From NCBI RefSeq assembly GCF_903969135.1, contig NZ_LR824569.1, forward strand, positions 1,984,001 to 2,048,000: DNA of 64,000 nucleotides. The letters run 5' to 3'. Made by a program: the position numbers and the translations under genes. This DNA comes from Chryseobacterium sp. JV274 (GTDB lineage: Bacteria > Bacteroidota > Bacteroidia > Flavobacteriales > Weeksellaceae). Below, piece after piece: positions 1 through 64,000 of the stretch; the stretch's first letter is position 1, and the number at the start of each line of letters is the position of its first letter. The notes beneath the pieces were generated by a model. It was not told where the DNA came from, made no database searches, and saw only the letters and a list, made by a program, of their open reading frames with translations.

Positions 1-34
1 TATATACAAAATATTGTTTCATCTTTCAAAAAGG

Positions 35-57
35 CTTCGACTCCGCTCAGCCTGACA
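35..57. repeat. REP-like intergenic repeat copy
   Basis: A 23-base unit beginning CTTCGACTCCGCTCAG and ending TGACA lies just past the end of valS. Near-identical units occur at 22102-22124 and, inside a coding region, at 29793-29815, with two differences per pairwise comparison or so. Dispersed copies in unrelated contexts mark it as a repeat family. Its role is not visible from the sequence. Confidence 0.7.
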
Positions 58-89
58 TTCCGACAAATTAACCTATTATTAGGCAATTT

Positions 90-2705
90 TTACAAACTTT
101 TCAGTTTCTCTTCAAGGATCGCAATTTTATCCTGAGCATCTTTCTGCTTCTTACGTTCCACTTCTACAACTTCTGGTTTAGCATTGGCAACAAACTTTTC
201 ATTGGAAAGTTTCTTATCTACTGAAATTAAGAATCCTTTTAAATATTTCAATTCCTCTTCAGTTTTTACTTTTTCTTCTCCTAAATCCAAGTTTTCACTT
301 AAAGGAATAGAAACTTCAGTTGCTCCTACCAGGAAGGTAAAGCTTGGCTTATCTGTTTTCTGCCCAAAATGGATCTCAGAAATATTAGCCAATTTTCTTA
401 CTACGGCTTCATTCGCAAATTCAGAAGCATTGGTATATACCTCAACAGTTTCTCTTGGCGAAATTCCTTTTGTCTGGCGGTAATTTCTAACTCCAGAAAT
501 CAATTCAGCTGTGATTTCAAAGTTTTTAATAACCTCTTCACTAAAGTTATCAGCATTCTTCTGCTGGGCAATAACAAGCGCTTCATCAATACTTCTTTCA
601 GAAATCAACTGCCAGATTTCTTCAGACTGGAATGGCATGAACGGATGAAGCAGCTTCATCAATTCTTCAAAGAAATAGATGGTTTTATTATATACTTCTT
701 TAGAAATTCCCTCTCCATAGTTAGGCTTGATTGCTTCAAGATACCAACCACAAAAATCATCCCAAATTAATTTATAGATCAAATGCAGCGCATCAGAAAT
801 TCTGAATTTCTCAAACTGATCATTAATTTCAACGATTGTTTTGTTCAGTTTATTTTCAAACCATTCAATAGCCTGGTGATCTGTAGCAATTGCAGGTTTA
901 TCTTCATGATTCCACATATTGATCAAACGGAATGCGCTCCAGATTTTCGTCATGAAGTTTCTTCCCTGAAGCATTAGATCTTCATCAAAAAGAAGGTCAT
1001 TTCCAGCTGCAGAACTCAATAAAATTCCTACACGTACACCATCAGCACCATATTTTTCCATTAATTCAATAGGATCCGGAGAGTTTCCTAAAGATTTGGA
1101 CATTTTTCTTCTTTGTTTATCCCTTACAATTCCCGTAAAGTAAACATTCTTGAACGGCACTTCTTTTTTGTATTCCAGCCCGGACATGATCATTCTTGCC
1201 ACCCAGAAGAAAATAATATCAGGGGCAGTTACCAGGTCAGAAGTAGGATAATAATATTTGATATCTTTATTTTCTGGATCTAAAAGTCCTTCAAATACAG
1301 ACATTGGCCATAACCAGGCAGAGAACCATGTATCTAATGTATCCTGATCCTGTCTTAGATTCTCCAGAGTAAGTTCCGGATTTCCGGATTTCTGTTTTGC
1401 TAATTCTAACGCTTCTTCAGCGGTTTCAGCTACTACAAAATCTTCATCTCCTGTTCCGTAGTAAAAAGCAGGAATCTGCTGTCCCCACCATAGCTGACGG
1501 GAAATATTCCAGTCACGGATGTTTTCCATCCAGTGTTTGTAGGTATTTTTAAATTTCTCTGGATAGAATTTCACATCATCATCCATTACCACGTCTAAAG
1601 CAGGCTTAGCAAGATCAGACATCTTAAGGAACCACTGTACAGAAATTTTAGGTTCAATTACCGCACCTGTTCTTTCCGAAGTTCCTACTTTATTTACATA
1701 GTCTTCAGCTTTCAGCAAAAGATCTTTTTCTTCCAGTTCTTTTGCAATCTGCTTTCTTACATCGAATCTGTTTTTCCCTGCATAATGTAATCCATGCTCA
1801 TTAAGATTTCCGTCATCATCCAAAGCATCAATCATTTTCAGCTGATGTCTCTGTCCGATTTCGTAGTCATTCACATCATGTGCCGGCGTAATTTTCAGGG
1901 CTCCAGTTCCGAATTCAATATCAACATATTCGTCTTCAATGATTGGAACTACTCTGTTTACAATCGGTACAATTACATTTTTACCTTTTAAGTGAGCATA
2001 TCTTTCATCATTAGGATTGATACACACTGCAGTATCCCCAAAAATAGTTTCAGGACGTGTAGTAGCAACTGAAAGGAACTCTTCTGAGCCTTCAATTTTA
2101 TATTTAAGGAAATATAGTTTTCCGTTCTGCTCTTTGAATATTACTTCTTCATCAGAAATATTAGTCTTGGCTTCAGGATCCCAGTTGACCATTCTGTATC
2201 CTCTGTAGATCTTTCCTTTATTATACAGATCTACGAAACTTATGATGACCTGTTTTGAAAGATTATCTTCCATTGTAAAACGGGTTCTGTCCCAATCACA
2301 AGAACATCCCAGTTTTTTCAGCTGCTCAAGGATGGTACCTCCATATTTATGAGTCCAGTCCCAGGCATGTTTTAGAAATTCTTCACGGGTAAGATCTGAC
2401 TTATTGATTCCTTCAGACTTCAATTTAGCAACAACTTTAGCTTCGGTAGCAATTGAAGCGTGATCTGTTCCCGGAATCCAACAAGCATTAAACCCGCGCA
2501 TTCTTGCACGACGGACCAGAACATCTTGAATGGTATTGTTCAGCATATGTCCCATGTGTAATATCCCCGTTACGTTTGGCGGAGGAATGACCACGGTATA
2601 TGGTGGTTTGTCATTAGGTTCTGAGTGGAAATATTTATTTTCCAACCAGTAATTGTACCATTTCTGTTCTGTTTCCTGTGGATTGTACTTTTCTGAAATC
2701 TGCAT
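90..2705 (-). CDS. valS: Valine--tRNA ligase
   Basis: Class Ia aminoacyl-tRNA synthetase that charges tRNA-Val with valine in the cytoplasm. The HIGH-type motif HMGH is at residues 50-53 after PPPNVTG, and KMSKS is present in RRKMSKSLGNSPDP roughly at residue 540. An editing (CP1) domain lies between them, and the C-terminus is a charged coiled coil typical of the ValRS tRNA-binding arm. The length of 871 residues fits the family. The start at 2705 (MQISEKYNPQ) is preferred over an in-frame ATG at 2729, because a TATTTTTG box at 2734-2741 puts the transcription start near 2728, leaving the upstream ATG at or outside the 5' end. It is a single gene, divergent from the DUF1573 gene. Confidence 0.97.
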   Translation of the reverse strand: MQISEKYNPQETEQKWYNYWLENKYFHSEPNDKPPYTVVIPPPNVTGILHMGHMLNNTIQDVLVRRARMRGFNACWIPGTDHASIATEAKVVAKLKSEGINKSDLTREEFLKHAWDWTHKYGGTILEQLKKLGCSCDWDRTRFTMEDNLSKQVIISFVDLYNKGKIYRGYRMVNWDPEAKTNISDEEVIFKEQNGKLYFLKYKIEGSEEFLSVATTRPETIFGDTAVCINPNDERYAHLKGKNVIVPIVNRVVPIIEDEYVDIEFGTGALKITPAHDVNDYEIGQRHQLKMIDALDDDGNLNEHGLHYAGKNRFDVRKQIAKELEEKDLLLKAEDYVNKVGTSERTGAVIEPKISVQWFLKMSDLAKPALDVVMDDDVKFYPEKFKNTYKHWMENIRDWNISRQLWWGQQIPAFYYGTGDEDFVVAETAEEALELAKQKSGNPELTLENLRQDQDTLDTWFSAWLWPMSVFEGLLDPENKDIKYYYPTSDLVTAPDIIFFWVARMIMSGLEYKKEVPFKNVYFTGIVRDKQRRKMSKSLGNSPDPIELMEKYGADGVRVGILLSSAAGNDLLFDEDLMLQGRNFMTKIWSAFRLINMWNHEDKPAIATDHQAIEWFENKLNKTIVEINDQFEKFRISDALHLIYKLIWDDFCGWYLEAIKPNYGEGISKEVYNKTIYFFEELMKLLHPFMPFQSEEIWQLISERSIDEALVIAQQKNADNFSEEVIKNFEITAELISGVRNYRQTKGISPRETVEVYTNASEFANEAVVRKLANISEIHFGQKTDKPSFTFLVGATEVSIPLSENLDLGEEKVKTEEELKYLKGFLISVDKKLSNEKFVANAKPEVVEVERKKQKDAQDKIAILEEKLKSL

Positions 2706-2733
2706 AAATTCTATTTCTTTGGCTTGCAATTTG

Positions 2734-2741
2734 CAAAAATA
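2734..2741 (-). promoter_or_regulatory. valS -7 promoter box
   Basis: TATTTTTG on the minus strand matches the Bacteroidetes TAnnTTTG -7 element. It implies a leader of about 23 nt and decides the valS start. Motif match only. Confidence 0.5.
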
Positions 2742-2783
2742 GTCTAAAGAAAAAAATTTTTAAGCATGAATTAAAATAATTTT

Positions 2784-2791
2784 TAACTTTG
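2784..2791 (+). promoter_or_regulatory. -7 box of the DUF1573 gene
   Basis: TAACTTTG fits the TAnnTTTG consensus. The start of transcription near 2797 lies downstream of an in-frame ATG at 2789, so translation must begin at 2834. Confidence 0.55.
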
Positions 2792-2833
2792 TTTCACAAA
2801 ATTTATCTAACAAACGTATTAACATTCAAGAAT

Positions 2834-3304
2834 ATGAAAAAACTAATTGCAGGAATTGCATTATTCGGGACATTTGCAATTGCATCTGCACAAACAATTA
2901 CATTTGATAAAACAACTTTTGATTACGGTACTATTAAGCCCAATGCTGATGGTACGAGATTCTTTACTGTAACGAATTCAGGTGATAAGCCTTTGATTCT
3001 TTCAAACGTAAAGCCTTCTTGTGGATGTACAACTCCTGAGTTCAGCCAAGATCCTATCATGCCGGGTAAATCCGCTAAGATCAAAGTTGGATACAACACT
3101 GCTATTCCTGGAGGTTTCAACAAAATGATTGAGGTTTTCTCTAATGACCCTGTAAACAGTAGAAGTGTAATCTACATTAAAGGTAATGTAGACGCTAATG
3201 CTCCTGTTGCTGAGGCAAAAGTATTGACTCCTGCTGAGCAGAAAGAAGCTGCTAAAGCTGAGAAAAAAGCTGCTAAACTAGCTAAAAAGGCTGCTGCGAA
3301 GTAA
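2834..3304 (+). CDS. DUF1573 exported protein
   Basis: A 156-residue protein with a clear signal peptide (MKKLIAGIALFGTFAIASAQ) followed by one DUF1573 domain, an Ig-like beta-sandwich common in Bacteroidetes. Visible domain marks are FDYGTI, the conserved KPSCGCTTPE and the GGFNK/VFSND segments. The final 25 residues or so are a Lys/Ala-rich tail (KAEKKAAKLAKKAAAK) of low complexity. It is probably periplasmic or surface exposed; no enzymatic role is known for the family. It has its own promoter box and a strong terminator right after the stop, so it is monocistronic. Confidence 0.9.
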   Translation: MKKLIAGIALFGTFAIASAQTITFDKTTFDYGTIKPNADGTRFFTVTNSGDKPLILSNVKPSCGCTTPEFSQDPIMPGKSAKIKVGYNTAIPGGFNKMIEVFSNDPVNSRSVIYIKGNVDANAPVAEAKVLTPAEQKEAAKAEKKAAKLAKKAAAK

Positions 3305-3326
3305 TCTCTACTCAAAAAAAATAAAG

Positions 3327-3354
3327 AAACCGTCTCCATAGAGGCGGTTTTTTT
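3327..3354 (+). terminator. Intrinsic terminator of the DUF1573 gene
   Basis: A 10-bp stem (AAACCGTCTC with GAGGCGGTTT, one G-T pair), loop CATA, followed by a run of T. It starts about 22 nt after the stop codon. Confidence 0.85.
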
Positions 3355-3451
3355 ATTACATTTATGTTTGTTAAGGCAGCAGATGACAGGTAATGGGTGG
3401 GAGGAAGTGACATTTGCTGAAATCTTTGGGCCTATTCCTTCTTAAAATGGC

Positions 3452-3465
3452 TGGGCTAAAGCCCA
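3452..3465. repeat. GGCTAAAGCC-type repeat
   Basis: TGGGCTAAAGCCCA can fold as a 6-bp stem with an AA loop. The GGCTAAAGCC core recurs at 46053-46064 and 54432-54441, always between genes. Confidence 0.5.
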
Positions 3466-3511
3466 CCCCCTATTGAATTATAACAACAACATCTTTTAAT
3501 CTTTTAAATAT

Positions 3512-4381
3512 ATGGACACCAATTTCTCAGATGACTTTAAGGTAAATGGAAAGTTTTCAATAAAAAAAACTTCAACATCTTATAAAGGAAAACTCACCAA
3601 AGAAGATGGAGAACAAATGCTGATTCAGGAGAAAGAAAAGCTTCGTGAACTGCAGGAAAGATTATATGCTGACGGAAGCCAGTCTCTCCTGGTTGTATTA
3701 CAGGCTATGGATGCAGCGGGAAAAGACAGTATGATAGAACATGTTTTCGGAGGGGTGAATCCTCAGGGATGCAATGTGACCAGTTTTAAAACACCAAGTT
3801 CTAAAGAGTATTCCCATGATTTTTTATGGAGGCATTATCTCGCATTGCCACAGAAAGGAATGATTGGGATTTTCAACCGGTCCCATTATGAGAGTGTCCT
3901 GGTCTGTAAAGTACATCCTGAATATAATTTAAGTGAAAAAACATGGTCTTCAGTAAAAGATTTCGACAATAAATTCTGGGAAAACAGATATGAAAGTATC
4001 AGAAATTTTGAAAAGCACCTTTCACAGAACGGAACAACGGTTGTAAAGATCTTTTTACATGTTTCTAAGGATGAGCAGAAAAAAAGGCTTCTGGACAGAA
4101 TCAATGAACAGGAAAAAAACTGGAAATTCTCTGCAGCAGATCTTCCGGAAAGAGCATTATTCGATCAATATATGGAAGCTTATGAAACAGCAATCAATGA
4201 AACATCAAAAGATCATGCTCCTTGGTATGTACTTCCTGCCGACAACAAATGGTTTGCAAGAGTGGCTGCTATCCAGATAATTATTGATACTCTTGAAAAA
4301 ATGAATCTCAAATATCCTACCCTTTCTGATAAAGACAAAGAAGACCTAGAGCGGGCCAAAACACAATTAATGGGAGAATAA
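3512..4381 (+). CDS. Polyphosphate kinase 2 family (polyP:nucleotide phosphotransferase)
   Basis: A 289-residue PPK2-family enzyme, expected to transfer phosphate between polyphosphate and nucleoside mono- or diphosphates in the cytoplasm. The P-loop-like motif MDAAGKDS is at about residues 67-74, and the Walker B-like FNRSHYE segment with the lid region follows. The length and the strongly conserved GGVNPQGCNVTSFK stretch match single-domain PPK2. Which subclass (AMP or ADP/GDP preference) cannot be read safely here. A terminator and a repeat separate it from the preceding gene, and the following gene converges on it with an 11-nt gap. Confidence 0.92.
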   Translation: MDTNFSDDFKVNGKFSIKKTSTSYKGKLTKEDGEQMLIQEKEKLRELQERLYADGSQSLLVVLQAMDAAGKDSMIEHVFGGVNPQGCNVTSFKTPSSKEYSHDFLWRHYLALPQKGMIGIFNRSHYESVLVCKVHPEYNLSEKTWSSVKDFDNKFWENRYESIRNFEKHLSQNGTTVVKIFLHVSKDEQKKRLLDRINEQEKNWKFSAADLPERALFDQYMEAYETAINETSKDHAPWYVLPADNKWFARVAAIQIIIDTLEKMNLKYPTLSDKDKEDLERAKTQLMGE

Positions 4382-4392
4382 TCAGTCATGGC

Positions 4393-4983
4393 TTATTTCA
4401 AAACCGATCTGTGATGAATATAATTAAAGACCTTTGAATGTAATTTTTCAAAGGTTTTTTTCCATGTGAATTGTCCGGTATTTTTTATCTTATTCCCATT
4501 TTCAGGTAATAGGAATGGTATAATTTCCTTTGGAATGCGCCAGAAAACTTCGGGTGGATTTTGCCTGAAAATATTGATGTACAGTTTTAATGTTTCCAGA
4601 TACCAGTCCTGATGCTTATGATAATCATTAATTCCACCTACATTTGGGAAATGATGCAGCTCTCTTTCCAGGATCTTCGGACAGAATTCTTTCCAGTATT
4701 CAGTGGTATAGAGCAAATGCATATGCCATACTTTATCTACTACGATTGAAGGGGAGGCTCCGTTTTTTGAGATACAGCATAAATAAACAAACTTTTTATA
4801 TTCTTCAATGGCAAGCAGACAGAATCTTCTCGTCCACCCTTCAGTCTGAGCTAATTTTCTGGAAAATGGAATGATGACGTGAGCCTGATCAATCTGATAC
4901 GATGAAATCCTTTCCCACAAAGGATTCTGGTCATAATCTAACTGTGTGCTATCAAGTAAAACGGAAGTAAATTTGGGTTTCAT
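4393..4983 (-). CDS. DUF1399 / glycine-rich-domain-protein-like
   Basis: A 196-residue soluble protein. The segment VDKVWHMHLLYTTEYWKEFC, roughly residues 81-100, matches the D..WH.H....YW..C signature of DUF1399 proteins related to plant glycine-rich domain proteins. No catalytic function is established for the family. It is the last gene of a minus-strand cluster with two small membrane proteins whose C-termini are Cys/Gly-rich. In other Bacteroidetes, from general knowledge, DUF1399 proteins are often next to membrane proteins with Gly/Cys-rich tails, which fits this context. Confidence 0.65.
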   Translation of the reverse strand: MKPKFTSVLLDSTQLDYDQNPLWERISSYQIDQAHVIIPFSRKLAQTEGWTRRFCLLAIEEYKKFVYLCCISKNGASPSIVVDKVWHMHLLYTTEYWKEFCPKILERELHHFPNVGGINDYHKHQDWYLETLKLYINIFRQNPPEVFWRIPKEIIPFLLPENGNKIKNTGQFTWKKTFEKLHSKVFNYIHHRSVLK

Positions 4984-5029
4984 GATGTCAAAATTTTAAT
5001 GGTAATGCTAGTTATTAATATAAACTCAA

Positions 5030-5557
5030 TCAACCTCCGCATCCACATGATGGAGGGCTATTATAGGTATAAATTTCTTTTTTGTAATGACATTGAAGTA
5101 ATTTTGCAAAATCATCTCTGTTCATATCCGTATAAACATCTGTATCCCCTAAATTTAATTGAAAATCTTTTTCAGGATACAAATCTACTGTCACCGAAAT
5201 AACGGCATCAATAATCTGAATTTCAGAAATTTCGTTCCAAATCAATTGCTGCTTTTTCTTATGGTTAAAAATTCCTGTTTTGGTGATGGATAATATTTCA
5301 ACAGCTTTTTCTTCCGGCGTTCTCTGTTCCCTAATGCATCCGATTAAGATTTTTACTGAACCATAAAATAAGGCTGATATCAATACAAGTACAATAACCG
5401 AGATTAAAAATTTAAAAAAACTATTACTTGTCAGCAAAAGATAGATTATTGCACAAAGGGCAGTCAATAGAGCAAGTGATATGAGCGTAAAGAAAATAAT
5501 CGCCATATATCCTGGTTTTCTTTGTCTGGATTTATATAAAGTGATTTCTGTTTTCAT
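5030..5557 (-). CDS. Small membrane protein with CGCGG tail (paralogue 1)
   Basis: A 175-residue protein with no family I recognise with certainty; the overall plan resembles STM3941-type proteins. It starts MKTEITLYKSRQRKPGYM, has two hydrophobic segments at about residues 17-45 and 50-75, then a soluble domain with W-NEISEIQIIDA and ends SPPSCGCGG. It is clearly paralogous to the next gene upstream (5580-6110), sharing TEITL, KPGY, ISEIQIID, YHYKKEIYTY and the Cys tail. The start at 5557 is chosen because it aligns with the paralogue; the longer in-frame extension runs into the neighbouring gene. Confidence 0.75.
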   Translation of the reverse strand: MKTEITLYKSRQRKPGYMAIIFFTLISLALLTALCAIIYLLLTSNSFFKFLISVIVLVLISALFYGSVKILIGCIREQRTPEEKAVEILSITKTGIFNHKKKQQLIWNEISEIQIIDAVISVTVDLYPEKDFQLNLGDTDVYTDMNRDDFAKLLQCHYKKEIYTYNSPPSCGCGG

Positions 5558-5579
5558 TTTGTATGTTAATATATTAAAA

Positions 5580-6110
5580 TTAACAGCCACAACCACAGGA
5601 TGATGGAGTAATATAGGTATAAATTTCTTTTTTATAATGATATTCCAATAGCTTTTCAAAATCTTCCTGCTTCATTTGCTTCTGAAGATCTGTCTTGAAA
5701 AGGTTAAGTTTAAAATCTTTTCCAGAATCAAAATCTACAGTTACAGCCAATATAGAATCTATAATCTGTATTTCTGAAATATTTCCCCATTCGGATTTTT
5801 TGTTTTCCGGATAATAAGTTATTCCTTCTTTTGAGATGGTTAAAGCAGGATAAATAACCGGACGTTTTCTTTGTTTTCTAATCAGATAAAGGAAATGTTT
5901 TACGATCAAATAATTTAAAAACATCAACCCGATCCATACCGTCTTATTAAGAATCTTTATCAGTATAACATTGGTAACATCACTGAAAAAATAAACCAGA
6001 CATTGATCTATCACCCAAAATAATCCGTATACAAAGGCAATGTAGAGTAGAATAAGAATATATCCGGGTTTTTCTTCAGGAACTGAATGTAATGTGATTT
6101 CTGTTCTCAT
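5580..6110 (-). CDS. Small membrane protein with CGCGC tail (paralogue 2)
   Basis: A 176-residue paralogue of the preceding entry. It starts MRTEITLHSVPEEKPGYIL, has two hydrophobic segments around residues 17-35 and 42-70, a soluble half containing WGNISEIQIIDSILAVTVDF, and ends TPSSCGCGC. The two genes are 22 nt apart and probably co-transcribed with the DUF1399 gene. A C-terminal Cys-Gly-Cys-Gly motif conserved after duplication suggests the cysteines matter, for metal binding, modification or disulfide formation; this is inference. The start is taken at the shared TEITL N-terminus. Confidence 0.75.
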   Translation of the reverse strand: MRTEITLHSVPEEKPGYILILLYIAFVYGLFWVIDQCLVYFFSDVTNVILIKILNKTVWIGLMFLNYLIVKHFLYLIRKQRKRPVIYPALTISKEGITYYPENKKSEWGNISEIQIIDSILAVTVDFDSGKDFKLNLFKTDLQKQMKQEDFEKLLEYHYKKEIYTYITPSSCGCGC

Positions 6111-6289
6111 TTTAATTTGTTTATACAAATGTGTGGTAACAGAAAAATATAAAAGTTTTCTATTCGTCTTATTTAGTTTCATATAAGTCTTATATTAGAC
6201 TTATACAAAACAATACCCTTTTTCACATATAACTATGAAAACAGATTTGATTTTAAAAATAAAATTTGAGGAAGATTATATTGTAAAAA

Positions 6290-6612
6290 ACGAGAAAATC
6301 TATAAGCCGGATTTTGTACTTCCGAAGAAGTGCCTGTTATTTATCTACGTATTACATTGCTGCAACACTTGAGCTGATTACCCCTCGGTTTTCAGGACGA
6401 GCCGCCCCTATTTCCATTACTGAAAAGAACCGATATACTTACCATTGCACCGCAAAGAGTTTACCTGGTTTCACTACAGCCGAACTGTACTTGCTTTCTG
6501 TTGCACTTGTCCTACCCTCACGGGTGACGGATGTTATCCGCTTTGCTGCTCTATGGTGTCCGGACTTTCCTACCTCCCGTAAAACGGGAAATCAACAAGC
6601 CGATTTTCTCGC
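6290..6612 (-). ncRNA. rnpB: RNase P RNA (bacterial type A)
   Basis: Catalytic RNA that matures tRNA 5' ends. Read on the minus strand, it has the universal core GAGGTAGGAAAGTCCGG near its 5' end, followed by GGATAACATCC, GAAACCAGGTAAACTC and, near the 3' end, the GGGGTAATCAGC region. The terminal helix P1 is directly visible: GAGAAAATC (complement of 6602-6610) pairs with GATTTTCTC (complement of 6292-6300). A -7 box at 6618-6625 places the 5' end at about 6611-6612. A T-run follows the 3' arm of P1. Open reading frames on either strand here are shadows of the RNA. Confidence 0.93.
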
Positions 6613-6617
6613 GGATG

Positions 6618-6625
6618 CAAAGATA
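6618..6625 (-). promoter_or_regulatory. rnpB -7 promoter box
   Basis: TATCTTTG on the minus strand, a full match to TAnnTTTG, ends 6-7 nt before the first base of the RNase P P1 helix. The coincidence supports both calls. Confidence 0.7.
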
Positions 6626-6770
6626 CATAAATTTCGCAAAGAAAGTGGATAAAGCTAAGGCAGCAGAGAAATCTCAGCTGTTAATTCTCTTTGTTTCACA
6701 TTTCTATGATTTTACATTATAATTTTCACCAATTACCACTTTATTATTATCTTCGTGCCATTATATATCT

Positions 6771-7262
6771 ATGGATTCCAGAGAAAAAGAATTTGCGAAG
6801 CTTATTAAGGATAATCAGGGTCTGATTATCAAGGTATCGCGCCTGTATACCAATTCTCTGGAAGATGAGGAGGATCTTTTCCAGGAAATTGTTTTACAGC
6901 TCTGGAGAAGCTATGATTCCTTTAAAGGGAATTCCAAGATTTCCACATGGATGTATCGTGTAGCGCTCAATACGGCCATTACCCTCTTTAGAAAAAAAAG
7001 CAAAAGTCTTCCTACGAATGAGCTGGACATCAACCACAAGGATTTTGTGGAAGATGACGATGAAAAACAGCAGCAGGTATCACTTTTGTATACTGTAATC
7101 AAGACTCTTCCTAATGTAGAAAGAGCCATTGTCATGATGTATCTTGACGATCTGCCTTACAAGGATATTGCAGAAAACCTCGGTATCACTGAAGTCAATG
7201 CACGCGTGAAAATGAACAGATTAAAGAAAACCCTTAAAGAACAGATGGAAAAATATGCCTGA
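6771..7262 (+). CDS. RNA polymerase sigma factor, ECF type
   Basis: A 163-residue sigma-70-family factor with only regions 2 and 4. Region 2 includes DEEDLFQEIVLQLWRSYDSF and the STWMYRVALNTAI segment (about residues 26-75). Region 4 is LPNVERAIVMMYLDDLPYKD plus the helix-turn-helix NLGITEVNARVKMNRLKKTL near the C-terminus. It directs RNA polymerase to an unknown regulon. It overlaps the next gene by 8 nt, which suggests translational coupling to a membrane partner. Confidence 0.9.
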   Translation: MDSREKEFAKLIKDNQGLIIKVSRLYTNSLEDEEDLFQEIVLQLWRSYDSFKGNSKISTWMYRVALNTAITLFRKKSKSLPTNELDINHKDFVEDDDEKQQQVSLLYTVIKTLPNVERAIVMMYLDDLPYKDIAENLGITEVNARVKMNRLKKTLKEQMEKYA

Positions 7263-7929
7263 ATTTGATCTAGATAGTTTAAAAAAAACATGGCAGGAAC
7301 AACCTGTTCAGCCTAAATATGACGACAAGGAGATTCTCCAGATGTTGAATAGAAAATCACGTAATTACATAAAGTATATTTTCTGGATCAGCGTTGTAGA
7401 ATTTTTGTTCTTTTCCGTATTAGGTCTGTTTTATCTTTTCCCGGAAGAAGAATCAGACAGCTTCCGCAAAATGCTGGAAAGATTAGGCGCTCAGGAAGCT
7501 CCGGAAGTAGAAAACAACTTCGGCCATGCTTATTTAGCTATAAAAGTTTTAAGTTTATTGATCACAGCATATTTTGTATTGAAGTTCTACCAGAATTACA
7601 GAAGAATCAAGATTGAGGAAAATCTGAAGGGTCTTATCACCAGAATTATTAAGTTCAAAACCACAGTGAATGCTTTTATTCTGATCAGCATTGTATTATT
7701 GTTGATATTCACGTTTGTATTGACTGCATTCATATTTTACACTTTAAATTCTCAGAATATACAGCCTAGCGGCTCAAATCTTACCATCATTATAGTAGGA
7801 ATTGTTGTCAGTACCTTATTAGGCATATCTATGATCTGGCTTTATTACAGACTGGTATATGGTACAATTATTAAAAAACTTGATAAAAATTTAAAGCAGC
7901 TTAAAGAAATAGATTCTCAGGAAAGTTAA
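7255..7929 (+). CDS. Four-helix membrane protein, putative partner of the ECF sigma factor
   Basis: A 224-residue protein with a cytosolic N-terminus (MPEFDLDSLKKTWQEQPVQP) and four predicted membrane helices, at about residues 38-60, 93-112, 138-163 and 174-198. Similar proteins in Chryseobacterium have often carried unrelated automatic names. No zinc anti-sigma motif (HxxxCxxC) is present. Overlap with the sigma gene suggests it could be an anti-sigma factor or a regulator of it, which is inference from position only. Confidence 0.75.
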   Translation: MPEFDLDSLKKTWQEQPVQPKYDDKEILQMLNRKSRNYIKYIFWISVVEFLFFSVLGLFYLFPEEESDSFRKMLERLGAQEAPEVENNFGHAYLAIKVLSLLITAYFVLKFYQNYRRIKIEENLKGLITRIIKFKTTVNAFILISIVLLLIFTFVLTAFIFYTLNSQNIQPSGSNLTIIIVGIVVSTLLGISMIWLYYRLVYGTIIKKLDKNLKQLKEIDSQES

Positions 7930-7987
7930 TATACATAGGCATATTTCGGGATATAATTATTAATTTTAGCCCACCAAATCTTAAACT

Positions 7988-9610
7988 ATGCCCTTATCTT
8001 ATGTATATGGAACTTCTGAGGTTTCATTATTAGGACAGACCATCGGAGCCAATCTTAAAAGTACTGTCGAAAAACATCCCCATCAGGAAGCATTAGTCTG
8101 TGTTCATCAGAATTACAGAGCTACTTACCAGGAATTTTACAATCAGACAACCGCTGTTGCAAAAGCTTTACTGCTTTTGGGAGCAAAAGCCGGTGACAGA
8201 ATCGGAATCTGGTCTTCTAACCGTTATGAATGGGTTCTTTTGCAGTATGCCACTGCGAGAATAGGAACTATTTTAGTTAATATCAATCCGGCCTACAGGA
8301 CTCATGAACTCACCTATGTCCTTAATCAGTCTGAAGTTCGTTTCATTTTTTCTTCCTTAAGTTATAAAAGCAGCAACTACAAAGAAATGGTTGAGTATGC
8401 CAAAGAAGTATGCCCCACCCTTGAACATGAAATATTCTTTGATGAAACCTGGGAAGCTTTTGTCAATAAGGGTCAGGATATTTCAGATGAAGTTCTTCAC
8501 AGTTTTGAAGAACATGTACAATTTGATGACCCTGTTAATATTCAATATACTTCCGGAACTACAGGTTTCCCGAAAGGCGTCACGCTTTCTCATCATAATA
8601 TTCTCAACAACGGTTATTTTATCGGAATCAGATTAAAATATACTGAGAAAGACCGGGTCTGTATTCCCGTTCCCTTCTATCATTGCTTTGGTATGGTTAT
8701 CGGAAATATATGCTGCACAGCCCATGGAGCCTGCATGGTAATTCCCAACGACAGTTTTGATCCGGAAATTACTTTAAAAGCCGTTTCTGACGAAAAATGT
8801 ACTTCTTTGTATGGTGTTCCTACCATGTTTATTGCTGAACTGGCAGTAAAAGATTTTAATAAGTATGATTTTTCAAGCTTAAGAACTGGTGTCATGGCAG
8901 GATCAGTATGCCCTCCCGAGATTATGAAAAAGGTAGAAAGTTTGATGAATATTAAAGAAATGAGCATCTGTTACGGAATGACGGAAACTTCGCCTGTATC
9001 TACCCAGACTTTAATAGGAACACCACTGGAGAAGCAGGTAAGTACTGTGGGAACTGTTCAGGATCACCTTGAAATAAAAATTGTGGATGAAAATGGCAGA
9101 ACCCTGAAACGTGGAGAACATGGCGAACTTTGTACAAGAGGCTATTCTGTCATGCTGAAATACTGGAATGACCCTGAAAACACTAAAAAAGTACTGGACG
9201 ATGCCCGCTGGATGCATACCGGAGATATGGCAGTAATGGATAAAGACGGATATATTACCATTTCAGGAAGAATAAAAGACCTCATCATCCGTGGCGGAGA
9301 AAATATTTCACCTAAAGAAATTGAAGACTTTTTATATACTTACACCAACATCCTTGATGTTCAAATCATTGGTGTTCCAAGTGAAAGGTTTGGGGAAGAA
9401 GTGATGGCCTGGGTAAAAGTGAGAAAAGGTTTTACCATCACCGCTGAAGAACTGCAGGAATACTGCAAAGGAAAAATTGCCCACTATAAAGTACCGAAAT
9501 ACTGGAAGTTTGTAGATGAGTTCCCCATGACTATTTCCGGAAAAATAAGAAAAGTAGAAATGCGGGAGATTTCTATGAAAGAGTTAGAATTAGGCAGTTT
9601 TAAAGATTGA
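7988..9610 (+). CDS. Acyl-CoA synthetase (AMP-forming, FadD/medium-chain type)
   Basis: A 540-residue ANL-superfamily enzyme, activating a carboxylic acid, probably a fatty acid, through an acyl-AMP to acyl-CoA. The P-loop-like YTSGTTGFPKG is at about residues 188-198, the A5 motif YGMTETSP near 325, the A8 hinge region GRIKDLIIRGGENISPKE near 430, and the A10 catalytic lysine in MTISGKIRKVE near 515. There is no signal peptide, so it is cytoplasmic. It has no adjacent beta-oxidation genes. Substrate chain length cannot be told from motifs. Confidence 0.9.
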   Translation: MPLSYVYGTSEVSLLGQTIGANLKSTVEKHPHQEALVCVHQNYRATYQEFYNQTTAVAKALLLLGAKAGDRIGIWSSNRYEWVLLQYATARIGTILVNINPAYRTHELTYVLNQSEVRFIFSSLSYKSSNYKEMVEYAKEVCPTLEHEIFFDETWEAFVNKGQDISDEVLHSFEEHVQFDDPVNIQYTSGTTGFPKGVTLSHHNILNNGYFIGIRLKYTEKDRVCIPVPFYHCFGMVIGNICCTAHGACMVIPNDSFDPEITLKAVSDEKCTSLYGVPTMFIAELAVKDFNKYDFSSLRTGVMAGSVCPPEIMKKVESLMNIKEMSICYGMTETSPVSTQTLIGTPLEKQVSTVGTVQDHLEIKIVDENGRTLKRGEHGELCTRGYSVMLKYWNDPENTKKVLDDARWMHTGDMAVMDKDGYITISGRIKDLIIRGGENISPKEIEDFLYTYTNILDVQIIGVPSERFGEEVMAWVKVRKGFTITAEELQEYCKGKIAHYKVPKYWKFVDEFPMTISGKIRKVEMREISMKELELGSFKD

Positions 9611-9780
9611 GCATGTCTCAATTTGCATTGATAATTTTAGACACAAAAGTTTTAAATATTTAAGTTTTTTTAGACCAAACTTTATGTACAATAGTACACA
9701 TTAGTTTTATAAAATGTTTGATTTTTCGTCTTATATGAGCTTTTCACCAGAAGCATTTTAGACTTACCAATTAAAATAAA

Positions 9781-9813
9781 AAAACCTGTTTAAAATGCTT
9801 AAACAGGTTTTTT
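9781..9813. terminator. Bidirectional terminator
   Basis: A 12-bp perfect stem, AAACCTGTTTAA with TTAAACAGGTTT, loop AATGC, with a T-run on the right and an A-run on the left. It sits between the converging acyl-CoA synthetase and propeller genes, serving both. Confidence 0.85.
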
Positions 9814-9880
9814 TATATGAATTTGCTTTGAATAATTGCTTATCCTTTTGGAGTATTTTATTTTTAAATGGAAATGTACT

Positions 9881-12028
9881 CTATTCAGGTTCTGCAATTC
9901 CAAGGAAAATGACTACTCCGTCACCACCGGGATTATCAAAAACATCTACAAGGGCTGACGGTTTCCAGTTGTTCATACACCACAGATTTCCGGCACCGTC
10001 AATATTTGTTGAAGTCAGTCTCATGATTGGCTGATAACAATGCATTTGTAACTCTTCGTGTTTTGATTCGTTCAATTTTGGTTTTCGCTGAGTACCATAT
10101 AAAGGATATCCATTAGCTAAAGTGACCTCAGAACCGCCTGTAGGAAGAGTAAGCAGCATTGCCGTTTCCGGTTTTGACGGATTACGAAGCATCGTTACTC
10201 CAAAAGGCCCCTGCATATCCAGCGTAGGGTTATTCTTAAAATCCGTTTCATGACCAAAATTAGCCAGAAAAACAGTGTGGTTTTTATCTATTTTAACTCC
10301 CCAGGGAGCATAAGTATTTACATCATAATATCCCAAAACGGTTGAAAGGTCTTTGCTAAGAACTGTGGCACGGCTACTGCTTACTCCTACCACAACAACA
10401 TCGCCATTACCATTTATTGCAATCTGACGAAGTGATTCATAACCTTCCTGCTTATTGGCACTTTCAGAGTAATTACTGAACCAGCTATTTGTAACCACCA
10501 GTTGATTTCCTTCAATTGCAACTTTATAAACTGCTGAAAAAGCACAATTTTCAGGAACATCTTTATCATAATTTCCGATACAGGAAACATAAGCACTTCC
10601 TTTATGATCAGGAATTACATCAAATATTTTTAAATAAGGGGTTTTGGTTGGTAACGGAGGTAAGTTTTGTGATCTTTTTACGGGAAATTCATTACAAATA
10701 AGAGTTAATTCCTTTGTGGGACCCTTTCCAAAGTCACCATCTTTCGGTTTTAGATAAACAACTACTGCACTCGGTTCGTTTTCAAAAGGATAAATTCCCG
10801 GTTTGGCAGGTGCGAAAGGTTCCTGGCAGCCCACCGAAGCCATCCATAGATTTCCCTGATTATCATATTCCATTCCCTGAACCCTGGAAAGTCCTAATGT
10901 AAAACCATTGGAAGGACTTACCGGTTTTCCATCTTTATAATAAAAACGGGAGATACTTCCTTCTTGTGGATTGTTATATTCCGAACTCCAGCCGAAGTTA
11001 CCGAAGGAAATATATTTTTTATCCGGGCTCACTGCAGCTCCAAAAGCTACTCCAAGTAGTCCGCCACCCTGAACCGGAGAAAAATCAGCAGGTGTAGCAT
11101 CGTATTTATAAACAGGACAATGCGTTCCGGAATCCGGAGAACCGGCCCTGAAATTATTGGCGATCCATGCATTATCATCTGCATCAAAAACAACAAATGC
11201 AGCACCACTTGGAATAAAGTTCTTAGCTCCCGAAGAATTACTTTTTAAGGTAAGTGTCCAGTTATTAGGAATTTTTTGATCATCAGTCATATTTTTCATT
11301 GAGACTAATGAATCCGGGTAAATTTCTTTCAAACCAATAAGCATTTTATAAATATTATCGGCATTATTACACGGATCATGTAATAAATTTCGTACAGCCT
11401 GAAGAAAATTTTTGTTTGATTCAGAAGGTTCATGCCACGCATAATCCAAAAACTGTCTGTAAAAAGGTTTTCCTGTACTGAGGATTGGGTTTGTTAAAGA
11501 ATAATAGTACAAATTACATAAAGAGTTGAACATCGGATAACTGTTCGTTTCAAAGCCATTCGGTGATGTGCTGATCATAGCCCCGATGACTCCTTCTGTT
11601 TTGTAAAGATTCTTCTTCATCCCATAAGCAATTTTCATATTTCGTTCGGTACCTGTAATATGAACTGTTCCGTTATCATCTACTTTCGACATACGTGCAA
11701 ATGTATAGATTGAAGCGATAGAGGATTCAGGATTTACAATGACAGGAGCAGTGACATCAGGAAGATAGAATGTTGCCAATAAACTTAAGGGCTCGCCTTC
11801 AATTTTATATTTTGTATCTTCAATGATATATTCATGCACCCAAACGGTTACAGTGTAATATTCTGATTCTGCATTTTTAATTTCAACACTGAAAGTATTG
11901 TTTTCAAATGAGGTTTTGTTATTAACAGCGCCAATAAAATTTTCAACAATTCCAAAAACTTGGAAACTTCCTGAAGTGATGATCATATTTTTCACTTCAA
12001 CACTAAATTGAACGGTTTTTGTTGACAT
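9881..12028 (-). CDS. Large predicted beta-propeller protein, function unknown
   Basis: About 715 residues, no recognisable signal peptide (MSTKTVQFSVEVKN) and no membrane segments. Residues 1 to about 110 look like a beta-sandwich. The C-terminal two thirds hold repeated strands of the NHL/streptogramin-lyase kind: FDADDNAWIANNF, YDNQGNLWMASVG, GNGDVVVVG, DKNHTVFLANFG and GAGNLWCMNNW. These N-x-W/V-A patterns suggest a six- or seven-bladed propeller. No catalytic residues can be assigned. The start at 12028 is taken two codons below an alternative ATG at 12034. The lack of an export signal is odd for a Bacteroidetes propeller protein. Confidence 0.75.
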   Translation of the reverse strand: MSTKTVQFSVEVKNMIITSGSFQVFGIVENFIGAVNNKTSFENNTFSVEIKNAESEYYTVTVWVHEYIIEDTKYKIEGEPLSLLATFYLPDVTAPVIVNPESSIASIYTFARMSKVDDNGTVHITGTERNMKIAYGMKKNLYKTEGVIGAMISTSPNGFETNSYPMFNSLCNLYYYSLTNPILSTGKPFYRQFLDYAWHEPSESNKNFLQAVRNLLHDPCNNADNIYKMLIGLKEIYPDSLVSMKNMTDDQKIPNNWTLTLKSNSSGAKNFIPSGAAFVVFDADDNAWIANNFRAGSPDSGTHCPVYKYDATPADFSPVQGGGLLGVAFGAAVSPDKKYISFGNFGWSSEYNNPQEGSISRFYYKDGKPVSPSNGFTLGLSRVQGMEYDNQGNLWMASVGCQEPFAPAKPGIYPFENEPSAVVVYLKPKDGDFGKGPTKELTLICNEFPVKRSQNLPPLPTKTPYLKIFDVIPDHKGSAYVSCIGNYDKDVPENCAFSAVYKVAIEGNQLVVTNSWFSNYSESANKQEGYESLRQIAINGNGDVVVVGVSSSRATVLSKDLSTVLGYYDVNTYAPWGVKIDKNHTVFLANFGHETDFKNNPTLDMQGPFGVTMLRNPSKPETAMLLTLPTGGSEVTLANGYPLYGTQRKPKLNESKHEELQMHCYQPIMRLTSTNIDGAGNLWCMNNWKPSALVDVFDNPGGDGVVIFLGIAEPE

Positions 12029-12190
12029 AAGCAAATGGTTAATTGGTTCAGTTAAAGATTAATCAACCAAATGTCGGGATAAAGGATTGAATTTTATTCA
12101 GTAGAAATACGGTACTGAAATTGTTGATAAAAACTTGTTATATTAAAAAAGAAGGAATGAAAACTTTAAACAAGTACAAATTCAATAATA

Positions 12191-12221
12191 AAAAAAGCAT
12201 TTCAAATTGAAATGCTTTTTT
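12191..12221 (-). terminator. Terminator after rpoN
   Basis: A perfect stem, AAAAAAGCATTTCAA with TTGAAATGCTTTTTT, a few bases beyond the rpoN stop codon. The A-run at the left end becomes the U-tract of the minus-strand transcript. Confidence 0.8.
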
Positions 12222-12227
12222 ATATTT

Positions 12228-13691
12228 TTAAAGTTCTTTTCTTAATCTTGCGACAGGAATATTGAGCTGTTCACGATATTTCGCAATCGTTCTTCTGGCA
12301 ATATTATAACCCTGTTCCTTTAGAATTACCACTAATGCATCATCGGTAAGCGGCTTTCTTTTGTTTTCTTTACTGATTACTTCCTGAAGATGGGTTTTGA
12401 TCTCTTTGGTAGAAACTTCCTCTCCATCATCATTCGTTAAGCTGTCTGAAAACAGGTCTTTAAGATATACAATCCCGTTAGGGGTATCTGCATACTTACT
12501 TTTTACCACCCTTGAAATAGTGGAGATATCAAATCCTGTAATATCAGCAACGTCCTTCAGAATCATTGGTTTCAGAGACTTTTCGTCTCCGGTAATGAAA
12601 TAATCCTTCTGAAACTTTACAATGGCTGTAATCGTCTGTAATAAAGTATTCTGACGCTGATTAATAGCATCTATATACCATTTTGCGGCATCCAGTTTCT
12701 GCTTGATAAATAATGCAGCCTGCTTATGTTCCGATGAGTTTTTATCATGGGAATAAGTAGTCAGAATATCTTTATATTCTTCAGAAACTCTTAAAGTAGG
12801 TGCATTTTTGCTGTTGAGCATAGGAATCACCAATCCATCTTTTACCTGAATCACAAAATCCGGAATAATTTCCTGATTAATTGTAATTGTTTGTGTATCG
12901 AAGTTCCCTCCTACTTTCGGGGATAATTTTGAGATTTCTTCCAGTGCATCTTTCAGATCTTCTTCTTCAATATCATATTTCTGAATGATCTTATTGTAGT
13001 GCTTATTCGTCAGGGCTTCAAACTGATGTCTCAAAATATTGGCAGCTAAAGAAACTGCTTTATCTGAGCTTACTTTCTTTTCAATTTGCAGCAATAAACA
13101 TTCCTGCAGGCCTCTTGCTCCTACTCCAGATGGATCCAGTTTCTGAACATAGTTCTCCAGAATATCCTCAACTTTTTCTTTAGTTGTGTAAATTCCTTGT
13201 GAGAAAGCCAGATCATCAACAATAGACTTGATTTCTCTTCTAAGATATCCGTCTGTATCTAAGTTCCCGATAAGGTATTCTGCAATCTTAAGATCTTCAT
13301 CACTGATATTAATCAGGTGAATCTGTTCTGTAAGATAGTCATATAAGGACTGTCCCTCTGTGAGAAGGCTTTCGTTGTCAAATTCTTCATCATCCGGAGA
13401 ATAGTTGCTGGATGCAGTTTTATAGCTCGGTTCATCGTCATAGATATATTCATTGACGTCGAAATCTGTTTCAATGCTTTCTGTACCCTCATCCTTATAA
13501 GCATCTTCCAGGGAAGAGTATTCATCTTCCTTAGAATCTTCTTTCGCAATTTCCAAAGCCGGGTTTTCTTCTAACTCTCTCTCCAACTCCTCTTCAAATT
13601 CAAGAGTATGAAGTTGAATAAGCTTCATCAACTGGATTTGCTGAGGGGCCAGCTTTTGTCCTAATTTGAGTTGTAAGTGTTGTTTAAGCAT
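12228..13691 (-). CDS. rpoN: RNA polymerase sigma-54 factor
   Basis: A 487-residue sigma-54. Region I is LKLGQKLAPQQIQLMKLIQL at the N-terminus, with the Glu-rich stretch EEELERELEENPALE. A long acidic linker (about residues 45-110) is region II. The C-terminus has the RpoN box ARRTIAKYRE, which recognises the -24 promoter element, followed by LNIPVARLRKEL. It needs AAA+ activators, none of which is encoded in this window. A terminator follows directly. The leader of about 110 nt to asnS holds no gene. Confidence 0.97.
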   Translation of the reverse strand: MLKQHLQLKLGQKLAPQQIQLMKLIQLHTLEFEEELERELEENPALEIAKEDSKEDEYSSLEDAYKDEGTESIETDFDVNEYIYDDEPSYKTASSNYSPDDEEFDNESLLTEGQSLYDYLTEQIHLINISDEDLKIAEYLIGNLDTDGYLRREIKSIVDDLAFSQGIYTTKEKVEDILENYVQKLDPSGVGARGLQECLLLQIEKKVSSDKAVSLAANILRHQFEALTNKHYNKIIQKYDIEEEDLKDALEEISKLSPKVGGNFDTQTITINQEIIPDFVIQVKDGLVIPMLNSKNAPTLRVSEEYKDILTTYSHDKNSSEHKQAALFIKQKLDAAKWYIDAINQRQNTLLQTITAIVKFQKDYFITGDEKSLKPMILKDVADITGFDISTISRVVKSKYADTPNGIVYLKDLFSDSLTNDDGEEVSTKEIKTHLQEVISKENKRKPLTDDALVVILKEQGYNIARRTIAKYREQLNIPVARLRKEL

Positions 13692-13810
13692 ATTCTTATT
13701 TGCGTTTTAACATAACATATTCTACGAATTTAATAAATTTATTTGATAAAAAACGTATTTAGCATGATTTTTGCATGATACATCCCATCTTAATAAACTA
13801 TTGAAAAATA

Positions 13811-13845
13811 AAAAAAGCCTTAACTTGTGATTAAGGCTTTTTTTT
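13811..13845 (-). terminator. Terminator after asnS
   Basis: A 13-bp stem, AAAAAAGCCTTAA with TTAAGGCTTTTTT, loop CTTGTGA, ending about 7 nt from the asnS stop codon. Confidence 0.85.
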
Positions 13846-13851
13846 ATTGTT

Positions 13852-15300
13852 CTAGAATTCAGCACTTTTCGGCGTTCTTGGGAAAGGAATCACATCTCTG
13901 ATATTCGTCATTCCTGTTACGAAAAGAACTAATCTTTCAAGTCCTAAACCAAAGCCTGCATGCGGCACAGAACCGAATTTTCTGGTATCAAGATACCACC
14001 AAAGCTCATGTTCATCTACATGCATATCTGCCATTTTCTGTTTTAAAACATCCAGTCTTGCTTCTCTTTCTGATCCACCGATGATTTCACCAATACCAGG
14101 GAAAAGAACATCCATAGCTGCAACGGTTTTATTGTCATCGTTCAGTTTCATATAGAAAGCTTTGATCTCTTTCGGATAATCAAATAATACGACCGGGCTT
14201 TCAAAATGTTTTTCAACAAGATATCTTTCATGCTCAGACTGAAGATCTGTTCCCCAACTTTCAACCGGGTAAGCAAATTTTCCTTTTTTATTTTCTTTCG
14301 AGTTCAATAGGATTTCGATTGCTTCTGTATAGCTTACACGCTTGAAACGCTTAGCCACTACATTCTGAAGTTTTTCGATAAGACCTTCTTTTGCTCTTTC
14401 TTTTTCCGGTTTTGTTTTCTGTTCTTCTGCAAAACGGTTGTCTAAGAACTCAAGATCATCTTTACAGTTATCCAATACATACTGGATTACATATTTTAAG
14501 AAATCTTCCGCAAGGTCGATATTGTCTTCAAGGTTGTTGAAAGCAACTTCCGGCTCAATCATCCAGAATTCTGCAAGGTGTCTTGTGGTGTTAGAATTTT
14601 CAGCACGGAAAGTAGGTCCGAATGTATAGATTCTTCCTAATCCCATGGCTGCAGTTTCTCCTTCAAGCTGTCCTGAAACGGTAAGGTTTGTTTTTTTACC
14701 GAAGAAATCCTGTGCAAAATCAATATCTCCTTCCTCAGTTCTCGGCATATTGTTCAGGTCAAAATTGGTTACTCCAAACATTTCACCTGCTCCTTCTGCA
14801 TCTGCTCCTGTAATAACCGGTGTGTTGATATAGAAGAACTGGTTTTGATTGAAGAACGAGTGAACCGCAAAGCTTACTGCATGGCGCACTCTGAACACTG
14901 CTCCGAAAAGGTTTGTTCTGAATCTTAAGTGTGCCTGCTCACGAAGTTTTTCAAGACTGTGTTTCTTAGGCTGAAGAATTGTACTCTGAAGTTCTTCTGT
15001 AAAATTATCTCCTAAAACAATAATCTTTTTAGCGATAATTTCCACAGACTGTCCTGCTCCCTGGCTTTCCACTACTTCACCCACTACTTTCAGGGAAGAA
15101 GCAGTACTGATATTCTTGATGATTGCTTCATCAAAATTTTCGAAATCAACAACTATCTGCAAATTATTAATCGTAGAACCATCATTAAGTGCAATAAAGC
15201 GATTTGCACGGAATGATCTTACCCATCCGTAAACTGTAATGTCATGATGTAATACTTTCTTGTAATCCTTTAGGACTTCTTTGATCGTTTGCTTTTTCAT
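13852..15300 (-). CDS. asnS: Asparagine--tRNA ligase
   Basis: A 482-residue class IIb synthetase. An N-terminal OB-fold anticodon-binding domain ([20 protein letters not shown], about residues 19-38) is followed by the class II catalytic core, with [14 protein letters not shown] (motif 1 area), [20 protein letters not shown] (motif 2) and [15 protein letters not shown] (motif 3) at the C-terminus. HLAEFWM distinguishes AsnRS from AspRS. Direct charging of Asn is therefore possible without the amidotransferase route. A TAACTTTG box at 15340-15347 gives a leader of about 35 nt, too short for an attenuator. Confidence 0.97.
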
Positions 15301-15339
15301 TTGTTGATGATAAATTTTTTATATAAAAATTAATGTCCG

Positions 15340-15347
15340 CAAAGTTA
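15340..15347 (-). promoter_or_regulatory. asnS -7 promoter box
   Basis: TAACTTTG on the minus strand, a full consensus match, about 40 nt before the asnS start codon. Confidence 0.55.
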
Positions 15348-15404
15348 CAAAAAAACAGCGCAACTTGATGATTGCGCCGTCTTTAAAAATCATTTAACGA
15401 GTAT

Positions 15405-15530
15405 TTAAACTTTGAGTTCAGGGAATTCACCTGTTTTCTGCTGCAGACTCTTCTTCATTTTCAGGTTACATTTCCACTCAATATTGTCCTGAACTTCAAT
15501 AAAATCCGTATTGACACGGAATGAACACAC
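15405..15530 (-). CDS. Possible small gene or gene remnant
   Basis: A 41-codon minus-strand frame beginning with GTG directly after an in-frame TAA. The predicted product is rich in residues typical of real proteins (FRVNTDFIEVQDNIEWKCN, then KKSLQQKTGEFPELKV). Composition and codon choice are more coding-like than the AT-rich surroundings. I do not recognise it. It may be the 3' remnant of a decayed gene or a genuine short peptide. No promoter or ribosome site is obvious. Confidence 0.25.
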   Translation of the reverse strand: MCSFRVNTDFIEVQDNIEWKCNLKMKKSLQQKTGEFPELKV

Positions 15531-16060
15531 TTACACTATCACTTTTAAAAAGAATAAAATTTTATTTTACTCTGAGTTTTCATGGAATTAGTTTTATTGA
15601 AATGGTTATTAGTTTTTAAGTGATAACTCCGTGGTAAATTACCCGGTCATACATCCATTTTTAGACTATACTATACTTTTAAACTGTGTGGCGGATTCAC
15701 CACTGGATTTTGTTTTTAACTGTTTATGATTTTTAATGATCACTACACTTTTATATTTCCAAACTTTTGAACAATTATCTCATTATTTACATTTTATTTT
15801 CTGGTTATTATTTTTGGTTCTTATCCACTTCATTATTAATTTTTATGATACAATTCCTGATTTAATTTTTTAATTAATCAATAGTCTGGAATGATATCTT
15901 GTATTGTGCACATACAAAATAAATGGTTGTGTTTTTACCTGAAGCAAAGATGCAGGAAGTGGAATAATGAAACAAGTATATGATCTATAGATTCATAAAT
16001 TTATATACATAAAATCATGAATTTATAAACACAAAGTAAATGAATACCAATAAATTAAAC
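15531..16060. other. Long AT-rich intergenic region, nothing assignable
   Basis: About 530 nt with frequent stops in all frames, no clear hairpin terminator and no match to RNA families that I can recognise. It lies upstream of asnS and downstream of a TPR/AraC regulator, both on the minus strand. Confidence 0.6.
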
Positions 16061-17803
16061 CTAATTTGAAGACATATTTTCAATCTCTTTCAAATAGATG
16101 GAAAGAGGGGTTCCGGTTCGTTTTTTGAAGGCTAAAGTGAAAGCCTGCTCATTATTATACCCTAATTCTTCTGCGATAAATGGAATTTTATAGGACCTGA
16201 ATTTTCTGTCATTGGCCAATCTGCTGATGGCATAATCAATACGGAGATCGTTGAGGTACGTTGCAAAATTTTTCCCTTTGTAAGTATTGATAATTTCCGA
16301 CAGATATTTAGAGTTTGTTTTTATCTTTTTGGCGAGACTTCCCAATGTAATTCCTTTGTTTAAAAACTGGTCTTTGTTTTCAAAGATTTCAAGTTCTCTT
16401 AAAATGGTTTGGGCAATATCTTCTGAGATTGTTCTAGTAGTTCTGTCTTCTGAATTTACTGTATTTTCTATCGGAAGAGGCTCAGACAGGGTTTCTTTTT
16501 TGAATTCAGAATCTTTGTGCTTTCCTACTCTGTTTTCATTAACAGACTGGATCAGATCCTGGGCAATCTTTTTATAATTTTTTTCTGATTTTTTGTATTT
16601 GAAATAAAAGTTGATAAATAATAAATGTGATATAAGCAAAAGACTTAAAACAATATAAAAGAGACTCTTTCTTTTTGTAAGCTCATTGGTAATATTTTCT
16701 TTCTCCTGCTGTAGTTCCGGAGTATCATATCTTCTCGGAAGCTCTCTGGAAATATATCTGAATTGAGTATCCAGAACCTGATCAACTTTTAAAAAGCGAT
16801 CCACATAATACAGTTGTTTTTCTTTATCACCGTTTTCTTTATAATAATCAATCAGGTAAGTATATACATCTCTCAGCTCCGGATAGATATAATTTGTTTC
16901 AAGAACCATAGAATCAATCTTCCGGAAAAAGTCTACAGCTTTTTCTTTTTCCTGAAGCCCGGCATAGGATTTCCCTAAATATAAAAGAGTATAATGCTGG
17001 TTTCTTTTACTGCCACTACTATTTGTAAAAAAATATTTTTCACATTCCAATAAACCATCAATAGCTTTCTGATAATTTTTTGAATGCAGATGATAATATC
17101 CCAGCAGTCCAAGATTCTGATAATAACGGTAAACATCATTATTTTTTTTGGAATCCTGTAAGCCATTCTGTATCAATACATACGCAGAATCCATTTTATT
17201 AATTTCTATGTAAGCATCAGCCAGATTCAGTTTGAGAGAGTTTTTCTCAACCTCATTCATATAATCAGCATCATAGGCATAATGTCTTAATACTTTAGCT
17301 GTTTCCGCGTGTTTTCCAATATAATTATTCAGATAGGCAATACTGATGTGTGCCATGGCAATCTGCCTCTTATTTCCTTTTTCTTTTGCATACTTCAGCC
17401 CTAAGATATAATTATTCAATGCAGACTGAAGATTATCATTTCTAAAATAAAGATTTCCTCTTAAAAGATAAGTTCTGGCCGGATAGGTATTTTCTTTAGA
17501 ATTTTGGGTGATATGCTGTAAGCTGTCAAGATATTTTAAAGCATTGGGCAAGTCTTCGTCAAAATGAAGCATAACATATCCCTCAGCAATATGACTGATA
17601 TTTTTTTCAGATTTTGCCTTTTTAAGATATGAGTCTGCAATACTTTTACTGTTTCCTTCTCCCGCACGGCTGCCATAGAATTCTTTTTCCAATTCTTCAT
17701 AAGTATTGTGTTCGGGGATATTTTTTTCTATATCATGGGTTTGTGAATGACAGAACACATTCCCGATAATCAAAAACAGTAGTAAAAGTTTTATTTTCAT
17801 CAT
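16061..17803 (-). CDS. Membrane-bound TPR-AraC transcriptional regulator
   Basis: A 580-residue protein with three parts. A signal/anchor (MKIKLLLLFLIIGNVFCHSQ) leads a TPR-rich sensor region, residues about 40-350, with repeats such as YLLRGNLYFRNDNLQSALNN and HYTLLYLGKSYAGLQEKEKA. One transmembrane helix follows at about 383-402 (FYIVLSLLLISHLLFINFYF). The C-terminal AraC DNA-binding domain has two helix-turn-helix units, LGSLAKKIKTNSKYLSEIIN and IAEELGYNNEQAFTLAFKKR. This architecture, common in Chryseobacterium, suggests that a periplasmic signal is passed to a DNA-binding domain at the membrane. The target is unknown. Confidence 0.88.
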   Translation of the reverse strand: MMKIKLLLLFLIIGNVFCHSQTHDIEKNIPEHNTYEELEKEFYGSRAGEGNSKSIADSYLKKAKSEKNISHIAEGYVMLHFDEDLPNALKYLDSLQHITQNSKENTYPARTYLLRGNLYFRNDNLQSALNNYILGLKYAKEKGNKRQIAMAHISIAYLNNYIGKHAETAKVLRHYAYDADYMNEVEKNSLKLNLADAYIEINKMDSAYVLIQNGLQDSKKNNDVYRYYQNLGLLGYYHLHSKNYQKAIDGLLECEKYFFTNSSGSKRNQHYTLLYLGKSYAGLQEKEKAVDFFRKIDSMVLETNYIYPELRDVYTYLIDYYKENGDKEKQLYYVDRFLKVDQVLDTQFRYISRELPRRYDTPELQQEKENITNELTKRKSLFYIVLSLLLISHLLFINFYFKYKKSEKNYKKIAQDLIQSVNENRVGKHKDSEFKKETLSEPLPIENTVNSEDRTTRTISEDIAQTILRELEIFENKDQFLNKGITLGSLAKKIKTNSKYLSEIINTYKGKNFATYLNDLRIDYAISRLANDRKFRSYKIPFIAEELGYNNEQAFTLAFKKRTGTPLSIYLKEIENMSSN

Positions 17804-17956
17804 TCATCCTAGCTATATTACAAAAATATTATTTTTCTTCAGTAGATACACCAATCCTTTTATTTTTTTCCGTGAATGGGGAATAATTTTATTAAAACCA
17901 ATGCTGATAAACTTACAAAAGAGAGTAAAGTCTTCATACTGTACTCTCTTCATCAA

Positions 17957-18598
17957 TTATTTCCATTCTACTCTACCTTCCAGATAATACACTCTCCCAT
18001 TGTTTTCATACAAAAGATCATAGCCCTGAGATGTCAGATAAAAATGACAGACTTTCATCTCTCCGTTTCTGTCTTTAAACTGAATAATAGCAGGACACAT
18101 TTTCGCGCGGTCCATTTTCTTTACGATCAGATCAAAATTTTTCTGGACATTCTTTTTACCGTACAAAGACAGCATCCGGTCATCAATAAAACGGACATAT
18201 TTTAAAGAGGAAAGAGGATAAGTAATCAACGTGAAGGGTTGTCCCGCAAGTTTGGCTGCATTTTCGTTAAAAAAATTCGTGATCGAAAGACTGTCCTGTG
18301 TAATTTTTTTCACTACACTTGATTCATATCTTTTCCCGTCATTAAATTCCATACTGTATATAGCTTCCATTTTAATCGCAAATCCCTTCCCTGATTTTCT
18401 TAAATCTGTAAGGTCTGTAAATTCTTTTCCTTTTTTGATCACTAATAAAACATTCCCTTCTCCAAAATCGCAGTCATAATATTTTTTATAATCAAAAGAA
18501 TCTTCACTATTGGCTTTTAATGTATCGGCTGCAACATTTTGTGAAAAAATAAGCGCTGGCAACATCAATAAAAATAAGATCAGTTTATAATTTTTCAT
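17957..18598 (-). CDS. Exported protein of unknown function
   Basis: A 213-residue protein with an N-terminal signal peptide (MKNYKLILFLLMLPALIFSQ) and no further hydrophobic segment. The mature part contains FDYKKYYDCDFGEGNVLLVI and ends YYLEGRVEWK. I do not recognise a family. The start at 18598 fits the signal peptide; an upstream ATG at 18622 would bury it. It lies 30 nt downstream of the next gene on the same strand, so the two may form an operon of envelope proteins. Confidence 0.7.
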   Translation of the reverse strand: MKNYKLILFLLMLPALIFSQNVAADTLKANSEDSFDYKKYYDCDFGEGNVLLVIKKGKEFTDLTDLRKSGKGFAIKMEAIYSMEFNDGKRYESSVVKKITQDSLSITNFFNENAAKLAGQPFTLITYPLSSLKYVRFIDDRMLSLYGKKNVQKNFDLIVKKMDRAKMCPAIIQFKDRNGEMKVCHFYLTSQGYDLLYENNGRVYYLEGRVEWK

Positions 18599-18628
18599 GG
18601 TTGAATTATTTATGGGTAACAAACTTTT

Positions 18629-19279
18629 TCATAGCGTCTTATTTGTTTTCTGTTTCTTGAAATTCCAGTTGATGAGGGGAAGTTTTCTCTTTCCGTTTTC
18701 ATTCCATCCGCCGATCTGTATTCCTCTGAAATCCTCACATTTATTGTATAAACCAATCTGTATTCCCCTGCATTTCTGACCAACATTAGCCAGTGGCGCT
18801 ACAGAAATTCCTTTCATTTCATGATGAAGATTAAAAAATGGAGAAACAGACATCCCGTTAGTCACCGCATGTGTATTAATATTACTAGAAACATTAATCT
18901 CCAGACCATTGGTGACCGTAGGTTCCATATTGATCAGAGACAATTGAAGTCCATTGATTTTATTCATCTTTTCACGGGGAACTACTACATAATCATCATC
19001 AAGACTCCAGCTTCCTGGTGACTGTAAAGTGAAAAGCATCAGCGGAGGAAGGAAAATACCTACAACATTGAACCCAAGGCCTAATCCATTTACTTTTTTA
19101 GGCTTAAAATGATCTTCCTGATCATAGTATTTAAATAAAATTCCGTTGACGTTTCTTACATTCTTTGAAGGAGAAGCTGCTATCAATCTCGGTTTCAAAG
19201 AATCTGCTTTTAAACTGTCTGATGCATAAGCCAGACTATTGAATAAAAGAACTGCTGTAAATAAAATTCGTGTTTTCAT
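18629..19279 (-). CDS. Exported protein with LA_2272-like repeats
   Basis: A 216-residue protein with a signal peptide (MKTRILFTAVLLFNSLAYAS). The second half has short repeats of the LA_2272 surface-protein kind: VNGLGLGFNV, INGLQLSLIN, TNGLEINVSS, CRGIQIGLYN and FRGIQIGGWN, each G-hydrophobic-x-hydrophobic alternation predicting a beta-solenoid. It is probably in the envelope. Function is unknown. Its promoter region is shared with the divergent regulator gene at 19385, so it may be a target of that regulator. Confidence 0.7.
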   Translation of the reverse strand: MKTRILFTAVLLFNSLAYASDSLKADSLKPRLIAASPSKNVRNVNGILFKYYDQEDHFKPKKVNGLGLGFNVVGIFLPPLMLFTLQSPGSWSLDDDYVVVPREKMNKINGLQLSLINMEPTVTNGLEINVSSNINTHAVTNGMSVSPFFNLHHEMKGISVAPLANVGQKCRGIQIGLYNKCEDFRGIQIGGWNENGKRKLPLINWNFKKQKTNKTL

Positions 19280-19360
19280 AACTCATTATTTTAAAATTAC
19301 ATTTCAAAATTATCAGCAGAAAGCACAGTTCCGAATGTGAAAAAAAATTAAAAAAAATAC

Positions 19361-19381
19361 TACATTTGTGAAAATCACAAA
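19361..19381 (+). promoter_or_regulatory. -7 box overlapped by an inverted repeat (operator candidate)
   Basis: TACATTTG (19361-19368) is a TAnnTTTG box 16 nt before the regulator start. A perfect inverted repeat, TTTGTGA-AAA-TCACAAA (19365-19381), covers the end of the box and the transcription start. This arrangement suits autorepression by a dimeric DNA-binding protein, plausibly the product of the gene it precedes. That is inference. Confidence 0.55.
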
Positions 19382-19384
19382 ACT

Positions 19385-20314
19385 ATGCACCAGGAAGCTC
19401 TATTGAAGGAAATCCGAAGAAAAATCGGGGAAAGATCTTTAAATGATGAGATTGCCAACATTCTCAATATCAGTTATGATGCGGCCCACAGAAGAACTTC
19501 TTTGAAAGCCAAGTTCAGCTTTGAAGAAGCGCTGGAGCTTGCCAAATACTATCAGATCTCACTGGATCAGTTCCTGGGAACAGAAAATCAATTGGTTGTC
19601 AAAAGAACACAACCGGTAAGAACCACCGAAGACCTTTTAAACTATTTTGAAAACTCATTGAAAATTTTAAACGTTTTTCAGGATATCACCAATTCTAAAG
19701 TATTTTATTCCGCAAAAGACATCCCGTTTTTTTACACCATTTCAGGTTCAATGCTATCCCGTTTTAAGTTTTATGTCTGGATGAATTTACTGAACCAGGA
19801 CAAATTTCTAAGTCCTTTTCATGAGTTTAATATGGAATATCATTCAGTAAAAAATGACATGCTGAAAGATCTTTATGATAAACAAAACGTAACCGAAATC
19901 TGGAATGACACCACCATTATGAGCGCTTTGAGACAAATCTCGTTCTACTATGAGATGGGATTATTAAAGAAAAATGATGTAGATCTTATTCTGGATGACT
20001 TAAGAAAACTACTGGAAGGTCTCGAAATTAAAACACTGGAAAAAACTAATTTCCAGATATATGTGAATGATTTAGTAATTTTAAACAACAGTATTTTATT
20101 CAAAAATGAGCAGCAATGTTCCTTTTTCGTTCCTTTCAGCATGTTTGGATATATGATGACCAATGATAAAATCACCTGTGAAGATTCTCTGAGTTATTTT
20201 GAGCATCAGATCAAAAACTCCAGATCACTGAACGAATCCGGAAACCGGGAAAGGAAAATGTTCTTTAATAAAATGTATGAACAGATTGACCGATTAAAAC
20301 AGAACTTATCATGA
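19385..20314 (+). CDS. Helix-turn-helix transcriptional regulator
   Basis: A 309-residue protein. Residues 1 to about 65 form a Cro/lambda-type HTH (IRRKIGERSLNDEIANILNI, followed by SYDAAHRRTS and a FSFEEALELAKYYQIS helix). The rest is an all-alpha effector domain with no recognised signature. It overlaps the next gene, an AraC regulator, in an ATGA junction, so the two regulators are translationally coupled and probably act in one circuit. The inverted repeat over its promoter suggests autoregulation. Confidence 0.8.
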   Translation: MHQEALLKEIRRKIGERSLNDEIANILNISYDAAHRRTSLKAKFSFEEALELAKYYQISLDQFLGTENQLVVKRTQPVRTTEDLLNYFENSLKILNVFQDITNSKVFYSAKDIPFFYTISGSMLSRFKFYVWMNLLNQDKFLSPFHEFNMEYHSVKNDMLKDLYDKQNVTEIWNDTTIMSALRQISFYYEMGLLKKNDVDLILDDLRKLLEGLEIKTLEKTNFQIYVNDLVILNNSILFKNEQQCSFFVPFSMFGYMMTNDKITCEDSLSYFEHQIKNSRSLNESGNRERKMFFNKMYEQIDRLKQNLS

Positions 20315-21117
20315 ATACTCTTCGTAAAGGCGAATATTTTGGAGAAACCAATCAAATGCTCAATTTAGAAGGATTGACTATCACTGATACGGAGTATACA
20401 CATCCTTTCGTAGACTGGCATTATCATGAAAATGCCTACTTCACCTTTTTGCTTCAGGGCAATATGACAGAAGGAAACAGAAAAGAAACTTATGGCTGTT
20501 CTGCTGGAACATTATTGTACCATCATTGGGAAGATCCGCATTACAATATTAAACCGGATATTTTTACAAGAGGATTTCACATCGAACTCTCACAAAGTTG
20601 GTTTGATCATTTTGACATCCAGAAAAATAAAGTGGAAGGCAGTTTCAATATAAAAGATCCCAATCTGAAACTATTGGTTTATCAGATGTTCAAAGAAACG
20701 AAAACCAATGATTTATCTTTTGAAATAGCCGTCAATCAGTTACTATTGCATCTTTTCAGTCAATTGACCCATCAGAAGAAGATAGTTGATAGAAAGCCAG
20801 TCTGGGTACGTCAGATCAATGAAATTTTACATGAAAGCTTTACAGAAAGTCTCAATCTTACGGAGCTTTCTAAAACCCTGAACATCCATCCCATTCATCT
20901 CAGCAGGGATTTCCATAAATATTTCCACTGTAATCTGGGCGAATACCTCAGAAAATTAAAACTTAATAAATCACTTGAACTGCTGACTTTGCCCCATTCT
21001 TTAACGGATATTGCTATGGAATGCGGCTTTTCAGATCAGAGTCATTTTACCAGATGTTTTAAAGAAAATATCGGAATCACTCCCTTGAAATACAGGAATC
21101 TTTTGAAAATTCATTAG
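20311..21117 (+). CDS. AraC-family transcriptional regulator
   Basis: A 268-residue regulator with an N-terminal cupin-like part (HPFVDWHYHENAYFTFLLQG, with metal-site-like histidines) and a C-terminal AraC domain of two HTH units: LNLTELSKTLNIHPIHLSRD and LTDIAMECGFSDQSHFTRCF (about residues 185-262). The start ATG overlaps the stop of the preceding regulator (ATGA). Downstream, before the SDR gene, lies a pair of exact direct repeats spaced 21 bp, the usual geometry for an AraC dimer. The SDR gene is therefore the likely target. Confidence 0.9.
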   Translation: MNTLRKGEYFGETNQMLNLEGLTITDTEYTHPFVDWHYHENAYFTFLLQGNMTEGNRKETYGCSAGTLLYHHWEDPHYNIKPDIFTRGFHIELSQSWFDHFDIQKNKVEGSFNIKDPNLKLLVYQMFKETKTNDLSFEIAVNQLLLHLFSQLTHQKKIVDRKPVWVRQINEILHESFTESLNLTELSKTLNIHPIHLSRDFHKYFHCNLGEYLRKLKLNKSLELLTLPHSLTDIAMECGFSDQSHFTRCFKENIGITPLKYRNLLKIH

Positions 21118-21156
21118 AATCTATCTGAATTTAAATGATATAAAAACCACCATTCA

Positions 21157-21191
21157 CGATTTGGATACATCATTCCCCGATTTGGATACAT
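21157..21191. promoter_or_regulatory. Tandem direct repeats, AraC-type operator candidate
   Basis: CGATTTGGATACAT occurs at 21157-21170 and again, exactly, at 21178-21191. The 21-bp period equals two helical turns, placing both copies on the same face of DNA. They lie about 60 nt upstream of the SDR start, in the position of an activator site. Confidence 0.65.
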
Positions 21192-21249
21192 TTTCCCTTC
21201 TGTAACTTTTCATCTTTGTACCATCATTTAAACAAAAAAATATTTAAAA

Positions 21250-22089
21250 ATGGAAACAAAAAAAGTATGGTTCGTGACAGGAGCTTCAAAAGGCTTAGGA
21301 TTCGAGTTGGTAAAAAAATTATTATCCGAAGGATTTCAGGTTGCTGCAACAAGCCGTACCGTTGAATCCCTGATCTCCACCATCGGAGAAACTTCTGAAA
21401 ACTTCCTTCCGCTTAGCGTAAACATCACAGACAACAACGATATAAAATCTGCTATTGCCAAAACGGTTGAACATTTCGGACGAATTGATGTAGTTGTCAA
21501 CAATGCTGGTTATGGACAAATCGGAACCTTGGAGGAGCTTTCGGATGAAGAAGCAAGAGAAAATTATGCTGTGAATGTTTTCGGAACCTTAAATGTGATC
21601 AGAAATGCGATGCCTTATCTCCGTGAGCAAAGATCCGGAAACATCTTCAATATTTCTTCTGTTGGAGGGTATTCTGCTAATTTTCCGGGTTGGGGAATTT
21701 ACTGTTCAACAAAATTTGCTGTTGCCGGATTTACTGAAGCTTTGGCTGAAGAAGTAAAAGATTTCGGAATTCATGCTACCGTTGTGTATCCTGGATATTT
21801 CCGCACAGATTTTTTAACTAAAGATTCTGTGAAAACACCTTCTAATCCTATTCAGGCTTATGAAGCGGCAAGAAATTCTGAACAGGCCCATCTTAATGAC
21901 ATCAACGGAAACCAGCCTAATGATCCGGAAAAAGCAGCTGATGTACTGATCCAGATCAGTAAAGAGAAAAATCCGCCTGTACATTTATTATTGGGTGTCG
22001 GAACGATAGAATTTCTGAATAACAAAATTGATATTTTAAAGAAAGACGCTGAAAAATGGGAAAGTCTGACTGTTTCCACTGCGATTTAA
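21250..22089 (+). CDS. Short-chain dehydrogenase/reductase
   Basis: A 279-residue classical SDR, an NAD(P)-dependent oxidoreductase of unknown substrate. The cofactor motif TGASKGLGFE is at residues 11-20, NNAGYGQIG at about 86-94, and the active-site pair YCSTK at about 155-159 after the catalytic Ser in NISSVGGYS. It stands alone downstream of two coupled regulators and their direct repeats, suggesting inducible control. Confidence 0.92.
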   Translation: METKKVWFVTGASKGLGFELVKKLLSEGFQVAATSRTVESLISTIGETSENFLPLSVNITDNNDIKSAIAKTVEHFGRIDVVVNNAGYGQIGTLEELSDEEARENYAVNVFGTLNVIRNAMPYLREQRSGNIFNISSVGGYSANFPGWGIYCSTKFAVAGFTEALAEEVKDFGIHATVVYPGYFRTDFLTKDSVKTPSNPIQAYEAARNSEQAHLNDINGNQPNDPEKAADVLIQISKEKNPPVHLLLGVGTIEFLNNKIDILKKDAEKWESLTVSTAI

Positions 22090-22100
22090 TTTGATACTAT

Positions 22101-22204
22101 CCTTCGACTCCGCTCAGGATGACATTCCTAATACTTACTATTTTAATTTAATCGGATGAATTAAATATAAAACTTTAGAAATCATCCTGACCGGAGTCGA
22201 AGAC
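22101..22204. repeat. Inverted pair of REP-like repeats
   Basis: The left arm starts CCTTCGACTCCGCTCAGG (22101-22122). The right arm (22183-22204) is its reverse complement with about two mismatches, reading CATCCTGACCGGAGTCGAAG. About 60 nt separate them. Such pairs can fold into one long hairpin and may help terminate the SDR transcript. The unit is the same family as at 35-57 and 29793-29815. Confidence 0.75.
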
Positions 22205-22255
22205 ATTTGAATCAATACGTTATATTTTTTTCAAAAAACAACTAACTTCGCTATT

Positions 22256-23170
22256 ATGAAACAGCCTGTTCGTTTTAATTCCATTTCAGATTTTCATGCC
22301 TTCTGCAGTCTTCCCAATCCTGAGCATCCGCTGATCAGTGTGATAGATTACAGTAAAGTCCGCTATGTTGTGGATAATGACGAATTGAAATGGATTCAGA
22401 ATTTTTATTCGATTGGTTTGAAGAAAAATGTTACTCCAAAATTCAATTACGGGCAGCAGCAATATGATTTTGATTCGGGCGTATTATGTTTTGTTTCTCC
22501 ACAACAGTTTTTAAGTCTGGAAATAAGACAGGATATTGAAGTAGAGCCTACCGGATTTCTATTGCTGATTCATCCCGATTTTCTGTGGAACACTTCATTA
22601 ACCAAGAAAATAAAGTCTTATGATTTTTTCAGTTATCAGGTAAAAGAAGCTCTTTTCCTTTCTGATAAAGAAGAGAAAATCCTTGTTGATATTTTTAAAA
22701 ATATTGAACGGGAATATCAGTCCAATACAGATAGATTTACGCAGGAACTGATCATTGCCCAAATTGAATTATTACTGGTTTACTCTGACCGTTTTTATGA
22801 ACGTCAATTTTTCACCAGAAAAAAATCAAGCCACGAATTATTATACAAGTTTGAAGATATTCTTTCCCAATATTTCGAAAGTGGAAATCTTCTTGAAACC
22901 GGAATTCCATCGGTAAAAACCATTGCCGAACAAATGAATATTTCGCCCAATTATCTGGGAACACTTCTACGACTTCACACGCAGCAAAACACCCAGCAGC
23001 ACATTCAGAATAAGCTGATTGATTCTGCCAAAGAACGTTTGAGTACCACAAGTTTATCAGTAAGTGAAATTGCTTATGAACTGGGATTTGAACACCCACA
23101 GTCTTTCAGTAAGCTCTTTAAACAAAAGACGAATCAGTCTCCGGGAGAATTTAGAAAGCTTTTCAATTAG
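22256..23170 (+). CDS. AraC-family transcriptional regulator
   Basis: A 304-residue regulator. The N-terminal 190 residues form a sensor of the kind found in Bacteroidetes AraC proteins (RFNSISDFHAFCSLPNPEHP, then the IDYSKVRYV strand). The C-terminal AraC domain has VKTIAEQMNISPNYLGTLLR and VSEIAYELGFEHPQSFSKLF (about residues 220-300). A near-consensus TAACTTCG box lies about 6 nt before the ATG. No adjacent target is obvious except the serine hydrolase downstream on the same strand. Confidence 0.88.
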   Translation: MKQPVRFNSISDFHAFCSLPNPEHPLISVIDYSKVRYVVDNDELKWIQNFYSIGLKKNVTPKFNYGQQQYDFDSGVLCFVSPQQFLSLEIRQDIEVEPTGFLLLIHPDFLWNTSLTKKIKSYDFFSYQVKEALFLSDKEEKILVDIFKNIEREYQSNTDRFTQELIIAQIELLLVYSDRFYERQFFTRKKSSHELLYKFEDILSQYFESGNLLETGIPSVKTIAEQMNISPNYLGTLLRLHTQQNTQQHIQNKLIDSAKERLSTTSLSVSEIAYELGFEHPQSFSKLFKQKTNQSPGEFRKLFN

Positions 23171-23234
23171 AATACACGGCAAATAATAAAATAGCAATGT
23201 TAATTTCATTCTATTTTACCATTAAGAAGTTTGC

Positions 23235-23242
23235 TACTTTTG
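23235..23242 (+). promoter_or_regulatory. -7 box of the serine hydrolase gene
   Basis: TACTTTTG, full consensus, ends 17 nt before the ATG at 23260. It shows that translation starts at 23260 and not at the upstream in-frame ATG at 23197. Confidence 0.5.
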
Positions 23243-23259
23243 TTGAAATACTTCCTGCA

Positions 23260-24918
23260 ATGAAACCAGTTCTACTATTGATCTTTATTTTCACATTTTA
23301 TATTTATCAGGGACAAAATAAAAATATAATTAATCCTGAAAAAATTGAAAATCCAATTCAAAAAAAATATACCGGAAAAATTGTTTTCCTTAACAAAGCC
23401 GTTGCCCTTGAAAACTTAAAAGATTCGGACTTTCTCACTTCTTCTGTGTTTCAGGAAAACGGAGATCTTGGAATTCATGCTTTTTTTGACAATTCTCTTG
23501 TCAACTACCTTCATCAGCTTGAACCCAATTGGACTGTTGATGAACTATTGAAAAACGGAAATTATCAATTCTCATTTTATGCAGACGGAAAACTGATCTA
23601 TAAAGAAAATCTCAATACGGGTGCAGGTACAGCAGAAAATAAAAAAGCCAAAACCACATTGAGAATTCCTCTTCTCAGCAGTAAAAACGAAGATTCGTGG
23701 GGAAGATATCTATGGATGCGCTTCTATATGGCACACAACGGAATTGATGCTCTCACGGAAGGAAATCATATTTTAAAGATTGAAATGCGTCCGTATCTCA
23801 ATACTTCTACAATCAAGACAGGACCTGTTATAGCAGAAGGTCAGATTAATCTCAGTATTCCTTCCCAAAATATTTCTGAAAAGCAGATCGCTGTTCAGTC
23901 CATCCAACCCAGCAGTGAATGGAAGGTTTCTCAGGCAAAGATCAATACGGAAACTATCAGAAATCTGAATAAGAAAATTGCAGAAAACAGGTTTAAAAAT
24001 ATAACCGGAATTGTCGTTGTAAAAGACGGAAAATTGCTTCTTGAAGAATATTTCAACGGATCCGGAAGAGATTCTCTGCAGGATACCCGTTCTGTAGGAA
24101 AATCGTTTTCTTCAGCATTAATGGGAATTGCAATCAAGGAGGGATATTTAAAAAGCGAAAATCAAAACCTGAAAGAATTTTATGACCTGAGACAATTTAA
24201 AAATCATTCTTCCCAAAAAGAGAATGTTACTATAAAAAGTTTATTGACAATGAGTTCCGGATTTGAAGGAAACGATGAAAATTCTGAATCTGCCGGAAAT
24301 GAAGAAAACATGTATCCTACCGAAAATTGGGTGAATTTCACATTGAATCTGCCCATGACAGAGAATGTAACAGGAAAAAACTGGAGTTACTTCACAGCTG
24401 GCGTTGTGATAACCGGAGATATTTTGGATAAAACAGTTCCGCAGGGCTTAAAAAACTATGCGGATAAAAAGTTATTTCAACCGCTTGGAATCACCAATTA
24501 TAAGTGGCAGTTTACTCCACAGCAAAAACCTTCTCTGGCAGGAGGACTGCGTATGAAAGCACTTGATTTCGCAAAATTCGGGCAGCTGTACAGCAACAAT
24601 GGAGTTTGGGAGGGTAAAACTATTTTGAGTAAAGACTGGGTTAAGAAATCTTTTACCAATTATTTTTCCGATCATCAGGATTTTGAAGGCTATGGGTATT
24701 TATTCTGGAGAAAAGTTTATACTGTGGGAAACAGCAGTTATGAAGCTTTCCAATCCAGCGGAAATGGTGGAAACAAAATCATCATCTTCACCAGGATACC
24801 AGTTGTAATGGTGATTACCGCACAAGCTTACAATAAGCCCTATGCTCACTCACAAGTGGAAAAAATGGTACAGGAATATCTTTTACCCGCCTTGATGATG
24901 GATAGTAAAAATGAGTAA
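23260..24918 (+). CDS. Serine hydrolase, beta-lactamase/class C fold
   Basis: A 552-residue exported protein (signal MKPVLLLIFIFTFYIYQGQ). Residues to about 230 form an extra N-terminal beta domain. The rest is a class C beta-lactamase-like fold with the nucleophile motif SVGK in DTRSVGKSFSS near residue 285, a YF-type second element in SYFTAG, and GNGGNKIIIF near the C-terminus where the KTG/HxG element lies. Probable roles are peptidase or esterase; the exact substrate is unknown. The family is not the same as true antibiotic-resistance beta-lactamases. Confidence 0.85.
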   Translation: MKPVLLLIFIFTFYIYQGQNKNIINPEKIENPIQKKYTGKIVFLNKAVALENLKDSDFLTSSVFQENGDLGIHAFFDNSLVNYLHQLEPNWTVDELLKNGNYQFSFYADGKLIYKENLNTGAGTAENKKAKTTLRIPLLSSKNEDSWGRYLWMRFYMAHNGIDALTEGNHILKIEMRPYLNTSTIKTGPVIAEGQINLSIPSQNISEKQIAVQSIQPSSEWKVSQAKINTETIRNLNKKIAENRFKNITGIVVVKDGKLLLEEYFNGSGRDSLQDTRSVGKSFSSALMGIAIKEGYLKSENQNLKEFYDLRQFKNHSSQKENVTIKSLLTMSSGFEGNDENSESAGNEENMYPTENWVNFTLNLPMTENVTGKNWSYFTAGVVITGDILDKTVPQGLKNYADKKLFQPLGITNYKWQFTPQQKPSLAGGLRMKALDFAKFGQLYSNNGVWEGKTILSKDWVKKSFTNYFSDHQDFEGYGYLFWRKVYTVGNSSYEAFQSSGNGGNKIIIFTRIPVVMVITAQAYNKPYAHSQVEKMVQEYLLPALMMDSKNE

Positions 24919-24959
24919 TGAAAATGAGTAATGAGTAATATAAAGGGAGGAAGAAAAGC

Positions 24960-25502
24960 TTATTCGTCTTTCTTAGATGGAACCAGAAAAACATCAATAA
25001 GACCTTCAGGAAGTTCCATTTTTATGATTCTTTCTTCTCTGTCAACTTCAAGAATCCAGTCTTTGATCATAGGAATAACCACTTCTTTTCCATCCAGATT
25101 GGTAATGAAATACACCTGAGCCGTCTGATCGTTTACAGATCTGATCACTCCACAGTTATTATCATTTTGATCAAAAATTTCATACCCGATGATCTCGTGG
25201 TAATAGAATTGTTTTCCCGAAAGTTTAGGCAGTGAAGCAAGCGGAAGGTAAACATTTTTACCCAAAACCTGGTCAATCATAGCCTCAGAAGAATTTTTGA
25301 ATGCAAGATTCAGAGCATCAGATTTGCTCCATGATGATCTTTCAATAAAAAATGGAACCAATAATCCGTTGATTTCAACGAATATTGATTCCAATTTATT
25401 GTAAAGCTCGGGTTGATCGGTATCCAATTTAAGGATTACGTTACCCGCAAGTCCATGTCTGCGTGTGATTTTACCTAAAAAATAGCAATCTTCTTTACGC
25501 AT
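24960..25502 (-). CDS. rimM: Ribosome maturation factor RimM
   Basis: A 180-residue 30S assembly factor that binds S19 near the 16S 3' major domain. The N-terminal beta-barrel motif is FLGKITRRHGLAGNVILKL (residues 8-26), and the PRC-barrel follows (YYHEIIGYEIFDQNDNNCGV, then VIPMIKDWILEVDREERII). It is the second gene of an rpsP-rimM operon with a 14-nt gap. trmD and rplS, which follow in many bacteria, are absent here. Confidence 0.95.
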   Translation of the reverse strand: MRKEDCYFLGKITRRHGLAGNVILKLDTDQPELYNKLESIFVEINGLLVPFFIERSSWSKSDALNLAFKNSSEAMIDQVLGKNVYLPLASLPKLSGKQFYYHEIIGYEIFDQNDNNCGVIRSVNDQTAQVYFITNLDGKEVVIPMIKDWILEVDREERIIKMELPEGLIDVFLVPSKKDE

Positions 25503-25516
25503 AACAGGATTTGGTC

Positions 25517-26083
25517 TTAAGCTTCAGTGTTTTCTTCAGTTTCAGCAGCAGGAGCTTCTCCTTCTGTAGCCTCAGCAACAACTTCTTCAGCAGGTGCGTT
25601 TGCAGCCTCTTCAGCAGCTTTAGCATCAGCATCAGCTTGTGCAGCAGCAGCAACTCTAGCTTCGTTTACTTTTACTTCAGCATCTAAAGCAGCTTTCTTA
25701 GCATCAGCTTTAGCAGTTGCTAAACCTTCTACTTTACCTTGTACTTTAGAATCTTTAGCCTCTACCCAAGCATTGAATCTTTTTTCAGCTTCAGCTTCGT
25801 CAAAAGCACCTTTAGCTACACCACCTTGTAAGTGTTTTTTGTAAAGAGCACCTTTGTAAGATAGGATAGCTCTAGCAGTATCAGTAGGCTGAGCACCGTT
25901 GTTTAACCACTGTACAGCAGAATCAACGTTCAATTCGATAGTTGCCGGGTTAGTAATTGGGTTGTAAGTTCCTAGTTTTTCGATGAATCTACCATCTCTT
26001 CTAGCTCTAGAATCTGCAACCACGATGTGGAAAAAAGGTTTTCCTTTTTTACCGTGTCTTTGTAATCTGATTTTTACTGACAT
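25517..26083 (-). CDS. rpsP: 30S ribosomal protein S16
   Basis: A 188-residue S16. The core is residues 1 to about 85 ([46 protein letters not shown]). It is extended by about 100 residues of Ala/Glu/Lys-rich helix ([20 protein letters not shown] and an acidic C-terminus), making it over twice the usual bacterial length. Similar but shorter tails occur in Bacteroidetes S16. The tail is probably a solvent-exposed coil. First gene of the rpsP-rimM operon. Confidence 0.95.
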
Positions 26084-26131
26084 AATGTTTGAATTTTACG
26101 GGAACTCGTCCCAGTTAAATATTTAAGAGTG

Positions 26132-26139
26132 CAAAGATA
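26132..26139 (-). promoter_or_regulatory. rpsP -7 promoter box
   Basis: TATCTTTG on the minus strand. It predicts a leader of about 45 nt containing a small hairpin (GGGAC loop to TTCCC), the position where autogenous control of ribosomal operons is often found. No such control is demonstrated here. Confidence 0.55.
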
Positions 26140-26285
26140 GTAAAAAAGTTTGAAGTAAAAAGCTCCAGGTAAAAAGTTTTATAAATTCAAATTATTTTTT
26201 CCAAAAGCGGAAACCTGCTCTCACTACTCGCTTTTTTCTTTTACAAAGAAAAAGAGCTTAGACAGGCCGCTCGATCAGGGCTATT

Positions 26286-26798
26286 TTAAGACAAACCTCC
26301 CATATAGAAAAGTCCCAGACACTTCTGGTTTTCTTCAATAGTAAGAGCATCCTTCAACTCTTCTACAATTTTGGGAGAACTCCAATAGCATCCGATATTA
26401 TTCGCGGTGCAGGTAAGATACATGTTCTGAACCGCCATTGAAACAGCAGCTATTTCTTCCCATTCCGGAACCATTCCGCTGAAATTGACAACAATGGAAA
26501 CTACGGCGTCAGATTTATTGATTTTAAAACCAATATCCTGGTATTTCTTCTCCAAAAAAGTCTGTTCGGATTGTGTAGCTTTATAGATAGCCTGCATTTC
26601 TGAAGCCAGTTTTGCTTTTTCTTCCCCTTTGAAGATCTTGAAACGCCAAGGCTTTGTTCTTTTATGATTCGGAGCCAGTGTTGCCGAATGTAAAATTTCA
26701 TCAATGACTTCCTGAGATATTTCGGTATCAGCATAATCTTTTGGGAAAATACTTCTTCTTTGCTCTATGATTTCTTTTAAAATGGATGCTTTATTCAT
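26286..26798 (-). CDS. Nitroreductase-family protein
   Basis: A 170-residue FMN-dependent oxidoreductase of the compact nitroreductase type. It has the N-terminal RRSIFPKDY (cofactor Arg cluster), the LAPNHKRTKPWRFKIF substrate/FMN segment, and the C-terminal GLFYMGG strand (KCLGLFYMGGLS) that normally continues to an FMN-contacting Arg. The C-terminus stops at GGLS, a little shorter than most family members, so the usual last strand may be missing. A homodimer is expected. Substrate unknown. Confidence 0.85.
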   Translation of the reverse strand: MNKASILKEIIEQRRSIFPKDYADTEISQEVIDEILHSATLAPNHKRTKPWRFKIFKGEEKAKLASEMQAIYKATQSEQTFLEKKYQDIGFKINKSDAVVSIVVNFSGMVPEWEEIAAVSMAVQNMYLTCTANNIGCYWSSPKIVEELKDALTIEENQKCLGLFYMGGLS

Positions 26799-26902
26799 GT
26801 AACAAAATTACAAAAAAGATAGAAGCAGGAAGCGGGATGAAGGAAGTTTAATGTTTGGCCGGGTGATAGATGCTGGAAGCTTATCAAAATTACTTTTTAC
26901 TT

Positions 26903-27352
26903 TTACAAAACCTCTATAATCTTCTGATGGATTTTATTTAAAGTAAACTCATCGCCTGATTTCATGCCCATCATTTTTTTGGCCATAGGACTTTCAGGAG
27001 AGATGGCATAAAACCGGTCTCCTTCAAAAAAAAACTCTCCTAAAGACACTGATATATAAAACCGGGCCTTGTTGGTGATCACAAGTGAGCCAAGCTGTAC
27101 TCTTTCCGTAGAGGTATTCAGGACTTTTGCCATATTTCTTTTAAGATCATTCAAAGCCCCCAGCTGTCGCTGCATCTGATAAATCTCCTCCTGCATCTCT
27201 TCTCTCATGCTGTCATATTTTGGAGTTTTTTTGATGTCACGGCTGGCCTCCAGGGTAAATTCGATAAAGTTTTTAAGCTTTTCAATTTTCTCTGCGATAG
27301 TAGTTTTTACAAAGTCTCTGATATGATTTTTTTCAAATACAATCTTCTCCAT
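26903..27352 (-). CDS. GreA/GreB-like protein
   Basis: A 149-residue protein. Residues 10 to about 85 are a long coiled coil (EMQEEIYQMQRQLGALNDLK). Residues 95-149 resemble the C-terminal FKBP-like domain of Gre factors: VQLGSLVITNK, then YAISPESPMAKKMMGMKSGD and EFTLN, matching the Gre pattern ISP.SP.g.allGk..GD...v. The N-terminal coil lacks the two acidic residues at a sharp hairpin tip that I would expect for transcript cleavage, so it may bind RNA polymerase for another purpose. Function is inferred from fold only. Confidence 0.7.
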   Translation of the reverse strand: MEKIVFEKNHIRDFVKTTIAEKIEKLKNFIEFTLEASRDIKKTPKYDSMREEMQEEIYQMQRQLGALNDLKRNMAKVLNTSTERVQLGSLVITNKARFYISVSLGEFFFEGDRFYAISPESPMAKKMMGMKSGDEFTLNKIHQKIIEVL

Positions 27353-27455
27353 ACAATCGATTCTTTATATAAAGATAATATTTTTGAATAATATTTCTTT
27401 GACTTAACATAAAAAAACGATTGCAAAATAGTTCATCCTTTTTAAAAATATTTTT

Positions 27456-27463
27456 TAGCTTTG
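27456..27463 (+). promoter_or_regulatory. -7 box of the DUF805 gene
   Basis: TAGCTTTG, full TAnnTTTG match, 19 nt before the ATG at 27483. Confidence 0.5.
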
Positions 27464-27482
27464 CCTCTTTAAAACTACAACC

Positions 27483-27845
27483 ATGTTTAAAGCACCATTT
27501 TCATTTGATGGGAGAATCAGAAGAACAGAATATGGATTATCATATCTTATATATCTTGTGTTTTCTGTTCCTTTCAATTTTTATTTTCAGACTAATGAAC
27601 AGCCATCCGGGGGTGTTACTATAGTTTTCTTCCTTTTATTAATTCCATTTCTTTGGTTTCTTATTGCACAGGGAGCAAAAAGATGTCATGACAGAGGAAA
27701 TTCAGGTTGGTTTCAACTAATTCCTTTGTATGGTTTATGGATGTTATTTGCAGACAGTGACCACGGACCCAATGAATACGGACCTAATCCTAAGGGTGAA
27801 GGAAACTATAACTCGATCAACGAGATTGGTAAGAAAGAATTGTAA
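27483..27845 (+). CDS. DUF805 membrane protein
   Basis: A 120-residue inner-membrane protein. The family signature is clear: FSFDGRIRRTEYGLSYL at the N-terminus, two hydrophobic helices (about 18-37 and 46-65), then GAKRCHDRGNSGWFQLIPLY and the C-terminal DSDHGPNEYGPNPKG. The charged RCHDRG loop is the hallmark of the family. Function is unknown. Monocistronic, with its own promoter and a terminator. Confidence 0.9.
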   Translation: MFKAPFSFDGRIRRTEYGLSYLIYLVFSVPFNFYFQTNEQPSGGVTIVFFLLLIPFLWFLIAQGAKRCHDRGNSGWFQLIPLYGLWMLFADSDHGPNEYGPNPKGEGNYNSINEIGKKEL

Positions 27846-27849
27846 TAAA

Positions 27850-27876
27850 AAAGCCTTGTAAAATTTACAAGGCTTT
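27850..27876. terminator. Bidirectional terminator
   Basis: AAAGCCTTGTAAA (27850-27862) and TTTACAAGGCTTT (27864-27876) form a near-perfect palindrome with A-rich left and T-rich right flanks, between two converging genes. Confidence 0.75.
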
Positions 27877-27880
27877 CGTT

Positions 27881-28405
27881 TTATTTTTCAGCAAGTTTCT
27901 TCAGATCACCAAGACCTTGGCCAAACATTTTATCCATGTTACTGTCCATCATAGGCTTCATGATCTTCATCATGGTGTTCAGTTCATTATCAATCATCCA
28001 GGTTACTTTTGTTCCGCTTCCTTCAGGAGTCAGTACAATATTACTTTTAGCCATACCTTCAAAAGGTTTTATGAAATGAAGCTGGGTACCTAGCTTTTCA
28101 TTAGGTGTAATTTCAGTAATGGATTGCTCACCTTCGCTGTCATCCCCTGTCCAGTGATAGGAGTCGCCTATCTGGTCTCCTGCCCCTGAGTAGGTAACAG
28201 AGAAATTTTTTATTTCTTTAGAAAAAGGATCCCATGTATTGTATGCTTTTAAAGAGTTTGTATGCTGCCATACTTTATCTTTTGGTGCATTGATGACAAT
28301 AGATTTTTCATAATGGTAATCTTTACTGAAAGCCAGCATAGCAATTACAGCATAGATAATAATCAGCACGATGATGGCTCCGATGATTTTTAAGAGTGTT
28401 TTCAT
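27881..28405 (-). CDS. SRPBCC-family protein with N-terminal membrane anchor
   Basis: A 174-residue protein. A transmembrane anchor (IIGAIIVLIIIYAVIAMLAF, residues 7-26) is followed by a START/Bet v1-like ligand-binding fold: SIVINAPKDKVWQHTNSLKA, GDQIGDSYHWTG, KLGTQLHFIKPF and TKVTWMIDNELN. The family is often called polyketide cyclase/dehydrase, but no catalysis can be claimed. It probably binds a lipid or other hydrophobic ligand facing the periplasm. Confidence 0.82.
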   Translation of the reverse strand: MKTLLKIIGAIIVLIIIYAVIAMLAFSKDYHYEKSIVINAPKDKVWQHTNSLKAYNTWDPFSKEIKNFSVTYSGAGDQIGDSYHWTGDDSEGEQSITEITPNEKLGTQLHFIKPFEGMAKSNIVLTPEGSGTKVTWMIDNELNTMMKIMKPMMDSNMDKMFGQGLGDLKKLAEK

Positions 28406-28602
28406 AGTCTATATATTTAAGGTTATTTATTTTAAATCTGTTCTCAAAATTAAATATTCCCACATCACTCCCACTTTCCATATGACAAGATTATTTAAAG
28501 ATAAGTATTTTTGTCATAACTTGTGAGTAAGGCATTATTTTTGAGCATTTCAGCTGTGATTCCTGATGAATCATTACATTTACCTTATATAAAGATCAAA
28601 AA

Positions 28603-30639
28603 ATGAATATTTTAACAGAAAAATTTACTACCCCATACCATTCGGCACCATTCAGTGACATTAAAAATGAAGATTATCTTCCGGCATTTAAAGAACTGAT
28701 ACAAAAATCCGAAGCAGAAATTGATACTATTGTCAACAATCCTGAAGCACCTACTTTCGAAAATGTAATCGAAGCACTGGCCTATTCCGGAGAGCAGTTG
28801 GATGTGGTTTCAAATATTTTTTTCAACTTAAATTCTGCAGAAACCAGCGATGAAATTCAGCAAATCGCTCAGGAGGTTTCTCCGATCTTAACGGAATATT
28901 CTTCAAAAATATCTCAAAACGAAGCCCTTTTCAACAAAATCAAAAAAGTATATGATGAAAAGGACAAGTATAATCTTAATGAAGAGCAGGAAATGCTTTT
29001 AAATGAGACCTACAAAGGTTTTGTAAGAAGCGGAGCTTTATTGAATGAGGAAGACAAAGAAACATTAAAGAAAATCAGCATGGATCTTTCTTTAAAATCT
29101 TTACAGTTCGGACAGAATGTTTTGGCTTCTACGAATGCTTATTTCAAACATATCACCAACAAAGAAGATCTTGCGGGCATTCCTGAAGCTATCATTAATC
29201 AATATGCAGAGGAAGCTAAGGAAAGAAACCTGGAAGGCTGGGTAGTAACGTTACAATATCCAAGCTATATTCCATTCATGACGTATGCTGAAAACCGCGA
29301 ACTGAGAAAGGAACTGGCATTAGCAAACGGTAAAAAATCTTTTGACGGCGGAGAGTTTGACAATCAGAATCTGATCAAAGAGCTGCTTACTCTAAAACAG
29401 CAGAAAGCTGAACTTATTGGATATAAAAACTATGCAGATTTTGTTCTTGAAGAAAGAATGGCGAAGTCTCCGGTAAAAGTTCTGGATTTTCTAAATGAGC
29501 TTTTAGCCAAGGCAAAACCATATGCTGATAAGGAAATTGAAGAATTAAAAGCTTTAGCAAAAGCTGATGGAATTGAAGAAATGCAAGGCTATGATCACGC
29601 ATTCTATGCTGAAAAACTTCGTAAAGAGAAATTTGATCTGAATGATGAGGAATTAAAACCTTACTTCCCGCTCAATCAGGTACAGGAAGCTGTATTCGGA
29701 CTGGCTGGAAAACTTTTTGGATTGACTTTTGAGGAAAGAAATGATATTCCGAAATACCACGAAGATGTAAAAGTATATGAAGTAAAAGAAGCCTTCGGCT
29801 CCGCTCAGGCTGACAGCTACAAGGCATTATTATACGTTGATTATTTCCCAAGAAAAGGGAAAAGAGCCGGTGCATGGATGACCAGCTACAAAAATCAGTA
29901 TAAACAAAACGGTGAAAATTCCCGTCCACATATTTCAATTGTTTGTAACTTCAGCAAACCAACAAAAGATACACCGAGCTTATTGACATTCCAGGAAGTG
30001 ACTACTTTGTTCCATGAATTCGGGCATGCTCTTCACGGAATGATGGCAGATACCCAATATCCTACGTTGTCAGGAACTTCTGTAAAATGGGATTTTGTGG
30101 AACTTCCATCTCAGTTTCTGGAAAACTTCTGTTATGAACCAGAGTTCTTAAAAACATTCGCCAAACATTATAAAACCGGGGAAGTACTTCCTGACGAGAA
30201 AATTGAAAAGATAGAACAGTCTAAAAACTTCATGGAAGGTTATCAAACCTTAAGACAGCTAGGTTTCGGACTTCTGGATATGAACTACCATACAAAAGTT
30301 GAAGAATTAAAAAATGAAAGTGTAAAGGAGTTTGAAGATAAGTATACCAAAGCAACAACTCTTTATCCTTCCAATTCCGAAACGGCAATGAGCCCAAGTT
30401 TCTCCCATATTTTCCAGGGCGGATATTCTGCCGGGTATTATTCATATAAATGGGCTGAAGTTCTGGATGCGGATGCTTTCCAGTATTTCAAAGAAAACGG
30501 AATCTTCAATCCTGAGATTGCTGCCAAATATAAAGTACTGCTTTCTTCAGGGGGAACAAAAGATCCAATGGAATTGTATAAAAGCTTCAGAGGCAGTGAG
30601 CCGAAAGTAGAGAGTTTATTGAAAAGAGCATTTGGATAG
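28603..30639 (+). CDS. M3-family zinc metallopeptidase (Dcp/oligopeptidase A type)
   Basis: A 678-residue cytoplasmic oligopeptidase. The zinc motif HEFGH is at residues 471-475 (TTLFHEFGHALHG), with the downstream glutamate in the FVELPSQFLENF segment near 500. There is no signal peptide, and the length fits the Dcp/PrlC family. Residues about 397-405 (AFGSAQADS) are encoded by a copy of the dispersed REP-like repeat, in frame and without a stop, between VKVYEVKE and YKALLYVDYF. The insertion lies in a surface loop of the zincin domain in E. coli Dcp by rough alignment, so the enzyme may well stay active. Confidence 0.92.
   Translation: MNILTEKFTTPYHSAPFSDIKNEDYLPAFKELIQKSEAEIDTIVNNPEAPTFENVIEALAYSGEQLDVVSNIFFNLNSAETSDEIQQIAQEVSPILTEYSSKISQNEALFNKIKKVYDEKDKYNLNEEQEMLLNETYKGFVRSGALLNEEDKETLKKISMDLSLKSLQFGQNVLASTNAYFKHITNKEDLAGIPEAIINQYAEEAKERNLEGWVVTLQYPSYIPFMTYAENRELRKELALANGKKSFDGGEFDNQNLIKELLTLKQQKAELIGYKNYADFVLEERMAKSPVKVLDFLNELLAKAKPYADKEIEELKALAKADGIEEMQGYDHAFYAEKLRKEKFDLNDEELKPYFPLNQVQEAVFGLAGKLFGLTFEERNDIPKYHEDVKVYEVKEAFGSAQADSYKALLYVDYFPRKGKRAGAWMTSYKNQYKQNGENSRPHISIVCNFSKPTKDTPSLLTFQEVTTLFHEFGHALHGMMADTQYPTLSGTSVKWDFVELPSQFLENFCYEPEFLKTFAKHYKTGEVLPDEKIEKIEQSKNFMEGYQTLRQLGFGLLDMNYHTKVEELKNESVKEFEDKYTKATTLYPSNSETAMSPSFSHIFQGGYSAGYYSYKWAEVLDADAFQYFKENGIFNPEIAAKYKVLLSSGGTKDPMELYKSFRGSEPKVESLLKRAFG
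29793..29815 (+). repeat. REP-like repeat inside the M3 peptidase gene
   Basis: CTTCGGCTCCGCTCAG followed by GCTGACA differs by about two bases from the intergenic copies at 35-57 and 22102-22124. It contributes codons for FGSAQADS in frame. Confidence 0.75.
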
Positions 30640-30677
30640 GATATACATTCAGATTGTGACAGAAAAAATAAATATAA

Positions 30678-30704
30678 AAAGGACAGCAATTGCTGTTCTT
30701 TTTT
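30678..30704 (+). terminator. Terminator of the M3 peptidase gene
   Basis: AGGACAGCA pairs with TGCTGTTCT (one G-T), followed by TTTTTT, about 40 nt after the stop codon. Confidence 0.7.
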
Positions 30705-30786
30705 GTTTCATCGTTACGTGTATTGTGCTTTATGAAATTTTGTAAATTAGTCGCTCAATATACTCAAACCAAATTCCTGATTTCAC

Positions 30787-31206
30787 ATGACCATCGAAGA
30801 ACAAATCAAAGACTATATCAACAGCCAGCCTGAGAAGAAACGAAATGATATGCAGGAACTTCATCACATCATTCTAGAGCTTATGCCGGCATGCCAGCTG
30901 TGGTTTCTGGATGGTAAAAACAGTGAAAATAAAACAGTTTCCAATCCCAATATCGGCTATGGATTCTATACCATACAGTATACCGACGGAAACACCAGAG
31001 ATTTCTATCAGATTGGAATGAGTGCCAACACCACGGGAATTTCTATTTATGTTCTCAACATTGATGATAAAACCTATCTGTCTGCCACCTATGGAGATAA
31101 AATAGGTAAAGCCAGTGTAACCGGATATTGCATTAAGTTCAAATCCTTGAAAGATATCAACGTTGAAATCCTGAAAGCAGCCATACTGGATGGGATTAAA
31201 GCATAA
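30787..31206 (+). CDS. DUF1801 (YdhG-like) protein
   Basis: A 139-residue protein with the DUF1801/YdhG fold. The N-terminus is IEEQIKDYINSQPEKKRNDM, then LHHIILELMPACQLWFLDGK, a conserved YTIQY strand and the C-terminal SLKDINVEILKAAILDGIKA. Members are small soluble proteins, and some are linked to iron or frataxin-like functions, but this is not established. Followed 40 nt later by the next gene, possibly one transcript. Confidence 0.8.
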   Translation: MTIEEQIKDYINSQPEKKRNDMQELHHIILELMPACQLWFLDGKNSENKTVSNPNIGYGFYTIQYTDGNTRDFYQIGMSANTTGISIYVLNIDDKTYLSATYGDKIGKASVTGYCIKFKSLKDINVEILKAAILDGIKA

Positions 31207-31246
31207 GTAGATCCTTTACATAAAAATATCTTATAAATTTGTCTTT

Positions 31247-32557
31247 ATGACAACAATCCAACAGCTTTATAAAACTTTAGATGAACGCAAACGTCCTGAA
31301 GATGTTGCGGAAATGATTGTTGATATAATAAAAAGCGACTTTAAAATTCATGAACATGCTATTTTAAGTAAAGCAGCCAACCATTCCCTGAAAAACAGTT
31401 TCTATGGGTACACCTCAATGCTTGAAACTTTTGGAGTTGCCATCGGTGCAGGAAAACAAATCAAAAAAGCAGTTGAAATTTTTAAAATCAGTGAAAAAGA
31501 AAACTCGGGATATAATAATGTGGATGAAATTGAAGCTTTTCTGAAAGAAGTTTCTTCCCTTATTCATAAAGATGTTGGACAAAATGATTTCAGAAAAGAC
31601 CGTCTTAATAAAGATTTGAGAAAGCTCGCCGGAATGGATATTTCCAAACGGAATTATAATAAAAAATGGAGGCTTCTGAAAAGGATTGAAATCAGGCTTC
31701 AGAAATTTATTCACGAATCAAAAAAGATTGAATTTCAGAAAATTTCCAAACACGGACTTTCCCATACGATCAGTTTTGAAGATTTCTCTGCTGATCTGAA
31801 TACAGCCTGCTTTATCGCTTATTTTAATGCACGCAGCAATCTGAGAAGCACCTTTACCAATCAAAGCCAGGACAGACCTTTTGATGGGATATGCGACATG
31901 CTTTTCAACCGATGCAAACAAAATTCGGAAGGAACAAATTGGTCAGTTATTTCCTATATCTACTCTTCCCGGGAAGTTTTACAGCATCTGACAGACGAAC
32001 AGAAAGGAAATTTATTAGGAAAATGGACCGTTATTCTCGAAGAAATTTCAGGATTTCTGGAGATGCTTTGGTATGAAAATGATATTTACAGGAAAACCAT
32101 GGCTGTCAAAAAAGGAAATGATTCCACCACCTGGAATAATACAGCCGGAGCCTGGAATAAAGCCAGAGATAATTGGATGAACCTGATTTATGCTTTAGGG
32201 CTGGATTCTATTCTTGAAGATCTTTGTTTTGGAAAAGTAATGCGCCTGATGGCAGCCGATGTGATCGCATGGCATTTATCTACTGGCGGCAAGATCGATC
32301 CCAATACAGAAGTCTGGAATAATGTACCTTTGCCATGGGAGGTTTTTCAGGAAAGAGTTTTCTGCAATAAGGAAATTATTGTCAATGCCTGTAAGGAGGC
32401 TGGCATAGATCCTGAAAAATCAGGATGGATTGCTCCGAGAATTCATGGAGTAAGCCCATTCAGACCTACCCCTGAACTGGTGCATGGGGTGATGGTTTCA
32501 AATCCGTTTCTTGCGAAAGTTTTAAGACAGAATAAATATTTTTCAGGAAAAATATGA
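31247..32557 (+). CDS. Conserved-looking protein of unknown function next to tRNA-like genes
   Basis: A 436-residue soluble protein; I do not recognise it. Residues about 100-165 are strongly basic (KDRLNKDLRKLAGMDISKRN, then KKWRLLKRIEIRLQKF), a possible nucleic-acid-binding region. The centre has several Trp (NSEGTNWSVISYIYSSREVL, WNNTAGAWNKARDNW). The C-terminus (WIAPRIHGVSPFRPTPELVH) is compact and has the look of a conserved core. There are no signal peptide or membrane helices. It ends 11 nt before the first of two unusual tRNA-like genes, with no terminator between, so protein and RNAs may be one transcript. A functional link is inference. Confidence 0.6.
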   Translation: MTTIQQLYKTLDERKRPEDVAEMIVDIIKSDFKIHEHAILSKAANHSLKNSFYGYTSMLETFGVAIGAGKQIKKAVEIFKISEKENSGYNNVDEIEAFLKEVSSLIHKDVGQNDFRKDRLNKDLRKLAGMDISKRNYNKKWRLLKRIEIRLQKFIHESKKIEFQKISKHGLSHTISFEDFSADLNTACFIAYFNARSNLRSTFTNQSQDRPFDGICDMLFNRCKQNSEGTNWSVISYIYSSREVLQHLTDEQKGNLLGKWTVILEEISGFLEMLWYENDIYRKTMAVKKGNDSTTWNNTAGAWNKARDNWMNLIYALGLDSILEDLCFGKVMRLMAADVIAWHLSTGGKIDPNTEVWNNVPLPWEVFQERVFCNKEIIVNACKEAGIDPEKSGWIAPRIHGVSPFRPTPELVHGVMVSNPFLAKVLRQNKYFSGKI

Positions 32558-32568
32558 GAAAAATAAAA

Positions 32569-32643
32569 GGATAGGTTAGCTCAGTGGCAGAGCACCTGGC
32601 TCTTCACCCGGGTTGACGCAGGTTCGAGCCCTGCACCTATCCT
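32569..32643 (+). tRNA. tRNA-like gene 1: 8-nt anticodon loop, 8-bp acceptor stem
   Basis: A cloverleaf is readable. The acceptor GGATAGGT (32569-32576) pairs with ACCTATCC (32635-32642), eight pairs instead of seven, and the flanking A-T could add a ninth. The D-stem is GCTC/GAGC and the T-arm GCAGG-TTCGAGC-CCTGC. The anticodon stem CCTGG/CCGGG is complete (one G-T) only if the loop has eight bases, CTCTTCAC (32600-32607). With a seven-base loop, one stem pair is a T-C mismatch. The anticodon could be UUC (Glu) with an inserted C, CUU (Lys), or a quadruplet. No CCA is encoded, normal for this group. Function uncertain. Confidence 0.7.
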
Positions 32644-32647
32644 GATA

Positions 32648-32720
32648 TCTGATATAGCTCAGTGGCAGAGCACCCGGCTCTTGGACCGGGAGGACACAGG
32701 TTCGAGCCCTGTTATCAGAC
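32648..32720 (+). tRNA. tRNA-like gene 2: 8-nt anticodon loop
   Basis: Acceptor TCTGATA/TATCAGA (seven pairs), linker TA, D-stem GCTC/GAGC with the same D-loop AGTGGCA as gene 1, anticodon stem CCCGG/CCGGG (perfect), and an eight-base loop CTCTTGGA (32678-32685). The variable loop is AGGAC and the T-arm ACAGG-TTCGAGC-CCTGT. It begins with U1-A72, as in E. coli tRNA-Gln. The anticodon may be UUG (Gln) with an extra C before it, or a quadruplet. It lies 4 nt after gene 1 and shares the D-arm, suggesting tandem duplication. No CCA encoded. Confidence 0.7.
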
Positions 32721-32817
32721 CGAATTAATACAATAATGAACAGGAATACGAAACTTTCTGTTCTAAGAAGCTAAATTTGTACAGCATAAGCAAACATCCA
32801 TTCTGTAATTTTAAATA

Positions 32818-33201
32818 ATGAGTACTATACCCCAAAGATTAGAAAACGTAAAAAAACTTCAGGCTAAAAGATGGGAAAATGAAGACCATTGGGATACTTT
32901 AAATGACCTGCTGATCAAAGAACTGGATGAAATTTTACTGATTGAACCTGAAAACACACCGGCTTTAATTGATATTGGTGCTGTGTATTCCGATATGGGA
33001 GAAAATGAAAAAGCGCTGGAGTATTTAAAGACGGCTTTAGAATTAGGTTCTAAAGACAAAAACCTATTTGTAAACCTGGCTATTGTACTCGTTTATATGG
33101 AAAAGCATCAGGAAGAATATTTGGAATATCTTGAAGAAGCTGAAGATAAAATTGAGGATCCGCTTACTTTTAAAGCGTATTTTGATCCTCAATCCCGTTA
33201 A
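32818..33201 (+). CDS. Small TPR-containing protein
   Basis: A 127-residue soluble protein with one or two tetratricopeptide-like repeats: PALIDIGAVYSDMGENEKAL and LFVNLAIVLVYMEKHQEEYL. The N-terminus (IPQRLENVKKLQAKRWENED) is helical. Probably a protein-interaction adaptor; the partner is unknown. It is followed closely by the YqaE-type gene. Confidence 0.7.
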   Translation: MSTIPQRLENVKKLQAKRWENEDHWDTLNDLLIKELDEILLIEPENTPALIDIGAVYSDMGENEKALEYLKTALELGSKDKNLFVNLAIVLVYMEKHQEEYLEYLEEAEDKIEDPLTFKAYFDPQSR

Positions 33202-33228
33202 AAGTATGTTCAATTAAAATTTAAAACT

Positions 33229-33429
33229 ATGTTACTAGCCATATTACTTCCTTTCTTATCCTTCATTATCCGTGGAAAAGTTCTCACCGGAATTATCTGT
33301 CTGATTTTACAGATTACGCTGATCGGATGGCTTCCTGCCGCCATTTGGGCTGTTCTTTCTTTAAACAATGAAAGAGCGGATAAACGCAATGACAAACTGA
33401 TTAAAGCGTTTCGCAAAAATCAAAAGTAA
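33229..33429 (+). CDS. YqaE/Pmp3-family small membrane protein
   Basis: A 66-residue protein with two hydrophobic helices (LLAILLPFLSFIIRG and LTGIICLILQITLIGWLPAA) around a short loop, then WAVLSLNNERADKRNDK. The order matches UPF0057/Pmp3 stress-associated membrane peptides, which affect membrane potential in yeast. The role in bacteria is unclear. Confidence 0.78.
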   Translation: MLLAILLPFLSFIIRGKVLTGIICLILQITLIGWLPAAIWAVLSLNNERADKRNDKLIKAFRKNQK

Positions 33430-33622
33430 CTTTTCAATTCCCAATACAGACAATACATTAAGATTCTGATATAATTGTCGTAAATTTACATAGGCCCTAT
33501 TCTCACCGGAGAAATTACTGGAACTAAAATTCCTTTGACTGAAATATTTTCAAAGTCTGAAACGTATTAGTTTAACATCAAAAAGAACAGCAATATTCCA
33601 TATCAAGGTTTTGAACCTTGAC

Positions 33623-33682
33623 ATGGATAATAAAAAAGTTAAAATGATTTTAATTAAAGAACCTCATTTTTTGAAGCTATGA
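33623..33682 (+). CDS. Possible 19-residue upstream peptide
   Basis: A short frame (MDNKKVKMILIKEPHFLKL) whose TGA overlaps the ATG of the methyltransferase as ATGA. A hairpin, CAAGGTT-TTG-AACCTTG (33604-33620), precedes it by 3 nt. Such coupling may be chance at this length. No amino-acid bias suggests attenuation. Confidence 0.2.
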   Translation: MDNKKVKMILIKEPHFLKL

Positions 33683-34410
33683 AAGAAAATAAATACGACA
33701 ATCCATCATTTTTTGACCAGTACGAAAAAATGCTCCGATCACAGATAGGATTGGAAGGAGCCGGAGAATGGCACACCTTAAAAAAGATGCTGCCTGATTT
33801 TCAGGGAAAGAATATTCTTGACCTTGGCTGCGGTTTTGGATGGCACTGCCGGTATGCAATGGAAAATGGTGCAGAATCTGTGATCGGAATTGATCTTTCG
33901 GAAAGAATGCTGGCCAAAGCTCAGGAAATCAATAATCTGGAAGGAATTCAATATGAAAGAAAAGCTCTGGAAGATGTTGATTATCCCGCTGAAAAATTTG
34001 ATATCATATTGAGTTCACTCACATTACATTATGTAGAATCATTTGATACTATTGCTCAGCATATTTACAATTGGTTGAGTCCCGGGGGATCTTTTGTCTT
34101 TTCAGTGGAGCACCCTGTTTTCACTGCTGAAGGCGGCCAGGACTGGGTGTATGATAAAAACGGCGAAAAAACCTGTTGGCCTGTAGACCGTTATTTTTTA
34201 GAAGGAAAAAGAAACACTACTTTTTTAGGAGAAAATGTGATCAAATACCATCGTACTTTAACTTCTTATTTAAATACACTATTAAAACACGGCTTCAAAA
34301 TCAAAGAAGTTATTGAACCGGAACCAGGTCAGGAGATGTTGAAAGAAATCCCGGAGATAAAAGAAGAACTCCGCAGACCGATGATGTTGTTAATCTCTGT
34401 TGAAAAATAG
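33679..34410 (+). CDS. Class I SAM-dependent methyltransferase
   Basis: A 243-residue soluble enzyme. The SAM-binding motif I is NILDLGCGFGWHCRYA (about residues 45-60), the acidic loop-2 residue is in VIGIDLSERM, and motif IV-like FDIILSSLTLHYV is near residue 110. The family covers small-molecule methyltransferases (UbiE/Tam-like); the substrate is not known. It may be monocistronic. Confidence 0.88.
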   Translation: MKENKYDNPSFFDQYEKMLRSQIGLEGAGEWHTLKKMLPDFQGKNILDLGCGFGWHCRYAMENGAESVIGIDLSERMLAKAQEINNLEGIQYERKALEDVDYPAEKFDIILSSLTLHYVESFDTIAQHIYNWLSPGGSFVFSVEHPVFTAEGGQDWVYDKNGEKTCWPVDRYFLEGKRNTTFLGENVIKYHRTLTSYLNTLLKHGFKIKEVIEPEPGQEMLKEIPEIKEELRRPMMLLISVEK

Positions 34411-34644
34411 CTTTTAAACTGGCAGACGGATAATTTTCCCTGCATGGAATCACCTGATTTTCGAAAGATTCGTAAGTGATTAAAATGTATAGACAAAGAC
34501 GGCAAAAAAACAAAATCTCGCCTGAATCATCAACTTTTTTATAATCTTAAGTCTGAAGATCGTTAACTGTTTTTAGATGAAATCAATTTTAAAAATGAAA
34601 AAACAAATTGCTATATTGTATAACATAGTAATAATAAATAATTA

Positions 34645-34662
34645 TATCTTTGCATAACAAAG
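34645..34662 (+). promoter_or_regulatory. -7 box and inverted repeat before the second serine hydrolase
   Basis: TATCTTTG (34645-34652) is a full consensus -7 box. It overlaps an inverted repeat, CTTTG-CATAA-CAAAG (34648-34662), which could be an operator. Confidence 0.45.
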
Positions 34663-34671
34663 TATAAAAAT

Positions 34672-35775
34672 ATGATTATTAAAAAACTAATTTCCTTTTT
34701 GATATTGCTTCTGTTTGTCAGTAATGCAGCTGATGCCCAAATCCATACAAAAGGATATGAAAAGAAAATTGACAGTATTATCCAGACAGAATTTGGGAAT
34801 GGAAATGAGCCTGGCGGTGTTTTCCTGATTACTCAAAACGGAAAGAATCTCTACCGGAAAGCATTTGGAAAAGCCAACCTTGAACTCAACGTCAATATGA
34901 CTCCGGAGAATGTTTTCCAGATCGGATCTATGACTAAACAGTTTACCGCTGTGGTTATTCTGATGCTGGAACAACAAGGCAAACTTACGATCAACGATCC
35001 TGTTTCCAAATACCTTAAAGATTATCCTAATGGAGACAAAATTACCATTCATCATCTTCTGACCCACACATCAGGAATTAAAGATTTCACCAAAATGAAA
35101 TCAATTTCTTCTATTGCCCAAAAAGAGACGAAACCTGAAGAAATGGTCAATTTTTTCAAGAATGAAACTGTAGATTTTGCTCCCGGAGAAAAGTTTGATT
35201 ACAACAATTCCGGATACGTAGTTTTAGGCCATATTATTGAACTGGTTTCCGGAACTTCTTATGAAGATTTCATTAAGAAAAATATTTTCGATAAAGCAGG
35301 AATGTCTCATTCTTACTATGCTTCGGACAGAAAAGTGATCCCTCAAAGAGCTTATGGGTATCACAAAAAAGAACAGGGATTTGTAAATAAAACGGTCATC
35401 AGTTTCAGTGTTCCTTTTTCTTCCGGCTCATTGATGTCTACTGTAGATGATATGCTGAAATGGCAGCAGGCTTTACTTAAGAATACGCTGCTGAATCCAG
35501 CAGAAACCCAAAAAGCGTTTCAGAAATATAAACTGAACAATGGTGAAGAATTTACCTACGGATATGGATGGCATCTGAAAGATATCAATGGAACTCCTGA
35601 CCGGGAACATGGTGGAAGTGTATTTGGATTTAAAAGCATGGGTATTTATATTCCCGGTGAAGATATTTATGTGATAGGATTCAGCAACTGCGACTGCCAC
35701 TCCCCGACTGAGGTTACCAGAAATATTGCGAAGGCAACATTGAGCAAAATAAAAACCTCATCAAAAAAGCCATAA
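34672..35775 (+). CDS. Serine hydrolase, class C beta-lactamase fold
   Basis: A 367-residue exported enzyme (signal MIIKKLISFLILLLFVSNAADAQ, cleaved after AQ). The nucleophile motif SMTK is in QIGSMTKQFTA at about residue 85, the second motif YNN is in FDYNNSGYVVLG near 180, and the third is HGG in REHGGSVFGF near 310. All three class C/DD-peptidase elements are present. It is probably a peptidase, esterase or DD-peptidase-like enzyme in the periplasm. It differs from the longer enzyme at 23260 in lacking the extra N-terminal domain. Confidence 0.9.
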   Translation: MIIKKLISFLILLLFVSNAADAQIHTKGYEKKIDSIIQTEFGNGNEPGGVFLITQNGKNLYRKAFGKANLELNVNMTPENVFQIGSMTKQFTAVVILMLEQQGKLTINDPVSKYLKDYPNGDKITIHHLLTHTSGIKDFTKMKSISSIAQKETKPEEMVNFFKNETVDFAPGEKFDYNNSGYVVLGHIIELVSGTSYEDFIKKNIFDKAGMSHSYYASDRKVIPQRAYGYHKKEQGFVNKTVISFSVPFSSGSLMSTVDDMLKWQQALLKNTLLNPAETQKAFQKYKLNNGEEFTYGYGWHLKDINGTPDREHGGSVFGFKSMGIYIPGEDIYVIGFSNCDCHSPTEVTRNIAKATLSKIKTSSKKP

Positions 35776-35787
35776 AAGGAGTCCTGG

Positions 35788-37194
35788 TTATTTTTTACAC
35801 CTCATTTCAGGGAGAACATGATTGGGAACTCTAAAAACAGAAACAATCACAAAAATCAGACAGAGAATATTGATCAGTACGGCAATTGTGAATGCATTGT
35901 GATAATTTTGTACTGCGGGTTTTGTTCCCAGAAAATAATAGAAAATACTTCCTACAGCAACAATTCCAATGATGGCAGCAATCTGCTGGAAGGTGTTATA
36001 AACCCCAGATGCATTTCCAATCAGTTTTTCAGGCATTCCTGACAAGGCAATATTGGCCAGCGAAGGAATGATTGACCCTACTCCCAGCCCATGTAAAAAT
36101 AACAGCAGCCATAAAACAGGAAAACCGATCTGTATTCTGAATAAAAACAGCTGAAGAATAAGAATAACAATAATAAAACTGAGCCCTGCAATCAGGGCTT
36201 TTTTTCCATATCTCAAAATCAATTTTACAGAAACAGCGGATGCGAGTATAAATCCAAGCCCTTGAAAAACAATAATTTCTCCGGCTTCTAACGGACTGAT
36301 CTTTAATCCATCCTGAAAAAAAAGCGACAGAATATAAAAATAGGAATCCAACATAATGAAAAAGAAGGAAACTGCCACAATACCCAGATTGAAATTTTTA
36401 TAACGGAACAATTCAAAATCAATCAGATAAGAGCGTTCGTTTTGTATTCTCTTCTTTTGATTTTTTATAAAACCAAAAATAATTCCGGCTGAAATAACCA
36501 TCAACAAAGCGTTTTTAAAATGAAATCCTTCATGCTCAGACATTGTCAGGGCATAAGCAGCACAGAACAATCCTACAGAAAGTATTGCAACTCCACCCAT
36601 ATTGAGAAATTGCTTTACTGAAATTTTAGATTCATTCAATAATTTCAGACTCATGAAAACCGCCGGAAGACATATAGGAATATTCATCAGAAAAATAAGT
36701 CTCCAGGGTTCTTCCATGATTGTAAGAGATGAAAAGTATCCCCCGAGAAACTGACCTAGAATGGTTCCTATTCCAATAGTAATCCCGTACCATCCCATCG
36801 CTTTTGTACGTTCATGGTGAACAGGAAATAAAATCTGAATCATCGAAAGGACCTGAGGAGCCATCATTGCTGCACTTATCCCTTGTACAAATCTCGAAAT
36901 GACCAGTTGTTCTGCTCCTATAGAAATTCCGCAAGCAATAGAACTCACCATAAAAGCTATTAATCCAATGATATAGATCTTTTTTCTTCCGTATAGGTCA
37001 CCCAATCGGCCTCCTGTAATCAGAAAAGAAGCAAATCCGATAAGGTAAGCCGCAATCATAAACTGCATTTCTCCGTTGGAAGCATGAAGGTCACGCTGTA
37101 CTGAAGGTATAGACACATTAATAATAAAAATATCCATGATCGTCAACAACTGACCAAAGAGTATCACCAATAATTTCAAATATTTATGTTTCAT
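35788..37194 (-). CDS. MFS drug/proton antiporter (DHA2 type)
   Basis: A 468-residue inner-membrane transporter with about 14 hydrophobic segments. Motif A is GGRLGDLYGRKKIYIIGL at about residues 61-78, and the N-terminus (KLLVILFGQLLTIMDIFIIN) has the DxF of motif D1. It resembles QacA/EmrB drug exporters. A 14-bp palindrome lies directly upstream, and the next gene on the same strand is a TetR repressor with a matching palindrome, so the pump is probably TetR-repressed and drug-inducible. Substrates cannot be predicted. Confidence 0.9.
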   Translation of the reverse strand: MKHKYLKLLVILFGQLLTIMDIFIINVSIPSVQRDLHASNGEMQFMIAAYLIGFASFLITGGRLGDLYGRKKIYIIGLIAFMVSSIACGISIGAEQLVISRFVQGISAAMMAPQVLSMIQILFPVHHERTKAMGWYGITIGIGTILGQFLGGYFSSLTIMEEPWRLIFLMNIPICLPAVFMSLKLLNESKISVKQFLNMGGVAILSVGLFCAAYALTMSEHEGFHFKNALLMVISAGIIFGFIKNQKKRIQNERSYLIDFELFRYKNFNLGIVAVSFFFIMLDSYFYILSLFFQDGLKISPLEAGEIIVFQGLGFILASAVSVKLILRYGKKALIAGLSFIIVILILQLFLFRIQIGFPVLWLLLFLHGLGVGSIIPSLANIALSGMPEKLIGNASGVYNTFQQIAAIIGIVAVGSIFYYFLGTKPAVQNYHNAFTIAVLINILCLIFVIVSVFRVPNHVLPEMRCKK

Positions 37195-37200
37195 TTTTAT

Positions 37201-37214
37201 ATAGATATATCTAT
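37201..37214. promoter_or_regulatory. Palindromic operator candidate before the MFS gene
   Basis: ATAGATATATCTAT is a perfect 14-bp palindrome 6 nt upstream of the MFS start. Its half-site ATAGATA recurs in the inverted repeat upstream of tetR (37826-37851). Confidence 0.6.
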
Positions 37215-37235
37215 TTTTTAATATTTAAAAAAAAA

Positions 37236-37799
37236 TTAGGGTAGTAAACCCTGAACAATTTTTTTCACCTGATCAAAAGAATCATTTTGTTTGCTGATTG
37301 TAGATGTTACGACCGCTCCTTCTATTAACAGGAAAATATTTTCTGCTGTTAAATCGATATCACTAAGTTGTCCCTGGGCTCCATATTCTGTTACGAGTGC
37401 TTTTATCAGATCTTTCTGTTTTTCTTTATGTTGTTTGGCAAAACCCGAGACAGAAGGGTTTCCTTCCCCTATTTCAGAAACTATTTTTATAAAATGACAT
37501 CCTGCAAACTTAGAGGTCTGCTGCAGTTTCTTCCTATAGTCAATGAGTGCCAGAAGTTTTTCTTTGGGCTCCGAGATTTTGGATGTACTGTTTTCAAATC
37601 CTTCAAACCAGCTTAATTCTTCTTTGATGAGATATGCCTGAAGAAGATCATTTTTAGATGAAAAGTGATTATACAGTGAGCCGATAGCAATGTCAGCTTC
37701 AGCAATAATCTGGTTGATTCCTGTAGAATTGTACCCTTGTTTATAAAATAAATCTGAAGCAACCCTGATAATCCTATCGCGTACTTTTTCTTTTTTCAT
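37236..37799 (-). CDS. TetR/AcrR-family repressor of the MFS pump
   Basis: A 187-residue repressor. The N-terminal HTH is RDRIIRVASDLFYKQGYNST, then GINQIIAEADIAIGSLYNHF (about residues 5-45), closely fitting the TetR consensus with LYNHF. The C-terminal ligand domain is variable (SEIGEGNPSVSGFAKQHKEK). The start at 37799 is chosen because it begins the HTH domain directly; a longer frame to 37859 would run through the palindrome. The MFS gene follows 41 nt downstream on the same strand, so one transcript is possible as well as separate promoters. Confidence 0.9.
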   Translation of the reverse strand: MKKEKVRDRIIRVASDLFYKQGYNSTGINQIIAEADIAIGSLYNHFSSKNDLLQAYLIKEELSWFEGFENSTSKISEPKEKLLALIDYRKKLQQTSKFAGCHFIKIVSEIGEGNPSVSGFAKQHKEKQKDLIKALVTEYGAQGQLSDIDLTAENIFLLIEGAVVTSTISKQNDSFDQVKKIVQGLLP

Positions 37800-37825
37800 C
37801 GTGAAAATTTTTACAAATCTACACA

Positions 37826-37851
37826 AAAAATAGATAAGTCTATCTATTTTT
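37826..37851. promoter_or_regulatory. Inverted repeat operator candidate before tetR
   Basis: AAAAATAGATA (37826-37836), spacer AGTC, TATCTATTTTT (37841-37851): 11-bp perfect arms. It shares ATAGATA/TATCTAT with the MFS palindrome, suggesting that one repressor binds both. Confidence 0.65.
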
Positions 37852-37898
37852 AGATACATATAAAAGCTTTATTTTAGATTAAAGAAATTCTCACTGTC

Positions 37899-38366
37899 AT
37901 GAAATCACGGTTTTCATTTTTCTTATTACTTTTGTTAATCGCTGTATCGTGCAGTCAATCACAGAAATCTAACCCTGAAAAAAATATGAAATCGACCAAT
38001 CCTGTTGTGTATTTTGAAATTCCTGTGCATGATCTGGAACGTGCTGAAAAGTTCTATTCTGCTGTCTTTAACTTTAATTTTGAGAAAGAAATTATTGACC
38101 GTTATGAGATGGCTTTGTTTCCTTTTGAAGAAAAAAACAGTGGTATTACAGGAGCTTTGGCTAAAGGAGATGTCTACAAACCTTCCAAAAGCGGTGTCAT
38201 TATCTATTTTAAAACAGAGAGTATAGACCATACCCTGGAAAAGGCTGTACAACATGGAGGTTCTGTTCTTTATCCCAAGAAAACAGACGAAAAGTTTGGC
38301 TTTGCTGTAGCAGAATTTGAAGACACAGAAGGAAACAGAATTGCACTCCATGAAACGGTAAAATAG
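37899..38366 (+). CDS. Lipoprotein with VOC (glyoxalase-like) domain
   Basis: A 155-residue protein. The N-terminus is a lipoprotein signal with lipobox IAVSC (MKSRFSFFLLLLLIAVSCSQ), predicting lipidation at Cys18. The rest is a VOC domain: VVYFEIPVHDLERAEKFYSA, then YEMALFPFEE, SGVIIYFKTESIDHTLEKAV and FEDTEGNRIALHE. VOC proteins normally act in the cytoplasm, so membrane anchoring is unusual. Metal ligands cannot be confirmed. The tetR operator region lies between this gene and tetR, so it could share that control. Confidence 0.8.
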   Translation: MKSRFSFFLLLLLIAVSCSQSQKSNPEKNMKSTNPVVYFEIPVHDLERAEKFYSAVFNFNFEKEIIDRYEMALFPFEEKNSGITGALAKGDVYKPSKSGVIIYFKTESIDHTLEKAVQHGGSVLYPKKTDEKFGFAVAEFEDTEGNRIALHETVK

Positions 38367-38462
38367 TTATACCATTCTCTGCATATTATTTTTTTAAATA
38401 AGATTGAGGCATATTTTGTATCTTTCAATAACCATTTTTAAAAGATTATTTGGTAAATACCT

Positions 38463-39083
38463 ATGGCGGAAGAACTTTATTTCATCAAAACCAACCCAAC
38501 TATTGCCAAAATTAATTTGCACAATAAGCTCGACCGTGAAGAGGAAAATATTCTAAAATTCCTGCCATCTGATGCAAAAGACACGCTTGAGAATATTAAA
38601 AACAAGGTAAAGGATTCTGTTGAAGAGCTTACTCAGGAGGAACTTCTGCTTATTTTTCAATGGTTTAGTAATATGTATTCTTCAGATCATGAGGAAGCTA
38701 AAACGCAGCTTTACATCAATGGTATTGATCTTTTTTATGAAATACCTACGACCATTCATGCCGAAAATTTCCTTCAGATTCTTTCAGACTATGAAAAACT
38801 GCTGAAACAGGACATGAATTATATTGTGGACTCCAAAAATTTCAATCAATTTCTGATCTATGGAATATTTCTCACAGAAATCATCAATAAAAACCAGCAT
38901 CAGAATAATATGCTTTGTGAGTACCTGAAACCAGACAATCAGTCTTTATATCTTCTGGCAGAAAACCAATGTGGTTCAAAAGAATTTGACGGAAAAATCA
39001 TTCCGGACCTTCAACATCATTTTGCTGATCTGTATGATCAGACTAAATTTTACAAAGGTTCTATTATTAAACTCGAGCAGTAA
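38463..39083 (+). CDS. Soluble protein of unknown function
   Basis: A 206-residue protein without signal peptide or membrane helices; I do not recognise it. It is acidic and helical (EEENILKFLPSDAKDTLENI, VEELTQEELLLIFQWFSNMY), with the C-terminus FADLYDQTKFYKGSIIKLEQ. Predicted cytoplasmic. No operon partners. Confidence 0.6.
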   Translation: MAEELYFIKTNPTIAKINLHNKLDREEENILKFLPSDAKDTLENIKNKVKDSVEELTQEELLLIFQWFSNMYSSDHEEAKTQLYINGIDLFYEIPTTIHAENFLQILSDYEKLLKQDMNYIVDSKNFNQFLIYGIFLTEIINKNQHQNNMLCEYLKPDNQSLYLLAENQCGSKEFDGKIIPDLQHHFADLYDQTKFYKGSIIKLEQ

Positions 39084-39311
39084 TAAAAATCTTTCATTCG
39101 TTTTTAGCTGTTTTGATGACCCTTTCATTATGATTGGAATGAATTTCTTTATCCTTGTTTAAAATTTATTAGTTTAAAAAATATTATCCTGCTCATGTAA
39201 CATTCCGGATTCAATAGTTGTCTTGTATACATAATCGAAAGAAAACTGTTGAGAAAAACAGTAACCACGATTAGGAAGAATTATTAAATCAGGATAAAAA
39301 CTATACCACAG

Positions 39312-39348
39312 CCAGCAGCCTCCTTTACGATGTAGAACTGCTGGTTTT
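39312..39348. terminator. Terminator-like hairpin between converging genes
   Basis: CCAGCAG (39312-39318) and CTGCTGG (39338-39344) form a 7-bp stem with a 19-nt loop, followed by TTTTCTTATTT on the plus strand. It ends 2 nt from the stop of the minus-strand gene. Confidence 0.5.
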
Positions 39349-39349
39349 C

Positions 39350-39709
39350 TTATTTACTTACAGCCAAATTCTTTACGGTAACAAAATAATATATCATTCC
39401 TCCGGCAAAATAAGCAAATACATCAAAAATATCTCCGGTAAAGTGTTCAGATAGTTTCGGGCAGATCACTTCAAACAAAAAAGACAGATAAAGTACTGAC
39501 GTCAATACAAATTTCAGATCTGGTTTCCATTGATAGCCTAAGATAGAATTCATCGTAAATTCTATCAGATAACAATACATCGGAACAGTAATACCATCTG
39601 TAACATAATCATTGATAAAGGGAATATAAATTCCGTTTCGTCTCAGTAAAATAATTGTTCCCCAGACTGCCAGTCCCAGCAGAAACCAATATGAAATTCT
39701 TTTTTTCAT
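39350..39709 (-). CDS. VanZ/DUF2809-like small membrane protein
   Basis: A 119-residue protein with three or four hydrophobic segments: WFLLGLAVWGTIILL, VPMYCYLIEFTMN, FVLTSVLYLSFLFEV and DVFAYFAGGMIYYF. The last one, preceded by GDIFDVFAYFAGG, resembles the D-x-D..AN..G core of VanZ-like and DUF2809 proteins. Translation is coupled to the preceding 44-residue frame through a TGATG junction. The start ATG at 39709 is favoured over a GTG three bases upstream. Confidence 0.65.
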   Translation of the reverse strand: MKKRISYWFLLGLAVWGTIILLRRNGIYIPFINDYVTDGITVPMYCYLIEFTMNSILGYQWKPDLKFVLTSVLYLSFLFEVICPKLSEHFTGDIFDVFAYFAGGMIYYFVTVKNLAVSK

Positions 39710-39843
39710 CACATGTGAAGTACTGCCATTATTATCCCAAGAAGTACCTGCAGTATTTTGGATATAACCTCCTGAGGATCTGTTTTGTTTTCTTTTTCAG
39801 TACTTTCTGCTGATTCATAATTGAATTTTGGTTTACCTTCCAT
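39709..39843 (-). CDS. 44-residue single-helix membrane protein
   Basis: A frame too short for routine calling. The product starts MEGKPKFNYESAESTEKENK, then one hydrophobic segment near the C-terminus (VISKILQVLLGIIMAVLHM). Its TGA overlaps the ATG of the next gene by one base (TGATG), a coupling typical of co-translated genes. A consensus TATATTTG box lies 21 nt before the ATG, itself bordered by a long palindrome. Promoter, coupling and hydrophobic pattern together support a real gene. Confidence 0.6.
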   Translation of the reverse strand: MEGKPKFNYESAESTEKENKTDPQEVISKILQVLLGIIMAVLHM

Positions 39844-39863
39844 TATCCTATGATTTTTATACT

Positions 39864-39871
39864 GCAAATAT
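39864..39871 (-). promoter_or_regulatory. -7 box of the small membrane operon
   Basis: TATATTTG on the minus strand, full consensus, with the palindrome at 39875-39898 lying directly upstream, where the -33 region would be. Confidence 0.55.
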
Positions 39872-39874
39872 ATT

Positions 39875-39898
39875 AAATTAGAACAATTGTTCTAATTT
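39875..39898. promoter_or_regulatory. 24-bp perfect palindrome, TetR-type operator candidate
   Basis: Half AAATTAGAACAA is followed by its exact reverse complement. It lies between the small membrane operon (minus) and the TetR gene (plus), and would block the minus-strand promoter when bound. Length and symmetry suit a TetR dimer or pair of dimers. Confidence 0.65.
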
Positions 39899-39931
39899 TA
39901 AAAATATGATTTATATCCATTCTTATATTCT

Positions 39932-39939
39932 TATCTTTG
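39932..39939 (+). promoter_or_regulatory. -7 box of the TetR gene, four bases before ATG
   Basis: TATCTTTG ends four bases before the start codon at 39944, so transcription probably begins at the ATG itself and the mRNA is leaderless. Confidence 0.55.
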
Positions 39940-39943
39940 AGCT

Positions 39944-40564
39944 ATGAAGACCAAGGATAAAATTCTGTCTAAAGCGCTGGAGTTATTTAATGACAAGGGA
40001 TATAACAATATTACCACAAGGCATATTGCAGCTGAACTCAATATCAGTGCGGGCAATCTGCATTATCATTTCAGGCACTCAGAAGACATTATTAAAATTC
40101 TTTTCTCAGAGCTTATCCTGAAAATGGATGAACTGCTGAGCCAAATGAAAAAAATAGAGAATAAAAGCCTTGAAGATCTTTATCAGTTTACCTATTCTAT
40201 CTGTGAAATTTTTTATTCTTACCGTTTTATATTTGTCAATTTTATAGATATCCTCAACCAGATTCCTGAAATAGAATCCAGGTATGAAGGGATCAATTTC
40301 AGTAGAAAAGAAGAATTCCAGCTTATCTTTTCAGATCTTCAAAAGAGTAATATTGTTCAGAAAGATGTGCCTCATTTTATCTTAGATTGTCTCATTGAAC
40401 AGATTTTCATTATTGCAGATAACTGGCTTACTCATAACAGACTTATCTTAAAACTCAGTCATAAAGAAGCAATACAGCATTATACGCTTCTGCAGATGAA
40501 TCTTTTTTATCCACTTCTTAATAAAGAACAGCAAAAGCTTTATGAACAGCAGTACATCCAATAG
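39944..40564 (+). CDS. TetR-family transcriptional regulator
   Basis: A 206-residue regulator. HTH: KDKILSKALELFNDKGYNNI, then TTRHIAAELNISAGNLHYHF (residues 3-42). The C-terminal domain, typical of Bacteroidetes TetR proteins (SICEIFYSYRFIFVNFIDIL), is helical. Likely binds the palindrome 46 nt upstream and controls the divergent small membrane operon and itself. Its 3' end overlaps the acetyltransferase gene by 23 nt. Confidence 0.9.
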   Translation: MKTKDKILSKALELFNDKGYNNITTRHIAAELNISAGNLHYHFRHSEDIIKILFSELILKMDELLSQMKKIENKSLEDLYQFTYSICEIFYSYRFIFVNFIDILNQIPEIESRYEGINFSRKEEFQLIFSDLQKSNIVQKDVPHFILDCLIEQIFIIADNWLTHNRLILKLSHKEAIQHYTLLQMNLFYPLLNKEQQKLYEQQYIQ

Positions 40565-41039
40565 TCAAAGCATTACGATCAGAAAAGGGATCAGGAAAGA
40601 TCTCCCTGAAATGCTGGAGCTTTTTACAGCTACTATAGATGAGGTATGCAAAAAAGACTATAATCCCCTACAGCTCGAAGCATGGAAATCCGGTGCTGAG
40701 AACGAGGAAAGATGGATGAATGTGATCAGCAGCCAATATGTTTTAATTGCTGAAAACAGAAAGCAGATTGTTGGTTTCTGTACACTCGATAAGGGAAACT
40801 ATATTGATCTGTTTTTTGTACACAAAAATTATCAACAGAAAGGAATAGCAGCGATGCTTTACCATGAAATTGAAAAAGAAGCTCTGCAACAAGATGAGAG
40901 ACTGCTCACAGCGGATGTAAGCAAAACCGCCAGGCCATTTTTTGAGAAAATTGGTTTTCATGTGATTGAAGAGCAGACTGTTCATGTAAAAGGAATTGCC
41001 CTTATCAATTATAAGATGGAAAAAAAACTCATCTCTTAA
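40542..41039 (+). CDS. GNAT-family N-acetyltransferase
   Basis: A 165-residue acetyl-CoA-dependent transferase. The fold elements are visible: ITIRKGIRKDLPEMLELF (N-terminus), IVGFCTLDKGNYIDLFFVHK (strands 4-5), the CoA-binding QQKGIAAMLYHEIEKEA (Q/R-x-x-G-x-A) and ADVSKTARPFFEKIGFHVIE at the end. Substrate unknown. It overlaps the TetR gene by 23 nt, so both are probably co-transcribed. Confidence 0.85.
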   Translation: MNSSTSNSQSITIRKGIRKDLPEMLELFTATIDEVCKKDYNPLQLEAWKSGAENEERWMNVISSQYVLIAENRKQIVGFCTLDKGNYIDLFFVHKNYQQKGIAAMLYHEIEKEALQQDERLLTADVSKTARPFFEKIGFHVIEEQTVHVKGIALINYKMEKKLIS

Positions 41040-41049
41040 TTTCTGAATT

Positions 41050-41868
41050 ATGAAATTACCACGGGAATACAATGAGTTTAGGATTTCAGTTCCTCAGGAA
41101 TTCGAAAACGTATTTACTCATTTTTATTTTGCTGAAAATATTTCTGATATCTCGGTTACAAAAACTCTTTTACCAACATACCAGACTATTTTGCTATTCT
41201 GCTTTGGAGAAAGTGCCACGATGTCTACCCGGGAAAAGACAATTATTGGTGTTGATAAATGTATGATATTTGGTCCCGTGAGGCAATCTTTTGAATATAC
41301 GCTTCCGGCAGGATGTTCTATTCTTGTAGCCAATTTTAAAGATGATGCTTTTTTCAGATTTTTTGGAAAAGTACCTATTGAACAATCGGTAAGGCATCCA
41401 GATGAACTGCTGGAGGAAAATTGCTTTACCGATCTTTGGTATAAGCTGAAAAAGCTAGATTCAACTACAGAACAAGTGAATCATATTATTGAATTCTGCA
41501 GACCTTATCTTCAGCATCAGGATACTACCAGCAAGCTCTTGAGCTGTTTTGAGAATAACCTCTTAAATCCAGTTAAAGTGATTGCAGAACAAACTCAGCA
41601 GACTGAAAGAAATATTCAGCGCAAACAGAAAGAGCAATTTGGATATTCTCTGAAAGAACTTAACCGCTATAGCCGTTTTTTAAAAGCTGTAAAAATCATT
41701 GAAGAGGAAACCGGAAAGCAGAATAAAGTGAAATGGTTTACTATCATTGATGAATGCGGTTATTATGATCAAAGCCAGCTTATTCATGATTTCAAACATT
41801 TTATGAACATCTCGCCTGCTCAGTATTTAAAATTTCAGCAGGAAATCTGTAATCCAAAGTCTAAATAG
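41050..41868 (+). CDS. AraC-type regulator with DUF6597-like N-terminus
   Basis: A 272-residue regulator. The N-terminal 130 residues match the DUF6597 kind (FENVFTHFYFAENISD, LLPTYQTILLFCFGESATM). The C-terminal AraC domain includes VIAEQTQQTERNIQRKQKEQ and IIDECGYYDQSQLIHDFKHF (about residues 170-262). Ten nt after the acetyltransferase, so probably the third gene of one transcript. Likely target: the adjacent NQO1-type flavoprotein gene. Confidence 0.82.
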   Translation: MKLPREYNEFRISVPQEFENVFTHFYFAENISDISVTKTLLPTYQTILLFCFGESATMSTREKTIIGVDKCMIFGPVRQSFEYTLPAGCSILVANFKDDAFFRFFGKVPIEQSVRHPDELLEENCFTDLWYKLKKLDSTTEQVNHIIEFCRPYLQHQDTTSKLLSCFENNLLNPVKVIAEQTQQTERNIQRKQKEQFGYSLKELNRYSRFLKAVKIIEEETGKQNKVKWFTIIDECGYYDQSQLIHDFKHFMNISPAQYLKFQQEICNPKSK

Positions 41869-41943
41869 CACGTTTCGTTTTCTTACAATTTTTGAAAAGT
41901 ACATCCTGATACTTTTGTCTCATTAATCTTAACAAGAAAAACA

Positions 41944-42543
41944 ATGAGACATTTAATAATTTATGCACATCCTAATGAGAACAGTTTAAATCACAATCTT
42001 TTAAATACGGTTGTTGAAATCCTTCAGTCCCGGAACGAGGAATTTATTGTGAGAGATCTTTATACCATAGGTTTTGATCCTGTACTTTCTTTGTCTGATA
42101 TGCAGGGACAACGCATGGGAAAAATATCAGATGATATAAGAATTGAGCAGGAGTATATTTCATGGGCAGAACAGATTACTTTTATTTATCCTATATGGTG
42201 GACAGGTCTTCCTGCAATGATGAAAGGCTATATAGACCGTGTTTTCAGTTATGATTTTGCCTACCGCTATGATCATGGTATACAGAAAGGGCTTCTGACT
42301 GGTAAAAAAACCGTGATTATCAATACCCATGGAAAATCTCATGAAGAATATGAAAAAACAGATATGGATAAAGCACTTGCTTTAACTTCTGATAACGGAA
42401 TTTTTATCTACTCCGGGCTGGAAATCATCAGACATTTATTTTTTGATAAAGCAGATAAAGCGACTTCAGAAAATCTTGAGATCTGGAAAGAGCAAATTAA
42501 AAACTTATATTCTGAATATGCCTTAATTATTAATAATTCATAA
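41944..42543 (+). CDS. NAD(P)H-dependent oxidoreductase (KefF/MdaB/NQO1 type)
   Basis: A 199-residue flavodoxin-like-fold enzyme. N-terminus MRHLIIYAHPNENSLNHNLL binds FMN/FAD; EQITFIYPIWWTGLPAMMKG is the conserved WW-x-x-P substrate-site segment; GLLTGKKTVIINTHGKSHEE continues the fold. Members reduce quinones in two-electron steps. It lies downstream of an AraC-type regulator on the same strand, consistent with redox or xenobiotic induction. Confidence 0.88.
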   Translation: MRHLIIYAHPNENSLNHNLLNTVVEILQSRNEEFIVRDLYTIGFDPVLSLSDMQGQRMGKISDDIRIEQEYISWAEQITFIYPIWWTGLPAMMKGYIDRVFSYDFAYRYDHGIQKGLLTGKKTVIINTHGKSHEEYEKTDMDKALALTSDNGIFIYSGLEIIRHLFFDKADKATSENLEIWKEQIKNLYSEYALIINNS

Positions 42544-42716
42544 AAATAAACACTGTTAAACAAGCCATTAACTCTTTATTAATCAACACCTATAAACTGA
42601 CAAAGAAAATAATAAAAAACAGTTTTCACATCTTTATCCTGTATTTTGCTTTTAAGAGATTTATGGCATGAAATTAGCTTCAAAAACCGCAAGTAAAATT
42701 GTTTTGAACCATTATT

Positions 42717-42801
42717 TTAAGCCATTAAGATAGATGGATGGTTAAGTTTTTTCTTAAAAACAAATCTTGTTATAACCCTGCAATACGTCTTAATGGTTTA
42801 A
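42717..42801. repeat. Long-range inverted repeat before the tyrS leader
   Basis: TTAAGCCATTAAGA (42717-42730) and TCTTAATGGTTTAA (42788-42801) pair at 13 of 14 positions with 57 nt between. A T-run sits in the middle. It may be a terminator or a repeat element; a related CATTAAG pattern appears at 54394-54415. Confidence 0.4.
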
Positions 42802-42804
42802 ATA

Positions 42805-42834
42805 TTGGATCTTCAGGAAATTCCTGTATAATGA
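42805..42834 (+). promoter_or_regulatory. Promoter of the tyrS leader
   Basis: TTG (42805-42807), 19 nt, TATAATGA (42827-42834), a relaxed match to the Bacteroidetes consensus. Between the elements lies the perfect palindrome CAGGAATTCCTG with one central A (42814-42826), possibly a second control. Predicted start of RNA is 42838-42841, at the leader peptide ATG. Confidence 0.45.
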
Positions 42835-42841
42835 CAACATT

Positions 42842-42940
42842 ATGAAACATTTAAACAGTATACTACGTCTTCCATTCTTCAGTGAATATTATGCTCCGAG
42901 CTATCGTTCGGGAAGACTTTCTATATCTGTAATTCAATAA
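42842..42940 (+). CDS. Tyrosine-rich leader peptide of tyrS
   Basis: A 32-residue frame (MKHLNSILRLPFFSEYYAPS, then YRSGRLSISVIQ). It holds tandem Tyr codons at 42887-42892 and another at 42902-42904, and encodes no recognisable domain. It lies 70 nt before tyrS and is followed by a terminator. Stalling at the Tyr codons would cover the first strand of the hairpin at 42896-42911. The peptide is probably not functional by itself; its translation senses charged tRNA-Tyr. Confidence 0.7.
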   Translation: MKHLNSILRLPFFSEYYAPSYRSGRLSISVIQ

Positions 42941-42988
42941 AATAATCTAACGTATATATAGAGCCCGGACAGTACCTGTCCGGGTTTT
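42896..42988 (+). promoter_or_regulatory. Tyrosine attenuator: mutually exclusive RNA hairpins
   Basis: Three pairings are visible. Strand 1:2 is CCGAGC (42896-42901) with GTTCGG (42906-42911), loop TATC. Strand 2:3 (antiterminator) is GTTCGGG (42906-42912) with CCCGGAC (42964-42970), seven pairs including one G-T. Strand 3:4 (terminator) is CCCGGACAG (42964-42972) with CTGTCCGGG (42976-42984), loop TAC, then TTTT. 1:2 and 3:4 can coexist; 2:3 excludes both. A ribosome stalled on the tandem Tyr codons would block strand 1 and favour 2:3, allowing tyrS transcription. Confidence 0.7.
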
Positions 42989-43009
42989 CTCATTTTAAAA
43001 CTATTCAAC

Positions 43010-44209
43010 ATGATCCATTTATTACAAGAAAATGTGGCTATCATTCTGCCTGAAAATGGGCTGGAAGAAAAACTTACACAAGCCAAAGAGGAAAAGAGAA
43101 AACTATCTATCAAGCTGGGGTTTGATCCTACTGCTCCGGATCTGCATCTGGGACATGCAGTAGTATTAAAAAAGCTGAAACAATTTCAGGATCTGGGACA
43201 TCAGATCATTATAGTGGTAGGAAGCTTTACAGCAAGAATTGGTGATCCTACAGGGAAAAATAAAGCCCGAAAACCTTTAAGTGCTGAAGAAGTACAGCAT
43301 AATGCCCAGACGTATATCAATCAACTTTCCAAGGTCATTGATGTTCAGAAGACAAAGATTGTGTTTAATTCTGACTGGTTGGATGCGCTTGACTTTTCAG
43401 AGGTTATCCAGCTGTTATCAAAAGTAACTGTTGCTCAATTGATGCACCGCAATGATTTTAATAAAAGATTTACAGAAAACACTCCTATTGCCATGCATGA
43501 ACTTGTATATCCAATTCTTCAGGGGTTTGATTCTGTAAAAATTGAGTGTGACATCGAAATGGGTGGTACAGATCAGCTTTTCAACTGTACCATGGGAAGA
43601 CAGCTTCAGGAGGTGCACGGAATGCCTGCACAGATCGTCATGTGTATGCCATTGCTGAGAGGTCTGGACGGAAAGGAAAAAATGAGCAAATCCCTGAACA
43701 ATATTATCGGCCTGACAGATGGGCCGAATGAAATGTTCGGAAAAACGATGTCGATTCCCGATGCTTTGATTGAGGAGTTTATCAACCTGGCCACAGATTT
43801 TTCAGTGGAAGAAAAAACGATTCTTGTTTCAAAAATGGCAGAAGGCGAAAATCCTATGAATATTAAAAAACTCATTGCCAAAAATATCATCAGTCAATAC
43901 CATGACGTTGCTTCAGCAGAAAATGCGGAACAATTCTTTATCAATCAGTTTCAGAATAAAAATTTTGAAGAGAAAGTGTATGAGCCTGTTTCTATAGGTT
44001 CTTTGAAGAACAGCCAAAATAAAGTATCTCTTGTGGAACTTTGCCATCAGCTTAAAAGTGACCTCAGCAAATCGGCGATCCGGAGACTGATTGAGAATGG
44101 AGGAATTCAAATCAATAACAGTAAAATAACGGACTCTAATGAAGAAATGGAACTGATCCCTCAAACCAAAATAAAGATCGGGAAAAGGGGCTTTTTTGAG
44201 CTGATATAA
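43010..44209 (+). CDS. tyrS: Tyrosine--tRNA ligase
   Basis: A 399-residue class Ic synthetase. HIGH-type motif HLGH at residues 47-50 (PDLHLGHAVVLKKLKQF), KMSKS in GKEKMSKSLNNIIG at about residues 223-227, and a C-terminal S4-like RNA-binding domain (KSAIRRLIENGGIQINNSKI, about 345-365). Preceding it is a predicted attenuator with a Tyr-rich leader peptide, so expression should rise when tRNA-Tyr charging falls. Confidence 0.97.
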   Translation: MIHLLQENVAIILPENGLEEKLTQAKEEKRKLSIKLGFDPTAPDLHLGHAVVLKKLKQFQDLGHQIIIVVGSFTARIGDPTGKNKARKPLSAEEVQHNAQTYINQLSKVIDVQKTKIVFNSDWLDALDFSEVIQLLSKVTVAQLMHRNDFNKRFTENTPIAMHELVYPILQGFDSVKIECDIEMGGTDQLFNCTMGRQLQEVHGMPAQIVMCMPLLRGLDGKEKMSKSLNNIIGLTDGPNEMFGKTMSIPDALIEEFINLATDFSVEEKTILVSKMAEGENPMNIKKLIAKNIISQYHDVASAENAEQFFINQFQNKNFEEKVYEPVSIGSLKNSQNKVSLVELCHQLKSDLSKSAIRRLIENGGIQINNSKITDSNEEMELIPQTKIKIGKRGFFELI

Positions 44210-44213
44210 AGCG

Positions 44214-44369
44214 AGAAGATGGGAGCTGGAAGAGGGAAGTTTTTGAAAGACGATGAACTTATAAAGTTTTTTGATAGGAATATTTTTTAAACAGAAGTTA
44301 AAATTAAAAAATACAGAAGTTCCTTACAGTCCAAAAATAACTTCCAGCTTCCCTCTCCCATCTTCCATC
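44214..44369. repeat. Imperfect inverted repeat after tyrS
   Basis: The left arm AGAAGATGGGAGCTGGAAG (44214-44232) continues to GAGGGAAGT. The right arm (44339-44369), inverted, reads similarly: CTTCCAGCTTCCCTCTCCC. A weaker relative (GAAGCAGGAAGCGGGATGAA) lies at 26822-26841. It looks like a dispersed repeat family. Confidence 0.5.
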
Positions 44370-44414
44370 CTTCAACTTATTTCAATATCTTCGTTTTCTA
44401 AAAACTATTTTCCA

Positions 44415-44936
44415 ATGAGCTACATCATGGTAGACATAGAGTCAGACGGCCCGATTCCAGGAGATTTTTCCATGGTCTGCTTCGGAGCAGTACTTGTGAA
44501 TGAGGAACTGGACACCACTTTTTATGGAAAACTGAAGCCTATTTCTGAAAAATTTAACCCTGATGCTTTAGCGGTTTCCGGTTTCAGCAGAGAAGAAACA
44601 ATGAATTTTGATGATCCGGAAAAGGTAATGCTTGCTTTTGAAAACTGGATTAAAATACATTCTAAAGGCAGACCGATATTCATCAGTGATAATAATGGTT
44701 TCGACTGGATGTTTATCTGCTGGTATTTCCATCATTTTATCGGACGGAATCCTTTTGGCTTTTCTTCGAGAAGACTTTCTGATCTTTATTGCGGACTGGA
44801 AAAAGATACTTTTGCCCAATGGAAACATCTGCGTAAAACCGAACATACCCACAATCCGGTAGATGATGCCAGAGGAAATGCTGAGGTTCTGCTCTACATG
44901 AAAGAAGAGATGGGACTGAAAATAAGTTTTAAATAG
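44415..44936 (+). CDS. DEDD-family 3'-5' exonuclease
   Basis: A 173-residue protein. The first acidic pair is in IMVDIESDGPIPG (D7 and E9), a second acidic residue lies in FISDNNGFDWMF, and the last motif is HNPVDDARGNAE near residue 150, giving the DEDDh set with H. The closest type is the single-domain 3'-5' exoribonuclease family. The start at 44415 places exonuclease motif I at the N-terminus; the longer frame to 44271 is a translation of the repeat region. Confidence 0.85.
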   Translation: MSYIMVDIESDGPIPGDFSMVCFGAVLVNEELDTTFYGKLKPISEKFNPDALAVSGFSREETMNFDDPEKVMLAFENWIKIHSKGRPIFISDNNGFDWMFICWYFHHFIGRNPFGFSSRRLSDLYCGLEKDTFAQWKHLRKTEHTHNPVDDARGNAEVLLYMKEEMGLKISFK

Positions 44937-44949
44937 CCTTTATCAACTT

Positions 44950-45454
44950 ATGGGAAAAGATACTTCAATTTATATGTTTGACAATGAAAAGGCGGCAGTG
45001 AATCTTTATGAGGATCTACGGCATAGAATGTATCATACCCAGACATTCAGAGGTTATATTAATGACAGAAGAAAGGCTCTGAATAATGATAAAATCAGCT
45101 TCGATAGAATACTGGAGACCATCAAATGATATCAACAGTATTACTCCTGACGATATGCTGGAAATCACGTTGTTCTTTAGAAGTCAGATTGAGCCTCTCT
45201 TTTATCATGATTCCTGGGAAGCAAGGAATGAATATTTTGAAACATTATATCAATATTTAGGAATTTTTTGGCTTTACGAGTTTCCTAATGCTGCAGCATA
45301 TTATGGCTATATGCATCAATACGAAAATTACACTGAGTTCTTCCCCATTAGCATGCTGAAGAATTATCAGTCGGGTATCAGTATCTGCTCAGAAGATTTT
45401 CTGCTCTTCAACGATTATGTAATTTGGGTCACAAAGAAAATTCTTGATCGGTAG
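44950..45454 (+). pseudogene. Frameshifted gene of unknown function
   Basis: A 59-codon frame (MGKDTSIYMFDNEKAAVNLY onward) stops at TGA 45127-45129, while a +1 frame continues to 45454 (ITPDDMLEITLFFRSQIEPL, ending YVIWVTKKILDR). If one A is removed from the AAA at 45124-45126, the two join smoothly as LETINDINSITPDD, giving one protein of about 167 residues. I do not recognise the family. The break is a sequencing error, a recent inactivating indel or, less likely, recoding. Confidence 0.65.
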
Positions 45455-45593
45455 TCATTCTGTTCTCCATTCTTATTCTTTCTTCCGGAAATCTATAGAA
45501 ATGAAATCCAGAATTGATGCAAAAAAATCCAAAAATTCTTATCTTAGAGTCTTATTAATGCTGATATAGCCTAAAATTGGAATTCCAAAAAAT

Positions 45594-46034
45594 ATGAGTA
45601 CTTCCCTTATTTACCGAAAAGCTACTGACAACGACATCGATTATCTTCTTGATCTGAGAATGAAAACCATGAATCCTCATTATGAAACTTCAGGACTTTC
45701 TACCGACAGAGATACCACCCTGCAAAGAGTTCTGTACCAGTTTGAAAAAGCTGATATTATTCTTTTAGACAATCAACCCGTCGGACTGTTAAAAGTAGAC
45801 CGAACATTTACCAACATTGAGGTTCTGCAACTTCAGATTGATCCCAGCCAACAAGGTAAAGGTCTTGGAAAAAAGATTTTGTCAGATATTCTGGAGGAAG
45901 CTTCATTAGCCGGGAAAACGGTATCATTAAGTGTTTTAAAAACCAACAAGGCACAGCATCTTTATATAAGTCTTGGGTTTAAGATTACAGGGGAAGATGA
46001 GTATTCCTATTTTATGGAAACGGAAAGGCAGTAA
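45594..46034 (+). CDS. GNAT-family N-acetyltransferase
   Basis: A 146-residue protein with the GNAT fold: LIYRKATDNDIDYLLDLRMK, QPVGLLKVDRTFTNIEVLQL, the CoA motif QQGKGLGKKILSDILEEASL, then SVLKTNKAQHLYISLGFKIT. The pattern Q-x-x-G-x-G is intact. Substrate unknown. It stands alone between a frameshifted gene and a repeat. Confidence 0.88.
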   Translation: MSTSLIYRKATDNDIDYLLDLRMKTMNPHYETSGLSTDRDTTLQRVLYQFEKADIILLDNQPVGLLKVDRTFTNIEVLQLQIDPSQQGKGLGKKILSDILEEASLAGKTVSLSVLKTNKAQHLYISLGFKITGEDEYSYFMETERQ

Positions 46035-46052
46035 ATAATTTTTTTTAAAATT

Positions 46053-46064
46053 TTGGCTAAAGCC
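46053..46064. repeat. GGCTAAAGCC-type repeat
   Basis: TTGGCTAAAGCC between the acetyltransferase and the next repeat; same core as 3452-3465 and 54432-54441. Confidence 0.45.
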
Positions 46065-46100
46065 GTTGAATGTTTCCTTTGATGAAATAATTTGATTTTT

Positions 46101-46151
46101 GTCATTCTGACGAAGGAAGAATCTCATACATAAACAGCATATGAGATTCTT
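46101..46151. repeat. Intergenic inverted repeat (GTCATTCTGACGAAGG family)
   Basis: GTCATTCTGACGAAGGAAG leads into a perfect inverted repeat, AAGAATCTCATA (46117-46128) and TATGAGATTCTT (46140-46151), loop CATAAACAGCA. This sequence type is known from memory as abundant between genes in Flavobacteriia. It also separates the plus-strand acetyltransferase from the minus-strand Ter operon. Confidence 0.6.
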
Positions 46152-46209
46152 CACTACATTCCATTCAGAAGGATACTCCCTGAATCAAGTCTTGATTATA
46201 GTTTAGTTT

Positions 46210-47721
46210 TTAGTGATTCGCCATCGTCACGTAGATGAGCCTTCCACCCTCTTCTGCAGATAACAGTATTTTTTTACCATCAGTGAGTTCAACCATAGAA
46301 CCAGGTGGAATTTCTTTCTGTTCTGTGACATCTTTCATTCCTGATAAGCTTTGGTTGACCAATACCCATCTTCCCTGGTGGAACGTAAAATATCCTACAG
46401 GCATTTTATCCTGCATCGTCAGGTTTTCATTGCGTATTACCTTTCTGGAAACGTGCCATTTGAACAGATACTGGTTATGATAGACCATCAGTCTGTGATT
46501 TTCAGGTTTCCATACCTCATCATCAAATTTAAAATATAAGTCTAAAACGGGTAAGGTTCCCTGATGTGGTGTTCCGCAGAACGGACATTTGGGACTGCTT
46601 GTATTATCAAAGACGTACCATTTTTCGGTACAGCCGGAATTATAACAAGGCTGTATCAGATCTACGGTTTTCAACAGCGCAGCTTCCCATTCATTGGCTG
46701 TGGGACGCCTGATGGGATCATGCAATCCGTCTATAAAGGTTTTTCTGAAAAGATCCGAAATATAGGGCCCGGTTATGGTATAAGGAATCTTTTGAGGATC
46801 AGCCCAGAATGCATCCCATTTCCGGAGATGATCAGCTTTTACATGATTGGATAGATTTTCCGGATCTTCCACAAACATAGCTTTTTCTCCCATCGACAGA
46901 ATTTCATCTTTTTCGGAATCCAGATCCCAGATTTTTCCCCCACGCAGCGGATGTCTTCTTAGCAGATACATATAAATCAGAACAGCAAGGGCATGCAGAT
47001 CTGTTTTTTGATTGGGCAAATGTCTTCCCGGATCCTGAAGGCTTAAATGTTTTGTTTTTAAAACTTCAGGAGCAATAAAATCTGCAGTTCCTATCACTTC
47101 CGGCGGAAAGAGTTTAGGAACAACCAGACCGTCAATATCGATAATACAGGCAGATTTTGTAACAGGATCTACCAGAATATTATTGTAAGATAAATCAGAA
47201 TGTGCCAACCCCATCTGATGCAGTTTTTTCACTCCTCTGCTGATATTGACTGCAATCTGGAAATAACTCAGCCAATCTCCCAGCTCCGACTGATCCAGTC
47301 TCAACGGATACTGCTGATTCCTGAACATAGGAGCCGTAAACCACTTTCCCACTTTATCCTGTCCCTGAATATTTTCTGACCCGATATATCCTTTCGCAAA
47401 ATAGAATTTATTATGGTAAACAGGAACCACAATTCCTGTGAGTTTATTTCTTTCAACAATATCGTAAGGCCACCTGAATATTTCATTCAGAAAGTACTCA
47501 GAAGCATTACCATTCTGTATACTCTGCAGATAGGTAGAAACAATTCTCATGATTCTTTCTTTTTGCCCTTCATCCAGCGGATTCCGGTAAAAAGCCACCA
47601 CATAGTCTTTATCAGGAGAAAAATAAACATCTTTCATGCCACCCCGGATAGGGGTTTCATCTACATATTCATAGGATTTGGCTGTGTCCAGGACAGAAAC
47701 AACCTTAATGGTCTTTTTCAT
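46210..47721 (-). CDS. Serine/threonine protein kinase-like protein of the TerY triad
   Basis: A 503-residue protein. The catalytic loop is HSDLSYNN (residues 174-181, Ser in place of Arg of HRD) and the metal-binding segment IDIDG (194-198). VIGTADFIAPEV follows (activation segment). A glycine-rich loop is weak (TPIRGGMKDVYF). After the kinase domain comes a zinc ribbon (C-x4-C, then CPFC, about 357-378) and a beta-rich C-terminus. Part of the TerY-phosphorylation triad (VWA, PP2C, kinase). Last gene of the operon, 4 nt after the phosphatase gene. Confidence 0.88.
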   Translation of the reverse strand: MKKTIKVVSVLDTAKSYEYVDETPIRGGMKDVYFSPDKDYVVAFYRNPLDEGQKERIMRIVSTYLQSIQNGNASEYFLNEIFRWPYDIVERNKLTGIVVPVYHNKFYFAKGYIGSENIQGQDKVGKWFTAPMFRNQQYPLRLDQSELGDWLSYFQIAVNISRGVKKLHQMGLAHSDLSYNNILVDPVTKSACIIDIDGLVVPKLFPPEVIGTADFIAPEVLKTKHLSLQDPGRHLPNQKTDLHALAVLIYMYLLRRHPLRGGKIWDLDSEKDEILSMGEKAMFVEDPENLSNHVKADHLRKWDAFWADPQKIPYTITGPYISDLFRKTFIDGLHDPIRRPTANEWEAALLKTVDLIQPCYNSGCTEKWYVFDNTSSPKCPFCGTPHQGTLPVLDLYFKFDDEVWKPENHRLMVYHNQYLFKWHVSRKVIRNENLTMQDKMPVGYFTFHQGRWVLVNQSLSGMKDVTEQKEIPPGSMVELTDGKKILLSAEEGGRLIYVTMANH

Positions 47722-47725
47722 GGTG

Positions 47726-49003
47726 TTAATAGATTATTGCCAATGTACGGTCATCGTGATTTCCTCTGCTCCAGAAATCGCTCCATATTAAAAGTTCTTC
47801 ATGAATTTTTTCATCGTTGATAAAATCAACTTTTGTACGGTCATCATTGTTTCCGGCCAGGTCTTCAAAAAACAATTTCCAGTTTTCTGTATCTTCCAGT
47901 TTATTTTCGGTGATGAATTTCGGATCATAAATACCGTCAGTCATCAGCACGAGATAGGAAAAATCATCCACACAGGTAATTCTGAAACGGGAATCCATCT
48001 GATCGTTGAAAATTTCTTTCATGGTGATAAAACGGGTACCTCCGCTAAACTCACCCACATCCATCTGATTTAAAAGTTTTACTTCAGAAAAATCAGGATC
48101 GATAAGATTAATCGGGCAGTCTCCCACTCCAAAACTAAGAATCACATACCCGAAACTAAACTTTTTAAGTAATGTAAAAATCAGCGTAGCATGCAGATCA
48201 CTTACGGACAGAACATTTTCTATCGCCGCTTTTTCTAATGTCTGATACACTTCTGCAACACTTTCTGATAAAATATTTTTGATATTTTGCTCTGCCTCTG
48301 AGCGTTCTCCAATGGAAGCCTCAGTACCATACATCCCATCAATACTGCTTTCAATTCCACTTAAAATCTCCTGCGAATTGAAAAACTGACTGATCGTTGC
48401 TGTTGACAATCTTGAACCTTCTCTTGCAGCCGCTGCCGAACCTGCTCCATCTGAAACAGAAACAATATTCCAGTCTCCAGGAAGGTTATTCACTGCAAAA
48501 TCATCTTCACGAAATTTCCCTTCATGGGCGTGAGAACGTCCTCTTTTGGAAGCCACAACAATTTTTTTGTCTGAAAATGAACCTTTGAATGAATCTTCTT
48601 CCGACTTATAAAAAACGGCATTTCTATCGCTTGGAATATTTTTCCACAAGTCTTTCGGATCTGCGTTTACAAAGAGCTGTACTTTTTTAGTTTCAATCTG
48701 CTTCTGATCATGAATATGATAAAACTGAACATCCAGATGATACATATTGTTGGTAACCGGAGTTCCTGAGATTGTATCATTTTCAAAGGTAAGTTCCGTT
48801 TCTTCGAGGCCACTGATATTCTGAATTTTTATGTTCGGAAAATCTTCCATGTCAAGGTGAAATTCATAGAACTGTTTTGCACTGGCATTCTTCAATACCC
48901 AATGAACCTCTTTGAATTCTTCTATTTCTTTATAAATAACAGCTTGTTCCACAGTCTTCGGTTTAGATTCACCGGCTGATTTCCGGAAAAATTTACCCAT
49001 CAT
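47726..49003 (-). CDS. PP2C-type protein phosphatase of the TerY triad
   Basis: A 425-residue protein. Residues to about 140 form a beta-rich N-terminal domain (Ig-like, KNASAKQFYEFHLDMEDFPN). The PP2C domain follows, with the metal motifs DDF (GKFREDDFAV), VSDGAGSAAAAREGS, then DLHATLIF and LVLMTDGIYDPKF. It probably dephosphorylates targets of the adjacent kinase. It starts at the last base of the VWA gene stop region, so translation may be coupled. Confidence 0.88.
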   Translation of the reverse strand: MMGKFFRKSAGESKPKTVEQAVIYKEIEEFKEVHWVLKNASAKQFYEFHLDMEDFPNIKIQNISGLEETELTFENDTISGTPVTNNMYHLDVQFYHIHDQKQIETKKVQLFVNADPKDLWKNIPSDRNAVFYKSEEDSFKGSFSDKKIVVASKRGRSHAHEGKFREDDFAVNNLPGDWNIVSVSDGAGSAAAAREGSRLSTATISQFFNSQEILSGIESSIDGMYGTEASIGERSEAEQNIKNILSESVAEVYQTLEKAAIENVLSVSDLHATLIFTLLKKFSFGYVILSFGVGDCPINLIDPDFSEVKLLNQMDVGEFSGGTRFITMKEIFNDQMDSRFRITCVDDFSYLVLMTDGIYDPKFITENKLEDTENWKLFFEDLAGNNDDRTKVDFINDEKIHEELLIWSDFWSRGNHDDRTLAIIY

Positions 49004-50046
49004 TAACCCAAAGTTCTGTTAATATCAAATCCTCCACCGGAAAACCCATAGTAATCCGAAGTTCCACACCATGGACATTTGCTGTATCCTTCTCCCCTCA
49101 GACAGTGAATTCCGCCACACGAACATGTTGCCAACGCAATGGGATTGGCACAGTGAGGACATGAAGTTCCTCCATCCAGCTCTTCAATATTGATTTTAAG
49201 AAGGGTTTTCTGATTTGAAGAAAGTCTGTAGTAGGCTTTTTCATCAATTTTATAAGCCCCGTCCAGTCTGTAATATCTTGTTGCCATTCCCGGTATGCTG
49301 GATTCTGCAAATGCTTTTTTAAATTTCATCAGATAAAGCTTTTCAGTTTCCTGGCATTTTCCGTTCAATACTACAAAATTGTTATCCGGAAATCTCTGTT
49401 CCATTTCAGGATCTACTTTCTCAAGAATATGGGAATCAATCTTAGAAAGGTTGATTCCTTCTTTTTTGGCTTCTGTTACGCTTTGGCTGGTCGTTTTAAT
49501 AGAATCTGTTACCCATTTGAAAAATTCTTTATAAGAATTCTCATCAGAATTATTAAACAGCAATACATTATCGGCTAATGAACCGAGCAGTTTATAGTTT
49601 GTATTTTCACCTATAGATACGGCAATTGTATTGGATTTCCCGCTGTACTTGTTATTCCACCTCTCAATGGCTTTGGTGGCATCATCAGTGGGAACACCAT
49701 CAGTAAACAGGAAAACGATAGGTTTCCAGTCACCTTTTCTTTCATAGGTGGTTTTCACAATATCCCTGTCAATACAATCCATTACTTTGATCAAACCCTG
49801 GGAAAGTGAGGTTCCGCTCCCGATTGGAATTTTAGGAGGATAAAAGCTGATAATATCCTGCAATGGAGTAATCACTTCGGCTTCTCCTGCAAAACCTACA
49901 ACGGAAATATAAACGGTTTCCAGTGAATACGGATCTTTTTTTAAGTCCCTGATGATATTAGCGATACCTTCCTGTACCTGCTCAATAGGTTCTCCAACCA
50001 TAGATTCGGAGATGTCTACTAAAAAATAAATAGGCAGTCTTCTCAT
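49003..50046 (-). CDS. TerY-like VWA protein with C-terminal zinc ribbon
   Basis: A 347-residue protein. The VWA domain starts at once: MRRLPIYFLVDISESMVGEP, with MIDAS residues D11, S13, S15, and TDGVPTDD further on. The C-terminus is a TerY-C zinc ribbon with CPHC, CSCGGIHC and CPWC (about residues 305-335), the family hallmark. The start at 50046 is chosen over the long frame to 50163, which would overlap the neighbouring VWA gene. It is the central gene of the TerY triad. Confidence 0.9.
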   Translation of the reverse strand: MRRLPIYFLVDISESMVGEPIEQVQEGIANIIRDLKKDPYSLETVYISVVGFAGEAEVITPLQDIISFYPPKIPIGSGTSLSQGLIKVMDCIDRDIVKTTYERKGDWKPIVFLFTDGVPTDDATKAIERWNNKYSGKSNTIAVSIGENTNYKLLGSLADNVLLFNNSDENSYKEFFKWVTDSIKTTSQSVTEAKKEGINLSKIDSHILEKVDPEMEQRFPDNNFVVLNGKCQETEKLYLMKFKKAFAESSIPGMATRYYRLDGAYKIDEKAYYRLSSNQKTLLKINIEELDGGTSCPHCANPIALATCSCGGIHCLRGEGYSKCPWCGTSDYYGFSGGGFDINRTLG

Positions 50047-50063
50047 GTTGTAAAGACAATTTT

Positions 50064-50702
50064 TTAAATAATAATAGTAAGCTCCGATGGTGGCGGAGGT
50101 AATGTGATATTTTCTCCCGTATTCTGCGACTGTCCTCCCTGTGTAATGGAAGAACTCACCCATTTGAAAAAGGAAGAAAGGGTAATAGCATCTGTAGTAT
50201 CAAGCTTTACTACATGATCTGTCAGTTCTTTCAAAAACTGTTCATCAGCTTTCGGACCGGCTGCACAACCTACGATGGCACCAAACTCCAGTCCTCTGAT
50301 TACAGGAATCATCTGTCTGTACTTCTGGATATCTGAAGGTTTCCCATCCGTAAATATAAAAAGTAGTGGCTGCCAGTCTCCTTTTGCTTCGGCAGATTCT
50401 TTTACAACTTCTTTCTGCACCAATCCTGAAACCATTTCCAGAGCAGCTCCCGTATGGGTTGGGCCACTGTCCGGGCAGGTAATTTCCATGGGATAAAAAC
50501 TGGCCAGATCTGTTAAAGGAATAATATTTTTAACTTCTCTATCGAAGGTAATGACGCTTAGATGCAGGCTGTCCATCGCCTGCGGATCTGCACGAAGCAT
50601 ACTGATCAATCCGTTGAATCCGTTATTCAGTGCCTGAATAGGCTCCCCGTTCATAGAACCTGAAGTATCTAATAAAAAATAAGCTAATAATCTCCTGCTC
50701 AT
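50064..50702 (-). CDS. TerY-like VWA protein, short form
   Basis: A 212-residue paralogue of the previous protein with only a VWA domain: MSRRLLAYFLLDTSGSMNGE (MIDAS D12, S14, S16), then ITFDREVKNIIPLTDLASFY and FTDGKPSDIQKYRQM. There is no zinc ribbon. The two VWA proteins may act as a pair bridging TerD-like proteins to the kinase and phosphatase; this is inference. It is 17 nt upstream of the second VWA gene. Confidence 0.9.
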   Translation of the reverse strand: MSRRLLAYFLLDTSGSMNGEPIQALNNGFNGLISMLRADPQAMDSLHLSVITFDREVKNIIPLTDLASFYPMEITCPDSGPTHTGAALEMVSGLVQKEVVKESAEAKGDWQPLLFIFTDGKPSDIQKYRQMIPVIRGLEFGAIVGCAAGPKADEQFLKELTDHVVKLDTTDAITLSSFFKWVSSSITQGGQSQNTGENITLPPPPSELTIII

Positions 50703-50787
50703 TATGACAAATATTTATTCTGAAGCCGGCGGAGGAAGTCGAAGACTTCCAAGCCGGCTTTTATTTGGTTTGATAAAAATTAAGAAT

Positions 50788-51465
50788 CTAATTGGAATAA
50801 GCGTACTGCTGTTTCAGAATATCTATAAAGTTATCTGTATGATGCGGCTCACCCACAGCACGGAATTTCCAGTCTCCATTATGACGGTATGCTTCTGCAA
50901 AAACCATTGCACACATTCCGTTCATACTAGAATCTCCGGAAAGGCTGTATTTTGTAATTTCTTTTCCTGTAGCATCTACCGCCCGGATAAATGCATTTTC
51001 GATCATTCCAAAGTGCTGATTATTCGTTTTTCCCTGATAAATGGTAACAAGGAATACAATTTTCTGATAACTCTGATCCAGCTGATCCAGTTTTACAATG
51101 ATCTGTTCATCATCGCCATCTCCCGCTCCAGTTCTGTTATCTCCTGTAAGCCATACATTTCCGCTTGGATGCTGCATAGAATTGAAGAAAATCACATCTC
51201 CCTGATAAAGCCCCATCTGTCTTCCGTCATTGGTCTGTACGGTTCTTCCAAGATTTGCTACTTTGCCGTTGCCATCTAAGAGGAAAGCCACTGCATCAAG
51301 GTCATATTCGGCTTCTTTACTGAACAGTTTTCCAAAGAATCCTCCACCTTGTTTTCTCACATCCCATCCTAAACCAATGGTTACTTTTGAAAGATCATAA
51401 ACGCTTTCTCCGCGGTCATTCTTTCTTAAATCTATCGTTTGTCCTTTCTGTAAATTAATTGCCAT
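50788..51465 (-). CDS. TerD-family protein (TerZ-like)
   Basis: A 225-residue TerD-domain protein: MAINLQKGQTIDLRKNDRGE, TIGLGWDVR, YDLDAVAFLLDGNGKVANLG, then the calcium-site-like TGDNRTGAGDGDDEQIIVKL. It differs from the neighbour in an insertion after TIGLGWD (KQGGGFFGKLFSKEAEYDLD) and a longer C-terminus. Binds calcium or other metals in characterised relatives. Presumed membrane-associated stress protein. Confidence 0.92.
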   Translation of the reverse strand: MAINLQKGQTIDLRKNDRGESVYDLSKVTIGLGWDVRKQGGGFFGKLFSKEAEYDLDAVAFLLDGNGKVANLGRTVQTNDGRQMGLYQGDVIFFNSMQHPSGNVWLTGDNRTGAGDGDDEQIIVKLDQLDQSYQKIVFLVTIYQGKTNNQHFGMIENAFIRAVDATGKEITKYSLSGDSSMNGMCAMVFAEAYRHNGDWKFRAVGEPHHTDNFIDILKQQYAYSN

Positions 51466-51494
51466 AGTTATCGTTTTTGTGTATTTGGGTGTTT

Positions 51495-52070
51495 TTATTT
51501 GATGATCTGTCCTTTATAGTATTTCTCCAGGAAAAAGCCAAGATCTGCTCTGTATCCTATCCCAGAGGCTTCAAACTTCCAGCTTCCGTTTCTTTTGTAC
51601 AGCCTTCCGAACTCTACACCGGTTTCAATGGAGAAATCTTCATCCAGCTCATATTTTGCAATTTCCTGGTTTGAATGATTATCAACAACTCTGATATAAG
51701 AATTTCTTACCTGTCCGAAATTCTGTCTTCTTCTTTCAAAATCTTCTATGGTTACTACGAAAAGAATTTCTTCCACTCTTGAATCTACTTTATCAAGATC
51801 TATTACGATTGCTTCATCATCGTCACCATCACTGTTTTTACCATTGGGATCATCACCTGTATGGGTAAGTGCTCCGTCCGGAGAATTCAGGTTATTGTAA
51901 AAAACAAAATATTCTTCGCTTACTAATTTTCTGTCAGAATCAATCATGATTGCAGAAGCATCCAGGTCAAAATCGTAGCCGGTTCCTTCATTGGGATCCC
52001 AACCTAATCCAATCGTCATTTTCGTCAATCCTATATCGATTTTTTGTCCTTTCTGTAGATTAATTGCCAT
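51495..52070 (-). CDS. TerD-family protein
   Basis: A 191-residue TerD-domain protein with the standard features: MAINLQKGQKIDIGLTKMTI, LGWDPNEGTGYDFDLDASAI, then LTHTGDDPNGKNSDGDDDEA (acidic calcium site) and FGRLYKRNGSWKFEASGIGY. First gene of the Ter operon, with a strong promoter upstream. TerD proteins act in chemical-stress, phage and tellurite responses; the tellurite label itself is not shown here. Confidence 0.95.
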   Translation of the reverse strand: MAINLQKGQKIDIGLTKMTIGLGWDPNEGTGYDFDLDASAIMIDSDRKLVSEEYFVFYNNLNSPDGALTHTGDDPNGKNSDGDDDEAIVIDLDKVDSRVEEILFVVTIEDFERRRQNFGQVRNSYIRVVDNHSNQEIAKYELDEDFSIETGVEFGRLYKRNGSWKFEASGIGYRADLGFFLEKYYKGQIIK

Positions 52071-52127
52071 AGTGTTTTATATTATGATTATTTTCCGCAT
52101 TAAGATAGAAGTGATTTATGAATTGAC

Positions 52128-52158
52128 CAAATTTATTTAGTAAAAAATGATCTACAAA
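52128..52158 (-). promoter_or_regulatory. Ter operon promoter
   Basis: On the minus strand, TTTG (52155-52158), exactly 19 nt, TAAATTTG (52128-52135): a full match to the Bacteroidetes consensus. The leader would be about 50 nt to the start of the first terD. Confidence 0.65.
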
Positions 52159-52198
52159 GCCCAACTAAAGCTATTTAAGTCACAAATCGCCATAAAAA

Positions 52199-52224
52199 AA
52201 GGTTCAATTAAAAAATTGAACCTT
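52199..52224 (-). terminator. Terminator after the flippase-like gene
   Basis: AAGGTTCAATT pairs with AATTGAACCTT, and the A-run to the left supplies the U-tract for the minus-strand transcript. Confidence 0.75.
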
Positions 52225-52247
52225 GTATTGTTAAAAAGAATATTAAA

Positions 52248-53276
52248 TTAATTTTCAAACCCCTTATCCGAAACGGCAGCATTTCTTGCTTTGGCCAGCA
52301 TAGGAATAGAAATCAGTCCCATCACCAGCATAATAACAATCTGCAGCGGTAAAGAAATAAAGGAATAGGTCAATCCCATTTCACCCCCGAAGTCAGCACT
52401 TTTTCCTACTGATATAAAAAGAGCCATAAAACCATACTTCATGGCAAGGTTATAAGCTCCAATACCTCCACTGGCAGGAATAATCATTCCCAATGTTCCT
52501 ACTACAATAATAAAGAAACCGTCTGCAAAAGTAAATGCGGATGTTTCAGGAAGGGCAAAACAAACCAGGTAGGCAGCTAAATAATAACAAATCCAGATTC
52601 CTAATGTATAAAGGATAAATTTTCCTTTTTCTTTTAGTTTAAAGATGGAAGTTAATCCCTGAAAAATTCCATCAATAAAGTTGACAATTTTTCCTAAAAA
52701 CGGAATTCCTGAAAGTTTCTTCTTGAATACAAAAAATAAAACTGTTCCTACAATCAGAATTGAAAGGACCAGTAAAATCTTGTTAGGATTCATATTTATT
52801 CCGGAATTTTTGTAGAATGACAGAATTGCATCATATTTAAACAATAAAGTCAATCCTAAAAAACCTAGCATACATATAAGATCCACCACTCTTTCCAAAA
52901 TGATCGTTCCAAAAGATTTGTCCACAGGTACTTTTTCTACTCCATACAGAGCCGTAGCTCTTGCCACTTCGCCACTTCTCGGAATGGTAAGGTTCATCAG
53001 ATATCCAAATGATATTGACCAAAGAGAATTTGAATTTGAAATTTTGTATCCCATGGGTTCAAGCATCAGATTCCAACGAATTGCCCTAAACCAATAAGCA
53101 AGAAGGCCAAATACAGATGCAAACAGCACCCATAGGTAATTCGCTTTCGCCAGTGACTTCTGAATGACTTTAAAATCAAGCCCTCTTAAAGCAAGCCATA
53201 AAAAAAAGCCTGCAAAAGCAAGCGATATTACTATTGTTAATATTGATTTTACCGGACTTTTTGATGTTTTCTCCAT
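52248..53276 (-). CDS. UPF0104 / lysylphosphatidylglycerol-synthase-like membrane protein
   Basis: A 342-residue integral membrane protein with about eight helices (SILTIVISLAFAGFFLWLAL, VLFASVFGLLAYWFRAIRW, GFFIIVVGTLGMIIPASGGI and others). The pattern matches the MprF N-terminal flippase-like family: RAIRWNLML, NLTIPRSGEVARA and PASGGIGAYN. No aminoacyl-transferase domain follows, so it is the flippase half only. It probably moves a lipid. It follows panD by 3 nt on the same strand. Confidence 0.85.
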   Translation of the reverse strand: MEKTSKSPVKSILTIVISLAFAGFFLWLALRGLDFKVIQKSLAKANYLWVLFASVFGLLAYWFRAIRWNLMLEPMGYKISNSNSLWSISFGYLMNLTIPRSGEVARATALYGVEKVPVDKSFGTIILERVVDLICMLGFLGLTLLFKYDAILSFYKNSGINMNPNKILLVLSILIVGTVLFFVFKKKLSGIPFLGKIVNFIDGIFQGLTSIFKLKEKGKFILYTLGIWICYYLAAYLVCFALPETSAFTFADGFFIIVVGTLGMIIPASGGIGAYNLAMKYGFMALFISVGKSADFGGEMGLTYSFISLPLQIVIMLVMGLISIPMLAKARNAAVSDKGFEN

Positions 53277-53279
53277 GTC

Positions 53280-53630
53280 CTAGGTAAGAAGGTTTGTTTT
53301 TTCATCCGGGAAAACAATCTTCGGCTGAAAGTCTTTAGCCTCTTCCGGGGTCATCTGCGCATAAGCAATAACGATGATAATGTCATCTTTTTGTACTTTT
53401 CTTGCTGCAGGCCCATTCAGACATACTTCTCCGGATTTTCTTTTTCCTTTGATAACGTACGTATCAAAACGTTCTCCGTTGTTCACATTCACAATATAGA
53501 CCCTTTCTCCTACTACCAGACCGGCAGCTTCAATAAGATCTTCATCTATTGTTATACTTCCTATATAATTAAGGTCAGAGGCAGTTACTCTCACCCTATG
53601 AATCTTTGACTTGAAAACTTCTATTAGCAT
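53280..53630 (-). CDS. panD: Aspartate 1-decarboxylase proenzyme
   Basis: A 116-residue pyruvoyl enzyme making beta-alanine for pantothenate. The self-cleavage site is Gly24-Ser25 in NYIGSITID, and the active-site residues Arg and Tyr follow in [11 protein letters not shown] and NGPAARKV. Length fits (about 116-126). The start is fixed by the -7 box only 4 nt before ATG, so the mRNA is predicted to be leaderless. The flippase-like gene follows as the second gene. Confidence 0.95.
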
Positions 53631-53634
53631 GGTG

Positions 53635-53642
53635 CAAATTTA
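53635..53642 (-). promoter_or_regulatory. panD -7 box, four bases before ATG
   Basis: TAAATTTG on the minus strand with its last base 5 nt from the first base of the start codon, predicting transcription starting at the ATG. Confidence 0.55.
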
Positions 53643-53965
53643 TTAATAAAAATTAATAAAACAGGTCTTTAGTATCATTTAAAAACTCCCACAAACACAA
53701 GGGTTTAATTTTATAAAACACAAGGATTCTGAGGATTACTTATAAATTTAATAATCATATGGTTAAAAAAATTAAATGTTTATACTTAATTTAGGATTTA
53801 ATAAATACAAGAAACAATATTAACTTTTTGCTAAAGTCAATAAGCATAAGCATTTGGCATGATTTTAGTAACGCGTAACGTAGATTTTCTGTGAAAAGTT
53901 GAATTATCATATTTCAACCAATTTCACCAAAAAGCAAAAAAATCTTACAAGTTTTAATAAAAAAA
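53643..53965. other. AT-rich intergenic region upstream of the HU gene
   Basis: About 320 nt with no frame worth calling, no strong hairpin and no recognised RNA. It separates the divergent panD and HU genes. Confidence 0.6.
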
Positions 53966-53995
53966 TTGCACAATTAGAAAATAGTATTATATTTG
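53966..53995 (+). promoter_or_regulatory. HU gene promoter
   Basis: TTG (53966-53968), 19 nt, TATATTTG (53988-53995): a strong consensus promoter, fitting the high expression of an HU protein. The leader is about 30 nt. Confidence 0.7.
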
Positions 53996-54029
53996 CTATA
54001 ATTACGAACTAACTTTAATATTAAAAATT

Positions 54030-54320
54030 ATGAACAAGTCTGAATTAATCGACGCAATCGCTAAAGATGCAGGTATCACTAAAGTTGCAGCAAAGGCTGC
54101 TTTAGAATCTTTCATTGGTAACGTAACTACTACTTTAAAGAAAAAAGATGGAAAAGTATCTTTAGTAGGTTTCGGTACTTTCTCAGTAGCTGAGAGAGCT
54201 GCTAGACAAGGGATTAACCCTGCAACTAAAAAACCGATCAAGATCGCTGCTAAAAAAGTTGCTAAATTTAAAGCTGGAGCTGATTTATCAAATGCAGTTT
54301 CAGGTGCTAAGAAAAAATAA
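54030..54320 (+). CDS. HU-family DNA-binding protein
   Basis: A 96-residue nucleoid protein. N-terminal helices (MNKSELIDAIAKDAGITKVA), then GKVSLVGFGTFSVAERAARQ and the DNA-intercalating arm with GINPATKKPIKI (Pro in NPATK), all canonical. Lys-rich C-terminus. Binds bent DNA without sequence specificity. Followed by a terminator. Confidence 0.95.
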   Translation: MNKSELIDAIAKDAGITKVAAKAALESFIGNVTTTLKKKDGKVSLVGFGTFSVAERAARQGINPATKKPIKIAAKKVAKFKAGADLSNAVSGAKKK

Positions 54321-54341
54321 TCATTCAGATTAAAAAAATTC

Positions 54342-54372
54342 AAGGGCTGTTTCTTAGAAACGGCCTTTTTTT
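54342..54372 (+). terminator. HU gene terminator
   Basis: GGCTGTTTC pairs with GAAACGGCC (one G-T), loop TTA, then a seven-T tract. About 22 nt after the stop codon. Confidence 0.85.
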
Positions 54373-54430
54373 GTATTCAATAAAGAAATTGAACCATTAA
54401 GCAATTTTAAGCGATTAAGAATTATTAAGT

Positions 54431-54480
54431 TGGCTAAAGCCACTTATTATTGATACAAATAAATAAGCGGGCTTTAGCCC
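54431..54480. repeat. GGCTAAAGCC inverted pair
   Basis: GGCTAAAGCC (54432-54441) and its reverse complement in GGGCTTTAGCCC (54469-54480) with matching CTTATT/AATAAG inner flanks. Same family as 3452-3465 and 46053-46064. Confidence 0.6.
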
Positions 54481-54566
54481 GCTTCTATTTGATATTACTA
54501 AGTGTATATTTTCAGGATGTCAGTATCATTAAAAAAAATTATTAACATCTGGCTTCTAAACTCTCA

Positions 54567-55208
54567 TTACGGTGCCAGTCTTGAAATTTTCCAATCCAGA
54601 TCTTCCAGCTGATAAATAATTCTGTCGTGAAGACGGTTGGGTCTGCCCTGCCAGAATTCAATCTCATAAGGTCTTGCCAGATATCCACCCCAATTGGAAG
54701 GTCTTGGAACTTCGGTATTTTCATATTCCTTTTCCAGCTCTTTTAATTTTCCTTCCAAAAACTCTCTGTTGGGAATCACCTGACTCTGCGGAGAAACTAC
54801 AGCTCCCAGCTGGCTCCCTTTCGGCCTTGAATGGAAATAACCATCACTTAAGTTTTCTGCCAGTTTTTCAAGATCTGCTTTGATGATGATCTGTCTTTCA
54901 AGATTAGGCCAGAAGAAATGCAGACATGCTTTATGATTGCTTTCTATTGCTTTTCCTTTTCGGCTGTCATAGTTGGTATAGAAAATAAAACCTTCATGGG
55001 TATATGCTTTAAGAAGGACCATTCTTGTTCTCGGACATCCATCTTCCTCTACTGTGGAAACAGCCATAGCATTGGATTCTGAGATCATCGGGCTCTCACT
55101 GGCCTCCAAAAACCAGTCTCTAAACTGCTCGATTGGATTTTGTTTTATCTCACTTTCAATAAGTTGGGATTTATCGTACACTTTTCTTTTGTCGTGCAGG
55201 TTTTCCAT
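54567..55208 (-). CDS. pdxH: Pyridoxine/pyridoxamine 5'-phosphate oxidase
   Basis: A 213-residue FMN enzyme making pyridoxal 5'-phosphate. Signature: RTRMVLLKAYTHEGFIFYTN (FMN site), KACLHFFWPNLERQIIIKAD, RPKGSQLGAVVSPQSQVI, and the C-terminal PRPSNWGGYLARPYEIEFWQ, followed by RPNRLHDR. All family motifs are intact. Divergent from the YqgE gene with 24 nt between start codons. Confidence 0.95.
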   Translation of the reverse strand: MENLHDKRKVYDKSQLIESEIKQNPIEQFRDWFLEASESPMISESNAMAVSTVEEDGCPRTRMVLLKAYTHEGFIFYTNYDSRKGKAIESNHKACLHFFWPNLERQIIIKADLEKLAENLSDGYFHSRPKGSQLGAVVSPQSQVIPNREFLEGKLKELEKEYENTEVPRPSNWGGYLARPYEIEFWQGRPNRLHDRIIYQLEDLDWKISRLAP

Positions 55209-55221
55209 AAATATTTTTTAT

Positions 55222-55254
55222 TAAATTTGAGTATGAATCACTCATACAAAGGTA
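55222..55254. promoter_or_regulatory. Two opposing -7 boxes at the pdxH / yqgE junction
   Basis: TAAATTTG (55222-55229, plus) ends three bases before the YqgE ATG. CAAAGGTA (55247-55254; TACCTTTG on minus) would drive pdxH and lies inside the YqgE coding region. Between them is an inverted repeat, GTATGA-ATCAC-TCATAC (55231-55247). The two transcripts would overlap at their 5' ends. Confidence 0.45.
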
Positions 55255-55781
55255 AAATATTAATCTCGACACCTGACATTTCCGGCGATATTTTTTCAAG
55301 ATCGGTAGTGTTGGTTGTTGAACATAATGAAAGTGGTGCATTTGGTTTGATACTGAATAAAAAGAACAGCCAGATGAGCAGCAAGTTCAAAGATTTTTTT
55401 GACTTTAAAATTGAGGTGTATGATGGAGGTCCGGTGGAAAACGACAAAGTGTTTTTTATTGTAAAAGGTAAAAGAGTTACTGAAATCTATACAGACATCG
55501 CAGATGAATATTATCTTACAGAAGATATCGAACGTATTATAAATGCTATTTTGAGCAGCGAACTGGATATTGAACACATCAAAATATTCTCAGGCTATTC
55601 CGGATGGTCGCCAGGCCAGCTTGATACCGAAGTTCAAAGAAAAATGTGGACGGTAGTGGATGTTTATAACCTTGACTATACGCTGCCCAATGACCAAAGT
55701 CTTTGGAAATCGATTATGCAGAACCTTGGGGGAGAATTTCTTCTTTGGGCCAATTCACCTGAAGATATTTCGCTGAATTAA
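55233..55781 (+). CDS. YqgE/AlgH-family protein
   Basis: A 182-residue YqgE protein. N-terminus YKGKILISTPDISGDIFSRS, then VEHNESGAFGLILNKK and GGPVENDKVFFI, ending near GYSGWSPGQLDTEV. These are the standard blocks. The fold is known from structures, but the biochemical role is unclear. Start at 55233 follows the -7 box by three bases, so the mRNA is probably leaderless. Confidence 0.93.
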   Translation: MNHSYKGKILISTPDISGDIFSRSVVLVVEHNESGAFGLILNKKNSQMSSKFKDFFDFKIEVYDGGPVENDKVFFIVKGKRVTEIYTDIADEYYLTEDIERIINAILSSELDIEHIKIFSGYSGWSPGQLDTEVQRKMWTVVDVYNLDYTLPNDQSLWKSIMQNLGGEFLLWANSPEDISLN

Positions 55782-55882
55782 GTACCATTTTCATGGCAAT
55801 CAGACAATTAACAAACTTTAAGATTCCTTTAACCAATTTTAAAGAAAGTTTTTCCGTTCTTTGAAAAACTAAAATCACTGAT

Positions 55883-56464
55883 ATGAAAGGTATTACATTA
55901 CTTGCTTTATCAATATTTTCTACCGCATTTTTATCATTTAGCCCAATTAACAAAAAATACATTGTCATAGATGCCGGTCATGGTGGAAATGATTTTGGGG
56001 CTACACATGGTGAAATTCGTGAAAAAAATATCTCATTAAGTGTTGCTAAGGAAATCCAGAAGATCAATGAAAGCCAGAATAAATATCAAATCGTTCTGAC
56101 AAGGGATTCTGACAGTTATCCTACTCTTTCCGAAAGAACAGATCAGATCAATAAACTTAATCCTGAAATGGTTATTTCACTCCATGTCAATACGTCTCCT
56201 GAAAAAGAGAGATCTGATAACGGATTTGAAGTGTATACTCAGAATTCTGATGTTTCAAAGGAATTAGCCGGAAAAATTTACAAGAAATTCAATGCCCGTA
56301 AAATATCGGAGAGTAATCTTCATATTTTAAGAGAAACGAAAGCACCTGCCGTATTGGTAGAACTTGGATTCATCAATAATTCTGAAAACAGAAATTATAT
56401 AACGAGTGAAAAAGGGCAAAAAGAAATCGCACAGAAATTTGTTGAAATCATCAACGAATACTAA
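55883..56464 (+). CDS. N-acetylmuramoyl-L-alanine amidase (AmiC type)
   Basis: A 193-residue zinc amidase cutting the amide between MurNAc and L-Ala in peptidoglycan. N-terminal signal (MKGITLLALSIFSTAFLSFS). Zinc ligands are H in IDAGHGGNDFG, E in IREKNISLSVAKE, H in VISLHVNTSP; catalytic E in VLVELGFINNSEN near the end. Amidase_3 domain only, without the AMIN domain. Likely exported to the periplasm. Confidence 0.92.
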   Translation: MKGITLLALSIFSTAFLSFSPINKKYIVIDAGHGGNDFGATHGEIREKNISLSVAKEIQKINESQNKYQIVLTRDSDSYPTLSERTDQINKLNPEMVISLHVNTSPEKERSDNGFEVYTQNSDVSKELAGKIYKKFNARKISESNLHILRETKAPAVLVELGFINNSENRNYITSEKGQKEIAQKFVEIINEY

Positions 56465-56500
56465 ATAAAAAAAAACAATTTCTGATTTAATCAGAATAAA

Positions 56501-56540
56501 ACCCGGTAAAGGACTTCTGGAACTTTGTTGTTTACCGGGT
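56501..56540. terminator. Terminator between converging genes
   Basis: ACCCGGTAAA (56501-56510) pairs perfectly with TTTACCGGGT (56531-56540), loop of 20 nt. A smaller hairpin, TCTGAT-TTA-ATCAGA, is at 56481-56495. They lie between the converging amidase and aminotransferase genes. Confidence 0.6.
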
Positions 56541-56550
56541 TTGTCAATTT

Positions 56551-57366
56551 TTATTGATTAAAACTTTTCTTCCAGCTTTCTACCAATTCTGAGAAACGGG
56601 AGTTTTCAAAAGTCTTATTTCTTATCTTAGCTACAGAAAATATACCTTTCTCTTCAGAAATCATTAAAATCTCTTCAGCTTTCTGAGACTCGAATGCAAT
56701 AATCTCGTGTTCCTGAATATCAGCAAGGTTATTTTTATGTAAAAAAGTAACAAAATTTTCCATCAAAGGAGAAATGTAAGCTCCTTCAGTCTGCTTTGGC
56801 ACTTTGATAATGTCACCTTCTAAAAAAAGAAGATTTCCGGCAGTAGTACGTGCTATTCTTTTATTTGGATTCAGAAGAATAACGTCATCAAGGTCATTTT
56901 CCTGAGCATAGATCGCTCCGTAGATATTTTCCGGACAGTGAACCCTGATATTGCTCAGAAGGTTGTTATTAACGTTAATTTCTTTAATCAGATCCAATTC
57001 TAAAGGTCTTTCATGAACTGCCAGTATATCTGTCATTTCTGAAATTTCGTAAAAATAGGAAACAGAAGATTTTGCCAATGTTACGCCGTCATTATTCCTG
57101 AACACCTGGAAATTGATAATTCCGTTCTTTACTCCTTTACTTTCAATAATTTCTTTTTGAAAAAGTGTCTGGAAAAATTCCAGGGTGTAAGTCAGAGGAA
57201 TATTCATTCTCATCTTTCTCATGGAAGCCATCAGGAAAAAATAGCATTCTTCGTCCATGATCAATCCACCATTTCTTACAAAGAAAGAAACTTTCACTGA
57301 GTCGCCCCAAAGGAAGGCTCTGTTCTTTACATTTAACTCGTCTGATGTAAAATATTGATTTTCCAA
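56551..57366 (-). CDS. Class IV aminotransferase-like protein, lysine possibly missing
   Basis: A 271-residue fold-type-IV PLP protein resembling BCAT, D-amino-acid transaminase or aminodeoxychorismate lyase. The domain order is recognisable: ILLNPNKRIARTTAGNLLFL corresponds to the usual LLLD.xGxVxExxxSNIF, and IIAFESQKAEEILMIS to the C-terminal block. In this family a catalytic Lys precedes the helix NYLxN; here that stretch reads IRVHCPEN, with no Lys. Activity is uncertain; the protein could be a divergent or non-catalytic member. Assigned by fold. Confidence 0.75.
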   Translation of the reverse strand: MENQYFTSDELNVKNRAFLWGDSVKVSFFVRNGGLIMDEECYFFLMASMRKMRMNIPLTYTLEFFQTLFQKEIIESKGVKNGIINFQVFRNNDGVTLAKSSVSYFYEISEMTDILAVHERPLELDLIKEINVNNNLLSNIRVHCPENIYGAIYAQENDLDDVILLNPNKRIARTTAGNLLFLEGDIIKVPKQTEGAYISPLMENFVTFLHKNNLADIQEHEIIAFESQKAEEILMISEEKGIFSVAKIRNKTFENSRFSELVESWKKSFNQ

Positions 57367-57444
57367 TTTTTGATGTGATTTATTTACAAAAAAATAATGA
57401 ACGATAAATCGTTCATCAGTTTTATCATTTAATATAGCCCGGTA

Positions 57445-57831
57445 TTATGCCGCACCCAGTTTTATTCTCAGGTTCTCAATAAGATTTTCCCAATACATTG
57501 CATTTTCCTCTTCATCACCTTCTTCACAGAAATCTGTAATATTTAAAGCCAGATCTTCTGTAATATCATCAATTGTGATAGTCATTTCAAAGAAATTTTT
57601 TGTTCCTTCATCTTCTTCCCATCTGAAACGCACGAAACCTTCAGGCTTATATCTGATCAAAGTAGCCTTCTCAGCAGGGCCTCCACCCCAGCTAAAAAAG
57701 AAATCATCGCCTTTCTCTGTTACCTCATCCGCAAACCATTCAGACAATCCTTCTGCAGTCGCCAGATATTCATATAAAATCTCTGATAAACAGTGCATTG
57801 GAAATTCGTAATGGACTTTATGTTTCGCCAT
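57445..57831 (-). CDS. START-like (AHSA1/SRPBCC) protein
   Basis: A 128-residue protein with the START-like fold: HKVHYEFPMHCLSEILYEYL, GLSEWFADEVTEKGDDFFFS and GFVRFRWEEDEGTKN, ending in an acidic FCEEGDEEENAMYWENLI helix. Related to a Bacteroidetes START-like family. Possibly binds a lipid or another protein. Monocistronic. Confidence 0.8.
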   Translation of the reverse strand: MAKHKVHYEFPMHCLSEILYEYLATAEGLSEWFADEVTEKGDDFFFSWGGGPAEKATLIRYKPEGFVRFRWEEDEGTKNFFEMTITIDDITEDLALNITDFCEEGDEEENAMYWENLIENLRIKLGAA

Positions 57832-57988
57832 ATAATCTTTGTTTTATCGTCCCGCAATATATAAATTAATTTTTTTATTACGCAAAAAAACAATTACTTT
57901 TTTAAAGAATCGGTATGATATTTATCAGAGGATTTAAATCCTTATTCCATTAATTTTTACTGGCTAAAATTGTCATGTAAAGCATAAA

Positions 57989-58015
57989 AAAATCTCTCCT
58001 TTCCGGAGAGATTTT
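57989..58015 (-). terminator. Terminator after the class III aminotransferase gene
   Basis: AAAATCTCTCC pairs with GGAGAGATTTT, loop TTTCC. A-run on the left acts as the U-tract for the minus-strand transcript. Confidence 0.8.
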
Positions 58016-58019
58016 ATCT

Positions 58020-59201
58020 TTAATTTTCGTTCAGTATATCAAGAATAATCTGACATCCTTCTCTGATTTCATTTTCAGATAATGTAAGAGGTGGTGAGAT
58101 TCTCAGGTATTCATTTCTGTACAGCTGCCAGAAAACAACAAGTCCGTTTTCCATACATTTTTTGGCCACTTCCAGTGTATATTCTGGAGTTCCGAGATTC
58201 ACGGCAAGCATTAAGCCTTTACCATTAATATTTTTAATTTTAGGATGAACTAAAAGTTCTCTGAACAATTTTTCTTTTTTTTCCACTTCATTCATAAGCC
58301 CGCTGTCCAGCACTTCCTTTAAAGTAGCGTAACTTGCCGCTGCAATCAATGGATTTCCGCCAAAAGTAGTAATATGCCCAAGCTTTGGTGAATGTGATAA
58401 GCTTTCCATAATTTCTCTGGAACTCATAAAAGCTCCTACAGGAACTCCTCCTCCCATTCCTTTCCCCATCACCAGGATATCAGGAACGATTCCAAAGTGT
58501 TCGAAAGAAAATAGTTTCCCTGTTCTTCCAAATCCGGGTTGAATTTCATCTAAAATCAAAAGAGCACCTACGTCTTCACATCTTCTCTTCAGTTTGATCA
58601 GATAGTCGTTAGCAGGAACCAGAAATCCAGCGGCTCCCTGAATGGTTTCAAGGATGACACATGCTGTTTTCTCAGTAATCTTATCGAAATCTTTTTCATT
58701 ATTAAATTCAATGAAAGAAACCATCGGTAATAAGGGACGGAATTCTCTTTTATGAGTTTCATTTCCTGAAACACTCAAAGCACCATGGGTATTTCCGTGA
58801 TACGAGTCTTTAAAGGAAACAATTTCTTCTCTGCCTGTATATCGTTTTGCCAGCTTCAAGCTTCCATCAATAGCCTCAGCACCACTGTTTACAAGATAGG
58901 TAACTTCTAATGGATCCGGAGTAGCTTCCGCCAGCAGTCTGCATAGCGCTATAGGTTTTTCCTGCGCATATTCTCCATACACCATTACATGAAGGTATTT
59001 ATCTGCCTGTTCTTTGATTGCATTCACAATCTTAGGATGTGAATGCCCCAGCGTATTGGCAGAAACTCCTGCTACAAAGTCAAGATATCTTTTCCCGTCT
59101 GTACCATAAATATAGCTTCCTTCTGCTTTTTCAACTTCAAAACCTGCAGCAAATTTTGTGGTTTGAGCCTGATATATAAAAAAATCTTTTTGCATTTCCA
59201 T
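58020..59201 (-). CDS. Class III aminotransferase (ornithine/acetylornithine/GABA type)
   Basis: A 393-residue PLP enzyme of fold type I. PLP-site motif VILETIQGAAGFLVP, LLILDEIQPGFGRTGKLF (Asp binds the pyridine N), and the catalytic Lys in ILVMGKGMGGGVPVGAF (about residue 245). Long relatives act on ornithine, acetylornithine or GABA; the exact substrate cannot be decided here. The start at 59201 (MEMQKDFFIYQ) is used since the domain begins there; a longer frame to 59291 has no domain content. Confidence 0.9.
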   Translation of the reverse strand: MEMQKDFFIYQAQTTKFAAGFEVEKAEGSYIYGTDGKRYLDFVAGVSANTLGHSHPKIVNAIKEQADKYLHVMVYGEYAQEKPIALCRLLAEATPDPLEVTYLVNSGAEAIDGSLKLAKRYTGREEIVSFKDSYHGNTHGALSVSGNETHKREFRPLLPMVSFIEFNNEKDFDKITEKTACVILETIQGAAGFLVPANDYLIKLKRRCEDVGALLILDEIQPGFGRTGKLFSFEHFGIVPDILVMGKGMGGGVPVGAFMSSREIMESLSHSPKLGHITTFGGNPLIAAASYATLKEVLDSGLMNEVEKKEKLFRELLVHPKIKNINGKGLMLAVNLGTPEYTLEVAKKCMENGLVVFWQLYRNEYLRISPPLTLSENEIREGCQIILDILNEN

Positions 59202-59330
59202 TGTCTCCAAAATTTCAGCAAAGCTATAAAAGATTCGGCACATGCAGAAATTATCCGACTTTAATAAAAAAATTACCCCTGAGCATGTCAAGGGTAATGG
59301 ATTATCAATATTAAAAAGTTCTGACTGTTC

Positions 59331-60107
59331 TTACAGTACTTTTTCTATAGTTACAAAGCTGTTATTGGTTACAGTATAAGAAGTGGTTCCTCCCACTTCG
59401 GAAACGGCTTCCAATGTGATATACTGTCCCTGCACTGCATAAACCGAGAAATCAAGATTGATCTTTCTGTTCGTTCCGTCAAAATTCACTGTATTTTCAA
59501 GCAGCTGGAATCTCTGTGCATCATTTACATAGAGTCCTGCTCCTAATCTGCTGCTGAATGAGCCTGCCGGTCCTGTAAACGTGATGTTCAGGTTAATTCT
59601 GTATAAACCGGTCTGGCGTATGTATAACCTGTTGAGATTGGCTCCGGATGTGGCTACATTGGTTTTAAGCTTAAGCGGATCAGCAAGAAAATTAGGTTTA
59701 TCAATCAGAGAATTGATTGGAAGCAATACAGATCCTGTGGTGGTGGAGACGGCGTTAAGCTGAAATCTAGAAATATTATCAGACTCCACTTCAAAAGCCT
59801 TACTCCATACCAATCCGTTAAAAACCATTACCTGTCCCGTACTTTTAACGAAGAGAAGCATTCCTTTTAATTCTTCGATGGCCGTTACCGGTGCACTGCC
59901 TCCTGTATAGGGAAGTAACGCTTCTGTATCTACCGCAGGAAGACCAAAACCTTTGACGCCGGATGCCTCATTTGTATTGGTAATGTACATCATCACCTGA
60001 TCATTTCCGCTCGCATTGGAATCCGGGTTGGGAATATTGGTGAAATTTACCTGTGCGCTGTATAGACTGCCCATGAGTATCAAACAGCTGAAAATATATT
60101 TTTTCAT
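59331..60107 (-). CDS. Exported protein with C1q-like beta-sandwich (tandem copy 3)
   Basis: A 258-residue protein with a signal peptide (MKKYIFSCLILMGSLYSAQV). The C-terminal 130 residues or so (GLYRINLNITFTGPAGSFSS, GQYITLEAVSEVGGTTSYTV) look like a jelly-roll or C1q-like domain. The N-terminus after cleavage starts QVNFTNIPNPDSNASGNDQV. Third of three consecutive genes of the same plan; intergenic gap of 2 nt. Function unknown. Confidence 0.75.
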   Translation of the reverse strand: MKKYIFSCLILMGSLYSAQVNFTNIPNPDSNASGNDQVMMYITNTNEASGVKGFGLPAVDTEALLPYTGGSAPVTAIEELKGMLLFVKSTGQVMVFNGLVWSKAFEVESDNISRFQLNAVSTTTGSVLLPINSLIDKPNFLADPLKLKTNVATSGANLNRLYIRQTGLYRINLNITFTGPAGSFSSRLGAGLYVNDAQRFQLLENTVNFDGTNRKINLDFSVYAVQGQYITLEAVSEVGGTTSYTVTNNSFVTIEKVL

Positions 60108-60109
60108 GA

Positions 60110-60937
60110 TTAGTAAGCTTTAATTAAACGTGCCGCAAGATATGAGCTGGCCGAATTTGTATCTGTTCCGTAAGCTGCCAATGCACCTCCTGAAATGGCA
60201 GTGGAACTGATGGCCGGAACCACTCTGAGCTCTGCTCCCACCGGAAGAGAAATAGTCTGTGCAAAACTGGATGTCTTATTACCCTGGGTATCCACAATGA
60301 ACACAATGGAATAATTGGTCTTTGACACTACGGTTTCCCAATCTGAAGCAGGTGTGTATTTAACCTGCAATGTGAGTTTAAATTCAGTAACTCCTGCAAC
60401 GGCTCCAAAACTTCCACCCGTAAAAACAAGAGCAACTCCTACATCGTAGATCCCCGCTGTTTTAACAGTAACGTTGCTTGCATTCTTAAGCAGTAAATTA
60501 TCTACAAGAACCTGGCTTCTGTTATCGGCAGCAAGGTAGGCAGGTGAGCCTCCGGCAAAGCAGAATCCAATTCCAAATGAGATACAGGGAATGGTAATCC
60601 CTGCAGAAATTCCCAGTCTGGATGCCCTTAGCTGATAAATCCCCTGGATTTGTCTGGCAGGATTCCAGGCATAGCCGTCGTATTTATAATACTGTTCATC
60701 AGTCTTGTTATAAATAAGACTCCCTACAAGGTTAGCATAATCATCAAATAAATCCGGTGCGGAAGCATTATATCTTGGGAAGGCCGTATGTGTATTTGAA
60801 TAGGGAAGAATGACCCCTTTCACACCGTCCTGAACTTTCACTATATTCCGGTTGCTAACAATATCGCTACCAATGGTCACCTGTGCTATTAAAGTGTAAT
60901 GGAAAATAAGCACAACAAGTAATATTATCTTTTTCAT
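60110..60937 (-). CDS. Exported protein with C1q-like beta-sandwich (tandem copy 2)
   Basis: A 275-residue protein with a signal peptide (MKKIILLVVLIFHYTLIAQV) followed by VTIGSDIVSNRNIVKVQDGV. The C-terminal half (AGIYDVGVALVFTGGSFGAV, LPVGAELRVVPAISSTAISG) has alternating hydrophobic strands. It shares plan and start with its neighbours. One nt separates it from the upstream copy, so all three are one transcript. Function unknown. Confidence 0.75.
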   Translation of the reverse strand: MKKIILLVVLIFHYTLIAQVTIGSDIVSNRNIVKVQDGVKGVILPYSNTHTAFPRYNASAPDLFDDYANLVGSLIYNKTDEQYYKYDGYAWNPARQIQGIYQLRASRLGISAGITIPCISFGIGFCFAGGSPAYLAADNRSQVLVDNLLLKNASNVTVKTAGIYDVGVALVFTGGSFGAVAGVTEFKLTLQVKYTPASDWETVVSKTNYSIVFIVDTQGNKTSSFAQTISLPVGAELRVVPAISSTAISGGALAAYGTDTNSASSYLAARLIKAY

Positions 60938-60938
60938 C

Positions 60939-61844
60939 TTATTGCATATTTATTTTTTCAACAATAATTTCAGAAACCGCATTTCCTGTTTTTGACATGG
61001 CAAAAAACATATTATTTCCGCCTAATGCTCCTGTGCAGACCCCTGTACCGATATCCTGGGTTCCACCCATCGTCAATCTTAATTTATCTCCTGCATTGAA
61101 GGCTCCTACATAAGTAAATGCCAGAGACTGACCCACATCAATAGAACCCGGAAGAAGGGTTGTAACAGAAAGAGCTCCTGCTGTGGAACCGCTGGTGGTG
61201 TTATTAATAGGTCTCCAGGTTGGATCTGACACCGTACTTATCTCAAGATCCAGTTTCGATCTGAGGTTAATAATCACCCCGATACACAGCGGTGTACTGA
61301 TATCCAGCGCTCCACTTTTAAATGAAACCTTATACAGTCCTCTGGTATTAATATTAATTACATTGCTGGTGGCAGCATCCAGTGAAACATCAGTAGCAAT
61401 CTCATTAAAGCTCGGGATAGCTGTTGTGAAATTGACGTTAGCCGCTGTACAGGTTCTGACCGTAAGTGCGCATGCGAGTCCGCACGTTCCACAGCTGGTT
61501 GTAACCGTACCTGATCGTATGAAACGCGCCATTTTATTGTTCTTCATGGTCGTTACGATAGGATCTGAAATTTTCCAGGTGGTTCCGTCATTCTGTACAA
61601 TGCTTCCGGTTTCTCTGTTGAAAATAATGGAACTTTGGGTACCGTTTCCGGTGGTACCGACAGCTGATGCCGGCAGGACTGCTGCAGTGTTGGATCTCGG
61701 CATCCGTGCCGCATTGTTGTCCTGTTTTACATGCAGAAGTGCTCTGTTGTCTGGTTGAAAATTAGGAACTTTCGAAATCCCAACTTGTGCATTGACCCTT
61801 ATAAGACAAAATATAAGAGCCAACAGGGAATAATTGATTTTCAT
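60939..61844 (-). CDS. Exported protein with C1q-like beta-sandwich (tandem copy 1)
   Basis: A 301-residue protein with a signal peptide (MKINYSLLALIFCLIRVNAQ) and the mature start VGISKVPNFQPDNRALLHVK, a motif frequent in Bacteroidetes surface proteins. The C-terminus (GDKLRLTMGGTQDIGTGVCT) is beta-rich. A six-cysteine cluster is visible in TTSCGTCGLACALTVRTCTA (about residues 116-135). First gene of a three-gene operon of related exported proteins. Confidence 0.75.
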   Translation of the reverse strand: MKINYSLLALIFCLIRVNAQVGISKVPNFQPDNRALLHVKQDNNAARMPRSNTAAVLPASAVGTTGNGTQSSIIFNRETGSIVQNDGTTWKISDPIVTTMKNNKMARFIRSGTVTTSCGTCGLACALTVRTCTAANVNFTTAIPSFNEIATDVSLDAATSNVININTRGLYKVSFKSGALDISTPLCIGVIINLRSKLDLEISTVSDPTWRPINNTTSGSTAGALSVTTLLPGSIDVGQSLAFTYVGAFNAGDKLRLTMGGTQDIGTGVCTGALGGNNMFFAMSKTGNAVSEIIVEKINMQ

Positions 61845-62052
61845 TTTCTGTTTTTTTTATCATTGTTGGTATTCTAAATTTATAAAATATTATAATTGAA
61901 ATGATAACGTAAATAAAAAAAAATGTTAAATAAAAAATCGGGGTAAAAAATCCCGGTTTTAAAAGGAATTAAGTATCAGGTAGAGACTGGATGATGCAAA
62001 AAAAACAATATTTATAATTATTTTTTTTAAAAAAAGAGCCATTTATATAAAA

Positions 62053-62090
62053 AAAAATCACCATTTCTGATTGAAAGAATGGTGATTTTT
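62053..62090 (-). terminator. Terminator after the OstA-like gene
   Basis: AAAAATCACCATT pairs with AATGGTGATTTTT, with a further inner partial stem. It lies just past the stop of the OstA-like gene. Confidence 0.8.
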
Positions 62091-62115
62091 TATTTTTTGT
62101 AAAAAATATCCGTTA

Positions 62116-63855
62116 TTATTTTCGAACTCTCTTAGGCTTTTTAGCTTCTTCTTTGGCTTTTTCGTCATCAATTGCTTTCTGAGCTTTATCGAAGAGTTCG
62201 CTGTCAGCGGTATACTGTATTTCTTCGTTATTCGGGCTGTCTACCAGAATATCCTGCCATTTCCGGATCCGGTCTTTGGTATTCCAGTTAAAATCGGGAA
62301 ACTTCCTTCGTGCCGGTTCTATTTTACTCATCGGATAGGTATCTGAATTTGCTCCAATACTGCATGAAATAATCTGCAGGGCTCTTTCTTCAAATAATGC
62401 TCCGATAATTCCGCAGGTAGAAAGGGTAATACCTATTCTTTCCGGCTTTTTAGTTTCCTGATCGGTATCATCTACATAGACAATAGATTGAGCATTTCCA
62501 ACTACTCTAGCTTCTTTAATATCATTTTTCTCATAGTAAACCGTCATGAATTTTCCTTTCACCTGATTGAATTCATCTTTGAGAGTAAGTGAATCTACTT
62601 TACTGATGGCAAAGGCATTTCCGATTACTTTTAATGAGTCTATATCTTCTGTCTTGGTATTAAAGTAAGCTTCTACTTTATCACCGGTTACCTGTTTTTC
62701 ACCACTCCAAAGAATCGGGCTGGTGTACATATGCATAACTCCGTCTGTTTCATTGAAAGCAATAGAATCTGCTCTTCCCTGTGCATTGGATTTATAAATA
62801 CGAGCTTTTTTAAAGGCTCTTAAGTAGCTTTTCTTAACTTTGATATCCAGTGAATCCGGTCTTTGATAGGAGATTATTTTTTCTGCTGCAAAATAAATGG
62901 AATCTTTTTCCATCACTTTTACGGCATAAGGATTTTTCGTCATCATCGCAGAGTCTTTTTTCTCAAAAATCTCTCCGTAGCCTCCTTTTATATACCTTCT
63001 TTCTTTGGGATCATCAAGGGTTACATTTCCGGTTGCTTTACCAAACCCTGAAATCTGATTGTAGTACATATCATCGCCGGTAAGGATTTTCTCATTATAA
63101 AAGATCCTGGAGTTTTTAGTTAGATAAGCCTCCTTGGAATCCATTTTATAGGTTCCTCTCTCCGTATAGATTCTGTTTCGGGGATTGGTTTTGCTGGTAA
63201 TGGTTGTAGGACCGTTAAAATCTGCAATTTTTGTATTTTGGTTCTGCTTGATATTGGGCCCTTCAATGATATACTGAGGCGTTTCTATTTTCACATTCCC
63301 GGTAAGGTCTACCACTCGTGTATTGAGGAAGTAAGTTCCTACTTTGGCGTAGGTTACATTCTGCCCATCAGAGATGGTTCCTCCTGTATTAAAATAAGCC
63401 TGATTAGCCAGTCTGTCATAATACAGAATATCTGTTTTTATTGTTTGTTTGGGGTCAGTTAAGACCACATTTTTTCTGGCAACACCTTTCTGGGTATTGG
63501 CATCATATTCCATTTCTCCTGCTGTGATTACAGAGCCATCAGTATTTTGAAGTCTTGTATTGCCTATTGCTTTTACAAAATTCTCTTCATTGTACAGGAC
63601 GACTTCATCAGCAGTAAGAATGGAGCCCTGATGTTCAATCTGAACATGACCGGTAAAATATTGATTCCCGTCGTATTTTTCAGGGTCTTTCTTAATTTCG
63701 TCTGCGTGGATGATCTTTACTTTATCTTCAGGTCTCATCTGTTTAGGCTGACCTGTTGAAGGATTCTGCAAATACGGATCTCTCTTCACGGGTGTTTTAT
63801 CCTGCGCAAAGTTTAGCGTAGAAATAAAGATTAGCAGAAAAAGGATTATTCTCAT
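62116..63855 (-). CDS. OstA/LptA-like lipopolysaccharide transport protein
   Basis: A 579-residue exported protein (signal MRIILFLLIFISTLNFAQDK) with tandem OstA-like repeats, for example SILTADEVVLYNEENFVKAI, TAGEMEYDANTQKGVARKNV and GDDMYYNQISGFGKATGNVT. This is the LptA/LptD-N beta-jellyroll fold; larger size than LptA is usual in Bacteroidetes. Expected to bind and carry lipopolysaccharide across the periplasm. The Lys-rich C-terminus (EEAKKPKRVRK) is basic. It follows the Fur-like gene by 3 nt. Confidence 0.85.
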   Translation of the reverse strand: MRIILFLLIFISTLNFAQDKTPVKRDPYLQNPSTGQPKQMRPEDKVKIIHADEIKKDPEKYDGNQYFTGHVQIEHQGSILTADEVVLYNEENFVKAIGNTRLQNTDGSVITAGEMEYDANTQKGVARKNVVLTDPKQTIKTDILYYDRLANQAYFNTGGTISDGQNVTYAKVGTYFLNTRVVDLTGNVKIETPQYIIEGPNIKQNQNTKIADFNGPTTITSKTNPRNRIYTERGTYKMDSKEAYLTKNSRIFYNEKILTGDDMYYNQISGFGKATGNVTLDDPKERRYIKGGYGEIFEKKDSAMMTKNPYAVKVMEKDSIYFAAEKIISYQRPDSLDIKVKKSYLRAFKKARIYKSNAQGRADSIAFNETDGVMHMYTSPILWSGEKQVTGDKVEAYFNTKTEDIDSLKVIGNAFAISKVDSLTLKDEFNQVKGKFMTVYYEKNDIKEARVVGNAQSIVYVDDTDQETKKPERIGITLSTCGIIGALFEERALQIISCSIGANSDTYPMSKIEPARRKFPDFNWNTKDRIRKWQDILVDSPNNEEIQYTADSELFDKAQKAIDDEKAKEEAKKPKRVRK

Positions 63856-63858
63856 TAA

Positions 63859-64000
63859 TTAGTCATTCTTAGTGCCATAAAAATATAGCGAATGAGAATC
63901 AATTCTTACGCCAAACGCTTCTTCGATGGCTTCTTTGATTCCTTGGATTCTTGGGTCACAGAATTCAATAATTTCTTCAATCTCTTTGTCAGAGTCTTTT
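63859..64000 (-). CDS. Fur-family transcriptional regulator, C-terminal part
   Basis: The visible 46 residues are the end of a Fur-type metalloregulator: SDKEIEEIIEFCDPRIQGIK, then EEAFGVRIDSHSLYFYGTKN. The usual C-terminal metal-site region lies beyond the window edge. The gene is truncated by the window and ends with TAA 3 nt before the OstA-like start, so the two are likely one operon. Confidence 0.75.
   Translation of the reverse strand, partial: KDSDKEIEEIIEFCDPRIQGIKEAIEEAFGVRIDSHSLYFYGTKND

Follow-up and report, generated by a model that had tools for sequence, protein, structure and literature searches.

A tandem-tyrosine leader with a conserved peptide head, a probable transcription attenuator ahead of an accessory tyrosyl-tRNA synthetase gene in Chryseobacterium

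What controls the tyrosyl-tRNA synthetase gene tyrS of Chryseobacterium sp. JV274, and does the peptide encoded in its leader do more than present codons to the ribosome? The gene lies in a window of 64,000 nucleotides (G000:C1:1984001-2048000), the whole stretch of DNA that was analysed, in a source genome of 5.23 Mb on a single contig. A first-pass annotation of the window read the region ahead of tyrS as a tyrosine attenuator, with a 32-residue leader peptide, tandem Tyr codons and a further Tyr codon at 42902, and an intrinsic terminator about 25 nt ahead of the gene; the codons and both terminator arms are confirmed in the sequence (Table 1). Comparison with relatives and folding models indicate that a ribosome-mediated transcription attenuator very probably turns on tyrS, the gene of an accessory enzyme, when charged tRNA-Tyr is short. 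The elements are genuine, and the proposed mechanism has good comparative support. The more surprising addition, beyond the attenuator, is the conservation of the head of the leader peptide at the protein level.

Table 1. Elements of the tyrS leader and gene, numbered from the first letter of the window.
Feature	Coordinates	Strand	Remarks
Probable sigma-A promoter	42805..42834	+	TTGG 42805-42808, -7 box TATAATGA 42827-42834; placed from relatives
Leader peptide ORF, 32 aa, MKHLNSILRLPFFSEYYAPSYRSGRLSISVIQ	42842..42940	+	codons 2-17 conserved as protein, remainder not
Strand A, codons 9-11 (RLP)	42867..42873	+	predicted partner 42911-42917, giving the sequestering helix
Control codons Tyr16-Tyr17, TAT TAT	42887..42892	+	kept in 106/107 loci
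Small hairpin CGAGC/GTTCG	42897..42910	+	contains strand B; trimmed version of the first-pass 1:2 hairpin
Strand B (= strand 2), GTTCGGG, antiterminator arm	42906..42912	+	starts at leader nt 64-68 in 107/107 leaders
Strand C, partner of strand A	42911..42917	+	predicted fold
Second antiterminator arm, TCTATAT	42920..42926	+	partner 42956-42962; 87.6% of cells paired
Intrinsic terminator (strands 3 and 4, T run)	42960..42988	+	hairpin in all 107 leaders
Strand 3, CCCGGAC	42964..42970	+	terminator arms 42964-42972/42976-42984, then TTTT
Auxiliary tyrosyl-tRNA synthetase gene tyrS, 399 aa, KMSKS	43010..44209	+	putative regulated gene; ATG at 43010

The tyrS product, a match to TIGR00234, contains the motifs HLGH and KMSKS. 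Bacterial tyrosyl-tRNA synthetases (TyrRS) fall into two kinds, distinguished by KMSKS or KFGKS, and a second, diverged TyrRS-like protein, assigned from similarity and motifs (28% identical, HIG and KFGKS), is encoded in the same genome at G000:C1:4301602-4302762. The KFGKS protein would be the housekeeping enzyme and the KMSKS protein an auxiliary one; no such leader is seen, on reading by eye, in the 250 nt upstream of the KFGKS gene. Control of tyrS by the attenuator, as first annotated, is an interpretation that the comparison supports, with the amendment that the gene is an accessory TyrRS and not the sole tyrS of the genome.

The distribution of the KMSKS gene is patchy. At E <= 1e-60 it is found in 27 of 35 other congeners searched and in 0 of 23 genomes of other genera, and among 395 sampled genomes of the class it occurs in the JV274 genome only. 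Beyond the class, 269 genomes of the phylum sample hold a relative, with 40-47% identity among the matches listed, and relatives 73-94% identical are distributed, among the best 80 of 192, over Chryseobacterium, Flavobacterium, Gelidibacter, Arenibacter, Oceanihabitans, Vaginella, Weeksella and Telluribacter. The flanking frames differ between lineages, and no conserved neighbour gene is recognised in 14 loci read by eye. Searches of viral contigs return no relative; 13 plasmid records match, every one below 60% identity. The leader occurs with the gene amid differing neighbours, and horizontal spread seems likely.

The leader accompanies the gene throughout these relatives. An ORF sharing the head of the peptide begins 164-192 nt ahead of the tyrS match in 107/107 loci (80 + 27, the window's own included; several represent one genome under two identifiers, and 94 distinct sequences are present among 108 loci, with L029, at a contig end, not counted and L140, with offset coordinates, omitted). 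These loci were mostly found by the gene, and the reverse direction is covered by searches with the leader in the class and in 12 congeners. In the latter, the leader alignment matches strongly in 4/4 genomes with the gene (E = 1.4e-12 or better), and in 8/8 congeners without a KMSKS tyrS no leader match falls below E = 0.07; of 295 genomes of the class, 7 have a leader match at E <= 0.01, and the whole model is covered in the JV274 genome only. Among 27 loci of distant TyrRS genes from the 269 phylum genomes, 26 have no upstream ORF of 10-60 aa bearing YY, PFF or LRLP, and the remaining one has YY within an unrelated peptide.

The control codons are retained almost without exception, both Tyr16 and Tyr17 being present in 106 of the 107 loci and in 81/81 of the best relatives plus the window, and codon 18 is Tyr as well in 30 of these 81. 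The absence of Tyr codons, or of the pairing of strands 2 and 3, from the leaders of relatives had been named in advance as grounds for rejecting an attenuator; the hypothesis survives on both counts. Two near-universal Tyr codons are nonetheless few for an attenuator, and their number counts against the attenuator reading. Codon 16 is TAT in 81/81 loci (42887-42889 in the window), and codon 17 is divided between TAT (47 loci) and TAC (34); the uniformity of codon 16 perhaps reflects RNA pairing in the distant group, or slow decoding. The sole Tyr-Asp at codons 16-17 among the 107 loci belongs to L027 (G003), in which the head, strand B and the terminator are retained.

Downstream of the Tyr codons, the leader has two mutually exclusive pairings. 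The alternative pairing of strand B with strand 3, proposed at first pass, is present in the window and recurs in two diverged groups of relatives, represented by 49 of 87 short-type leaders, hand-picked for diversity, and by 20 longer, more distant leaders. B:3 is paired in 343/343 cells of the short-type set and in 98.6% of cells of the distant set. When the partners are slid by 1-3 columns, pairing of the whole antiterminator drops from 93.8% to 27-53% (short-type) and from 88.8% to 23-42% (distant); the structures were drawn from members of the alignments, so the percentages paired are favoured. An additional antiterminator helix, formed by the second arm in Table 1, extends the pairing first described, its degree of pairing referring to the 49 short-type leaders. 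Between the groups, the two arms change jointly, GTTCGG occurring with CCGAAC or CCGGAC and GCTCGG with CCGAGC or CCGGGC. Within either set, B:3 shows no covariation beyond shuffles, because it hardly varies; the antiterminator is conserved without such a signal.

The intrinsic terminator lies between leader and gene, its hairpin being recognised by scan in 106 leaders and by eye in L024. Measured against shuffles, which take no account of relatedness among the sequences, it surpasses all 500 in both sets in percentage paired, in cells changed on both sides and in score. For pairs changed, the corresponding counts are 12/500 shuffles in the distant set, a weak signal, and 431/500 in the short-type set, which does not exceed them; for pair types they are 377/500 and 431/500, exceeding in neither set. 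The region 42830-42995 folds with z = -4.53, none of 200 shuffles being equally stable, and its low folding energy is due in large part to the terminator hairpin. In the predicted sequestering fold, codons 9-11 pair with the segment that follows strand B, a longer-range addition to the first-pass structure, and an inner hairpin is enclosed. In the 20 distant leaders this fold goes beyond shuffles on five measures (0/500 on four, 2/500 on the fifth), with 5 pairs changed on both sides, and in the 49 short-type leaders it is at or below shuffles. The 1:2 hairpin of the first-pass annotation, 42896-42901 with 42906-42911, is present and only partly conserved: in the small hairpin the two outer pairs never vary, and the inner pairs fail in many relatives.

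The position of a stalled ribosome was modelled by folding each leader to the end of strand 3 with an assumed footprint masked, from -15 to +16 nt of the P-site codon. A leader is called ON at >= 4 expected B:3 pairs, an assumed cut-off in a model of equilibrium and not of kinetics, and L024 is left out (n=106) because the terminator scan needs TTTT. With A-site codons 15, 16 and 17, the antiterminator is predicted to form in 106/106 leaders; the number falls to 40/106 with codon 18 in the A site and to 0 over codons 19-29, is 9-45 over codons 30-33, and lies at 34-83 of 106 for codons 3-14. Across six footprints tried, codon 16 always gives 106/106 and codon 17 at least 99, and neighbouring codons enter or leave the ON range depending on the footprint assumed. 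The modelled stall position thus agrees with codons 16-17, in line with the earlier proposal that a ribosome on the tandem Tyr codons would leave strand 2 free. With no ribosome, 47/106 leaders favour B:3 in the folding model, as do 27/106 when the A site holds the stop codon; OFF is therefore not the default in every leader. Antitermination of the free RNA implies that OFF in many leaders must need ribosome passage, or kinetics outside the model.

In the proposed switch, transcription would begin a few nucleotides ahead of the leader ATG. When Tyr-tRNA is ample, the ribosome would pass codon 17 and either cover strand B or let it refold behind; with strand B unavailable, RNA polymerase would stop at the terminator. 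When Tyr-tRNA is short, the ribosome would pause with its A site on Tyr16 or Tyr17, covering strand A and the small hairpin and leaving strand B free. The free strand would then pair with strand 3, blocking the terminator, and tyrS would be transcribed.

The promoter is placed by comparison. Of 102 loci scored, 101 have a TAnnTTTG-like box 4-9 nt ahead of the leader ATG, by a loose pattern that carries no chance estimate, and 5 further loci of the 107 have no match to the pattern. The -7 box of the window itself is a poor match, with 1/4 in TTTG. In F. psychrophilum, the promoter box is located at -12 to -5, according to PMC9723704; the same spacing would give a 5' untranslated stretch of 0-5 nt, with the leader ATG 0-5 nt from the predicted start, and transcription in the window is predicted to start at about 42839. 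An inverted repeat, CAGGAAATTCCTG, is situated at 42814-42826 within the promoter spacer. In 50/107 loci, palindromes with arms of >= 5 lie between 45 and 8 nt ahead of the leader ATG, a count with no chance estimate, and the spacer repeat is possibly an operator in some Chryseobacterium.

The head of the leader peptide, MKxLNxILRLPFFSxYY, is conserved. Substitutions were counted by parsimony on a tyrS tree of 85 leaves, a measure distinct from likelihood dN/dS. Codons 2-17 show 42, 30 and 155 changes at positions 1, 2 and 3 (72 at positions 1+2), whereas codons 18-28 show 110, 103 and 88 (213 at positions 1+2), a contrast with Fisher p = 4e-19; in tyrS, the corresponding rates at the three positions are 5.5, 3.0 and 18.6 changes per codon. 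In 12 core head codons, picked after their conservation had been seen, 125 codon changes result in 10 amino-acid changes. The tail varies in sequence and in length (peptide of 24-36 aa) and is read in a different frame in L061 and L109. The position-3 excess in codons 2-17, with none in the tail, means that selection keeps the head, unlike the tail, at the protein level. The residues under this selection precede the stall site, and conservation that ends at the stall codons suggests a nascent-chain arrest element.

We infer that the conservation of residues 2-17 reflects a nascent chain which would prolong ribosome pausing at the Tyr codons. The length of MKxLNxILRLPFFSx would suit the exit tunnel of a ribosome whose A site is receiving the Tyr codons. 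A tentative reading, with somewhat less than an even chance of being right, is a dual-input switch in which this segment would act as an arrest module, slowing the ribosome at two hungry Tyr codons or answering a small molecule, and in which module and accessory TyrRS would make up a near-leaderless unit that regulates itself and recurs in scattered lineages of Bacteroidota. With an arrest module slowing the ribosome, two Tyr codons would suffice where classical leaders use many.

The head could instead be conserved for reasons unrelated to the peptide, namely pairing of the RNA, the context of the start site or a recent spread of the cassette, in which case the leader would be a plain amino-acid attenuator of irrelevant peptide sequence. 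This alternative is less likely than not. Codons 9-11 do lie in strand A, codons 16-18 lie in a Tyr hairpin of the distant group, and the gene is patchy; yet the conserved Leu4, Asn5, Ile7, Leu8, Phe12 and Phe13 are outside strand A, and both the head-to-tail contrast in codon positions and the few amino-acid changes in the core codons, chosen post hoc, argue for a constraint on the peptide itself.

A histidine leader, MKPxFLxxHH..HHLC (MKPxFLxxHHYYHHLC-like), precedes hisG in 30/30 Chryseobacterium genomes checked and provides a partial control; it is likely a second attenuator in the genus. In the JV274 genome, the His leader (L196) lies about 205 nt ahead of the hisG HMM match. With 30 genomes of one genus and few changes, codons 2-8 of the His leader have 11 changes at positions 1+2 and 14 at position 3, and codons 4-8 have 11 and 10, with no position-3 excess. 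These counts suggest a weak, less certain trend at the protein level, mainly at Pro3. The control bears on the plain attenuator in both directions: the His leader likewise holds Pro3 and has a slight position-3 excess over codons 2-8, but its codons 4-8 lack the excess that marks the Tyr head.

Unlikely, though in keeping with conservation that ends at the stall codons, is a ligand-sensing arrest peptide, in which free tyrosine, an analogue or an inhibitor would act with the ILRLPFFS chain to stall the ribosome at Tyr16-17, and not starvation alone. In other systems, accessory synthetases respond to inhibitors or to non-protein amino acids, as described in PMC9437257, where two-synthetase systems are reviewed and TrpRS1 is indolmycin resistant. 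Against a ligand, tRNA charging is the simplest signal, given two Tyr codons and the nature of the gene product. To our knowledge, no ligand has been described for this Tyr leader peptide. Selection on residues 2-17 would also be expected if the leader encoded a functional small protein in which the Tyr pair is incidental, but this is highly improbable given the variable and frame-shifting tail, the tightly kept distance from the Tyr codons to strand B, and a leader not found in any of the 8 congeners searched that have no KMSKS tyrS. Control by a T box or another riboswitch, for which the T box reportedly ahead of B. subtilis tyrZ would be the precedent, is scarcely conceivable here, as no Rfam match at E <= 1 lies within 40000-46000 save one weak snoRNA match elsewhere, no T-box match is found at the gene, and L001 and L100 have no Rfam match at gathering scores.

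A wider family of leaders with the LRLPFF head and other control codons was considered and rejected. The JV274 genome has 22 motif matches on both strands, against 19 in a reversed control, and none of the 21 other places is leader-like when the frames are read by eye. One of them, at G000:C1:3435282, reads NILRLPFF, with no Met before it and no single-residue run after it. In genome G303, an ILRLPFFSKYY stretch with DNA close to that of the leader head is located at about 1501-1572 of L133, among simple repeats ahead of a 23S_rRNA_IVP gene; no tyrS is found in the 3 kb of sequence examined there, and a second copy is listed as L139. The G303 stretch may be a relic or chance.

The element would be a Tyr-specific attenuator on an accessory TyrRS in Bacteroidota, at a gene where no T box is found. 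It would serve as a natural sensor of Tyr-tRNA charging and as a lead to the purpose of the accessory TyrRS, and it makes testable whether attenuator leader peptides act as passive rulers of codons or actively promote stalling. The first-pass annotation knew of no tyrosine attenuator of this kind in the phylum. Leader-peptide attenuation is not itself new there, because it was proposed before amino-acid operons of F. psychrophilum and because of the His leader of hisG. The transcriptome of that species (PMC9723704) has 5' elements before pheA, hisG and alaS, which resemble the present case in phylum and in the leader-peptide attenuation proposed, there ahead of biosynthesis operons, and tyrS is absent from the main text of PMC9723704. 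No paper on a tyrS leader peptide was found in a literature search judged by titles and the starts of abstracts, with most subscription journals outside its range.

Other known systems share single traits with the Chryseobacterium leader. In the pheST, trp, his and phe leaders of E. coli, stalling at cognate codons picks the antiterminator over the terminator, as proposed here; these leaders usually have more control codons than the Tyr leader, and we know of no comparable protein-level constraint on their peptides. The TnaC and Erm leader arrest peptides have conserved residues just ahead of the stall site, like the Tyr leader, but they need a ligand, and none is known for the Tyr leader. The tyrZ gene of B. 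subtilis, also an accessory tyrosyl-tRNA synthetase gene under RNA control, is reportedly governed by a T box and a MarR regulator, going by the title of a paper, in place of the leader peptide found here. The closest known system would be the attenuated auxiliary TrpRS gene of Streptomyces coelicolor, in which, as Vecchione and Sello reportedly described in 2010, an antibiotic-resistant TrpRS is under ribosome-mediated attenuation. Both cases would join an accessory synthetase, present beside another, with ribosome-mediated attenuation; the amino acid and phylum differ, being Trp and Actinobacteria there and Tyr and Bacteroidota here, and a link to a drug is not part of the reading of the Chryseobacterium element. 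In the latter, the leader start codon lies almost at the predicted transcript end, and the peptide head is conserved across genera.
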